Virus record (IMG/VR): IMGVR_UViG_3300028423_000812
Span: 1 to 36,828 of that record
Direction: 5' to 3' (one strand)
Origin: a virus
Length of the DNA stretch: 36,828 nucleotides
Shown: positions 1 through 36,828 of the stretch, piece by piece
Layout of the letters: the number at the start of each line of letters is the position of its first letter
Position numbering within the stretch: position 1 is the first letter of the stretch
Notes under the pieces: model-generated
What the model was told of the DNA's origin: nothing
Seen by the model: the letters and a program-made list of their open reading frames with translations, nothing else
The model's database searches: none
Position numbers and translations under genes: made by a program

Positions 1-1
1 A

Positions 2-178
2 AATTATGATGATAGTGGTAATATAACGGCAGAAGAAGGGGCTGCAAATGCAGCAAAGGATCTTAGGGAAGGTTTTGAAAATCACATGAAAACTGTATCG
101 GGTATTTATGTAGGAATTGTACAGGTTGGTCTTGTTCCTACTCCAACGCCAACCTCATGGCTAGGGATGAAGCCCTAA
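2..178 (+). CDS. C-terminal end of an unidentified protein (partial)
   Basis: An open frame enters from the left edge and ends at TAA 176-178, giving 58 residues. The tail contains a proline/threonine stretch (VPTPTPTSWLGMKP). The product cannot be identified from this fragment. It sits just upstream of a promoter-like motif and the S1-domain gene, so it is probably the last gene of a preceding unit. The rest of the gene lies outside the window. Confidence 0.6.
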   Translation, partial: NYDDSGNITAEEGAANAAKDLREGFENHMKTVSGIYVGIVQVGLVPTPTPTSWLGMKP

Positions 179-184
179 TTAAAT

Positions 185-199
185 TGATATATAATATTG
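185..199 (+). promoter_or_regulatory. Promoter-like motif TGATATATAATATTG
   Basis: First of four intergenic copies of TGATATATA followed by an A/T-rich TA step. It starts 38 nt before the ATG at 223. The same motif starts 39 nt before the ATG at 1552 and 38 nt before the ATG at 15153. It resembles an extended -10 element (TGn + TATATA); no conserved -35 box is visible. Promoter function is inferred from recurrence and constant spacing. Confidence 0.5.
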
Positions 200-222
200 T
201 TACACTTTTAATTTAAAAATAA

Positions 223-1494
223 ATGGCAGACAAAAAAAGAACCAGGATTGGCAAAAAGAACGTCCAACCTACAATTAAAGAACAAGAAGCTGTTCAAACT
301 CAGGGGAAACAAGCAACTGACACCGTTGAAAACTGGCTAACCGATGAAGGTGAGTTTGATTGGGATGCATATCAAGCATCTTGCGTTACTCACATAAGAA
401 CACCGAATCCACACATTAAAACACTTAACGGTGAGCGTGTATTTTCGAGAGAATCATATGCTCAAGAAATGTATGACGCTATTACTGGACACAGTAGTAT
501 GTCAAACATGAGATCAACCGTTGATATGGGTGAGATTGTTGATGGTAAAATCTTTAATATTAGTGAAGAATGGATGTCAGTTGATGTTAACTATCGCGAA
601 ATGGTTTATGTAAAACTTTCAAAAGAACCAAAATATATTATTGAAGAATATAAACCAGGGGATGAGGTTTCTGTATTAATTAACTCAAAGGAAGATCAAA
701 TTTTAGGTTCAATTTCAGGCGGAATGAAGCAAAGAGTCTTTATGGACTTACGGGCCGGGGTTGAAGATGGAGATACAGCGTGGGTTGGTAAAGTAACTTA
801 TATGATTGAAAATGGAGGTTACATTGTCGACATTCAAGGTGTTGAATGCTTTATGCCAGGTTCACTTGCAGGAATTAATAAATTACATGACTTTAATTCG
901 ATTGTTGGTAAAGAAATCTATGTTGTTCCCGTTTCGTTCTCAATTGAAAGAGGAACTATTGTTGTATCTCACCGCAAATACTTAAAGGCCTTAATTCCTA
1001 GTCAAATTGAAAGCTTAAAGGCAGACATTGAAAATAAACAGTCGGGTGAAGTTACAGGTACTGCTAAGTATGGAGTATTTGTTGAATTCAATACATGTTT
1101 AACTGGTATGATTCACGTTAACGATCTTGATGAAGCAACAATGGCCAAATTTAAGGCACGTGAAATCAAACCAGGTGATCCTGTAGAATTTTGGATTAAA
1201 GACATTATTTCTAATTCTAAAATTACGCTCAGTCAAAAGGCAGAAACAATTAACAACCCATGGAAAGATATTGAAAAGAAATTTAAGGTTCCATGTAATA
1301 TTGAAGCAACTGTAAAGACTAAAAAGGATTATGGATTGTTTATTACAGTTGACAAAGGATTAGTTGGTTTATTACATGTTAGTGAACTTGACGAGAGCGT
1401 TATGGATTTATATAATCCAGGCGATAAAATCACAGTACAGGTCAATAGAATTGATAAGGATTCTCAAAAGATATTCCTAAAGCTTCCTGAATAA
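223..1494 (+). CDS. Ribosomal protein S1-like protein with four S1 domains
   Basis: 423 residues. After a charged N-terminal region (about 1-95) come four OB-fold S1-type repeats at about 101-165, 183-250, 273-338 and 355-421. The last two are the most typical, with signatures KYGVFVEF...GMIHVNDL and DYGLFITV...GLLHVSEL followed by PGD and a basic strand. Tandem S1 repeats bind single-stranded RNA. In bacterial ribosomal protein S1 (usually six repeats) they bring mRNA to the 30S subunit. This protein has fewer repeats, so it could be a viral S1 mimic that favours phage mRNAs, or another RNA-binding factor acting in the host cytoplasm. The start follows an A/T-only leader with no Shine-Dalgarno. 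A promoter-like motif lies 38 nt upstream. The domain call is solid; the role in translation is inference. Confidence 0.8.
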   Translation: MADKKRTRIGKKNVQPTIKEQEAVQTQGKQATDTVENWLTDEGEFDWDAYQASCVTHIRTPNPHIKTLNGERVFSRESYAQEMYDAITGHSSMSNMRSTVDMGEIVDGKIFNISEEWMSVDVNYREMVYVKLSKEPKYIIEEYKPGDEVSVLINSKEDQILGSISGGMKQRVFMDLRAGVEDGDTAWVGKVTYMIENGGYIVDIQGVECFMPGSLAGINKLHDFNSIVGKEIYVVPVSFSIERGTIVVSHRKYLKALIPSQIESLKADIENKQSGEVTGTAKYGVFVEFNTCLTGMIHVNDLDEATMAKFKAREIKPGDPVEFWIKDIISNSKITLSQKAETINNPWKDIEKKFKVPCNIEATVKTKKDYGLFITVDKGLVGLLHVSELDESVMDLYNPGDKITVQVNRIDKDSQKIFLKLPE

Positions 1495-1512
1495 ACTGAA
1501 CATTTGTGAGTG

Positions 1513-1527
1513 TGATATATACTAAGT
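1513..1527 (+). promoter_or_regulatory. Promoter-like motif TGATATATACTAAGT
   Basis: Second copy of the TGATATATA motif, in the 57-nt gap after the S1-like gene and 39 nt before the ATG at 1552. The downstream genes are closely spaced, so this motif could drive the amidoligase gene and the following baseplate genes. Function is inferred. Confidence 0.5.
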
Positions 1528-1551
1528 AAAGGTATAATATCATAATCATTA

Positions 1552-2862
1552 ATGCAAACTTTAAATAGACATTCAAACTCAGACTCTATCCTTAACGCAT
1601 CTCAAGTTGGGGTGGAGTTTGAGTTTTATTCTAATCATAGCCTAGAAGAGACTCAACGTCAAGTCTCAGATCTACTTGGTCGTAAGATTCAAATAGAGAC
1701 TAAGGCTCACTCTGAGTTTCAACCCGACGCTAAGACGTTTAAGATGGAGCCAGATATGAGTGGTGGAAAGGGACTAATTGAATTAGTTACCGGTGCCATT
1801 CCATATAGAAATGCAAGAATTGTTATTTCTAAGATGTTAAAATGGATTGATGAAAATGGCTATACGACTGATAGATCTTCAATACATTTGAACCTTTCTT
1901 TTCAAAATGATTACTTAGACGATAATAATGTCATTTCAAAGATGAATACTCTAAAATTTATCCTTGAATTTAATGAGGCACAGGTTTATAAATTATTCCC
2001 AAATAGAGAAAATTCAATCTATGCAAAATCAATAAAATGGGTAATGCCTAAACATGAATCCTTTTATTTTAATGAGGGTTCTTTTTCTACAAACAATTTT
2101 AATTTTCCAAATACAAAGTATTATGGAGTAAACTTTGAGAAAAAGATCAAAAACTATCTTGAGTTTAGATACATTGGCGGAAAGGATTACGAAAAGAAAA
2201 AAGATCAAATCTTTTACTTATTAGATAGGTTTATTATTCAAATGTGGAAGTCTTGTTATCACACAGAATTTACGAAAGAGAATAAACTTGAATTAAAAAA
2301 AATTCTAAATAAAAATTTACCATATCGTGAGATCCTAAGAGATTATAAAAACTTAAAGAAATATTTTCCACACGTTGATGTAATGGTTGACTTACAAGAG
2401 TCCGAGCCTATAATAAGGTTACATTGGGAACGATTCAAAGCAAAGGTTATTCAACTTTTAGCATCTGGTGGAATGGCGGACGGTATTATTAATTATGATT
2501 CTGACATTGGAATTGTTCAAGTAAAGGATGGTAAATTTCCAGTGTGCTACGAAATTGACGGCTTTGATTTAGTTGACTGTGAAATAAGCGGTAATGTGTT
2601 TAATTCCAACTTATATTCGTGTACTGTGGATAATTCAATACTCGAGCATTGTAACCTATATCAAGGTACCAATGTTAAAGAATCTAAGATTAAGTCATCA
2701 TATGTACATGGGAGCTGTAAGGCTACCAATTGTTATGTCTTTGGTAGGGATGGAGTTTTTAAGGGTAAAATGATTGGAGGAATCTTTAGGGAAGGATTCA
2801 TTGATGATAATACAAGATTTGACGAAACAGAAGTTGTCGTTAGTAAAAAAATAAATTCGTAA
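1552..2862 (+). CDS. Amidoligase-like (COOH-NH2 ligase) protein with beta-helix-like C-terminus
   Basis: 436 residues. The N-terminal two thirds carry the motif order of the amidoligase/glutamine-synthetase-like COOH-NH2 ligase families: GVEFEF (20-25), an acidic EPDMS (66-70), IELVTGAIPY (76-85), SSIHLNLSF (109-117, at the position of the family's G-x-H-x-H motif) and LEFRYIGG (203-210). Such enzymes use ATP to join a carboxylate to an amine, often to modify peptides, cell-wall material or proteins. From about residue 332 the sequence changes to short repeats (DCEISGNVFNSNLYSC, then NSILEHCNL, KESKIKSS), which suggest a right-handed beta-helix or pentapeptide-like fold. The gene ends one base before the next start. 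Its place among virion genes suggests a structural role or modification of a virion component. The substrate is unknown. The family call rests on motif reading only. Confidence 0.55.
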   Translation: MQTLNRHSNSDSILNASQVGVEFEFYSNHSLEETQRQVSDLLGRKIQIETKAHSEFQPDAKTFKMEPDMSGGKGLIELVTGAIPYRNARIVISKMLKWIDENGYTTDRSSIHLNLSFQNDYLDDNNVISKMNTLKFILEFNEAQVYKLFPNRENSIYAKSIKWVMPKHESFYFNEGSFSTNNFNFPNTKYYGVNFEKKIKNYLEFRYIGGKDYEKKKDQIFYLLDRFIIQMWKSCYHTEFTKENKLELKKILNKNLPYREILRDYKNLKKYFPHVDVMVDLQESEPIIRLHWERFKAKVIQLLASGGMADGIINYDSDIGIVQVKDGKFPVCYEIDGFDLVDCEISGNVFNSNLYSCTVDNSILEHCNLYQGTNVKESKIKSSYVHGSCKATNCYVFGRDGVFKGKMIGGIFREGFIDDNTRFDETEVVVSKKINS

Positions 2863-2863
2863 A

Positions 2864-3706
2864 ATGGGCGAAATCAGAAGTGGAAATAATACAGGACTAA
2901 GTGCATCAAGAGATTTTGGTGATAATTGTCTGAATGCATTCCTTGATGAAATTGGGGATGAAATTACAGGTGCTTGTATGGTTCCTGTAAACCTACCACA
3001 GCGCGAAATCTTAAATATTATTAAACGTGCTAAAAAATGGTTCTATAAAAAATATGAGTACTCCGTAACTGAGAACTTTTATCATATTCCAGAGGGTGTA
3101 TTTAGTACAGACTATTTTAAAAGTCATAGGGCATTACATCTACCAGGTGCAAGACCCGATGGTTCCGGGGAAGTTTATTCAGTATTTGGACTTTGGGATT
3201 TAACAAGTGGCTGGCAGGGCGGTGCCGGTGGAATGGATGTTAGATTTGAAGATGGAAATGATTTCTCAATCGATAAGCTATTATTTAGAGATGCATATGA
3301 AGGATCGGGTCCAGCTGAATTTGCTGAAGAGTTACAGTACTATGTTGTTAATCAATCACTTGTTGATATGGCTAGACAGATTCTAGAGAATCCTATTTCT
3401 TTTTCATATTCACAATTAACTGGAGAACTAAAGTTCATGGGAGATACGCCAAAGGGTGATGTAATTTTACAGGTTTATGAGACCATATCAGACTGTGCAC
3501 TTTATAATGATGAAATATTCTTTAGATATGTGAGTGCTAAGATTAAACAATCACTCGGTGCTAAACTTGGCATCTTTAAGTTTGCACTTCCTGGCAATGT
3601 TGATTTTGATTATGATGCAATTAAGTCAATGGGAGACGAAGAGCTTGCTGAAATAAACGAAGAAATTAAAGGAGATGAAGGCGTTGATTGGATGTTCCAT
3701 AGCTAA
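2864..3706 (+). CDS. Probable virion structural protein (neck or baseplate region)
   Basis: 280 residues, starting 1 nt after the preceding stop. No catalytic motif is visible. A helical segment near residues 46-65 (REILNIIKRAKKWFYKKYEY) is followed by Gly-rich and aromatic loops. The C-terminal part has a lysine-bearing helix, then LPGNVDFDYDAIKSMGDEEL and an acidic tail. The make-up is that of a structural connector and not an enzyme. The position directly before gp25 and gp6 supports a virion role. I cannot assign a T4 counterpart with confidence; neck or head-tail completion proteins and baseplate-associated proteins are the candidates. Confidence 0.5.
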   Translation: MGEIRSGNNTGLSASRDFGDNCLNAFLDEIGDEITGACMVPVNLPQREILNIIKRAKKWFYKKYEYSVTENFYHIPEGVFSTDYFKSHRALHLPGARPDGSGEVYSVFGLWDLTSGWQGGAGGMDVRFEDGNDFSIDKLLFRDAYEGSGPAEFAEELQYYVVNQSLVDMARQILENPISFSYSQLTGELKFMGDTPKGDVILQVYETISDCALYNDEIFFRYVSAKIKQSLGAKLGIFKFALPGNVDFDYDAIKSMGDEELAEINEEIKGDEGVDWMFHS

Positions 3707-3722
3707 TTATAATAAATAAGAT

Positions 3723-4076
3723 ATGGAGTTGTATATAAAAACAGTTGGTGATCCAAACTTTAATGGCACTGAGGTACAGACAAAAGATGAGGTTAAACAA
3801 CTTTTAACCCAAATTGAAACAATCCTATTCACAAATAAGGGTGAAGTACTTGGTGACATTGATTTTGGTTGTAGCCTAAATGATCTTATATATGAACTAA
3901 ATGCAAACGAATATACATTAAAAAACGAAATTGAAACACAAATTGACAAATATTGTCCATTGTCAACAAAATATGATGTTAAAACCGACATTGTATTTGT
4001 AAGAGGTGAAATTAGAGACGAGGCGTATATAGATATTACTGTCGATAATACATTTGTGTTATCAGTGTCTCCATAA
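3723..4076 (+). CDS. 25: Baseplate wedge protein, gp25-like (GPW/gp25 family)
   Basis: 117 residues, close to T4 gp25 (132). The central part matches the GPW/gp25 pattern: LLTQIETILFTNKGEVLGD (about 28-46), then DFGCSLNDLIYEL and a helix that ends near the conserved I-x-x-Y/W-x-P region (IDKYCPL). In contractile-tail phages this small lysozyme-like-fold protein sits in the baseplate wedge and contacts the first sheath ring, together with gp6 and gp53. It lies 15 nt upstream of the gp6-like gene, the usual pairing in many T4-like and P2-like tails. The start is preceded by taataaataagat with no Shine-Dalgarno. Confidence 0.88.
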   Translation: MELYIKTVGDPNFNGTEVQTKDEVKQLLTQIETILFTNKGEVLGDIDFGCSLNDLIYELNANEYTLKNEIETQIDKYCPLSTKYDVKTDIVFVRGEIRDEAYIDITVDNTFVLSVSP

Positions 4077-4091
4077 AAAATTAAAATAGCA

Positions 4092-5921
4092 ATGGCTGAA
4101 TTAAAATTCTTAACAAAAACTAGAGCGTTGGCTCGACAGGTCTTTGAAGACACAAGGACTTATATTTCTAGAGTATATGGTAGATCTGGCACATTGTTTA
4201 CCAATGCATCGCCATTTGCGCAGATTCTTAGAGTTTTATCTGAGATCAGTGAACTTATTCTTTTCTATGTTGAAGATTCTACAGTTGAACAAAATATTTA
4301 CACTGCACAACAACCAGAATCAATATATGGTTTAGCTCGACTTACTGGGCATGATCCAACTCGAGGATTTGCAGCGACAGGTGAGGTTTCAATTAGACTA
4401 AACTCGCAATCTGGTTTATTTAATAAAATTGCAGGCGATGGTATTTCAATACCCGCTAACGCTGAATTAAAAATGGAAGCAAATGGACTTTCGTATATGA
4501 TTAGAACATCTAAAGATGCATTTAGAATTAATAAATCACAAAAGGAAAGAATAAAGGCAGTCATTGTTCAGGGTAAATTAGAAACACAAACCGTGACTGG
4601 AACTGGTGAATCGTTTCAGTCATTTAATATTCAAACTGGAGGAAAAACTGATCATAACTCGGTGAAGGTCTCTGTTAATGGAGAACAATGGACTAAATTT
4701 AACTCCATCTACGAGATGAATGGAGGAGATAAGGGTTTTATTGTTAAGACTGGGCTTAGCGGTGGACTTGACGTTTATTTTGGTACAAACAATTTTGGTA
4801 CAGTACCTCAACTCGGTGCTTCAATAGATATTGATTATATTGTGCATGATGGTGCTAAAGGTAATGTTGAAGATGCTGAAGACTTAAAGGTTAAATGGAT
4901 TGACGAGGGAAAAGATTCAACCGGTAACTTTTTTGACTTAAATGAATTGTTAGAAGTTGAAGTTACTTCTGCACCAAAAATGGGAGCCGAACCTGAATCG
5001 ACTGAATTCACTAAACTAATTGCACCGTTTGCAAGTAAATCATTTGTCTTGGCAACACCTGATAATTACGAATACTTTTTATCAAGATATGGCATTTTCT
5101 CATATATTGATGCATACAATACAAGTGAAGATGGTTATATTGATGATGATAATGTGATTTATATCTTTGCAGTTCCAGATATTAATAAGAAACTTGCAAA
5201 AAATCAAGACTATTTTTCAATTCCACAACAAGAAATGTTCTTTGATCAAACAGAGTATGATAAAATGACAGAGGTTCTGCAAGAGAGTGGGCAAATGATG
5301 GTAACGAGTGAAGTAAAGTTTGTAAGGCCAAAAATTCGTAAATATGCAGTTGACATTTCTGTTAGATATTTTGAAGGATTTAGTAAAGAAGACATTTTTA
5401 ATGATATTAGAGCTGTGGTTTCAAATTATATGTTGAACATTACTCGCCGTGATAAATTACCTAAGAGTGATATTATTTATGTCCTAGAGGAAGTTGAGGG
5501 GGTTGATGCAGTAAACGTTCAATTTAGAAGTGAAACTGAAGAGACTGCACGTAGACTTGGTTACTATGAGTCAGTAACAACGACAATTGCAGCACAAGAG
5601 CCAGTAACCCTTGAAGACATTGGTAATGGAAAACAAAAGTATGTGTTCTTTAAGAAGATTGACGAAGTTAAAAAAGTCAATATTCAACCAGGTGATCCGA
5701 TTCCATATGATATTGCAGGCCTTGACCAATGGGGAGACATTATCATGGAAAAAGAGGAGGTTGCAGTGTTTAGGGGAGGTTGGTTAGATCGCGACGGTGA
5801 CCTAATCGAAGATGAGCCAAAGATTAATGAAGAAGCAAGTCTTTCTGTAACGTTTGACGAAACACCAGTACCTAGAACAGTTTACACTAGATTACAGGCA
5901 GGAAATAGAAAAGCACTATAA
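4092..5921 (+). CDS. 6: Baseplate wedge protein, gp6-like (baseplate J family)
   Basis: 609 residues, compared with 660 in T4 gp6. The N-terminal signature is shared with T4-like gp6 proteins: an aromatic helix, SPFAQILRVLSEISELILFY (about 41-60), a TAQQPESIYGLARLTGHDP block and an ATGEVSIRL beta-strand. The middle holds IPANAELKMEANG and a baseplate-J-like region. The C-terminal half contains the predicted alpha/beta repeat YAVDISVRYFEGFSKEDI...NYML. In T4, gp6 dimers form the inner ring that holds the baseplate wedges together. The stop codon overlaps the next start by one base (TAATG), which points to coupled translation. Confidence 0.85.
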   Translation: MAELKFLTKTRALARQVFEDTRTYISRVYGRSGTLFTNASPFAQILRVLSEISELILFYVEDSTVEQNIYTAQQPESIYGLARLTGHDPTRGFAATGEVSIRLNSQSGLFNKIAGDGISIPANAELKMEANGLSYMIRTSKDAFRINKSQKERIKAVIVQGKLETQTVTGTGESFQSFNIQTGGKTDHNSVKVSVNGEQWTKFNSIYEMNGGDKGFIVKTGLSGGLDVYFGTNNFGTVPQLGASIDIDYIVHDGAKGNVEDAEDLKVKWIDEGKDSTGNFFDLNELLEVEVTSAPKMGAEPESTEFTKLIAPFASKSFVLATPDNYEYFLSRYGIFSYIDAYNTSEDGYIDDDNVIYIFAVPDINKKLAKNQDYFSIPQQEMFFDQTEYDKMTEVLQESGQMMVTSEVKFVRPKIRKYAVDISVRYFEGFSKEDIFNDIRAVVSNYMLNITRRDKLPKSDIIYVLEEVEGVDAVNVQFRSETEETARRLGYYESVTTTIAAQEPVTLEDIGNGKQKYVFFKKIDEVKKVNIQPGDPIPYDIAGLDQWGDIIMEKEEVAVFRGGWLDRDGDLIEDEPKINEEASLSVTFDETPVPRTVYTRLQAGNRKAL

Positions 5922-6193
5922 TGGAATCTTTATTTAAAGACTTACTAAAATATAAATTAAAAAACCTTTACTCTGGTGCAAAATCCAGAAAGGATAATAG
6001 GCTAAATACTGGATTTGACTATTCAAGTAGTTTAATGCAGAATAACTTGGCCAGGCATATTTTACGTAACCAAACCTTAATTGATTTTGTTTCATTTATT
6101 AATGACTATTTAAGTCAACTAATAAATGCAGTTAAGAATTTACAACAGTGGAAAAATTACACTGTAAAAAAGGATGATAATAACGTTAGATAA
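5921..6193 (+). CDS. Small baseplate-cluster protein of unknown function
   Basis: 90 residues, basic, predicted mostly helical (LLKYKLKNLYSGAKSRK near the start; a hydrophobic helix FVSFINDYLSQLINAVKNL near 57-75). Both ends overlap neighbours by one base (TAATG at 5919-5923 and TAATG at 6191-6195), so it is almost certainly co-translated with the gp6-like and gp7-like proteins. That placement suggests a small subunit or assembly factor of the baseplate wedge. I see no recognised family. Confidence 0.7.
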   Translation: MESLFKDLLKYKLKNLYSGAKSRKDNRLNTGFDYSSSLMQNNLARHILRNQTLIDFVSFINDYLSQLINAVKNLQQWKNYTVKKDDNNVR

Positions 6194-8928
6194 TGTATAA
6201 TAACCTTAAAATATTTAGAGGCACTGACTATAATCTAAATGCCACACAAGATTCAAATGGAGTATGGGACGCATCTGTCTATTTAGATGAAGTTTCTACT
6301 GGCCTTTATGAGTCAGTCAATATCTTTATTCTTGAAGAGGTTGTTTCAAATAGTAACACATACCTAAATAAACCCATTTCAGAATCTCAAAATTCAACAC
6401 AATTTGAATTTGAATGGGCAATTAATGCATACGAATCTGAAGATATTTTAATGTATGGCGCCAAGCTTGAGAATGGCATTATTAAAATTAATGAAAAGAA
6501 AACACAGTCAATTGATATACTTGACAACTCAACTTCAATTGGAGTTATTGATGACTTAAATGAAGTTGCTAGTGTTGATAACGAAGCAATTCAGATAAAC
6601 GTTGCACTAAGCTCTCAGGTTGAAGGTAGACATCAGAGAACACTTCTGGTTTACTCTAACGATGGCGTTGATAAAACACTAGTCGCTAGAATACTTATCT
6701 ATGGTGAAGTCGAGGGTGAAGATGAGAGACTACGTATACTATTACAAAACTTTGGTGCAACTCTAGAAGTTGAAGATTTTATCCTATTTAAGGAGCATGA
6801 TATTACAGAAATGGCGCCAGACTATATTTTGTTAAATCAAAAGAGAAGAGAGCTACTTTTAGAACTTTCAAATATTAAGCCGTTTATTGGCACATACAAA
6901 GCAGTTTTAAATGCTATTGATTTCTTTGGCTATAATAATTTAACGCTAAAGGAATATTGGTTGAATATAAACACAGGTAGCAATTCATTCGGTAAATTGC
7001 GTGCAATACCTGTTCCAAACTCAAGTAAATATGGAGAGGCAATACGTAAAAACACTCAAGTTGAGGTACCTTCAAGCAATCTTAAAAAGACAAGTCGATT
7101 TAGCCTAGTTTATAAGATTAATGTACCCAATGGCGAAGTTGACCAATGGGACATACCTAAGGTAGATGAGGTATTTGATTTTACACCTGAAGAAGTTTTA
7201 ATAAAGTTATATGGTTTAAAAAAGAAGCTACATAAAGAATACTTGCCAATGAGCGCAAGGATTGTTGATATTACAGGTGAGGGTGATTTCTTTGCACAAA
7301 AGAATCAAAACATTTGGAACAATCAAAATCCAATTACATTTGTTACTGAAGGGATTGATATTAAATATGAACAATTTCCATTGAATAGAAAACTCTTTAT
7401 TGAGGATATATCTTTGGTACTAAAAAAGGTTTATGATCCAGATGATACAACCGGAACAGGATATGTCGATACTCAAGCAATTTTAAATACAGAATTTAAG
7501 GATTACGATACATTAAGTTCACAGCAACTTAAAGATTTAAGAGAAGCTATAACCACATTTTATCAGACATATCATGATGCACCATTAGATACATTTAATA
7601 GAAGTATTGACAATAGTACGCAAGTTCATGTTGGCTGTCCAATTATTCTTGATGGAGAAAAGACATTTGATACAACATGGGACTCTGCTAAATTTACATG
7701 GTTAGACGCAATTGACCAACAAGTTACATGGGATAGTTGGTGGAAACGTTGGGTATATGAGATTGAATGGATTATTTATGGGCCTAATGGCTGGCAACAT
7801 TCATTTAAAGGGCCAATTGATGACTATTTACAGTTTCCAATTTTCTTACCATATGAAGGTAAATATGATGTTGAAATGAGAACATATGACCTATTTGGAC
7901 ATAGATCATATGATAAAAAATCAGCAATGATTAATGTTAACCTAAAGGAAATTGAGTTATATGGTTTCTATAAGCAAATTGGCAGTAACGGTTGGTCAGA
8001 TAGAGAAGATGTAACATGGAACGAAGGTGGTGGAGTATGGGAATTACCATTTCAAAATGAAACTCCAATCCAAGAAATTCCAGCAAGTTGGTACCTTGGA
8101 CTAGATCGTTCTAATTATGTACATGCTGAACAGGATGGTTTGAACTTCTCAACCGTTTCAAGATACACTGACATTTTTTCTGAAAGTGGTTATAGTGAGA
8201 CTTCAGGTCCTTATACCTGGGACAATTCAGACTTTAGCTGGAATTGGACTAGCGAAATATGGTGGGAAGGTACTAGAATCGGATCAGATATTGCAGCTTC
8301 GTTTCTAATACAGGACATTCAAAATGGTTCTGAACTAACTATTAATCATATTGATCCGGTGACAAACGAATTAGTAAGTGGTTCAATTATAATTCAAGGA
8401 ACAACTCCAACCGGGCCAACCGATGTTTTAAACTGGCAAGGAATTGCAAATGAGCTTAATAATTCAACTGATCCAATTATATCTAAATTTGTGTATAACT
8501 TGGTAGTTAAAGAGTTAAATACGCCACCTGCAGATACAGTGTTGTACATAATGGCGGTTGGTAAAAACTATTCACGATCTTATGATTTTGAATCAATATC
8601 GATTACAAATGGAGAGGTAAATGGAGAGGTTCATCAAAGAACATACAATCCAACGTATGATGATACTGAGATTTATACATCATGGAGAAGTGTTAATAGA
8701 TCAACACATGTGACGTTTTGTGCAGAGTACTCAAAGTTCCCTGGTATGAAATTAAAACAGTGGAAGATTACAAATAATACGAACCCAGATAAAAGTGATA
8801 TATATTATGGTGATATAGTATTAACTTATCTTTTTAAATATCCTGGAGATTACACAATCTCATTGGATGTTGAAGATTCAAATGGAAATACTAAATCTGT
8901 ACATAGAAACATGTTAAAAGTAAACTAA
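6193..8928 (+). CDS. Large baseplate wedge protein, possibly gp7-like, with PKD-like domains
   Basis: 911 residues, against 1032 for T4 gp7. A helical core at about 170-255 (RLRILLQNFGATLEVEDFIL, then RRELLLELSNIKPFIGTYKA and DFFGYNNLTLKEYWLNI) resembles the region of gp7-type proteins that links wedge subunits. Later come two beta-sandwich segments with the PKD-like pattern of G-x-Y-D/T-V/I strands: PYEGKYDVEMRTYDLFGH at about 554-571 and YPGDYTISLDVEDSNGN near the C-terminus. Such Ig-like folds are common on phage surface proteins. The gene order 25-6-small-this gene matches the wedge gene order of T4-like phages. The gp7 equivalence is inferred from order, size and weak similarity; the structural role is more certain. 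Confidence 0.6.
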   Translation: MYNNLKIFRGTDYNLNATQDSNGVWDASVYLDEVSTGLYESVNIFILEEVVSNSNTYLNKPISESQNSTQFEFEWAINAYESEDILMYGAKLENGIIKINEKKTQSIDILDNSTSIGVIDDLNEVASVDNEAIQINVALSSQVEGRHQRTLLVYSNDGVDKTLVARILIYGEVEGEDERLRILLQNFGATLEVEDFILFKEHDITEMAPDYILLNQKRRELLLELSNIKPFIGTYKAVLNAIDFFGYNNLTLKEYWLNINTGSNSFGKLRAIPVPNSSKYGEAIRKNTQVEVPSSNLKKTSRFSLVYKINVPNGEVDQWDIPKVDEVFDFTPEEVLIKLYGLKKKLHKEYLPMSARIVDITGEGDFFAQKNQNIWNNQNPITFVTEGIDIKYEQFPLNRKLFIEDISLVLKKVYDPDDTTGTGYVDTQAILNTEFKDYDTLSSQQLKDLREAITTFYQTYHDAPLDTFNRSIDNSTQVHVGCPIILDGEKTFDTTWDSAKFTWLDAIDQQVTWDSWWKRWVYEIEWIIYGPNGWQHSFKGPIDDYLQFPIFLPYEGKYDVEMRTYDLFGHRSYDKKSAMINVNLKEIELYGFYKQIGSNGWSDREDVTWNEGGGVWELPFQNETPIQEIPASWYLGLDRSNYVHAEQDGLNFSTVSRYTDIFSESGYSETSGPYTWDNSDFSWNWTSEIWWEGTRIGSDIAASFLIQDIQNGSELTINHIDPVTNELVSGSIIIQGTTPTGPTDVLNWQGIANELNNSTDPIISKFVYNLVVKELNTPPADTVLYIMAVGKNYSRSYDFESISITNGEVNGEVHQRTYNPTYDDTEIYTSWRSVNRSTHVTFCAEYSKFPGMKLKQWKITNNTNPDKSDIYYGDIVLTYLFKYPGDYTISLDVEDSNGNTKSVHRNMLKVN

Positions 8929-8940
8929 ATAAACAAAAAG

Positions 8941-9516
8941 ATGGCAAACATTACAGAAATTCTAGGAACGGACCCGATTTCTGGTTCTAGAACAACAATT
9001 AACAGTAACTTTACGGCAATTAATGATGAGGTAGCTGACATTACTGCACTTATTGATCCGATAACATCAACCATTACTGGAATCGATAGTATTTCAGCAC
9101 AGCAACTTACATTGTCTACTGTTGTAAATAGCTTGACAACTCAGCTTTTACAGGTTGATTCAAGTGGTGCAATAGTTGGAGTTGATTCGGTATTCAACAA
9201 AAATGTTGAAATGTCACAGGCCGTACAGAAAAACGGTTATCTAGGAACTCCAAGCGGAGGTTCAGTTGACACTAATCCAAACTTTTCAGCAATAAGTACT
9301 TTACTTACAGCAGCTGCTTCAATTTCTTTACCAGTAGGTACAGACGGTCAAGAGGTAACTATCATTAGTAAAAACTCAAGTGGAACTTCAATTGCAACAA
9401 CGAATGCAGCAGCAACCTCAATTGACGTACCTCAAAATGCTTCAGTAACTTTAAAATACTTTAGTGACGATGCAACATGGTATATCATTGCTGAATACAA
9501 TGCGACTATATCGTAA
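8941..9516 (+). CDS. Short tail-fibre-like virion protein
   Basis: 191 residues. The N-terminus (NITEILGTDPISGSRTTINS, then NFTAINDEV) resembles the N-terminus of the collagen-like fibre at 22821, which suggests a shared attachment module. A Ser/Thr-rich stretch that may form a trimeric helical stalk follows (about 35-80). The C-terminal 70 residues form a beta-rich tip (GTDGQEVTIISKNSSG...VTLKYFSDDATWYII), typical of small phage fibre tips. It is probably a short fibre or whisker-like appendage carried on the baseplate. The start follows aaataaacaaaaag, with no Shine-Dalgarno. Confidence 0.55.
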   Translation: MANITEILGTDPISGSRTTINSNFTAINDEVADITALIDPITSTITGIDSISAQQLTLSTVVNSLTTQLLQVDSSGAIVGVDSVFNKNVEMSQAVQKNGYLGTPSGGSVDTNPNFSAISTLLTAAASISLPVGTDGQEVTIISKNSSGTSIATTNAAATSIDVPQNASVTLKYFSDDATWYIIAEYNATIS

Positions 9517-9534
9517 ATAAATTTACATTAATAC

Positions 9535-11481
9535 ATGGCAACACCATTAGTTAGAATACCACAGCCCCAAGGAGGAACAATGTATGCCTTTGCTTCAGCA
9601 GCAAGGGACATTACACGTGCTTTTAATAACCCAGATCTTAAGTTTGAGTTTAGCAGGTATGCCCTATTGGATTTGCCTGACTTTACGTCTTCGGTAAATG
9701 GTTCAAATACAATAGACTATTCTTTGCTAAAGGATACGTCAGGGGCAAATTATTCGCCATCTACAAATGGACCAGGGGTTGACTTTGCCAATACATTTCA
9801 AAATTATGCTCTTAATGCAGAAGAACTTTTACTACAGGACGATGACTTTGACCCAGTATTATATAAGTCAGATGCTGAAAAACTTTTCTTTAAATGGTTA
9901 AGTGCAACTGGTTCAATTAGATTTAGAGGAGCTGATTCAACAGAGAGTAATGTTGGAAATTACACAGAGGATCCTAATTCTGAACAAACTGGTCAAGTAT
10001 ATGATCGAATTGTAAAGTATCTTGGTACGATAGATGCCGAAAACGATATTGCATATAAAGGAAATGCATACCACGAAGTTTATATAAATGTACCATCATC
10101 GGCAGGTACTACGCCAACTGTATTATTTGAGCCATCTGATTTTAATACAACGGCAACTAAGTTATATGCAGATCCACAATGGATCGAGGGTAGAAATAAT
10201 CAATCACATCCAGATCCTAATTTAGATTTAGACCCAGTAGTCGACGAATACGACTCAGGCACCGGCCCATATTATGACATAAATACAAACGGTACTAATT
10301 CTGTAGGTATTGATTGGAATGAACAATCATATTATGGAATTACAAATGACTCTGACGTAAAGAATTTTAATGACTTTTCTAAGAGAGGACAGGATTTTAG
10401 ATTCAACGCAGTGCTTGTATATTATGATCTATATAGCGCATCAACACCTGGTAGAAGATCTACCAACCTATATGGTATTTTAATTCTTGACGATATTCAA
10501 AGTTTAGGTGGTATTGGTTCAAGAATCCATGAACAAATTAAATATAAGCCAAATGAGGTTACTGGACTTAACGGTAATGCATATTCGTTAAAGCTTAATA
10601 TTAAATTCAATACTTCACTTGATAATGTTGGAGTTGAGACTAACGTAAATGATTTTACAACTTTCTCAATGGATCTTTTTATGGATACGACAACATTACT
10701 TGAGAATGCGGCTGAATTATTAATTAAAGCCAACGATCGATACGGTAGCATTTCACAAAGACTTGATGAGATGGAGAAGTTAGTGTTAGCTTCAGAGAGT
10801 GCAGAAGATTTAGAAGAAAGAATTAAAGAGCTTGAAAATGATTTTCAAAATACATCAACTCAATTACAAGATTCCGATGCATTACTTAAATTGATTACAA
10901 AGGCACATGATAAACTTAATTCACTGATAGATGGAACTATTCCAGTTGAGTTACAATATAATACTGATGTTTTATTTGATGGAATAGGTACCGAAATTGA
11001 TAAATCAGTTCCTGAAAAAATTAAAGTTAATAGCACCGTTAAAAGTTATGAAAATCTTAATCTATTCCTATGGGATTTAGCTGCTAAAAGTACTGCAGGT
11101 TCAATAACTAAAACATCCCAGTTTGATATTAATGATTCAAGTGCAGGTCTAAGTTTATATGGTGTATGGGCAAGGTTAAAACCATTCACGAATAGAATTA
11201 GTTTTATTGATAAGCTTTCCACTAGTATTGCAAATGATGATTTTAATATATACATAGACGATTCAATTAATTCTTGGAAAGAAGGACAAGTGGTTAGAAT
11301 TACATTCGAAACCATTGATATGAATGGCAATGACATTAAGATTTTTACAAGGACATCTGGTGGATTTGACATTCAAATTGCAGATATTATTCCAGCGGAA
11401 TTAATTACAAATAAACCATACATCGAAGTTATCTGTACTAATCCAATAACTTACGAATTTGAAGTAGACATCATTAGATAA
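9535..11481 (+). CDS. Virion structural (baseplate) protein with coiled coil
   Basis: 648 residues. The opening (RIPQPQGGTMYAFASAARDI) and the following block FEFSRYALLDLPDF look like a conserved structural protein of marine T4-like phages, but I cannot name the T4 equivalent; gp8 is a candidate by gene order. The middle contains YYDLYSASTPGRRSTNLYGI and a beta-rich core. Residues about 405-465 are predicted coiled coil (ISQRLDEMEKLV, EERIKELENDFQ), which fits an oligomeric stalk. The C-terminal domain is beta-rich. It starts 18 nt after the fibre gene and ends 1 nt before the next start, so it belongs to the same unit. Confidence 0.5.
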   Translation: MATPLVRIPQPQGGTMYAFASAARDITRAFNNPDLKFEFSRYALLDLPDFTSSVNGSNTIDYSLLKDTSGANYSPSTNGPGVDFANTFQNYALNAEELLLQDDDFDPVLYKSDAEKLFFKWLSATGSIRFRGADSTESNVGNYTEDPNSEQTGQVYDRIVKYLGTIDAENDIAYKGNAYHEVYINVPSSAGTTPTVLFEPSDFNTTATKLYADPQWIEGRNNQSHPDPNLDLDPVVDEYDSGTGPYYDINTNGTNSVGIDWNEQSYYGITNDSDVKNFNDFSKRGQDFRFNAVLVYYDLYSASTPGRRSTNLYGILILDDIQSLGGIGSRIHEQIKYKPNEVTGLNGNAYSLKLNIKFNTSLDNVGVETNVNDFTTFSMDLFMDTTTLLENAAELLIKANDRYGSISQRLDEMEKLVLASESAEDLEERIKELENDFQNTSTQLQDSDALLKLITKAHDKLNSLIDGTIPVELQYNTDVLFDGIGTEIDKSVPEKIKVNSTVKSYENLNLFLWDLAAKSTAGSITKTSQFDINDSSAGLSLYGVWARLKPFTNRISFIDKLSTSIANDDFNIYIDDSINSWKEGQVVRITFETIDMNGNDIKIFTRTSGGFDIQIADIIPAELITNKPYIEVICTNPITYEFEVDIIR

Positions 11482-11482
11482 T

Positions 11483-14400
11483 ATGAACACAAACAATTCA
11501 ATATCATCAGTTATCAAGCAATTGCTTGAAATTAACGTTAATTCTCTTAAAACATTTGAGAGAATTAATGAAGCTGTTACGACAGATAAGCAAACTGTTC
11601 CATTGGAACTATTGACTACTGATGGAACAGAAACTGTTTACGTTCCATCTTTCGGCTATATGAAAAGAGAGCTTGAAAGATTAGATCAAAACGTAAGGGC
11701 GTTAACTGACTTAGGAGATGGAACATCAAAGGTAAAACTTGCAGATGGGACATATCAGCGTATTTATACTGGGACATTAAAAACACCGGCCAATGATATT
11801 GTTAATGTAAATAGACCTCTTAATTTTGGTATTAAATCTAACTACTTTTTTGAGGACTTTTTAACACCATTACTAACAACCAAATTTGACGTTAGTAATC
11901 AAATACATTCTGACACAGAACGTGTTTTAATCAAAAGGTTTATCATCGATACTTCATTCGATTTTGCAAAGGAGTTCTTTGATACTGAATATAAAGGTGC
12001 TGATGGTATTGGTTATAATGACTTTATATCTAACCTATCTTCAAACAATATTCCATTCTTTGAAGATGAACAGATAAGAGACCTTCCATATAGAAGTACT
12101 CAATATTACGGTACGTTTGATGTTACCTCAATTGATAATATTCAAAGGAGCGTTGTTGAAAGTGGACAATCAGTCACAAGAAACGTTAAAGTTTATACAT
12201 TTGATCAATTAACATATACTGATTCAGAGAAGAATTTAAGTAATACTGAAGTCCTAAAGGTTGGTGATGAGTTAATGGTGAACAGTGGTAATAAGAGTAC
12301 TAAATACCGTATTAAAAATCTTGATACCTCAACTCGCCAGGCTGAACTTGAAATTATACAGGGCTATGAATCAGTAAAAATAGGTGCTGATGTCTTAACC
12401 ATATACAAAGCAAATCAATTACAGACTGATATAGAAATTAACGTTGGATTTGATGAAAGTATGGTTGTATTCTTTAAATCAATTGATCCTGATTCAAACA
12501 TACTATCTGAAAACTGGTCACCTGGTGTTGCAATATATTCAAATGAATTAACTACCATTTTAGAAGATGGAGTTCAAAAAACATTAGCAGAATATTATAA
12601 AGAAGAGGTTGCAGACTTTGGGCAATTTATTAAAGCCCTGAAGGATGATGCAATTCCACCGGCAACTCTAGGCCAAACTCCTAATATACCAAATATTGAT
12701 GCTGAAAACTTCCAAGTTGTACAAATCAACACGCACTTAACTGAAAATGATGCAATTAATAAAGTTAAGAAACTTAGCTCTGATAAGATTACAGTTGAAG
12801 AGAATTTGAAAAAACTTGACGATACTATTGTTAAGAAAAGAGCCTCAGTATCAACTAAGAAGTATAAGTCTCTAATTGAAAGAGATCGTGATAGAAATGA
12901 ACTTAAATCTCTAATTGACAATAGAGCCTCAGAAACAAAACTGTATAGTTCTTTGGTTAATCAAATTAAGAGCGTTGCAAGTGATGAACAAATCACAACA
13001 ATTACACCTAAATTTAGAATTAGAGGATTTTGGCAAATACCTGAGGCAAAAATAGTTGCTGAGACTATTCCACAGGAGGTTGTTCAATTTATTATACAAT
13101 ATAGATACTTATCAACAAGCGGTAAGAGTTCTAAAATTGAACAAATTAAATTTAACGACGGTGAATCGGAAAGAACTGGAGTCTTTACAAACTGGAATGA
13201 AATCAAATCAGGTGTAAGACAAAGACTTAAAGATGAAACTACTGGAAAATTCTACTGGACAGAAGGTTCAGTTGAAGATGGACAAGAGGTTAACTTTAAT
13301 CAGCTTGACATTCCAATCCAAAAGGGAGAAGTTGTTGAGATTAGAGTTAAGTCAGTTTCTGAAGCTGGTTTCCCATCGAATCCAATTGAGTCTGATTGGA
13401 GTAATACAGTTCGCGTTGCATTTCCTGAAGGAACCTTAGATACGACTGAAATTTCTACATTAGTTACTGAAAATGAAACTGAATCAGCAATTGTCAGAAT
13501 CAATGAAGAGCTTGAATCAAAAGGAGTTTACACTCACATTGATGATGCGTTTGTTGCTAATGAAAAATATTTCGCACATACTTCAACTTCAATTGCTTCT
13601 GGATTTCTTTCACCTGAACAAACACCAATTTCTCTATTCGATAAACTAACAGATTTAACAAATCAAGTTGCATCATTACAGGAGACAATTGCCGGTATTA
13701 AAGGAGAACTTACAGTTAAGCTCGTAAGTGAAGAAGGAACTGTAACAAATATTAATAAAAACACAAATAACAAGATTTTTGCTGGTTATTATACAGATGA
13801 AGTTGCTGATCTAACTGTTAAGAAAGGACACATCGTTACTAAAACGTTTAAGCTTCTCTTAGAAAATACAAATTCAACGCAGCTGGAGTTAATTGCAAGA
13901 ATCGTGGGTGACCGCAACTTGCCAGCATATAAATCATCAACTACTGCACCTTCAGGGTTTGGGATTGACCCAAATACATCAGGGATTGCATCTAAAGTAG
14001 TTGATGACACATATTATACAACTGAAGCTAAATATGATTTAGTTCCAATTCAATATCAAAACCTTTCAAATGGCGAAGACACTGAATCATTTGCAGGCGC
14101 GACATTTAATTATACGGCACCTTTCCAATCAGCACAGAGAAGAGGTCAATTCATCTATTCAAGATTTGCTGATGTTGCAAATGATAGACAGTTATACATT
14201 GTTGATCAAATTCCAACGTCACCAACAAATGATATATTTGACTATGAATATGGAGTTGCTTACACATCACCATTAAATACATCACCTGACGATAACGCAT
14301 CTGGTTCTGATTACATATGGGCAGGTACATTTGGAGTTGATGCCGCAAATAATCTTAGTCCGGTTGGAACGACATATGATCTTTCCGGTACATTTAATAA

Positions 14401-15100
14401 TAGTGTTGTTGATATTCTTTCAACGTCAACTATTACAAATACAGCTTATGACAATGGAATATATTTACATAAAGATCACCCAGATCTAGCTAACATATAT
14501 TCATCGTATGCTAGTTCTGCTTCAAGTGCATCCGCAATGACAGGTACTGAAATGAATACGGCAATTGATTCTTTAAATAACAATGCATTATATACAATGT
14601 CAATTCCTGCAACATATGAGGGTGACTCAGTTGATGGTAAGAAGCAGTTGGGTTATAGAAGTACTGCATTGAATAATAGTGTTGACACGAGAACATTGAA
14701 AATGTCATTCGACACAAACGATCAATATTTATTAGGCGGTAAATCATGTGGATCTTATCTTTTCCTATCCCCAATCAATACTGATTCATTCTTAGTTGAT
14801 GGTGATAATAAATTTGGCAAGAAATATATTACAACTGGAGAAACAAATGCAGTTGCAGTTGAGGTTGTATTCCAATATAGAATGACAGATTATGCAGGTA
14901 ATAATGCAAATAGCGATACTGGTAGAATTGGAGGTTTAATTGGTAGTAATTTAAGTAATTTGACATACGCTAAAAGAATCGGTATTGACATATTTGATTC
15001 AGATGATGAACAATTCTCATTTGACTTAGAGATATTCGCAAAATATAAACCTGCTGGATCTAACAAGAATTCGATCAAGGCGGCTCAGCTTACTATTTAA
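11483..15100 (+). CDS. Large virion structural protein with a fibronectin-III-like region
   Basis: 1205 residues. The N-terminal part is charged and helical (QLLEINVNSLKTFERINEAV). A long coiled-coil-like segment lies near 430-500 (VEENLKKLDDTIVKKRASVS, RDRDRNELKSLIDN). Residues about 515-650 form a beta-sandwich of fibronectin type III character (FRIRGFWQIPEAK...VQFIIQYRYLSTSGKSSK...VEIRVKSVSEAGF). The C-terminal third is Ser/Thr/Asn-rich and ends in a beta domain, as in baseplate-attached fibres or gp10-like adaptors. It follows the previous gene by one base. Function is inferred from composition and position. Confidence 0.5.
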   Translation: MNTNNSISSVIKQLLEINVNSLKTFERINEAVTTDKQTVPLELLTTDGTETVYVPSFGYMKRELERLDQNVRALTDLGDGTSKVKLADGTYQRIYTGTLKTPANDIVNVNRPLNFGIKSNYFFEDFLTPLLTTKFDVSNQIHSDTERVLIKRFIIDTSFDFAKEFFDTEYKGADGIGYNDFISNLSSNNIPFFEDEQIRDLPYRSTQYYGTFDVTSIDNIQRSVVESGQSVTRNVKVYTFDQLTYTDSEKNLSNTEVLKVGDELMVNSGNKSTKYRIKNLDTSTRQAELEIIQGYESVKIGADVLTIYKANQLQTDIEINVGFDESMVVFFKSIDPDSNILSENWSPGVAIYSNELTTILEDGVQKTLAEYYKEEVADFGQFIKALKDDAIPPATLGQTPNIPNIDAENFQVVQINTHLTENDAINKVKKLSSDKITVEENLKKLDDTIVKKRASVSTKKYKSLIERDRDRNELKSLIDNRASETKLYSSLVNQIKSVASDEQITTITPKFRIRGFWQIPEAKIVAETIPQEVVQFIIQYRYLSTSGKSSKIEQIKFNDGESERTGVFTNWNEIKSGVRQRLKDETTGKFYWTEGSVEDGQEVNFNQLDIPIQKGEVVEIRVKSVSEAGFPSNPIESDWSNTVRVAFPEGTLDTTEISTLVTENETESAIVRINEELESKGVYTHIDDAFVANEKYFAHTSTSIASGFLSPEQTPISLFDKLTDLTNQVASLQETIAGIKGELTVKLVSEEGTVTNINKNTNNKIFAGYYTDEVADLTVKKGHIVTKTFKLLLENTNSTQLELIARIVGDRNLPAYKSSTTAPSGFGIDPNTSGIASKVVDDTYYTTEAKYDLVPIQYQNLSNGEDTESFAGATFNYTAPFQSAQRRGQFIYSRFADVANDRQLYIVDQIPTSPTNDIFDYEYGVAYTSPLNTSPDDNASGSDYIWAGTFGVDAANNLSPVGTTYDLSGTFNNSVVDILSTSTITNTAYDNGIYLHKDHPDLANIYSSYASSASSASAMTGTEMNTAIDSLNNNALYTMSIPATYEGDSVDGKKQLGYRSTALNNSVDTRTLKMSFDTNDQYLLGGKSCGSYLFLSPINTDSFLVDGDNKFGKKYITTGETNAVAVEVVFQYRMTDYAGNNANSDTGRIGGLIGSNLSNLTYAKRIGIDIFDSDDEQFSFDLEIFAKYKPAGSNKNSIKAAQLTI

Positions 15101-15118
15101 TCAGTAGCTATAACTGAT
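15100..15118 (+). repeat. Inverted repeat ATCAGT-7 nt-ACTGAT overlapping a promoter-like motif
   Basis: ATCAGT at 15100-15105 and ACTGAT at 15113-15118 are perfect complements around a 7-nt spacer. The right arm runs into the TGATATATA motif. It could be an operator, a weak end-of-transcript hairpin for the 1205-residue gene, or chance. There is no T-tract after it. Confidence 0.3.
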
Positions 15119-15129
15119 ATATAGTATAG
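15115..15129 (+). promoter_or_regulatory. Promoter-like motif TGATATATAGTATAG
   Basis: Third copy of the TGATATATA motif. It starts 38 nt before the ATG of the 2554-residue gene at 15153, the same spacing as at 223. It lies in a 52-nt gap, one of the few intergenic gaps among the tail genes. Function is inferred. Confidence 0.5.
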
Positions 15130-15152
15130 TAATATAAACAATATTTTGTTGA

Positions 15153-18100
15153 ATGGCATTTAGCACCCTAGTATACTATAAACAGAACACCGATCCAAGT
15201 ACAGTATGTAATAATTCCCATGATGTGCCCTCGGGTTTAACCCAGCACAGTGGAGATCAATATATTGTATATTATGATCAAAACAAAGCACAGGATACTG
15301 GTGTTAGTGATGGTGCGTCATTATCGGATATTGTTTCTAATGGATTGTTAATTTTTGGAGATAGTTCCCTTAGTGGAACCACGACAGTACCTGTTGGTTC
15401 ATGGGCTTCTACACCATTTGATGGAACCCAATCGGTCAATACCGATGTATTTGTTGGTGACAATACATTAACATATTCAACAACCTGTAATTCAACGATA
15501 ACAGTTGCAGGATTTAATCCATCTAATGCAACCGTAACTGAAGGAAACACCCCGCAATCTCATCAAATACCTGTAGTTTTACAAAATTATTCTTCTCCTG
15601 TATCATTAGCTCTTCAATTAAATCAGAGTTTGAGTACAGTAGAACCTACTGATATTACAATTGATCAGGGATCATTAAACTTTAGTAGTAATGGAACGCA
15701 AGCATTTACAATAAATATAAATTCAGATACAGGTAGTAACAATGAGGTTGCAGTTTTCGATCTTGTCGAAAAAACTTCACCAAGTACGGGTATTGTACTT
15801 AGTCCTTCAACATATACATTAAATATAACCGATGATGAAGGCTTAACTTCACCAAATGGTAATAGTATTATTACGGTTTATTACAAAAGTTACAATACTA
15901 TACAAGATGTATATGGTGGGAATAGATGTGCTGGTTTACATGAGGTACTTTATGATACGAATGGTAATTCAGCAGATCAAGGTAATACATCAGGTACTTA
16001 TAAATTATATTACGATAGTAATACGGGTAGTGGTTTAACACTTGCACAGCTACAATCAAGTGGTATTAAACTCTTTGTTGATGATGCACAGGGTGGTAAT
16101 TTCACACAAAAACCAGAAAGTGGTTATGTTTCTGAAAACCCATTTGATGGTTCACAGATTGGAACATTTGATAATTATTATTTACAACAGGGACGTTTGG
16201 TTCCTGACGGTGAACCTCAACAATGTACAGGTAATGGTACACCAAACCCAACTACAAGATTATTAGAGGTCTATGCTACGGATTTTGACCCTAGTAACCC
16301 AAGCGATGTTTATTGCGATACTAGTGAATTAATAAAGACTGGCCTTTACTACTTACATAGTGAGGAATTTACAACAATTGAACAATTAATTTACCATGTA
16401 ACGTATGTTGACACATCAATGGACATTTATTTTTCACAGAATTGTCCATTGCCAGATCCTTTAGTGATTGCAGATCCACTTACACCCCCACCTGGTGTAG
16501 AATTATTTCCATTTAATGTTAATATGTATGTGGGTGATAGTTTAACAGAATTCTATGCATACAATCCGGACACTGGCTGGCTACAGAGTGAGGGTAAACC
16601 AACAAACTTTAATTCACTTACAACGGTTCCGAACGCGGATCCTGACAGTTCACCATCCTCATGGGTTGCATGGAGTTGTGGGCCATTAAATCCTAATGCG
16701 ACTCAAATTGACTTACAGTACGCATCTATACAAGATACATATTGTGGTAATGCAAGTACGATAACATACTACTATTTTAATGGCGGGGCACCTTTATCAT
16801 TTCAACAAATATTGAATACAGGTCAGCCTCTGTTCACTGACTTACAAAGCGCAATAGACTATTACTATTGTCCAGTAAGTCCTCAAAATTTATCACCAAA
16901 CGGAGTATATGGCGAAGACAATCTTTATTATCATGGCTACGATCCAAACCAAGCTTTAAATGGAGATAGTCCATGGTTAACACAGGGTAGTTGTATTTTA
17001 TTAAATCCAACAGTAAGATCTATATTCGTTAAAGTACCGCAATGTGATGTTACAAGTATAACATTAGAGATTTGTGAATATCCAACCGATGAAATTGAAG
17101 TATTCTACAGTGCCGGTATTGAATTAAACTTATTACAAATAGCTAGAAATGGAATTGATCTATATACTACAAGTGATGGTGCTCTTAATTCCGATACGTC
17201 TAAATTAATTTTAGGTTCAGAAAACTTAACTCAAATAAAGGCAGGTGATTCTGATAACAGTATAGAGAGTGATGAATATTTCTTCTATCGTTTTAATAAT
17301 GGTGCCTACTATTATGAAGGTGCTAATGGAGAACATACAATAATCGGTCCTAATTTAACAATGGACCCCAGGAAATGTTTACCCCTTAATAGACCATTAA
17401 TAACACTAAACGAAGAGGTTGATACTGGTGGATTTAACGTTTTCTATGCTTTTTATGCATGTCAACCTTCAACACCAAGTCAATCCGGCTATACATTTAA
17501 CAATTATGCATTCTATGTTATAGATGGACTACATCAAGATGGAGACACTAGTGTAATCTCAGACTTAATTGCTGAGATGAAAGTCTCAAATAATCTTGTG
17601 CTTGCCGGTGAAACTAATGGATCATGTCAATGTTTAGAATATGTACATAAGATAAAGGCAATAGACTTTGGTTCAGCATTATCTTTCTTATCTAACTATT
17701 ATCCGAATATAGTTGATGCCAATCCTGTTGAGATAGGAATTGGTAGTCAACAAACTGTGACGTTATATCCTAATTGTACAGATTGTCGCGATGAAGTGAA
17801 TGGTACTCTATATGAAATGCCAGAGTATGATACACCTGAAATACAAGAACCTGGGCCTAATATGGATATTGAGAAGAATTATAAATTAGACAATGTTTCT
17901 AAGCCATTACTTCGAACAAATCCAAAACTAAGTACAAACGTAAAGCTTGTAGTAGACAGTCAAGATAACATATATCTTGATTCGTTTAATGCAAATCAAA
18001 ATTTAGCAGACTCTAAATATAAAAGATATGAATTAAGCGAGGATTCAAATTATGCATATGATTTGGCAAGGTACTACAGTAACACAAATACACCAATCGA

Positions 18101-21100
18101 TTCGACATTTGATGTATTAAGAGAATATTCGGATTTGTCAGTACATGACCAATATAGAAAGCAATTAGAGGAAGAATATCAGTATGGTACAAAGTTGAAT
18201 GCCTCTAAGCTATATGATGAGGAGTATAGACTACTTGCTCCAATTTGGCTTGATTTAAATGTACCTAAGAAGTTTGTAATCTATAGGGTAAATGATCCAG
18301 GCCCTGTCACGACATTGGGAGATGGTTCTAATGATAAACTAGACCGAGTATTGCAACTTGTTAAAAATTCACAAATAGTGAAGGTATTTGATCTATCAAA
18401 ACAAAGTGCAATCGGTAAATATTTAAGATCTCATGTTCAAGATGAATTTTTCCCGGAATCTACATTGACGATAACAATGGAAGAAGGAGAGAAATCAACC
18501 TATAATGGTATTGATTTAATTAAGGGTGGATTCGTAGAAAAAGGAGAGTACATCTATAATGATTTTGTTAGAAAAGATCTTTCGATGACAGACGCTAATG
18601 ATTTTATTACTGATGGATTTAGAAGAAATAAAGTCGCAAGCGCTAACTTAATTAATCTTGAGTTTATGTTTGATGATCCAAGCGCTAATGGCTATTCAGT
18701 TAACAGATACTTTGGACTCTATGTAGATGACTTTGAATCTGGAGTCGGTGAGGTTGCATATACTCAAAATGGAATTATAAAATTCAAATCTATTCAATCA
18801 AACATGGATAGCCTTGATACTACATTTGCTATTCCTGAACATAGATTGTTGAAAGATACTGGTTTACTTGCGTTTGCCAAGATTAAAGAAGATTTCTATA
18901 CACTAGATCCTTTAAATAGTTATGACGCTAAGAGATTTAATGTTTCTATTAATACAGATAGTAGTGAAATTGAATCTAAGTTAGGCATTTTTAATAAAGG
19001 GGTTTCTGCAAGCTTTATTGAAAATAAAGCAGCTGACTCAGATTATATTAAATTTCAAATTATTGAAGCACCTGCGACTAATGATATTGTTAAGGTTTCA
19101 ATGATTAAGAAAGAGTCAGTGCGTTTTAAACTTATTAAGAACGTTAATAGTGAAACCTTAACAATTACTGATTTTCTTGGTAATTATATTGAATGGACAT
19201 CAGGTATAGATGCGAATGATACGTGGAATAATTTATATAACCACTGGGCTGACATTGAAGGGCACGTTGATGGCACAAGCCCAATAAGACCCGCGCCAAA
19301 TCAAAGTGAAATTGACTTTTATAATAGGTATGAATTAGATTTAGAAATAGACACACAAATTAAGTCGATTGTATTCACTGAGAGAAAATCAAATCTTGTT
19401 GATAATCAATTATACGTAACTTCTAGCGGTTCATCTCTAATTGCACAGGATGAAATTTATACAAACGTAGATCCATTGATTGGTAATTTCTTTGCCGATG
19501 GCACGGGTTCGCTGCCTAAAAAGAGATTTACAGATAGTACTTTTTCTGCATTAGGTAGTAATACAGATATTGCATTTGCACTTGCAGGTGCAATCAGAAA
19601 TAACAGTGACTTTGATGCATATAACATTGGTGATAATGTTTACGTTAAGAGCAAGGTTAACGGTTATAATCTTAGAAATGCAGTTCTTTTAGTTGGTGCA
19701 TTGAACCAAAATCAATTTATAAGATTAGAAAACGAAGACATTAACAATGATTTAAATCTTAGTGATGAGATTCTTACATTGTTTGATTCATATTATTTAA
19801 CGGGTGGTAATTCAGCGGGTAAATCAATTTATGCCACATCAGAAACAGCAGATGTAATCAACGTTGGTGACTTTTTACCGACTCAATATCCTAATGCTTT
19901 CAATGAAATATTGCATATCGCCGAAGATACTGTAAATCGAAACGGTGAGCAAGTTAAGCTTATACTAAAGGAAAAGACAACACTTAGTAGCAAAGACTAT
20001 GACATTTATTTCAAAAATAAAGTTACATTAGGTTTATTTTCAGCATACAACGTGTATGATATGGATTTTGATTTTTACGATACTTCAAATTCTGAATTAA
20101 AGGAACTTAATTTAGAGACGAGTGAAAATATATCATATACACCATATGAATATGCTAAAAATCCTCAAACTGGCTCAAATACGTTAAGTGAAGATGTGGT
20201 AATTGGACCAGGATTTGACGAGGATCCGATTACATATTTTGCGAATTTATTACCATTATTACAGGGAGAAGATCCTGACTCAATTGCAACTGGTAAAATA
20301 TCTTCAGAATATGACCGTCTAAATGAAAACTATACTAAAGAATATTCAACTAATTCTAGGATAGTCCCGTTTATTAACAAATGGGTACTAAAGGATAGTA
20401 TGACAGTTAGGGAAGAGCCGTATCATTTGAATGTAAATGAAGCGTTTGGTAGAACTAACTTTTCACCTGATCTAACGGTTGAAGGTAGAAACCCTAATGC
20501 ATTTACACATGAATGGTTTTATATTGATAATTGGCCAACCTATTTTAATCCGCCAACATTAAGTATAGATAATCTTAGTGCATACTCTGATGATTTTAAT
20601 AAAGGATTTAGCTACGTTAACTTTGCGAATGACTTTGAAATTACAAAATCTATATTCAAATCAACGAGATATGACTATTTTGATAGATTAATGGTTTCAG
20701 AAGGAACTGAAACAACCGTACAGATTGACGACAATGGTAATATCTTAAATCCAACATTTTGGTCTAAGACTAATTTAACTAGGAAATATACCATAATTGG
20801 TGGAGGTTCTGAGGTTGATTTTGGTTCGACTGTATTCAAGGGTTTAAAATTCTTCTTTAAAAAGAGAAAAGATGGAGGAGCGTCAGTTGCCACTGAGTTT
20901 GTTAAAAATTCAGATTTTAATGGCTACAGATTTTCTATATTAGCTAAAACTAAAACCGGGTCGACTACTAATTCAGTTGACTATGAATTTATCAAAAACG
21001 ATACATTTAAGTTTATTATCCTATTTATTGAAATTAACGTTGATGATGCATCAATTGGTTTTATTAATAGAAAATTATTATATGAACTAAACAATAAGAT

Positions 21101-22817
21101 TATATTTAGCCCTGTAAATGGTGTAGATTCATATGCATATGCAAATGTTAATATCGATGGCGCCATTGATCTAGGACAAATTCAATTTAATGGCCCAGGT
21201 CCTTATATCGCTAAAGGTTTAGAGCACAGTAATGGTTCTATCGCTAAATTTAATCAGCAAATTTCACCCAGTGAAGGAGAAATATATGGAAGCTTAAGGG
21301 TAGACTATGGTCAAGCATACACCCCAGCAGGTGAGGATATATTTATTGATATTGTAAATGTAGTTTCTAATGACGAAATACAAATTAAAGGAAGACCATA
21401 TTATATTGATGCAAATACTCAACAGCAGGTTGAATTAAATCCATCTGCAATTCCATTAGCAATTCAGTTGGCAGCAACGTATACATATATCGGGGGAGGA
21501 GTTAATTTGTACGATACCCTATTTACTCTGCTTTCAGCTAATTCATTTAATGAAACTCTTAAAAATAACCCTAATGAAATTGGTTATACCACAGTTAACG
21601 TTGATGGAACAGAGGTAGAGAATCAATACTCAATAGGAATTGATGATGGTAATGAAATTATAAAGGAGTCTGTTTTAGTTTCAAACCCTGATACAGACGC
21701 ACCAAAGGCTTTTAAACTAAGTAAAGAGACGATAGGTTTTAATATTGAAGAAGCAAATCCATATTACCCATTCTTAATTAGACATGGTGGCAAATACACT
21801 GTTGATTTAACGCCAGTTATTACGTTTACAGATGTGTATGGATTCAATAAAGTACTAAGAGATCATCGTGATTTTAATGCAGATCAAAGAGCGCTTAAGG
21901 AGCCTTACTATAAATTAAGTCTTTCTTCAAGTTATGAGGTCAATAAATCTCTTGCATACTATAAAAAGTTTAATAGACTTGGAGTTGCGTTTAATGTTGA
22001 CTTTATCAGCGATGATGGAACGCACGATAGGGATTGGGGAATGATTAAAAATCACTTCTATCACAAAATCAATGAAATCAATACACTTGGTGTTACTAAA
22101 CTTTCAGAGAGTAGTGAGTACTTACCTCAATATCCATTAATAAACGAGATTGCAATTGACAAAAGAAACATAAATGTGTTTAGGTCTTCGTGGGAAGATA
22201 ACTATTATGTTAGGTCTGCTGCAGGTGGTGAGTTTGAATTTATTCCTGGAACAATTTCAACATTAGAAGAAAAATCATATCTTGGTTCTTCTGCAATCAA
22301 GACAAAGGATTCATATTCTATTTATGAATTTACAGTATCTAACGTTACTACTGAATCAGAGCTTGATGAGATATTAAGGAACTCAAACAATAGTACAGAT
22401 GTTGTATTCTTTGAGGACGATACCAATATTTTTGCAGACTTTTATATGGATGGTTTAATTGCAAATGTAATTGGGGATGATGGTCTGGCAGAAACAATTA
22501 AAAAGTTTGTTGAGCCTGAAAAATCAGCAGGTGATAAAGACACAGTAACCGATGATGTTACGCTATATGCTTTGAATAATATGGTACCTCTATATGGTAT
22601 TGATAGTATTGAAATATTTACACGTAATTTTAAAGGTAGTGGCTCAGAAATTATTTCAACAAACTCAATAGATTTAATTGATAATGATGGATATATTAGC
22701 GATGAGAGTTTTACATATCGACTACACAGTAAAAAGTCACTCAATTTTAGACTAATATATAATAAAAAGCTAGGATATTCTTATAGCATAAGAGCCCTGA
22801 TAAAAATACAATCATAA
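15153..22817 (+). CDS. Giant virion protein with repeated Cys/Tyr-rich modules and a Calx-beta-like domain (probable tail fibre or adhesin)
   Basis: 2554 residues. The N-terminal third (about 5-890) has five or six diverged modules of roughly 100-150 residues with the pattern [VI]xYYx..., a Cys 10-15 residues on, another YY strand, then L-x-x-G-[IL]-x-L-[FY]. Examples are LVYYKQNTDPSTVC, ITVYYKSYNTIQDVY and IDLQYASIQDTYCG. A Calx-beta-like domain sits between the first two modules at about 115-230 (FNPSNATVTEGNTPQ to LNITDDEG). From about 900 the protein changes character and carries beta-rich and aromatic segments such as WLDLNVPKKFVIYRV and LEFMFDDPSANGYSVNRYF; this long part looks like a conserved virion protein. 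No enzyme motif was seen. A role in a tail fibre or host attachment is inferred from size, repeats and neighbours. The start has an A/T-rich leader and a promoter-like motif upstream. Confidence 0.65.
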   Translation: MAFSTLVYYKQNTDPSTVCNNSHDVPSGLTQHSGDQYIVYYDQNKAQDTGVSDGASLSDIVSNGLLIFGDSSLSGTTTVPVGSWASTPFDGTQSVNTDVFVGDNTLTYSTTCNSTITVAGFNPSNATVTEGNTPQSHQIPVVLQNYSSPVSLALQLNQSLSTVEPTDITIDQGSLNFSSNGTQAFTININSDTGSNNEVAVFDLVEKTSPSTGIVLSPSTYTLNITDDEGLTSPNGNSIITVYYKSYNTIQDVYGGNRCAGLHEVLYDTNGNSADQGNTSGTYKLYYDSNTGSGLTLAQLQSSGIKLFVDDAQGGNFTQKPESGYVSENPFDGSQIGTFDNYYLQQGRLVPDGEPQQCTGNGTPNPTTRLLEVYATDFDPSNPSDVYCDTSELIKTGLYYLHSEEFTTIEQLIYHVTYVDTSMDIYFSQNCPLPDPLVIADPLTPPPGVELFPFNVNMYVGDSLTEFYAYNPDTGWLQSEGKPTNFNSLTTVPNADPDSSPSSWVAWSCGPLNPNATQIDLQYASIQDTYCGNASTITYYYFNGGAPLSFQQILNTGQPLFTDLQSAIDYYYCPVSPQNLSPNGVYGEDNLYYHGYDPNQALNGDSPWLTQGSCILLNPTVRSIFVKVPQCDVTSITLEICEYPTDEIEVFYSAGIELNLLQIARNGIDLYTTSDGALNSDTSKLILGSENLTQIKAGDSDNSIESDEYFFYRFNNGAYYYEGANGEHTIIGPNLTMDPRKCLPLNRPLITLNEEVDTGGFNVFYAFYACQPSTPSQSGYTFNNYAFYVIDGLHQDGDTSVISDLIAEMKVSNNLVLAGETNGSCQCLEYVHKIKAIDFGSALSFLSNYYPNIVDANPVEIGIGSQQTVTLYPNCTDCRDEVNGTLYEMPEYDTPEIQEPGPNMDIEKNYKLDNVSKPLLRTNPKLSTNVKLVVDSQDNIYLDSFNANQNLADSKYKRYELSEDSNYAYDLARYYSNTNTPIDSTFDVLREYSDLSVHDQYRKQLEEEYQYGTKLNASKLYDEEYRLLAPIWLDLNVPKKFVIYRVNDPGPVTTLGDGSNDKLDRVLQLVKNSQIVKVFDLSKQSAIGKYLRSHVQDEFFPESTLTITMEEGEKSTYNGIDLIKGGFVEKGEYIYNDFVRKDLSMTDANDFITDGFRRNKVASANLINLEFMFDDPSANGYSVNRYFGLYVDDFESGVGEVAYTQNGIIKFKSIQSNMDSLDTTFAIPEHRLLKDTGLLAFAKIKEDFYTLDPLNSYDAKRFNVSINTDSSEIESKLGIFNKGVSASFIENKAADSDYIKFQIIEAPATNDIVKVSMIKKESVRFKLIKNVNSETLTITDFLGNYIEWTSGIDANDTWNNLYNHWADIEGHVDGTSPIRPAPNQSEIDFYNRYELDLEIDTQIKSIVFTERKSNLVDNQLYVTSSGSSLIAQDEIYTNVDPLIGNFFADGTGSLPKKRFTDSTFSALGSNTDIAFALAGAIRNNSDFDAYNIGDNVYVKSKVNGYNLRNAVLLVGALNQNQFIRLENEDINNDLNLSDEILTLFDSYYLTGGNSAGKSIYATSETADVINVGDFLPTQYPNAFNEILHIAEDTVNRNGEQVKLILKEKTTLSSKDYDIYFKNKVTLGLFSAYNVYDMDFDFYDTSNSELKELNLETSENISYTPYEYAKNPQTGSNTLSEDVVIGPGFDEDPITYFANLLPLLQGEDPDSIATGKISSEYDRLNENYTKEYSTNSRIVPFINKWVLKDSMTVREEPYHLNVNEAFGRTNFSPDLTVEGRNPNAFTHEWFYIDNWPTYFNPPTLSIDNLSAYSDDFNKGFSYVNFANDFEITKSIFKSTRYDYFDRLMVSEGTETTVQIDDNGNILNPTFWSKTNLTRKYTIIGGGSEVDFGSTVFKGLKFFFKKRKDGGASVATEFVKNSDFNGYRFSILAKTKTGSTTNSVDYEFIKNDTFKFIILFIEINVDDASIGFINRKLLYELNNKIIFSPVNGVDSYAYANVNIDGAIDLGQIQFNGPGPYIAKGLEHSNGSIAKFNQQISPSEGEIYGSLRVDYGQAYTPAGEDIFIDIVNVVSNDEIQIKGRPYYIDANTQQQVELNPSAIPLAIQLAATYTYIGGGVNLYDTLFTLLSANSFNETLKNNPNEIGYTTVNVDGTEVENQYSIGIDDGNEIIKESVLVSNPDTDAPKAFKLSKETIGFNIEEANPYYPFLIRHGGKYTVDLTPVITFTDVYGFNKVLRDHRDFNADQRALKEPYYKLSLSSSYEVNKSLAYYKKFNRLGVAFNVDFISDDGTHDRDWGMIKNHFYHKINEINTLGVTKLSESSEYLPQYPLINEIAIDKRNINVFRSSWEDNYYVRSAAGGEFEFIPGTISTLEEKSYLGSSAIKTKDSYSIYEFTVSNVTTESELDEILRNSNNSTDVVFFEDDTNIFADFYMDGLIANVIGDDGLAETIKKFVEPEKSAGDKDTVTDDVTLYALNNMVPLYGIDSIEIFTRNFKGSGSEIISTNSIDLIDNDGYISDESFTYRLHSKKSLNFRLIYNKKLGYSYSIRALIKIQS
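15165..17822 (+). repeat. Tandem diverged Cys/Tyr-rich protein modules
   Basis: Coding region for the repeated modules of the giant protein. Module starts can be placed near protein residues 5, 240, 368, 515, 630 and 755. Each starts with a beta-strand containing adjacent Tyr residues, has one or more Cys, and has a Leu-rich helix before a G-[IL]-x-[LF] strand. The DNA repeats are too diverged to see at base level, so boundaries are approximate. Confidence 0.45.
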
Positions 22818-22820
22818 TAA

Positions 22821-24743
22821 ATGTCAATCAATATACAAGAAATACTCTATCCAAGTGATAGCGATTCTATAAAGTGGGGAAAGGTTAACTATAACTTTGA
22901 CCAGATCTTGGCAGCTGGAGGAAAGGAGGGCCCTAAGGGTGAAAAAGGAGCCTCAGGACTTACGGGTGCAGTTGGACCTAAAGGTGAAAAGGGAACTAAA
23001 GGTGATGAGGGTGTTAAAGGTGAAACTGGAACATCGACTAATTATTGGGACCAATTTGCAAGTACCTTAAATGGCGCAGATGCATGGGTAGTTAAACCTA
23101 AGAATGAGGCAAATCCAAATAAAGCTAACCAAACCGCGGTTATTATTGGAGATTCAACATATGACTTTGGAAACAATGATGGTATTTTAGACACAGCTGC
23201 ACAACTTTCAGTATTTACTGATTCTGCGTTTGCATATGCACAAAAATGGGGACCAACCAGTGGAAATGATAACTTAACAATTAGAGGTGAGGATGGTGCC
23301 GGGGGCCAATCACCGGCGACTAAGTGGATTATTCAACCAGAAGGTCAAGCAACAGACACTGAAATTCTAATAAATGCAAAACTAATCAACATTGCTTCAG
23401 ATGGAAATGTTGAAATTAACGCGGCAGACGACGTTTCAATCACTGGAAATGGAGTAACTAACATACACAATGATGGTACAGACGTTTCAGGTTACCTTGA
23501 TGTTACAGGAGCTGCTAATTTTGACGATTATGTTTCTGTTAATTCAACCAGCTATTTAAAGGTCCCGGTTGGAACAACAGCACAAAGAGATCCTTCAATA
23601 TTTACGTCAACTACTGGTATGATTAGATATAACAGTACTACTGGTAAATTTGAAGGTTATACTGGAACATGGAGGGATTTTCATAGATTATCAAATACTC
23701 AAAAATCTGTCTACGTTTCGGTAGAGCAAGATAGCGATTATGCAGATAGTGAGAGTCTTAAAATTAATCTTGTTGCTCAAGGAAATAAGATGGTTAGTGT
23801 TTCAAACACTGAAGTAAAGATTAAAGATACTAACGAAGCAGATGTAATTAAAACAAGTAATACGGCTGTTGATGTTTATCAAGACGTTAAAATAGATAGT
23901 GGACATGATATTTATATTCTTGGAAATGATGAAGGAATAATTTATCCTGCTGGAGGTTTTAAACCAGCGGGGACTCCACCTGTCGGAACATCAACATATT
24001 CTTCACCAAGTAATGGTTCGGCTGAATTAACGAGAAACTTGAACGACTATTTCTACATGGATTCTTATTCACCTGCAGCTGCAAGTGGTGATGGGGATGT
24101 TTTAGGCTTTTTAGAGGGAGGAGCAACTCTAAACTGGTTTAATCAAGCAATTGGAAGTGATGATTTTATAAAAGAAAGTGGAACAAAAGTAACATACACT
24201 AAGGTCGGAAGAAATGTAATGGTTAATGGCTATTATGAATTGTCTCTTGATCCTAACTGGAGATCAAGAATGTCTACAGCTGGAGCAAGTGATCCTAACG
24301 ATGTTTTAGTAATAGGATTAGGAGAAGATGTAGGTACTACAACTTCACCCTCTCAGTTTCCTTTCTTTAATGATAGCGATAGTCCTATCTACGTTGATGT
24401 AGAAATGTGGGATGTTAATATTTCTTCAATTGTAGCTACCGGATCTCAAACAACCACCGTCATTAAACCGTATTCAAATGTTGATGTCTTTGGGTTAATA
24501 AAACCTGGAAAAAGATATATTGAATTATATTATGTAAACAAAGAAACTTTAACAAGTGCCACAGGTAATGTAGATTATGTGAAGAATCCTTTGGTTCCAT
24601 ATCAATTAGGACCCGTCACTACTACACCTATGAAAATTACGTTTAGTTTTAATATGCCAACAATCGTAAATACCGGTAGAACATCATATAGCACTGGTGG
24701 TGGTGTTCAATCGGGTGGTGGTGGCTCTCAATTTGGTAGTTGA
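22821..24743 (+). CDS. Collagen-like tail fibre protein
   Basis: 640 residues, starting 3 nt after the preceding stop. Residues 1-30 (INIQEILYPSDSDSIKWGKV then NYNFDQIL) resemble the N-terminus of the fibre-like protein at 8941, a likely attachment module. Residues 34-72 are 13 uninterrupted Gly-X-Y triplets rich in PKGEKG, which predicts a collagen-like triple helix. A beta-helical or trimeric shaft follows, with a common fibre motif near 260-285 (GMIRYNSTTGKFEGYTGTW). The C-terminal domain (about 440-620) is beta-rich, and the last 20 residues are Gly/Ser-rich (GGGVQSGGGGSQFGS). It is probably a trimeric tail fibre or fibre tip that binds the host surface. Confidence 0.7.
   Translation: MSINIQEILYPSDSDSIKWGKVNYNFDQILAAGGKEGPKGEKGASGLTGAVGPKGEKGTKGDEGVKGETGTSTNYWDQFASTLNGADAWVVKPKNEANPNKANQTAVIIGDSTYDFGNNDGILDTAAQLSVFTDSAFAYAQKWGPTSGNDNLTIRGEDGAGGQSPATKWIIQPEGQATDTEILINAKLINIASDGNVEINAADDVSITGNGVTNIHNDGTDVSGYLDVTGAANFDDYVSVNSTSYLKVPVGTTAQRDPSIFTSTTGMIRYNSTTGKFEGYTGTWRDFHRLSNTQKSVYVSVEQDSDYADSESLKINLVAQGNKMVSVSNTEVKIKDTNEADVIKTSNTAVDVYQDVKIDSGHDIYILGNDEGIIYPAGGFKPAGTPPVGTSTYSSPSNGSAELTRNLNDYFYMDSYSPAAASGDGDVLGFLEGGATLNWFNQAIGSDDFIKESGTKVTYTKVGRNVMVNGYYELSLDPNWRSRMSTAGASDPNDVLVIGLGEDVGTTTSPSQFPFFNDSDSPIYVDVEMWDVNISSIVATGSQTTTVIKPYSNVDVFGLIKPGKRYIELYYVNKETLTSATGNVDYVKNPLVPYQLGPVTTTPMKITFSFNMPTIVNTGRTSYSTGGGVQSGGGGSQFGS
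22920..23036 (+). repeat. Collagen-like Gly-X-Y repeat (13 triplets)
   Basis: Every third codon is glycine over 39 codons, with repeated P-K-G-E-K-G and lysine/glutamate pairs that can stabilise a triple helix without hydroxyproline. Such tracts vary in length between related phages. Confidence 0.85.
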
Positions 24744-24775
24744 AGTAGGCTATAAATTTAACATATGAATTACTT

Positions 24776-24845
24776 ATGAATAATATACAACTTCTTTAAG
24801 AATCTCGATACAAAGACACTTGCCTTTATCGGAGGAGCCATTCTA
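24776..24845 (+). other. Possible frameshifted N-terminus (MNNIQLL +1 KNLDTK...) of the downstream membrane protein
   Basis: An ATG at 24776 opens a frame of seven codons ending CTT CTT TAA (24791-24799). If the ribosome skips one T, reading goes on as AAG AAT CTC... in frame with the gene at 24846 and adds 23 residues. These complete a hydrophobic helix (TLAFIGGAILMLFMM). The slip site CUU UAA G resembles the CUU UGA C site of bacterial prfB. A one-base homopolymer error in TTT would give the same picture. In the downstream frame an in-frame TGA lies at 24777-24779 and no ATG occurs before 24846. Confidence 0.4.
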
Positions 24846-25598
24846 ATGCTCTTCATGATGAGACAATGTAACACTATCTCAAACTTAAAGGAAGACCTAG
24901 AGTTTCAAAAGGAGGTTTCAGCAACCAATTTCAATAATTATCTTGCCGCAAACGATTCAATTGAATATTTTGAAAATGAACTTGGAGATAAAGTTGCTAA
25001 AATTTCAAGCTTTGAATTTCAAATAAGCGACTTAAAGAAAACAAATATTGACATTACCAATAAATACGTCAAGGTTCTTGGTTTAAATGAGGATCTAAAA
25101 GGTGTTAATTCTCTTCTTTCAGCAAATATAAAATTAAAAGACAGTTTATTAGCTCTTGCCGCTGTGACTAAGATTGATGATTTAACCGGTAAAGTTGACT
25201 TTAAGAAGAATGATAATTTCGGCTCTGGAAATACTCGCAATGTTATCGGAGATTTAACTGTTACATATGACACGATAAACAAGAGTTTTTACAGTACTCC
25301 AGTAAATCTTACAATCTCGCAAACTCTTTCACTGAGAGCGGCAATTGAAGATGAAGACGGAAGAGATATGCTTAAAATTTCAAGTTCTTATCCTGGAATG
25401 ACTATTACTGGGATTGAGAATATTAATTTAGTTAATGACAGATTGAATAAAGAAAATAAGATAGATAAAAAGTCCGGTTTTAATATTGGTATGGGAGTTG
25501 GCTATGGAATTAATCTAGACCCAACTAATCAATCAATAACCTATGGGCCAACAATAAACGTTGGTTTATATTGGTCTCCGGCATGGTTAAGATTTTAA
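24846..25598 (+). CDS. Membrane-anchored coiled-coil protein with beta-rich C-terminus (possible spanin-like role)
   Basis: 250 residues from the first ATG; the true N-terminus may lie upstream through a frameshift from 24776. The first residues (MLFMMRQC) look like the end of a transmembrane helix whose first half is encoded just upstream. A coiled coil follows at about 10-90 (LKEDLEFQKEV, IKLKDSLLAL), then a middle region, and a C-terminal beta segment (FNIGMGVGYGI...YGPTINVGLYWSPAWLRF) with alternating hydrophobic residues and a terminal Phe, as in outer-membrane-type strands. An anchor plus coiled coil plus envelope-facing end suggests an envelope-spanning lysis protein or a similar membrane role; this is inference. 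The sequence GGAGGAG 9 nt before this ATG is a good Shine-Dalgarno match, unusual here, but it also encodes Gly-Gly in the extended frame. Confidence 0.55.
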   Translation: MLFMMRQCNTISNLKEDLEFQKEVSATNFNNYLAANDSIEYFENELGDKVAKISSFEFQISDLKKTNIDITNKYVKVLGLNEDLKGVNSLLSANIKLKDSLLALAAVTKIDDLTGKVDFKKNDNFGSGNTRNVIGDLTVTYDTINKSFYSTPVNLTISQTLSLRAAIEDEDGRDMLKISSSYPGMTITGIENINLVNDRLNKENKIDKKSGFNIGMGVGYGINLDPTNQSITYGPTINVGLYWSPAWLRF

Positions 25599-25599
25599 T

Positions 25600-27705
25600 A
25601 TGGCACAATCATCAACATACTTTAGAATTGACGAAGATGTACTTTTAGAATTCATCTATCACGATCAGGCTAATCCAACTCTATACGATATTGAAGTGGA
25701 TGATAATGGTAGTGAAATAAAAGTACTAGATACAGTTGACGGTGATGCGTTTTCAAAGAGGCATTTAATACATGAACTCGGTGGAGATGTCGTAAACTTT
25801 GATGTGACATATTCTTCAGGGTATTTAGCAATTGAAAATTTTGCAGCACGAAAATTAATGCTACAGGTCGGTAAAACTTATAAATTCAATTTAGGGGATG
25901 GAACGGGAAGTTATGTTCCGACTGCAGCTAACTTTAAAATAAGTGGAGCCCTTGGAATTGCTAGTTATTCTGTAGTAAACGGCAACACAATATTGACATA
26001 CATACCAACTGAATTAGGTTCAGTTGAATACTATTATGATGATTCAACTTTTCTATTAAAGGGAGGTACCATAAACGTATCAGAAAAGGCAAATCCATTA
26101 TTTGCAACACCTGACGAGGACACTGGAAATGACATTAATCAATTAAGAGGTAGATTTCATGCAGTAAAAGTACCTTCAGAATCAACAAAATGGGCACTTC
26201 TTGGATATGACTCAACTGGAGCATATGAAACATTTAACTATATTAATAATGACTCAGAGTGGATCGGAGGTAATGAGACTGATCTAAATAATTCACAATC
26301 AGCTGCATTTACGGCAATTAACTTTATTAGATACGATAAGATTAGGCTTCATTTTAGAAGTGGTTATAATTTTGCAAGCCGAGGTTATGGAGGATTCTTA
26401 TTTCAAGTCTTAACAGACAGGGTTGGTGGAGTTCAGAACAATTTAACACAGCTCGTCTATTTAAATCAAAGTAATTATGAGATTTCAAATCCAAAACCAT
26501 TTGTTTTAGGTGAAACTCTTTTTGCTAAGTTCATTGAGATCAAAATACCGACAGTACTTGCAAATCAAAACCCAGAGTTTAATGATTTCTTTTATGGTGA
26601 TGGCACAACAGGAAGTTCAGACCTAGATCCAACATCAAACTATGGAATTAAGTTTAGTTTAATTGATAGAATTTCAACAGAGTCAGGTTTTGATTACATT
26701 CATTTAGGTGAGGAAAATGCTTTTACGATTTCACGTGAAGATGAATACCAAGATTTTACAGTTGTGATCGAAGATGCAAATGATGGTGACTACTTTAAAA
26801 TTTATGGTGAACGTGATGGTAGCGCTAGCGCATTTGAGGCATACATACTAAACCGTATTAATACAAGTTCAGATGATATTATTGTACTGTATGAAGTTGA
26901 AACATACGAACAGATTGGCTTAAGCCAAGTTAAAACATTCGATACTACATTTACACAGGCAGAAGACTTTGATGCTCCGATTTTATATCGACCTGTAATA
27001 ATGAACTCAAGTGTTGCTGTTAATTTTTCAATTGACGTAACGATGAGAATTTACAACGAAACAGATAACACTCAAATTGTAAAGCGTGCAAGCTTAACAG
27101 TAAATCAAGCCGCTAAATATGGTAAGAATTTAGGTAGCGTTAAAATTTCGGGTAATAATTCGACCACTGAGGTCTTTAATACGTTACCAAACCTATCCCA
27201 AAACAGAAGTATTAGAGATGCAATTGAGGCAACAATACCAAGAACAACTAAAAAGGTTAAGACGTTTATTGAAAGGTTTAATGTAGTTGCAACTTCAAAT
27301 CCAGCTGAGGCTTCAATTAGTAGCATTGATCAATTAAATGAGATTAGTGAAAGATTTTTTAGCAGTCCTAACTTTGTAACATCAGATCAGTTACAAATTG
27401 GAATTTATCCAATGGCATCTTATTTCAAGTTTAAGATTGCAAGAAAGAATGGAGATGACTATGAGTTTATTGACTTTAGTTCAGTTGAAAACATGACTCT
27501 TAACTTTGTTGATGGTAAGGTTCGCAAGAGATTTAATCATATACAAAACAAGGATATTGATATGAGTGCAGGTGAGATTCTATTTAAGATTGACGCTGGA
27601 AACGTAACTGAAATTAGAAGTATGGCTACTCGTACATTTTATATTGGTCTTGATAATGGTAGCGAGGAAACTGCAGTTATCAAAGGAAGATTTACAGTTG
27701 AATAA
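25600..27705 (+). CDS. Virion structural protein of unknown function
   Basis: 701 residues, beginning one base after the preceding stop and sharing one base with the next start (TAATG). The sequence is beta-rich, with many Asn, Asp and aromatic residues and no Cys-based or catalytic motif. The N-terminal ~165 residues (TYFRIDEDVLLEFIYHDQAN at the start) look like one beta domain. A predicted helical patch with basic residues lies near 535-560 (RSIRDAIEATIPRTTKKVKT). Its place between the fibre genes and the tail-tube-fold gene supports a tail or baseplate component. I do not recognise the family. Confidence 0.5.
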   Translation: MAQSSTYFRIDEDVLLEFIYHDQANPTLYDIEVDDNGSEIKVLDTVDGDAFSKRHLIHELGGDVVNFDVTYSSGYLAIENFAARKLMLQVGKTYKFNLGDGTGSYVPTAANFKISGALGIASYSVVNGNTILTYIPTELGSVEYYYDDSTFLLKGGTINVSEKANPLFATPDEDTGNDINQLRGRFHAVKVPSESTKWALLGYDSTGAYETFNYINNDSEWIGGNETDLNNSQSAAFTAINFIRYDKIRLHFRSGYNFASRGYGGFLFQVLTDRVGGVQNNLTQLVYLNQSNYEISNPKPFVLGETLFAKFIEIKIPTVLANQNPEFNDFFYGDGTTGSSDLDPTSNYGIKFSLIDRISTESGFDYIHLGEENAFTISREDEYQDFTVVIEDANDGDYFKIYGERDGSASAFEAYILNRINTSSDDIIVLYEVETYEQIGLSQVKTFDTTFTQAEDFDAPILYRPVIMNSSVAVNFSIDVTMRIYNETDNTQIVKRASLTVNQAAKYGKNLGSVKISGNNSTTEVFNTLPNLSQNRSIRDAIEATIPRTTKKVKTFIERFNVVATSNPAEASISSIDQLNEISERFFSSPNFVTSDQLQIGIYPMASYFKFKIARKNGDDYEFIDFSSVENMTLNFVDGKVRKRFNHIQNKDIDMSAGEILFKIDAGNVTEIRSMATRTFYIGLDNGSEETAVIKGRFTVE

Positions 27706-28256
27706 TGATACTAAACAGTCGAAATAACACATATGATTTTAGATTCCCTAGGAAGTTTATTCCAGAGGAAGTTGTCCAGAAGTATAAGAAGTATTTGGAA
27801 AAAATACCCGGTAACTTACTTGCAGAACCAGTTGATTTTATCAATTATTCAATTCAAGGTTTAAATGTACCTGGAATTAGTTTTGATCCTGTAACCCAAA
27901 GTGATTGGGATGGAACTACACGCTATCATAGAGGAGCAATACCGATTCAAAATACAGTTGAACGGCAATTTACAGTAAGTTTTCAACTACTTGATGGGTT
28001 TATTAATTATTGGATAATGCAAGATACTTTATTGTATTATTATGCACGGTCAACCGAAGAACCATTTACACAAGATTTAACGATGAGGGTGCTTGATGCT
28101 GAAGGCGCAAGTGTTGCTTACTTTAAGTTTGAAAATCCAATTATGAACTCAATCAACGAACTAAATTTAAACATGAGTGAAAACGTGGCAGAGTTTAGTA
28201 CATTTGAAGTAACTTTCTTTTATAACAAGATAAATATAGAACTAGAAATACAATAA
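27705..28256 (+). CDS. Tail-tube-fold protein (T4 gp19/gp48/gp54-like)
   Basis: 183 residues, near T4 gp19 (163). The pattern fits the tail-tube fold: an N-terminal helix, a strand NYSIQGLNVPGISFDP, a charged loop, then RQFTVSFQLLDGFINYWIMQ (about 87-106) and a final strand pair ending EFSTFEVTFFYNKI. T4 gp19 ends in the same way (TFEVTLALDYW). Such proteins stack into the tube inside the contractile sheath, or cap the baseplate hub (gp48 and gp54 share the fold). The position next to fibre genes and away from a sheath gene makes a hub or baseplate tube protein as likely as the main tube protein. The start overlaps the previous stop by one base. Confidence 0.5.
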   Translation: MILNSRNNTYDFRFPRKFIPEEVVQKYKKYLEKIPGNLLAEPVDFINYSIQGLNVPGISFDPVTQSDWDGTTRYHRGAIPIQNTVERQFTVSFQLLDGFINYWIMQDTLLYYYARSTEEPFTQDLTMRVLDAEGASVAYFKFENPIMNSINELNLNMSENVAEFSTFEVTFFYNKINIELEIQ

Positions 28257-28261
28257 CTAAA

Positions 28262-28642
28262 ATGAGCAATACAATTAAAACTTTCAACGAATATTTAATC
28301 GAACAACAGGTGACTGAGTCCGACCTTAAGATTTTAACCGAAGGTCTACAGGAAGAATGGACTGATGAACTAGAAGAAAAGGTTGACGCTGCACTTGATC
28401 AATTTATTTTAGAATATACTGGTGATAATGGTGAGATCGATATCGAAAAATTCAATAGTGAGTTAACTAACGAAGGTGTATTAGGTTCTGTGTTTGGTGG
28501 TTTAACTGGATTTGCGCTTGGTAAAACAATTGGTAAAACTATTGCTAAGGTACTTGGAATCCAAAAGGGTGTTTTATATGACTTATTAACTTCAAGACTA
28601 GTTGGGGCCGCTTTAGGTGCTGCAATAGGTAAAAGATTTTAA
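28262..28642 (+). CDS. Small glycine-zipper protein with capsid-targeting-like N-terminus
   Basis: 126 residues. The first 15 residues (SNTIKTFNEYLIEQ) resemble the T4 capsid targeting sequence (of the type MKTYQEFIAE) that sends internal proteins into the prohead and is removed by the gp21 protease after a [LI]-x-E motif. A second site of this type (ILTEG) occurs at about 24-28. The acidic middle is followed by a glycine-zipper hydrophobic C-terminus (GSVFGGLTGFALGKTIGKTI and AALGAAIGKRF) that could insert in or cross a membrane. It may be a head-packaged protein ejected with DNA. A role near the inner membrane during injection is speculation. Confidence 0.55.
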   Translation: MSNTIKTFNEYLIEQQVTESDLKILTEGLQEEWTDELEEKVDAALDQFILEYTGDNGEIDIEKFNSELTNEGVLGSVFGGLTGFALGKTIGKTIAKVLGIQKGVLYDLLTSRLVGAALGAAIGKRF

Positions 28643-28650
28643 AAGATTTT
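28631..28650 (+). repeat. Tandem 10-bp repeat AAAAGATTTT x2 at a gene junction
   Basis: Two exact head-to-tail copies span the stop codon of the glycine-zipper gene and the leader of the RuvC-like gene. The likely cause is a local duplication; no function is evident. Confidence 0.6.
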
Positions 28651-28652
28651 AA

Positions 28653-29306
28653 ATGAATTATTTAGCAATAGACTTTTCCCTGAACTCTCCGGGAATTTGT
28701 ATTTACAACGATAAGAATAAAAGGTATCACTTTATTTCTTATATGAAGCCAGGTACCGGAACCAAGAAGGAACAGAAGTTACAAGAGGAGATGGCGTTAT
28801 TAAAGGATGTAACTCTTATCAGTCAACCTGATTTTAAGAAAGAAGAGGCTGAATACTCAAGTGTTGAGCTTGCTAAAATCAAGCGTTATGATAAGATGGC
28901 AGATGACATTATCAATCTAGTCCTACAGGACTCTTTTCGAGGGGATGATTTTATTATCGCATTTGAAGGTACAAGTTATGGTTCAAAGATGGGTACAAAT
29001 AACATGATTGATATGGCCGCAGGCGCTGCTATATTAAAGCTTAAACTATTAAAAACCCTACAGCCAGAAAATCTAATGACTGTGGCTCCAACTACAATAA
29101 AGAAGTTTGCCGGTAAGGGTAATATGAATAAGAGACAGTTATTTGAAGCTTTCTTAGAGAATCGCAATGGGGATAAAAGTCTTGATAAGAGTTCTCTCTT
29201 TGCTTGGATCCTTAGACAAGAGTTCGGAAAGAAGATTCCAAAGCCGTTAGATGATTTAGTTGATGCTTATTTTTTAACAGCCATGATCTCAGTCCCTAAA
29301 GTCTAA
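28653..29306 (+). CDS. RuvC-like RNase H-fold nuclease (probable Holliday junction resolvase)
   Basis: 217 residues. The first strand MNYLAIDFSLNSPGICIYND carries the first catalytic Asp (D7). A glutamate follows a second strand (FIIAFEGTSYG, E105), and a late acidic cluster lies in PLDDLVDAYFLTAM (D200, D201, D204). This D...E...D/D layout matches RuvC-type resolvases, which cut four-way DNA junctions using two metal ions. T4 itself uses the unrelated endonuclease VII (gp49), so this would be a different way to resolve replication and recombination branches before packaging. The gene stands just upstream of gp32, primase, UvsY and UvsW. The cleavage target is inferred from the family. Confidence 0.7.
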   Translation: MNYLAIDFSLNSPGICIYNDKNKRYHFISYMKPGTGTKKEQKLQEEMALLKDVTLISQPDFKKEEAEYSSVELAKIKRYDKMADDIINLVLQDSFRGDDFIIAFEGTSYGSKMGTNNMIDMAAGAAILKLKLLKTLQPENLMTVAPTTIKKFAGKGNMNKRQLFEAFLENRNGDKSLDKSSLFAWILRQEFGKKIPKPLDDLVDAYFLTAMISVPKV

Positions 29307-29336
29307 CCTTATCTTTCCCTCAAAGACCTGAAGGTT
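29305..29336 (+). other. Imperfect hairpin just after the RuvC-like gene
   Basis: AACCTT (29305-29310) can pair with AAGGTT (29331-29336), and inside it TCTTT (29312-29316) can pair with AAAGA (29322-29326). No T-tract follows, so it is not a classic intrinsic terminator. It may mark a transcript end or a processing site before the gp32 promoter-like motif. Confidence 0.35.
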
Positions 29337-29410
29337 ATATGTAACTCTGTCCGGATTGTTTCAAAAACCAATAAAAAAGTTTTCTAGATAGTGTGAAACT
29401 TAGCTTGCAC

Positions 29411-29425
29411 TGATATATAATATAT
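29411..29425 (+). promoter_or_regulatory. Promoter-like motif TGATATATAATATAT ahead of the gp32 leader
   Basis: Fourth copy of the TGATATATA motif. Unlike the other three it is about 200 nt before the next start codon (29610), which implies a leader of roughly 180 nt if transcription starts just after it. It lies in the longest gene-free stretch of the window (29307-29609). Confidence 0.5.
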
Positions 29426-29454
29426 GATGATGGATAATAATTTAATCGTCAGTT

Positions 29455-29523
29455 CATTACATTTATAGGAAAGGTTCTCGGTGAGAATAACGTTAGCCGC
29501 GTAGGCATATTTATAATGTAATG
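29455..29523 (+). ncRNA. Structured mRNA leader of gene 32 (putative autogenous operator)
   Basis: CATTACATT (29455-29463) pairs with AATGTAATG (29515-29523) to close a domain that holds hairpin TTCTC-GGT-GAGAA (29475-29487) and hairpin GCC-GCGTA-GGC (29496-29506). The loop bases CGG (29479-29481) could also pair with CCG (29497-29499), which would form a pseudoknot instead of the second hairpin. Downstream, 29524-29609 is A/T-rich and looks unstructured, with AATTTAAAAGG and AATTTAAAG just before the ATG. In T4, gp32 shuts off its own mRNA by binding a leader pseudoknot and then coating an A/U-rich region that covers the start. The layout here is parallel. Pairings were found by eye and not by energy calculation. 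Confidence 0.45.
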
Positions 29524-29609
29524 ATTGGTTTGAATAAATTTGAAACATTATTATTTGAAGGTATATAAGTATCACTTAACAAAAATTTAAAAGGTAATTT
29601 AAAGTAATT

Positions 29610-30542
29610 ATGGCAGATTTTGACATTTTTAATTTGGGCGTAGAAGACGTTGAAACGCATCAGCCCCAGAACAACACAACAAATGAGGTCTACAAACCTA
29701 CACCAGATGATGGTAAAGACGGAACTTACAAAGCATTAATCCGTTTTGTACCTAACCCAGGGAATCCTCGTAATTCTCTAGTTCAAAAGTATGTACATTG
29801 GCTAACAGATCCCAATGGCAACTCTAAATTGGTAGATTCACCATCTTCAATCGGTGAAAAATGCCCGATTGCAGACGTATTTTGGAAGCTTCGCAACTCT
29901 GATTCAGCAGTTGACCGTAAGTCTTCAGAAAAACTAAAAAGACGTCAACAATATTATTCTCTAATCAAGATTATTAAAGATCCTCAAAATCCAGACTTAG
30001 AAGGTAAATATATGATTTACAAGTTTGGCTATAAGATCAAAGAAAAGATTGATGCAGAATTAAAACCAGACTTCGGAGAACCAACTCAAGTATTTGACCT
30101 ATTTGAAGGTAAGAACTTTGAGTTAATCATTACTCGTCAAGGAGAATACAACAACTATGACAAATCTAAGTTTTCAGCTTCTCGTTCAGCAATCGACATT
30201 AATGGAGAACAAGCAGAACGCAGTAAAGAATCAATGGCAACTATTAAAGAAGAACTTGAAAATGCTCCATCATTGTCGACATATGAATATATTCCATGGA
30301 ATGGTGAAACACGTGACTTTGTAAATAGCGTATTGAAGATGTACTTAAATCCTGGAGATGCAATCTCTGAGATCTCTCCATCTTCTACTCCAAAGAAAGA
30401 GCCAAAGAAAGAGCCAAAGAAAGAAAAGGTTGCTGAACCTGCTGAACCTGCAGGAACTTCAACAAATGAAAGTTCAAGTTCAAAGACTGAGGTTTCAAGT
30501 GATGATGATTTAGATTCTTTCCTAGATGACCTCGACATCTAA
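29610..30542 (+). CDS. 32: Single-stranded DNA-binding protein, gp32-like
   Basis: 310 residues, against 301 in T4 gp32. The core holds basic/aromatic segments of the OB-fold (YKALIRFVPNPGNPRNSLVQ, RRQQYYSLIKIIKDPQNPDL, YKFGYKIKEKI). The C-terminus is a flexible Lys/Pro linker (KKEPKKEPKKEK, about 261-272) followed by a Ser-rich acidic tail ending DDDLDSFLDDLDI, the usual site where gp32 contacts other replication proteins. The protein coats ssDNA at forks and during recombination. Of the four T4 zinc ligands (His-Cys-Cys-Cys), only His63 and Cys85 have obvious counterparts; the CPxC pair reads CPIAD, so the zinc site seems lost. The gene has a long structured leader and overlaps the primase start by 17 bp. 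Confidence 0.85.
   Translation: MADFDIFNLGVEDVETHQPQNNTTNEVYKPTPDDGKDGTYKALIRFVPNPGNPRNSLVQKYVHWLTDPNGNSKLVDSPSSIGEKCPIADVFWKLRNSDSAVDRKSSEKLKRRQQYYSLIKIIKDPQNPDLEGKYMIYKFGYKIKEKIDAELKPDFGEPTQVFDLFEGKNFELIITRQGEYNNYDKSKFSASRSAIDINGEQAERSKESMATIKEELENAPSLSTYEYIPWNGETRDFVNSVLKMYLNPGDAISEISPSSTPKKEPKKEPKKEKVAEPAEPAGTSTNESSSSKTEVSSDDDLDSFLDDLDI
30390..30425 (+). repeat. 12-bp tandem repeat CCAAAGAAAGAG x3 in gene 32
   Basis: Three near-exact copies (the last ends in A instead of G) encode the repeated P-K-K-E linker before the acidic tail of gp32. Copy number could change by slippage and would alter linker length. Confidence 0.7.
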
Positions 30543-31602
30543 GATAGAGCTTACTGACGAGCTTAGACTAAAAATAATGAAAGCGCTGAAGGATGTATGT
30601 CTTTCAGCGCATTCTAGTCCTAATAAGCAAATGTTAAAGGATATGCCTGGTAGAATTACCTTAGCATGTCCTTATTGTGGTGACTCTCACAGTGATGATA
30701 CAAAAAAACGTGGCAATCTTTATTGGGACACTTTACAATACCACTGTTATAATTGTGGCCACCATACTGACATTAAAGCCCTATTAAAGGACTATCAAGT
30801 AAGGTTACCAAGTTCAGAGGACTCATTTACGATTATTGATTATATCAAGCATAATCGATCTGTAACCACCCAGGCCGATACGCTAACACATTCAGTATTC
30901 CAAAACGTAAGTGATCTTGCAATTTCAATTGATGAATTTAAAAAAGGATTTGGTGCACACTCAATTGAGCCAGGACATTGGATATGGTTTTATCTTAAAA
31001 AGAGATTACTTCATAAAAAAAGCGAAGAGTTCTTATTTAGTCCAAGCGACAATAGGCTATGGATCCTTAATTTTACAGGTGATGGCAAGATTATGTCAGC
31101 ACAGAGTAGAAGAATGAAAGGTAAGGGTCAACGTTACTTGACATATGATTTACCTAAATTGTATGAAGAGCTTGGTAAAGAGTTAAAGGTAAGTCCAGAA
31201 GAGCTGGAAAAGATAACAAAACTATCAACGCTATTTGGTATTATGCAGGTAAACTTTCAGAGGTCTGTAACAATGTTTGAAGGGCCGATTGACGCTAAGT
31301 TTATGACAAATAGTATTGCACTTGCTTCAGCCGGTCGAAATACAGAAGAGTTCGATAATATGGCAACAGTACGTTATTTATTTGATAATGACGAAACTGG
31401 TAGAAAGAAAATGATTGAAAAACTAAAAAAAGGCAGATCTGTTTTTATGTGGTCTAAATTCTTAAAGGATAATAAATTAGATACATATGATATAAAAGAT
31501 CTGAACGACTTAGTGATTAAATGTTTCGAGTTAAAAAATCCAGCAATTAAAATGGTGGATCAATATTTCACATCAAGTCAGTTAGATCTATGGTACGTAT
31601 AG
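30526..31602 (+). CDS. 61: DNA primase, T4 gp61-like (zinc-ribbon and Toprim)
   Basis: 358 residues, against 342 for T4 gp61. An N-terminal zinc ribbon has C48-x2-C51 (ACPYCGD) and C74-x2-C77 (HCYNCGH). A Toprim catalytic region has the conserved Glu in MFEGPIDAKF (E252) and the DxD pair in YLFDNDETG (D287, D289). The enzyme would make short RNA primers for lagging-strand synthesis at the phage fork, working with a gp41-type helicase that is not in this window. The start lies inside the end of gene 32 (17-bp overlap), and the end overlaps the next small gene by 13 bp, so these genes are probably co-transcribed. Confidence 0.82.
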   Translation: MTSTSKIELTDELRLKIMKALKDVCLSAHSSPNKQMLKDMPGRITLACPYCGDSHSDDTKKRGNLYWDTLQYHCYNCGHHTDIKALLKDYQVRLPSSEDSFTIIDYIKHNRSVTTQADTLTHSVFQNVSDLAISIDEFKKGFGAHSIEPGHWIWFYLKKRLLHKKSEEFLFSPSDNRLWILNFTGDGKIMSAQSRRMKGKGQRYLTYDLPKLYEELGKELKVSPEELEKITKLSTLFGIMQVNFQRSVTMFEGPIDAKFMTNSIALASAGRNTEEFDNMATVRYLFDNDETGRKKMIEKLKKGRSVFMWSKFLKDNKLDTYDIKDLNDLVIKCFELKNPAIKMVDQYFTSSQLDLWYV

Positions 31603-31811
31603 AAGAAATAACTAAAACGGTGGATCAAGATTTAGATGATTTTTACAGGGATCGAGATCGATTTAAGGGTATGAAAATGTTTGTTGACTTTAGCGCAACG
31701 GATTATGAACATAAGGCACCTAAAATCGATATTGAGAAACCTAAATTTAAAAAGAAACTAAAGGCATCTAAATTCGTAAAAAAGAATAATAAAAACAAGG
31801 GACTATTTTAA
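31590..31811 (+). CDS. Small basic protein of unknown function in the replication cluster
   Basis: 73 residues. The first half is acidic and helical (EEITKTVDQDLDDFYRDRD); the last third is strongly lysine-rich (KPKFKKKLKASKFVKKNNKN), which suggests nucleic-acid binding. It overlaps the primase end by 13 bp and lies 13 nt before uvsY. I know of no family; it may be an accessory to the primase or to UvsY. The overlap and the steady codon reading support a real gene. Confidence 0.6.
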   Translation: MVRIEEITKTVDQDLDDFYRDRDRFKGMKMFVDFSATDYEHKAPKIDIEKPKFKKKLKASKFVKKNNKNKGLF

Positions 31812-31824
31812 CTACAATAATTAG

Positions 31825-32247
31825 ATGTCAAAAGAAAAGATTTTAGCACTAGACAAAAAACTAAGTGAACAGCGTAATGAATGGACTATTAAAATCCAGC
31901 AGCATGCAAAATCACTTAGATACATAAATGGTATGGAAGATACTATTGCAATGGTGTTATCTGATCGTCAGAAGTTAATAGATCATATTGCATATATTAA
32001 TATAAAGATTAAAGAGCAAAGACGTAAAATTGCAGATCGTTATCGTGAAGCATATCTGCGTTACTATGAATATGACTATAAACTTGGAGAAAAACAAAAA
32101 GAGCGTTTTATTGAATCTGATTTAGCAGATGAAAATGCAATACTTTCACACCTTGAAAATCAATTAGACTTTTTCAAGGAATCGGTAAAAACCCTAGATA
32201 ACATGGGATTTGCCATCCGAAACAGACTTTCACTTAAAGATCTGTAA
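31825..32247 (+). CDS. uvsY: Recombination mediator, UvsY-like
   Basis: 140 residues, close to T4 UvsY (137), and predicted almost entirely helical. The C-terminal segment LDNMGFAIRNRLSL lines up with the GFAIKHI segment near the end of T4 UvsY, and the preceding helix (ENQLDFFKESVKTL) matches the hydrophobic pattern of the T4 protein. Upstream comes a basic/Tyr-rich helix (RYREAYLRYYEYDYKLGEKQ). UvsY helps load the UvsX recombinase onto ssDNA covered by gp32. The next gene is uvsW, as in T4 where uvsY and uvsW are neighbours. The identification rests on length, the GFAI segment and gene order. Confidence 0.65.
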   Translation: MSKEKILALDKKLSEQRNEWTIKIQQHAKSLRYINGMEDTIAMVLSDRQKLIDHIAYINIKIKEQRRKIADRYREAYLRYYEYDYKLGEKQKERFIESDLADENAILSHLENQLDFFKESVKTLDNMGFAIRNRLSLKDL

Positions 32248-32274
32248 TCGGTAAATAAAAAGACTGCGCTATGA

Positions 32275-33258
32275 ATGGAGCTCAGTTTAACCGAAAACAA
32301 ACAATTGCTAAGAATTGATGACGCAACGTCTCTTGAACTTGAGCAATTAAATATTTCGCTAACAAAAAGAATTGACTCTTGGAGATTTAATCCATTAGTT
32401 AAAAGAGGAGTGTGGGATGGTTACATTTCATACGTAAAGGATGATAAATGGATCCCAGCGGGTCTTTGGAAAGAGGTTGTCGATATCTGTAAAGAGTATC
32501 GGTTTGAACTTAAAATCAATGGAGTTTCAGAACTTTTTGATAAGGACATAAGCGCGGAGTCATTTGAAAAATGGGCATTGGATTTTTTCGAACAATCTGA
32601 GATTACACCGCGTGACTATCAAATCGATGCAGCCTACAATATATTAAAATTTAGAAAATGTCTATCTGAACTTGCAACATCAGCAGGTAAGACTTTAATT
32701 TCATTTCTAACAGTTGCATACTTACTTGAGAAAAAGAAAGCAGAACGTATTTTATTTATTGTACCAAACGTTTCTCTTGTAATCCAGGCTAGTGAGGATT
32801 TCGCAGACTATAATTATAGAAATCAAGTCAATATTAAAATACAGCAAATTTATTCTGGTCAAAAAATTAGAGCAGGTAGAAATGTTGTTATTGGAACATA
32901 TCAATCACTTGTGAAAAAGAAAGCTGAATATTTTGATCAATTTGATGTTGTGACGGTAGATGAATGTTTACACCCAGATACTTTGATTACAATGTCAGAC
33001 GGTTCTAAAAAAAGAATATGTGAGGTAAAAGAAGGTGATTGGGTTAAAACTACTAATGATAATACATTACAAATAGAAGATCGACAGGTTGATTTTGTTT
33101 ATAAAAATTTATCACAAGGAAATCAAATGTTTGAAATTGAAATGGAAGATGGTTCAATTATTAAAATAACAGGTAATCATAAAGTTAAACTTTCAAATGG
33201 TATTTATAAAAGAGTAGATGAATTAACAGATAATGATGATATATTAAGTTTTAATTAA
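32275..33258 (+). CDS. uvsW: UvsW helicase N-terminal half fused to a split N-intein
   Basis: 327 residues. Residues 1-230 are the first half of an SF2 recombination helicase like T4 UvsW: a small N-terminal domain with WRFNPLVKRGVWDGYI (36-51), RDYQ (113-116), Walker A ATSAGKT (134-140), PNVSLVIQ (164-171), IGTYQSL (206-212) and the first part of motif II, VTVDE (226-230). The helicase then stops and a 97-residue N-intein begins at Cys231, ending at the TAA at 33256-33258. T4 UvsW drives branch migration and unwinds R-loops to switch origin use. Alone this product lacks motifs III-VI and should be inactive. It needs the product of 34270-35205 for trans-splicing, which would restore the DECH motif. 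Confidence 0.88.
   Translation: MELSLTENKQLLRIDDATSLELEQLNISLTKRIDSWRFNPLVKRGVWDGYISYVKDDKWIPAGLWKEVVDICKEYRFELKINGVSELFDKDISAESFEKWALDFFEQSEITPRDYQIDAAYNILKFRKCLSELATSAGKTLISFLTVAYLLEKKKAERILFIVPNVSLVIQASEDFADYNYRNQVNIKIQQIYSGQKIRAGRNVVIGTYQSLVKKKAEYFDQFDVVTVDECLHPDTLITMSDGSKKRICEVKEGDWVKTTNDNTLQIEDRQVDFVYKNLSQGNQMFEIEMEDGSIIKITGNHKVKLSNGIYKRVDELTDNDDILSFN
32965..33255 (+). other. Split N-intein (IntN, 97 residues)
   Basis: Starts with Cys1 directly after the DE of the helicase motif II. Block A is CLHPDTLITMSDGSKK; the following block has VKEGDWVKTTNDN. Block B is ITGNHKV, with the conserved T-x-x-H (T69, H72). The segment FEIEMEDGSIIKITGNH matches the strand before the block B His in other inteins. 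It ends without linker, endonuclease or C-terminal blocks F/G, and these last occur at 34270. Length and layout are close to naturally split inteins of the gp41-1 kind. Confidence 0.9.
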
Positions 33259-33317
33259 AATTGATTAATTTTTATGTGTTTAATAAATATATAAAATAAA
33301 GACTATGTTTATTAAAT

Positions 33318-34280
33318 ATGAAATGTAAAAATAATAATTGCAATAATATATTAAAACCTAAACAAAAAAGATTTTGTAGTCAAACATGTCATTATGATTG
33401 GAAAAGAAATCAACCTAGTAAAAATAAAAATAATAGAGATAAAAAAATAGATGAAATAAGATATATCGAATCTTTAAAAGATAAAGATGAAATCTATAAA
33501 TTTATTTCGGACAATATTTTTAAATTTAATACTATTACCAATTTAAGTGAATCTGAAAAAATTACTAAAATGATAAATGAATATCATTTTAATATAGATA
33601 ATAATGTGGCATCTTGGAAAGATTTATACGATTACCTTAAAGGTCCTATAAAATGTGCAAATATAAAATGTGTGAACGAATCTAAATTTGATACATTCAC
33701 ACATGGATATTATAAATTTTGTTCTGATGAATGTTTACATAAATGGAGGTCATATAATATGGAAGGTGATAAAAATAACTTTCATAAAGTATCTGCAGAT
33801 GTTAGAAAAAGAATAGGCGTTGAAAATGGTAAAAGAATAAAAAAGATGATAACTGAAGGTACATTCACACCTAATATAACAAATTCATGGGCTAGAAGTA
33901 GATGTAATATTAATCTCAATGGAAAGAATATTAAATTAAGATCGTCATGGGATGCATATTTTCAATTATTAAATCCATCATTCAAATATGAAAAATTAAG
34001 AATTCCTTACATGTGGAATAATGATTGGCATAATTATATAGTTGACTTTATAGATGATGTAAATAAATGTATATATGAAATCAAACCAAAGGGTGAACAA
34101 AACAAGGGTTTAATAAAAGCAAAACGAGAGGCAGGAATGCAGTGGGCTATAAATAATGGATATAAATATATTGAAATTACTGAAGATTGGTTTAAAATAA
34201 ATCACAATGAATCAATATTAAAAGGTCAACCTGAAGAAAAAAGATTAAAAAAATTACTTAAACAATTCCATGAAGATTAA
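33318..34280 (+). CDS. Free-standing homing endonuclease, Vsr/EDxHD-like, with two zinc fingers
   Basis: 320 residues, lying between the two intein-helicase halves. Two four-Cys fingers are visible: C3, C8, C20, C24 (RFCSQTCHYDWKR) and C113, C118, C135, C139 (KFCSDECLHKWRS). A basic helix region follows (FHKVSADVRKRIGVENGKRI, about 155-174). The C-terminal nuclease domain has RSSWDAYFQLLNP (208-220), E225 in YEKLRIPY, D243 in YIVDF and E254-x-K256 in YEIKPKG, consistent with the PD-(D/E)xK/Vsr-like fold. Such genes sit inside fractured, split-intein genes and spread the cassette by cutting intein-free alleles. The stop overlaps the C-half start by 11 nt. Hand-counted rows at 33421, 33541 and 33961 hold 15-22% G+C, against 37% at row 35041 in the helicase, which suggests a separate origin. 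The 59-nt gap before it is A/T-rich; a weak promoter is possible. Confidence 0.8.
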   Translation: MKCKNNNCNNILKPKQKRFCSQTCHYDWKRNQPSKNKNNRDKKIDEIRYIESLKDKDEIYKFISDNIFKFNTITNLSESEKITKMINEYHFNIDNNVASWKDLYDYLKGPIKCANIKCVNESKFDTFTHGYYKFCSDECLHKWRSYNMEGDKNNFHKVSADVRKRIGVENGKRIKKMITEGTFTPNITNSWARSRCNINLNGKNIKLRSSWDAYFQLLNPSFKYEKLRIPYMWNNDWHNYIVDFIDDVNKCIYEIKPKGEQNKGLIKAKREAGMQWAINNGYKYIEITEDWFKINHNESILKGQPEEKRLKKLLKQFHED

Positions 34281-34386
34281 AAAAATTAATAAAATAAACT
34301 ACAGTGGTGATGTTTATAATCTCAGAATAAAATCAGAAGATGGCTTAAATCACAACTACTTTGCAAGTGATTTGAATGTATCTAAT
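34270..34386 (+). other. Split C-intein (IntC, 39 residues)
   Basis: Begins MKIKKINKINYSGDVYNLRI (block F-like strand: YSGDVYNL) and ends NHNYFASDLNVSN followed by Cys+1 (block G). The last residue is Asn as expected. The one before it is Ser instead of His, as in the cyanobacterial DnaE C-intein (IASN-C). The extein +1 nucleophile is Cys. The length is typical of native split C-inteins (35-40 residues). Confidence 0.9.
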
Positions 34387-35205
34387 TGCCATAAAGCAAA
34401 ATCACAATCAATTAAGACTATTCTATCAAAATGTAAAAATGCTGAATATAGATATGGTTTATCCGGTACAATACCAAAGGCAGGTACACTTGATCGACTA
34501 ACTCTAATGGCATATACTGGTCCTTTAATTACAGAAGTAAGTGCCAACTTTTTACAGCAACAAGGACATATTGCAAATTGTAGGGTTAAAGTAATTGAAA
34601 TGGACTATGCAACTGAAGGCGCCAAGAACGCGTTTAAGGAAATGGCGTTTAATAAATATGAAAACAAAGACGTCTTTAAATTTGAACAAAATTACATTAT
34701 TAATTCAGAAGGTCGCCTTAACTTTATTTGTAACATTATTTCCAGAGTACGTGGTAATTCCCTTGTACTTTTCCATCGTATTGAACATGGTAAAAAGATA
34801 TTTGAAAAGCTCAGACAGGATAGTGATAAAACGGTATATTACGTAGACGGTGGTACCGATAAAGATATTAGAGAAGAATATAAAAAGAAAATGGAAGATG
34901 GCGAAGAGGTTGTAATTGTCGCCTCATATGGTACGTTTTCAACAGGGATTTCAATTAAAAAGATTCACAATATTTTCTTTACTGAATCATTTAAAAGTGA
35001 GGTTATTATTAGACAGTCAATTGGTCGAGGATTAAGACAACATCACTCAAAGGATACTGTTACTATCATTGATTTTGTTGACGATATTAGCTCACCTGAA
35101 TGGGATAATTATCTAATGAGACATGCAAAGGCACGTCAAAAAATATACAAAGAACAGAAGTTCAAATATGACATTAAAAAAGTTAAGTTTGAAGGAGATA
35201 TATAA
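34270..35205 (+). CDS. uvsW: Split C-intein fused to UvsW helicase C-terminal half
   Basis: 311 residues. Residues 1-39 are the C-intein; Cys40 is the first residue of the helicase part. Residues 40-311 complete the SF2 helicase: CHKAKSQ (end of motif II DECH), motif III SGT (66-68), FHRIEHGKKIF (168-178), ASYGTFSTGI (218-227) and motif VI IIRQSIGRGLR (246-256). The last three match T4 UvsW closely (FKHVSHGKAIF, ASYGVFSTGI, LQTIGRVLR). Joining 230 + 272 residues gives 502, compared with 503 in T4 UvsW. The ATG lies inside the end of the endonuclease gene (ATGAAGATTAA), so translation may be coupled to it. Confidence 0.88.
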   Translation: MKIKKINKINYSGDVYNLRIKSEDGLNHNYFASDLNVSNCHKAKSQSIKTILSKCKNAEYRYGLSGTIPKAGTLDRLTLMAYTGPLITEVSANFLQQQGHIANCRVKVIEMDYATEGAKNAFKEMAFNKYENKDVFKFEQNYIINSEGRLNFICNIISRVRGNSLVLFHRIEHGKKIFEKLRQDSDKTVYYVDGGTDKDIREEYKKKMEDGEEVVIVASYGTFSTGISIKKIHNIFFTESFKSEVIIRQSIGRGLRQHHSKDTVTIIDFVDDISSPEWDNYLMRHAKARQKIYKEQKFKYDIKKVKFEGDI

Positions 35206-35238
35206 ACAGAAATTGTAAATTAAAAAATAAATAATATA

Positions 35239-36609
35239 ATGGCTAAACTACAATCATTTGAAGAATTTTCAAAATTCAAAGCTGAGCAAGATTCAATTGC
35301 TTTAGAAAAAGAACAAAACATAAAAAGAGAAGTAAAGGCTTCTTTTTTTAAAAACCTATTAGCTGAATATAACGTAGACTCAATATCATCGTTAACTCCA
35401 GAACAAAAACAAGAGTTTTATTCTAGATTAGAAGAGTCAAAAAAGACAGTAATTGAGGGTAATGCTTTTGGTGACGCAGTAAGAAAAGCTAAAGAGACTG
35501 GTAAAGAAGAATTCGAATTTGAAGGTAAAGCTTACAAAGTAACTAATGTTGATAAAGAAGACAAAGAAAACGCAGAAGACTTTGCTGAAGAATCAACAGC
35601 AAACGAAAATCAAGTAAAGATCGGAGACAAAGTTATTGGTTTATACAGAACTGGTAAAAATAATCCGGAGTACAAAGGTACAGTTTCAGATATTCAAAAA
35701 AATGGAGGTATAGTAATATCTTTAGATAAGCCGTTATCATCCACTGGACAGGCGAGTGTCGTACTCCCACCTAAAGATGTTATTAAAGAAGAATCAGTAG
35801 TTACTGAAGGCAAAGATGATTTTATAGCTAGACATTCTGGAACTAACATAACTTTAAAGAAAGGGTACAAACACTATACAGAAGAAGAATTAAATGACCT
35901 ATATGATAAATTAGGAGATCTAGTTAAAACTCTTAAGGTAAAAGATGTTACTCTTGTATTTGAGTCTGAAGTTAGTGAGGCTAAAGGGTTTAAAAATACT
36001 AAAGACTTTGAAGCATTCTTAAAAGAAATTGATAGTATGCCAGAAGCCCAAATCAAGAAAATCATGGGTAAAGATTACATCGATACGCCAGGGTTTTATG
36101 AAGATGAAAAAGATGACTACGAAGATGTGATAGATTTTATGATATCTAACATGGGCCGTGAAGATTTTAATGAATTAAAAGATTGGTGGGAAAACAACGT
36201 TGCAGAATCTGTAATTACTGAAGACAAATTACCTAAAAAGGGGTCAACTGTAAAATTACAACCAGATATTAATTTAGTAAGCTTTATCGATATAAAAGAT
36301 CAAGAGTTAAAAGTAATAGACTATAAAAAGACTGGTTTAATAAGTGGACCTTCAAAATTTTTAATTGTAAAAGATGATAAAGGTAAAAAACACGAAATTA
36401 ATCCAGAATACATTCAAGAATCAGTAGTTAATGAAGCTGACATTAATTCTGATGATGAATTTAAAGAATATGCATTTACAGTTCTTCAAAAAGCATTTGG
36501 CGATGACTTTGATGAAGCAAAGGCACAGGAAGTTGTTGATGGTATCTTAGGCAAAGTTGATGGCGATTATGGTAAGGCTGCAGGTATTCTACAAAGCTCA
36601 CTAGGATAA
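35239..36609 (+). CDS. Multi-domain putative internal head protein with repeated ESxVxE sites
   Basis: 456 residues. The N-terminus (AKLQSFEEFSKFKAEQ) resembles T4-type capsid targeting sequences. A small domain at about 73-103 (NAFGDAVRKAKETGKEEFEF, then EGKAYKV) looks like one found in phage structural proteins. Four spacer motifs break the chain: ESVVTE (185-190), ESEVSE (242-247), ESVITE (323-328) and ESVVNE (394-399). They separate an N-terminal part, helical segments near 210-320, a beta segment at 335-390 and a helical C-terminus. These motifs resemble [LI]-x-E sites of the T4 gp21 prohead protease; ESVITE fits exactly. The protein may be a scaffold-core or injected internal protein cut during head maturation. 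I see no enzyme motif. The leader has ATATATAAACAG 43-32 nt upstream, a weak late-promoter look-alike. Confidence 0.55.
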   Translation: MAKLQSFEEFSKFKAEQDSIALEKEQNIKREVKASFFKNLLAEYNVDSISSLTPEQKQEFYSRLEESKKTVIEGNAFGDAVRKAKETGKEEFEFEGKAYKVTNVDKEDKENAEDFAEESTANENQVKIGDKVIGLYRTGKNNPEYKGTVSDIQKNGGIVISLDKPLSSTGQASVVLPPKDVIKEESVVTEGKDDFIARHSGTNITLKKGYKHYTEEELNDLYDKLGDLVKTLKVKDVTLVFESEVSEAKGFKNTKDFEAFLKEIDSMPEAQIKKIMGKDYIDTPGFYEDEKDDYEDVIDFMISNMGREDFNELKDWWENNVAESVITEDKLPKKGSTVKLQPDINLVSFIDIKDQELKVIDYKKTGLISGPSKFLIVKDDKGKKHEINPEYIQESVVNEADINSDDEFKEYAFTVLQKAFGDDFDEAKAQEVVDGILGKVDGDYGKAAGILQSSLG

Positions 36610-36610
36610 G

Positions 36611-36828
36611 ATGAATAAATTATTTACATACGAACAATTTTTAATAGAGCGAGAGACCAGGAACACTGGTCTCGAGCCCATTTTTGAAGGTGGTGCATAT
36701 GGCCACTTGACACATCCATTCGAAGACTTAGGTCTAACGATGAGAGATGTGAAGGATATGATTGACTCTACAGTTGAAGGTGCATTTGGCCCTGAAAACT
36801 TTGTTCAAGAGAAGACTGATGGCCAACA
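36611..36828 (+). CDS. N-terminus of a nucleotidyltransferase/ligase-like protein with capsid-targeting-like start (partial)
   Basis: 72 complete codons before the right edge. The start MNKLFTYEQFLIERE is close to the T4 capsid targeting type (TYQEFIAE). A second possible cleavage motif (PIFEGG, 23-28) comes before a conserved-looking block GAYGHLTHPFEDLGLTMRDV (28-47). The last residues, QEKTDGQ, contain K68-T-D-G71, the K-x-D-G motif I where DNA/RNA ligases and capping enzymes form a covalent nucleotide bond. The rest of the gene, with the other ligase motifs, is outside the window, so the enzyme call is provisional. The ATG lies one base after the previous stop. Confidence 0.5.
   Translation, partial: MNKLFTYEQFLIERETRNTGLEPIFEGGAYGHLTHPFEDLGLTMRDVKDMIDSTVEGAFGPENFVQEKTDGQ
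36653..36673 (+). repeat. Perfect 8-bp inverted repeat GAGACCAG-5 nt-CTGGTCTC inside a gene start
   Basis: GAGACCAG (36653-36660) and CTGGTCTC (36666-36673) form a GC-rich hairpin with a GAACA loop. It falls at codons 15-21 of the last gene, between its targeting-like start and the IFE|GG site. It is strong for an AT-rich genome and could affect translation, or may reflect coding needs only. Confidence 0.6.

What the first reader, a model, noticed from the sequence alone, without database searches (positions are those of the whole stretch)
32275..35205. Split intein in uvsW that breaks the helicase at its DECH catalytic motif, with an endonuclease gene between the halves
Seen: the first frame ends with a full N-intein (Cys1, block B T-x-x-H) right after ...VTVDE; a separate nuclease gene follows; the third frame starts with a C-intein ending ...NVSN and goes on CHKAKSQ..., which completes DECH. 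The exteins sum to 502 residues, against 503 in T4 UvsW. Known: fractured genes with split inteins and Vsr-like endonucleases were reported from marine metagenomes (for example in gp41 helicase and IMPDH). Inference: a trans-spliced UvsW; I do not recall this insertion site being described. Neither half has a complete ATPase site until spliced.
Basis: partly seen in the sequence, partly recalled or inferred. Interest (0 to 1): 0.93.

Follow-up and report, generated by a model that had tools for sequence, protein, structure and literature searches.

The report
Split-intein homing element breaking phage UvsW
A phage DNA-repair helicase gene is cut in two, exactly inside its catalytic motif, by a mobile element made of two half-inteins and a DNA-cutting enzyme gene; the protein halves are predicted to rejoin themselves, and close sister phages lack the insert, which shows it moves between phages.

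Summary
uvsW (32275-35205) is broken between Glu and the next residue of the DExH motif by a 1,422-bp element (32965-34386): a 97-aa N-intein, a 320-aa nuclease ORF and a 39-aa C-intein. All splicing residues are present. Sister phages about 78-81% identical in DNA have an uninterrupted gene; their alignment stops and resumes at the junction. The same element type sits at the same site in Salmonella S16-type phages, Proteus PM2, Lak-B megaphages and dozens of uncultured phage contigs. The window and L009 share 90% identical inteins but lie in separate intein-free UvsW clades (one clade rejected, p = 1.4e-6): horizontal spread. The nuclease is TnsA-type PD-(D/E)XK, not Vsr-type. A hairpin upstream of its start resembles those controlling T4 homing nucleases. 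The kind, 'fractured genes', is known. The uvsW site is already in public genomes and PHROGs, but I found no paper describing it. Relatives show a series of states at this site: empty, contiguous mini-intein, split with nuclease, split without it, and split with tail-fibre-like genes instead. Trans-splicing is inferred, not shown.

The parts
32275..32964 (+). UvsW N-extein, 230 aa: UvsW_N domain, motif I (TSAGKT), up to the D-E of motif II
   Evidence: sister phages 93% aa identical here without insert
32965..33258 (+). N-intein (97 aa, Cys1, block B T-G-N-H) and stop codon
   Evidence: Hint 4e-9 above cut-off, TIGR01445 5.6e-9 above cut-off; alignment A1; GC 25% against 34% for the record
33275..33319 (+). 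Predicted RNA hairpin that ends at the nuclease start codon; putative translational control element (approximate limits)
   Evidence: -12.4 kcal/mol, z -2.57, 2 of 200 shuffles as good; L009 keeps the stem with one A-U to G-C double change, but also two broken pairs near the loop. Weak to moderate evidence
33318..34280 (+). Putative homing endonuclease, 320 aa: N-terminal zinc-finger-like Cys clusters, C-terminal TnsA-type PD-(D/E)XK core (RSSWD, YIVDF, YEIKP)
   Evidence: phrog_15427 endonuclease 1.4e-22; 20 of 32 relatives match PF08722; AlphaFold model pLDDT 88 against TnsA Z 9.7; invariant core
34270..34386 (+). C-intein (39 aa) with its own ATG, overlapping the nuclease ORF by 11 nt; ends ...NHNYFASDLNVSN
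   Evidence: alignment A2; Pfam Intein_splicing C-part
34387..35205 (+). UvsW C-extein, 272 aa and stop: starts CH (+1 Cys), completes motif II as DECH; helicase C-terminal domain
   Evidence: sister phages 91-92% aa identical
32965..34386 (+). Whole mobile element, 1,422 bp
   Evidence: blastn with empty-site sisters L013, L014, L016 ends at 32953-32964 and resumes at 34390

Best explanation
It is a mobile split-intein element (a 'fractured gene') in the phage recombination helicase gene uvsW. Shown by sequence: two separate ORFs, each an extein half with an intein half, and a nuclease ORF between them. Inferred mechanism: (1) the N-half and C-half are translated separately; (2) the intein halves bind and fold into one Hint domain; (3) Cys1 attacks, the ester passes to the +1 Cys, Asn cyclises, and a 502-residue UvsW with an intact DECH box is released; neither half alone has a complete ATPase site; (4) the nuclease cuts uvsW alleles without the insert during co-infection, and repair copies the element in, with the +1 Cys codon, so that DETH becomes DECH; (5) placing the cut in an invariant catalytic motif keeps the target present in new hosts and makes imprecise loss lethal or costly. 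The hairpin before the nuclease start probably limits its translation on read-through transcripts, as in T4.
For: All splicing residues present and kept across relatives. A contiguous relative (L100, 139 aa) at the same site, folded with the window's halves in its alignment, gives a confident Hint fold (pLDDT 92.5), matching DnaB, NrdJ-1, gp41-1 and Npu DnaE inteins. Empty sites in sister phages define exact ends. 71 of 73 intein-free relatives read DETH, the intein alleles DECH. Intein-coding DNA of window and L009 is 86-88% identical against 68-70% for exteins; third bases of identical codons 73-76% against 53-58%. On the extein tree both lie inside separate empty clades, and holding them together is rejected (p-AU 1.4e-6), while the inteins are sisters. 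GC of the element is 24-25% against 34%. UvsW extein reading frames remain open and conserved on both sides in dozens of phages, which is hard to explain if the halves were not used.
Against: No protein or cleavage data. The record is a 36.8-kb fragment, so another source of helicase function elsewhere in the genome is not excluded. The penultimate residue is Ser, not the usual His (from my own knowledge the fast Npu DnaE intein also ends in ...ASN). The window's own nuclease gives no Pfam match above chance; the TnsA assignment rests on relatives and on the predicted fold. Whether the nuclease cuts uvsW was not tested.
Confidence: 0.9

Rival explanations
1. The element is decayed: the split intein no longer splices and the phage does without UvsW, or uses another helicase.
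For: One close relative (L008/L009) has a second insertion in its C-extein with a frameshift, so some uvsW alleles may be dead. Phage T4 uvsW is not strictly essential (own knowledge).
Against: In the window all catalytic residues of intein and helicase are intact and both ORFs are open; the extein is 92-93% identical to functional-looking empty alleles while third bases of identical codons agree at only 53-62%, that is, purifying selection on both halves.
Confidence: 0.06
2. Genes in pieces without splicing: the two halves work as a non-covalent complex, as reported for NrdA of phage Aeh1 broken by MobE.
For: Such a case exists (Friedrich et al. 2007, cited in PMC10448857 and PMC2988022).
Against: Full intein halves with all splicing residues are kept in dozens of loci, even where the nuclease has been lost (L128, L134, L144), which would be pointless without splicing; the cut lies inside the catalytic motif.
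Confidence: 0.02
3. The element has been taken over by the phage as a switch: splicing delays or conditions UvsW activity during infection.
For: The hairpin before the nuclease and the 11-nt overlap of nuclease and C-half could tie C-half supply to timing.
Against: Patchy presence among sister phages and repeated gain fit a selfish element; no evidence of a conserved condition-sensing feature. The hairpin is found only in window and L009; most relatives lack the spacer that holds it.
Confidence: 0.06
4. Assembly chimera or frameshift artefact.
For: Metagenomic contig.
Against: The same three-part order in independent isolates (S16, PM2) and in many metagenomes; exact ends at a codon boundary.
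Confidence: 0.01

Closest known systems
Fractured genes with split inteins (Dassa et al. 2009, doi 10.1093/nar/gkp095; not held here, known from memory and from citations)
   Same: Enzyme gene of phage DNA metabolism broken into two ORFs by a split intein with a free-standing endonuclease gene between; signs of a control element before the nuclease.
   Different: Host gene uvsW and site DE|CH; nuclease of TnsA type rather than Vsr/EDxHD. I could not check whether uvsW is among the eight enzymes in that paper.
uvsW pieces of Salmonella phage S16 (I133_gp092-090), Proteus phage PM2 (KNT71_gp180-182), Prevotella phages Lak-B; PHROGs 16259, 9690, 15427
   Same: Same site, same three-part order, homologous intein halves (40-56% identity over the N-intein region) and homologous nuclease core.
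   Different: About 30% identical exteins; S16 and PM2 nucleases carry NUMOD3-like repeats in place of zinc fingers, and EIRP in place of EIKP; penultimate His present. Records do not name the intein.
Clamp-loader gp44 of uncultured phage LR756500.1 (L007:2552-5297)
   Same: Same element type and TnsA-type nuclease at the D-E|C of Walker B.
   Different: AAA+ ATPase host gene; same phage has an intact, intein-free uvsW (L003) that is the nearest named relative of the window's UvsW.
Split PolB intein with HNH nuclease in Pseudomonas phage MIJ3 (PMC6892783)
   Same: Split intein with nuclease gene between halves in a jumbo phage.
   Different: Other host gene, HNH nuclease.
Inteins in the Walker B motif of mycobacteriophage TerL1 (site e, PMC5050341)
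   Same: Insertion in an ATPase Walker B motif.
   Different: Contiguous inteins of a terminase, actinobacterial phages.
Split inteins NrdJ-1, gp41-1 and Npu DnaE (PDB 8ubs, 6qaz, 4kl5)
   Same: Same Hint fold; N-intein profile matches NrdJ-1 with E 2.4e-7.
   Different: Other host genes; sequence identity 20-25%.

Membership tests
Fractured gene with split intein | Conserved enzyme gene in two ORFs, each with one intein half | tested here: met
Fractured gene with split intein | Free-standing endonuclease gene between the halves | tested here: met
   ORF 33318-34280; phrog_15427 endonuclease 1.4e-22; fold
Fractured gene with split intein | Phage enzyme of DNA synthesis, recombination or repair | tested here: met
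   UvsW by T4 2oca match; gp32- and primase-like neighbours
Fractured gene with split intein | Intein-free alleles at the same site | tested here: met
Split intein (class 1) | Cys1, block B TxxH, block F, terminal Asn, nucleophile at +1 | tested here: met
   C-L-H-P, T-G-N-H, V-Y-N-L...N-H-N-Y, N, +1 Cys; penultimate His absent (Ser), in most of the related UvsW loci too
Split intein (class 1) | Trans-splicing activity | not testable with these tools
   needs co-expression or mass spectrometry
UvsW helicase | UvsW N-terminal domain and SF2 motifs I to VI over both halves | tested here: met
   PF21241 28.9 bits over cut-off 25.3, ResIII, Helicase_C; T4 2oca 24-501
Vsr/EDxHD homing endonuclease | Vsr-like fold as best match and Vsr-like catalytic motif | tested here: inconclusive
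   TnsA Z 9.7 against Vsr 5.9 and I-Bth0305I 5.7; conserved residues read as D/E...D...E-x-K. Points away from Vsr; the Vsr motif was not tested by profile
TnsA-type PD-(D/E)XK nuclease | TnsA N-terminal domain fold and E-D-ExK core | tested here: met
   PF08722 in 20 of 32 relatives, best 2.1e-8 (lenient limit E 0.1; the window's own protein does not match); Z 9.7, 2.7 A over 125 residues with 1t0f; invariant core
Homing endonuclease | Cuts the intein-free allele near the insertion site | not testable with these tools
   only indirect: horizontal spread and empty sites

The most novel reading that the evidence does not exclude
The DE|C site of phage helicases is a long-lived split-intein locus where the intein outlives its nuclease: after invasion, the gap between the halves becomes a slot that can lose the nuclease (split, no nuclease), fuse back into a contiguous mini-intein, or take up unrelated cargo such as tail-fibre-like genes, so that structural genes ride inside a broken essential-type helicase gene and could spread with it. 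If true, protein trans-splicing makes a permanent, neutral insertion site inside a core gene.
Probability: 0.35. Interest if true: 0.75.

Novelty: new member of a known kind. Interest (0 to 1): 0.55.

Why it matters
It adds a clearly bounded, recently mobile case to the small set of phage genes broken by split inteins, at an ATPase catalytic motif where neither half can work alone. Because empty, contiguous, split, nuclease-free and cargo-bearing alleles of one site are all at hand, the order of steps by which an intein becomes split can be tested on one gene. The N/C pairs (97 + 39 aa, ending in NVSN|C) are also new candidates for protein-ligation tools. A TnsA-type nuclease as the partner of split inteins suggests that transposase-type nucleases have been recruited for homing.

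Tried and rejected
Rfam search of window and relatives for group I introns or other RNA families around the insert: none. Promoter motif AATAAATATATAA before the nuclease: no more frequent than chance; sigma-70 and terminator scans at chance level. Megablast of the whole locus against phage records: no near copy; plasmids: no match. Bacterial and archaeal genome contigs with the intein profile: only six weak, distant matches, so no sign of host copies. Profile search of the nuclease against PDB sequences gave only I-CreI at chance level (E 0.1-0.9). Vsr as best fold of the nuclease: lower Z than TnsA. Artefact and one-frame explanations rejected. Literature: no paper in the held library describes an intein in UvsW; Dassa et al. 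2009 is not held, so the claim that the site is undescribed is not firm.

Full report
Observation. The first ends with an intein N-half after ...VTVDE, the third begins with an intein C-half before CHKAKSQ. The exteins add up to 502 residues. Matches to T4 UvsW (PDB 2oca) run from 24 to 235 and from 232 to 501 and meet at DECH. Hint, intein N-terminal (TIGR01445), UvsW_N, ResIII and Helicase_C profiles match where expected; Intein_splicing falls just below its cut-off. Block A Cys, block B TGNH, block F, terminal Asn and +1 Cys are all present. The element has tens of stops in every frame, and the record holds no second uvsW. The record is a 36.8-kb viral contig and is the window itself, so the rest of the genome cannot be checked.

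Exact ends. IMG/VR holds close sister phages with an uninterrupted uvsW, 93% identical in protein (L013, L016). Their DNA aligns with the window over 5.7 kb upstream at about 78%, stops at 32953-32964 and resumes at 34390. The insert is therefore 32965-34386, 1,422 bp, placed between two codons. The first codon after the junction is Cys (TGC) in the window but Thr (ACA/ACT) in 71 of 73 intein-free loci; the two exceptions, L034 and L036, read DECH. All intein-bearing uvsW alleles examined have +1 Cys.

Mobility. Window and L009 have intein halves that are 89% and 95% identical and nucleases 74% identical, but exteins only 73% and 67% identical; in DNA the intein halves are 86-88% against 68-70% for the exteins, and third bases of identical codons agree at 73-76% inside the element against 53-58% outside. 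On a tree of joined exteins the window sits inside a clade of empty alleles (SH-aLRT 97) and L009 inside another, beside L073 (98); forcing them together is rejected (p-AU 1.4e-6), while on the intein tree they are sisters (94). The empty/intein label needs at least five changes on the extein tree. The element's GC is 24-25% against 34% for the record. This is the pattern of repeated gain by homing. Multiple independent losses are a formal alternative, but would not explain why the inteins agree better than the exteins.

Family. A profile of the N-half finds about 80 contig loci. Apart from UvsW, related elements break a gp44-type clamp loader at DE|CD (L007) and DinG-like helicases at DE|C (L127-L140, Helicase_C_2); more distant inteins lie at a KxDG|C site of ligase-like genes (L148-L156). 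The same arrangement in uvsW exists in Salmonella phage S16 and relatives, Proteus phage PM2 and Prevotella phages Lak-B (the last with TAG read as Gln). PHROGs 16259 and 9690 are in effect the two halves.

States of the site in relatives. Empty; contiguous 139-aa mini-intein (L097, L100; also L160); split with nuclease (most); split with a nuclease remnant (L113); split with about 47 nt and no nuclease (L128, L134, L144); split with 1.5-4.3 kb of other genes (L011, L012, L040, L093). In the contiguous forms a Met stands exactly where the split C-half starts, which hints that they were fused back from a split ancestor; this is inference. In the last group the ORFs include a 693-aa protein with weak similarity to tail-fibre families (phrog_7809, E 2e-11); L012 looks like an internal deletion of the L011 set.

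Intein fold. The contiguous L100 intein, aligned with the window's halves among others, folds with pLDDT 92.5 and matches inteins such as Ssp DnaB, NrdJ-1, gp41-1 and Npu DnaE. The window's two halves correspond to it at 70% and 72% identity.

Nuclease. Its C-terminal 150 residues are conserved in 36 relatives, with invariant positions that read as a PD-(D/E)XK core: RSSW[DE], YI.DF, E-x-K-P (K is R in S16 and PM2). 20 of 32 relatives match the TnsA-like N-terminal domain PF08722 at E up to 0.1, best 2e-8; six match NUMOD3; the window's own protein matches neither. The AlphaFold model (pLDDT 88) is closest to TnsA: Z 9.7, 2.7 A over 125 residues; Vsr scores 5.9 and I-Bth0305I 5.7. The N-terminal part has Cys clusters that look like zinc fingers.

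Control. A hairpin of 45 nt ends at the nuclease start codon (-12.4 kcal/mol; 2 of 200 shuffles as good). L009 keeps most of the stem, with one A-U to G-C double change and two broken pairs near the loop; its own z-score is -1.7. In T4, hairpins of this kind cover the start region of I-TevI, I-TevII, I-TevIII, SegB and, in Aeh1, MobE, and restrict them to late transcripts (PMC2988022). No late promoter could be shown here. The hairpin reading is a suggestion.

Mechanism. Most likely: separate translation of the halves, association of the intein halves, trans-splicing to a 502-residue UvsW, and spread by cutting of intein-free uvsW in mixed infections. Anatomy, empty sites and horizontal spread are shown by sequence; splicing and cleavage are inferred. 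The penultimate Ser in place of His is shared by most related UvsW loci and, to my knowledge, by the efficient Npu DnaE intein, so it does not argue against splicing.

Novelty. The kind is known (fractured genes). The uvsW site and the TnsA-type nuclease appear not to be described in the papers I could search, but the founding paper was not available, and the sequences have been public for years. I therefore call it a new member of a known kind, with relatives that may deserve more attention than the window itself.

Noticed in passing
L011:5959-10193, L040, L012, L093:5421-9693: Between the intein halves of uvsW these phages carry tail-fibre-like and unknown ORFs instead of a nuclease; the 693-aa ORF is 84-85% identical between L011, L040 and L093, whose UvsW exteins are more distant. 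L012 looks like an internal deletion of the set.
   Followed up: partly
L009:7655-8870 (also L008): Second insertion in the same uvsW, inside the C-extein after KKKMEA, with an HNH endonuclease ORF (7840-8796, phrog_12434 2e-20) and a frameshift (TGAC) before the gene resumes; no intron family found. The gene may be broken or rescued in some unknown way.
   Followed up: partly
L007:2552-5297 (LR756500.1): Clamp-loader gp44 gene broken at DE|CD by the same type of split intein and TnsA-type nuclease.
   Followed up: partly
L127, L129, L130, L133, L135, L136, L138-L140: DinG/XPD-like helicases (Helicase_C_2) broken at DE|C by the same element type.
   Followed up: partly
L148-L156, L162, L164, L167: More distant inteins at a KxDG|C site of ligase-like genes, with other or no recognised nuclease between the halves.
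   Followed up: no
L097/L100:4380-6299, L160:4302-6176: Contiguous mini-intein uvsW genes with a Met exactly at the usual C-half start, as if a split gene had been fused back.
   Followed up: partly
L034, L036: Intein-free alleles that read DECH instead of DETH, possibly a trace of past intein loss or the ancestral state.
   Followed up: no
window starts of ORFs 223-35239: Few ORFs have a Shine-Dalgarno-like sequence upstream; together with Tenacibaculum and Prevotella phages among the relatives, this suggests a Bacteroidota host.
   Followed up: no

What the first reader, a model, noticed from the sequence alone, without database searches (positions are those of the whole stretch)
32965..34386. 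Small split intein (97+39 residues) with Ser in place of the usual penultimate His
The C-intein ends VSN-C and the total is only 136 residues, with no endonuclease domain. The Ser before the terminal Asn is also found in cyanobacterial DnaE inteins that splice fast. With Cys at both splice points this looks like an active intein with a defined junction DE^C...N^CH.
Basis: partly seen in the sequence, partly recalled or inferred. Interest (0 to 1): 0.7.

Follow-up and report, generated by a model that had tools for sequence, protein, structure and literature searches.

The report
Split intein in phage UvsW helicase
A phage DNA helicase gene is cut in two inside its catalytic motif by a mobile self-splicing protein element with its own DNA-cutting gene in the gap, and related phages show the same element with that gene replaced, deleted or the two halves fused back together.

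Summary
The window's UvsW-type helicase gene is broken at helicase motif II (DE^C...N^CH) by a 97 + 39 residue split intein (32965-33255; 34270-34386). A contiguous relative of the intein (L109, about 70% identical in the N part) is predicted as a confident Hint fold (pLDDT 93; Z 19-21 to Ssp DnaB, NrdJ-1, gp41-1 and Npu DnaE inteins). All splice residues are kept in 41 distinct same-site inteins. The penultimate Ser is the rule there (34 Ser, 5 Ala, 2 His). The cassette is mobile: the window's nearest uvsW relatives (93%) are intein-free and read DETH, while a carrier with only 70% identical exteins has a 90% identical intein. Trans-splicing itself is inferred. The window locus is a new member of the known 'fractured gene' arrangement; the cargo and re-fused forms are the novel part.

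The parts
32275..32964 (+). N-extein of UvsW-type SF2 helicase (helicase domain 1, ends ...VTVDE in motif II)
   Evidence: PF04851 ResIII 3.9e-20, PF21241 UvsW_N 1.6e-6; phrog_16259; 93% identical to intein-free L011
32965..33255 (+). N-intein, 97 aa (Cys1; block B TGNH)
   Evidence: TIGR01445 5.6e-9 above cut-off, PF01079 4.2e-9; alignments A1, A4
33256..33258 (+). stop codon TAA of the N-half
   Evidence: sequence
33318..34280 (+). free-standing homing-endonuclease-like gene, 320 aa: Cys-rich N-terminus, NUMOD3-like region, TnsA/Vsr-like nuclease domain
   Evidence: phrog_15427 'endonuclease' 1.4e-22; invariant E225, D243, E254xK256; model pLDDT 87, Z 9.7 to TnsA 1t0f, 6.1 to Vsr, 5.7 to I-Bth0305I; relative L134 matches PF08722 TnsA-like_N 9e-8
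34270..34386 (+). C-intein, 39 aa, ATG overlaps the endonuclease stop by 11 nt; ends VSN
   Evidence: sequence; alignment A2; overlap pattern repeated in relatives
34387..35205 (+). C-extein of UvsW (starts Cys+1-His; helicase domain 2, stop included)
   Evidence: PF00271 Helicase_C 8.2e-8, phrog_9690 1.4e-73

Best explanation
The locus is a fractured gene. The UvsW helicase is made as two polypeptides, each fused to one piece of a class 1 split intein (N-half 32275-33258, C-half 34270-35205). The intein pieces associate and fold into one Hint domain. Cys1 (assisted by TGNH) forms the thioester, Cys+1 takes over the N-extein, the terminal Asn cyclises, and the exteins are ligated to restore motif II as ...VDE-CHKAK..., giving an intact helicase. 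The gene between the halves encodes a TnsA/Vsr-like endonuclease that cuts intein-free uvsW alleles, so that recombination copies the cassette into them together with the +1 codon. Shown: anatomy, conserved catalytic residues, Hint fold predicted for a contiguous relative, purifying selection, mobility by extein/intein incongruence. Inferred: the splicing reaction, cleavage by the endonuclease and its target.
For: Intein and helicase family hits. Hint model of contiguous relative L109, pLDDT 93, pTM 0.87; Z 21.2 to Ssp DnaB, 19.6 to NrdJ-1, 19.0 to Npu DnaE, 18.9 to gp41-1. Cys1, TGNH, Asn and Cys+1 in 41 of 41 distinct same-site inteins. dN/dS 0.06 (N-int), 0.02 (C-int), 0.21 (endonuclease) between window and L103. 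Mobility: window exteins sit inside an intein-free clade (97*, 98*), nearest L011 at 93%, yet its intein is sister to that of L103 (99/94*; intein 90% vs extein 70%). Synonymous divergence window-L103 is lower in the cassette (pS 0.49-0.58) than in the exteins (0.70-0.78). GC is 24-25% in the cassette, 32-34% in the exteins. Intein-free relatives of this clade read DETH in 68 of 70 loci while every carrier reads DE^CH. Same-site split intein plus endonuclease-like ORF in cultured phages S16, STP4-a and PM2 and in Lak phages.
Against: No splicing or cleavage was measured. The fold was predicted on a relative, not on the window's two fragments together. Block F position 4 is Asn throughout the family, where Asp is the most common residue (PMC4031507). 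The endonuclease has no solved relative by sequence, and the TnsA/Vsr match is by fold at modest score. The +1 Thr/Cys association rests on only 5 independent pairs (p 0.0625).
Confidence: 0.9

Rival explanations
1. The two halves do not splice but assemble non-covalently into a working two-subunit helicase, as reported for split NrdA of phage Aeh1, and the intein pieces are relics.
For: Such genes-in-pieces exist in T4-like phages (PMC2988022).
Against: All splice residues and the Hint fold are kept under strong purifying selection. Contiguous versions keep the same residues. The break lies between DE and CH of motif II, so an unspliced helicase would have its catalytic motif interrupted by intein sequence on both sides.
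Confidence: 0.05
2. The intein is decaying and uvsW is inactive or dispensable in this phage.
For: Helicase genes can be lost; in relative L100 the C-extein is interrupted a second time with a frame change.
Against: Low dN/dS in both intein parts and exteins; all ORFs are open; the structure recurs in many phages.
Confidence: 0.03
3. The 320-aa ORF is a passenger gene and not the homing endonuclease; mobility comes from ordinary recombination.
For: The same site is occupied without it: it is absent in cargo, tiny-gap and contiguous forms. No nuclease assay.
Against: Nuclease fold with invariant E, D, ExK; related ORFs lie in the gap of 29 of 41 distinct carriers, in UvsW and in an XPD/DinG-like helicase alike; its relatives also lie beside phage terminase genes, annotated as endonucleases.
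Confidence: 0.1

Closest known systems
Fractured genes with split inteins and a free-standing (often Vsr-like) endonuclease gene in the gap (Dassa et al. 2009, doi 10.1093/nar/gkp095; known to me from memory and citations, the paper is not held)
   Same: Conserved enzyme gene broken by a split intein, endonuclease gene between the halves, phage setting
   Different: Here in UvsW motif II; nuclease domain nearer to TnsA than to Vsr by fold. I could not check whether UvsW is among the enzymes they list
Salmonella phage S16 and STP4-a, Proteus phage PM2 UvsW
   Same: Same DE^C...N^CH site, split intein, endonuclease-like ORF in the gap
   Different: N-intein about 41-44% identical, penultimate His, shorter C-intein; annotated only as two DNA helicase genes and a hypothetical protein
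Prevotella phage Lak-B uvsW
   Same: Same site, same arrangement, C-intein about 67% identical
   Different: Exteins about 29-37% identical; records carry no annotation
gp41-1, NrdJ-1, Npu DnaE split inteins
   Same: Hint fold (Z about 19), naturally split
   Different: Other insertion genes; about 21-26% identity; penultimate Ser is shared with DnaE only (gp41-1 and NrdJ-1 have His, from memory)

Membership tests
Class 1 intein (Hint) | Cys1/Ser1, block B TxxH, terminal Asn, Cys/Ser/Thr +1 | tested here: met
   C1, TGNH, terminal Asn, C+1 in the window and in 41 of 41 distinct same-site inteins
Class 1 intein (Hint) | Hint fold | tested here: met
   Contiguous relative L109, pLDDT 93, Z 21.2 to 1mi8; window fragments themselves not folded together
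Class 1 intein (Hint) | Protein splicing activity | not testable with these tools
   needs an experiment
Naturally split intein | N- and C-parts in separate reading frames, break between blocks B and F | tested here: met
   Stop at 33256-33258, start at 34270
Fractured gene arrangement | Free-standing endonuclease gene between the halves | tested here: met
   ORF 33318-34280, nuclease fold
Fractured gene arrangement | Endonuclease cleaves intein-free alleles (homing) | not testable with these tools
   indirect only: incongruent trees and empty sites
UvsW helicase | UvsW N-terminal domain, ResIII and Helicase_C domains | tested here: met
TnsA-like PD-(D/E)XK nuclease | Fold and E...D...ExK catalytic pattern | tested here: met
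   Z 9.7 over 126 residues to 1t0f; invariant E225, D243, E254xK256; relative L134 above the PF08722 cut-off. The window ORF itself gave no PF08722 hit
EDxHD / Vsr-like homing endonucleases (I-Bth0305I) | Vsr-like fold and EDxHD motif | tested here: inconclusive
   Fold match weaker (Z 5.7-6.1); the EDxHD motif was not aligned residue by residue

The most novel reading that the evidence does not exclude
One DE^CH-specific intein family cycles through every state at a single site: endonuclease-bearing split, split with the endonuclease replaced by other phage genes (up to a 4.3-kb block with a 693-aa fibre-like protein inside a helicase gene), split with a nearly empty gap, and re-fused contiguous mini-intein. 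A split intein thus acts as a tolerated docking site for phage genes, and gene breaking is reversible. It has also jumped between two helicase families (UvsW and an XPD/DinG-like one) through the shared motif II.
Probability: 0.55. Interest if true: 0.72.

Novelty: new member of a known kind. Interest (0 to 1): 0.52.

Why it matters
It gives a family of about 40 distinct inteins at one catalytic site, in phages that include lab-culturable ones, with most evolutionary states still visible. This makes the questions of how genes become split, whether splitting reverses, and what a gap in an essential gene can hold directly testable. It also offers new split inteins with Cys+1 and Ser penultimate for protein ligation work.

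Tried and rejected
RNA intron: no Rfam match in the window at gathering score. Close window-like endonuclease copies elsewhere: a scan with the endonuclease sequence found only the L103/L104 contigs. Co-conversion tract: no sharp change of DNA identity near the insertion. First mixed alignment of N- and C-fragments misaligned and was dropped (A3). Fibre-like cargo elsewhere in nine intein-free relatives' records and in the window: none found, but records are fragments. Bacterial genomes: only three distant matches to the N-intein. Literature: no paper found joins a UvsW split intein or DECH with split inteins; Dassa 2009 and Carvajal-Vallejos 2012 are not held.

Full report
Observation. The reading frame at 32275-33258 is a UvsW-type helicase domain 1 (ResIII 3.9e-20, UvsW_N 1.6e-6). 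It runs without a break into an intein N-terminal region (TIGR01445 5.6e-9, Hint 4.2e-9) and stops after 97 intein residues. The frame at 34270-35205 begins with 39 residues ending VSN and continues CHKAK into helicase domain 2. PHROGs already holds two families that are such halves (phrog_16259 and phrog_9690, matched over intein and extein alike).

The missing piece. Between the halves lies a 320-aa ORF (33318-34280) that the finding does not mention. It matches phrog_15427 'endonuclease' (1.4e-22). Across 22 relatives the invariant residues include E225, D243 and E254xK256. Its predicted structure (pLDDT 87) matches TnsA best (Z 9.7, 126 residues, rmsd 2.6), then Vsr (6.1) and the homing endonuclease I-Bth0305I (5.7). 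A relative's ORF passes the PF08722 TnsA-like cut-off (L134), and the S16 one gives sub-threshold NUMOD3 and TnsA-like matches. The stop of this ORF overlaps the ATG of the C-intein by 11 nt here, and by 4-50 nt in all but three of the relatives with such an ORF, which suggests translational coupling of the C-half to the endonuclease.

Fold. A natural contiguous relative (L109, 139 aa, about 70% identical in the N part) was folded with 19 other rows: pLDDT 93, pTM 0.87. Among the best solved matches are Ssp DnaB (Z 21.2), NrdJ-1 (19.6), Npu DnaE (19.0) and gp41-1 (18.9).

Relatives. A scan with the N-intein alignment gave 66 loci in viral contigs. Together with the window, Lak, S16 and PM2, 41 distinct inteins at the same site all have DE before Cys1, TGNH, terminal Asn and Cys-His after it; the penultimate residue is Ser in 34, Ala in 5, His in 2. 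Caution: one of the two search patterns contained TGNH, and I kept only loci at the DE^C site, so those counts are partly by construction; Asn and Cys+1 are not. Block F position 4 is Asn throughout.

Mobility. In the extein tree the window sits inside an intein-free clade with L011 at 93% (97*, 98*), and L103 and the L107 group sit among intein-free rows elsewhere. In the intein tree the window is sister to L103 (99/94*). Window and L103 share 90% of intein but 70% of extein residues. Intein dN/dS is 0.02-0.06. Intein-free relatives of this clade read DETH in 68 of 70 loci, carriers DECH. So the +1 Cys appears to travel with the cassette, though only five independent pairs exist (p 0.0625). 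The cassette is poorer in G+C (24-25%) than the exteins (32-34%).

Other states at the same site. Besides the endonuclease form (29 of 41): four cargo loci in two lineages (L105; L107/L108/L122) have no endonuclease and instead 3-6 ORFs, among them (except in L107) a 693-aa protein with fibre-like matches (phrog_7809, 2e-11), over 1.5-4.3 kb. The 693-aa protein is 85% identical between lineages whose uvsW exteins are 56% identical. Five inteins have small gaps of 42-346 nt (L125, L126, L132, L137, L148). Three distinct ones are contiguous (L109/L110, L154, L167); in L109 and L154 a Met stands where the C-intein start would be, and three changes to the contiguous state are needed on either tree, as expected of re-fusion after splitting. 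The direction is inferred, since the tree root is not known. Five carriers (L121, L125, L129, L133, L134) have a different helicase as extein; L125 matches Helicase_C_2 and weakly HBB, as in XPD/DinG-like enzymes. Their inteins form one group (97/92*), so the intein seems to have crossed between helicase families at the same motif.

Mechanism, shown and inferred. Shown: anatomy, conserved chemistry, predicted fold of a close relative, selection, mobility. Inferred: that the halves splice in trans by the class 1 route (Cys1 thioester, transfer to Cys+1, Asn cyclisation; PMC4031507), that the product is active UvsW, and that the ORF in the gap is the homing endonuclease for this site.

Comparison. 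This is what Dassa et al. 2009 called a fractured gene (cited in PMC7090010; the paper itself is not held, so the description is from memory). I could not check whether UvsW is in their list. GenBank records of S16, STP4-a and PM2 label the halves simply as DNA helicases and the middle ORF as hypothetical. The window locus is a new member of that known kind. The cargo-bearing and re-fused forms are not part of the arrangement as I remember it described, and are the part most worth a specialist's time.

Noticed in passing
L097 (reverse strand), L099 (reverse strand), L105:6346-10681, L098:2916-4371: Split-intein halves of UvsW separated by 1.5-4.3 kb of non-endonuclease genes, including a 693-aa fibre-like protein (nearly all lost in L098).
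   Followed up: partly
L109:6028-6444, L154:6016-6417, L167:3220-3624: Contiguous mini-inteins at the same DE^CH site; in L109 and L154 a Met remains where the C-intein start would be, suggesting re-fusion of a split gene.
   Followed up: partly
L125, L129, L133, L134, L121: The same intein family at the same motif II in an XPD/DinG-like helicase instead of UvsW.
   Followed up: partly
L100:11100-12420: The C-extein of uvsW in this carrier is interrupted a second time by an HNH-like ORF, with about 50 non-extein residues on the left and a frame change at the right edge.
   Followed up: partly
L148:4177-6327: The N-half holds a second, LAGLIDADG-bearing contiguous intein at Walker A (GAGK^C), upstream of the split intein at motif II.
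   Followed up: no
L139, L140, L147, L159: Distantly related split inteins at a K.DG^C...VHN^S site, looking like a nucleic acid ligase active site, without this endonuclease type.
   Followed up: no
L032, L034: Intein-free uvsW alleles that read DECH within a clade of DETH; possibly a footprint of intein loss, or a naturally permissive site.
   Followed up: no
L100:3678-4394 and 5960-6685: Two further endonuclease-like genes with NUMOD3 motifs (the second also GIY-YIG, just below cut-off) beside gp32-like and primase genes.
   Followed up: no
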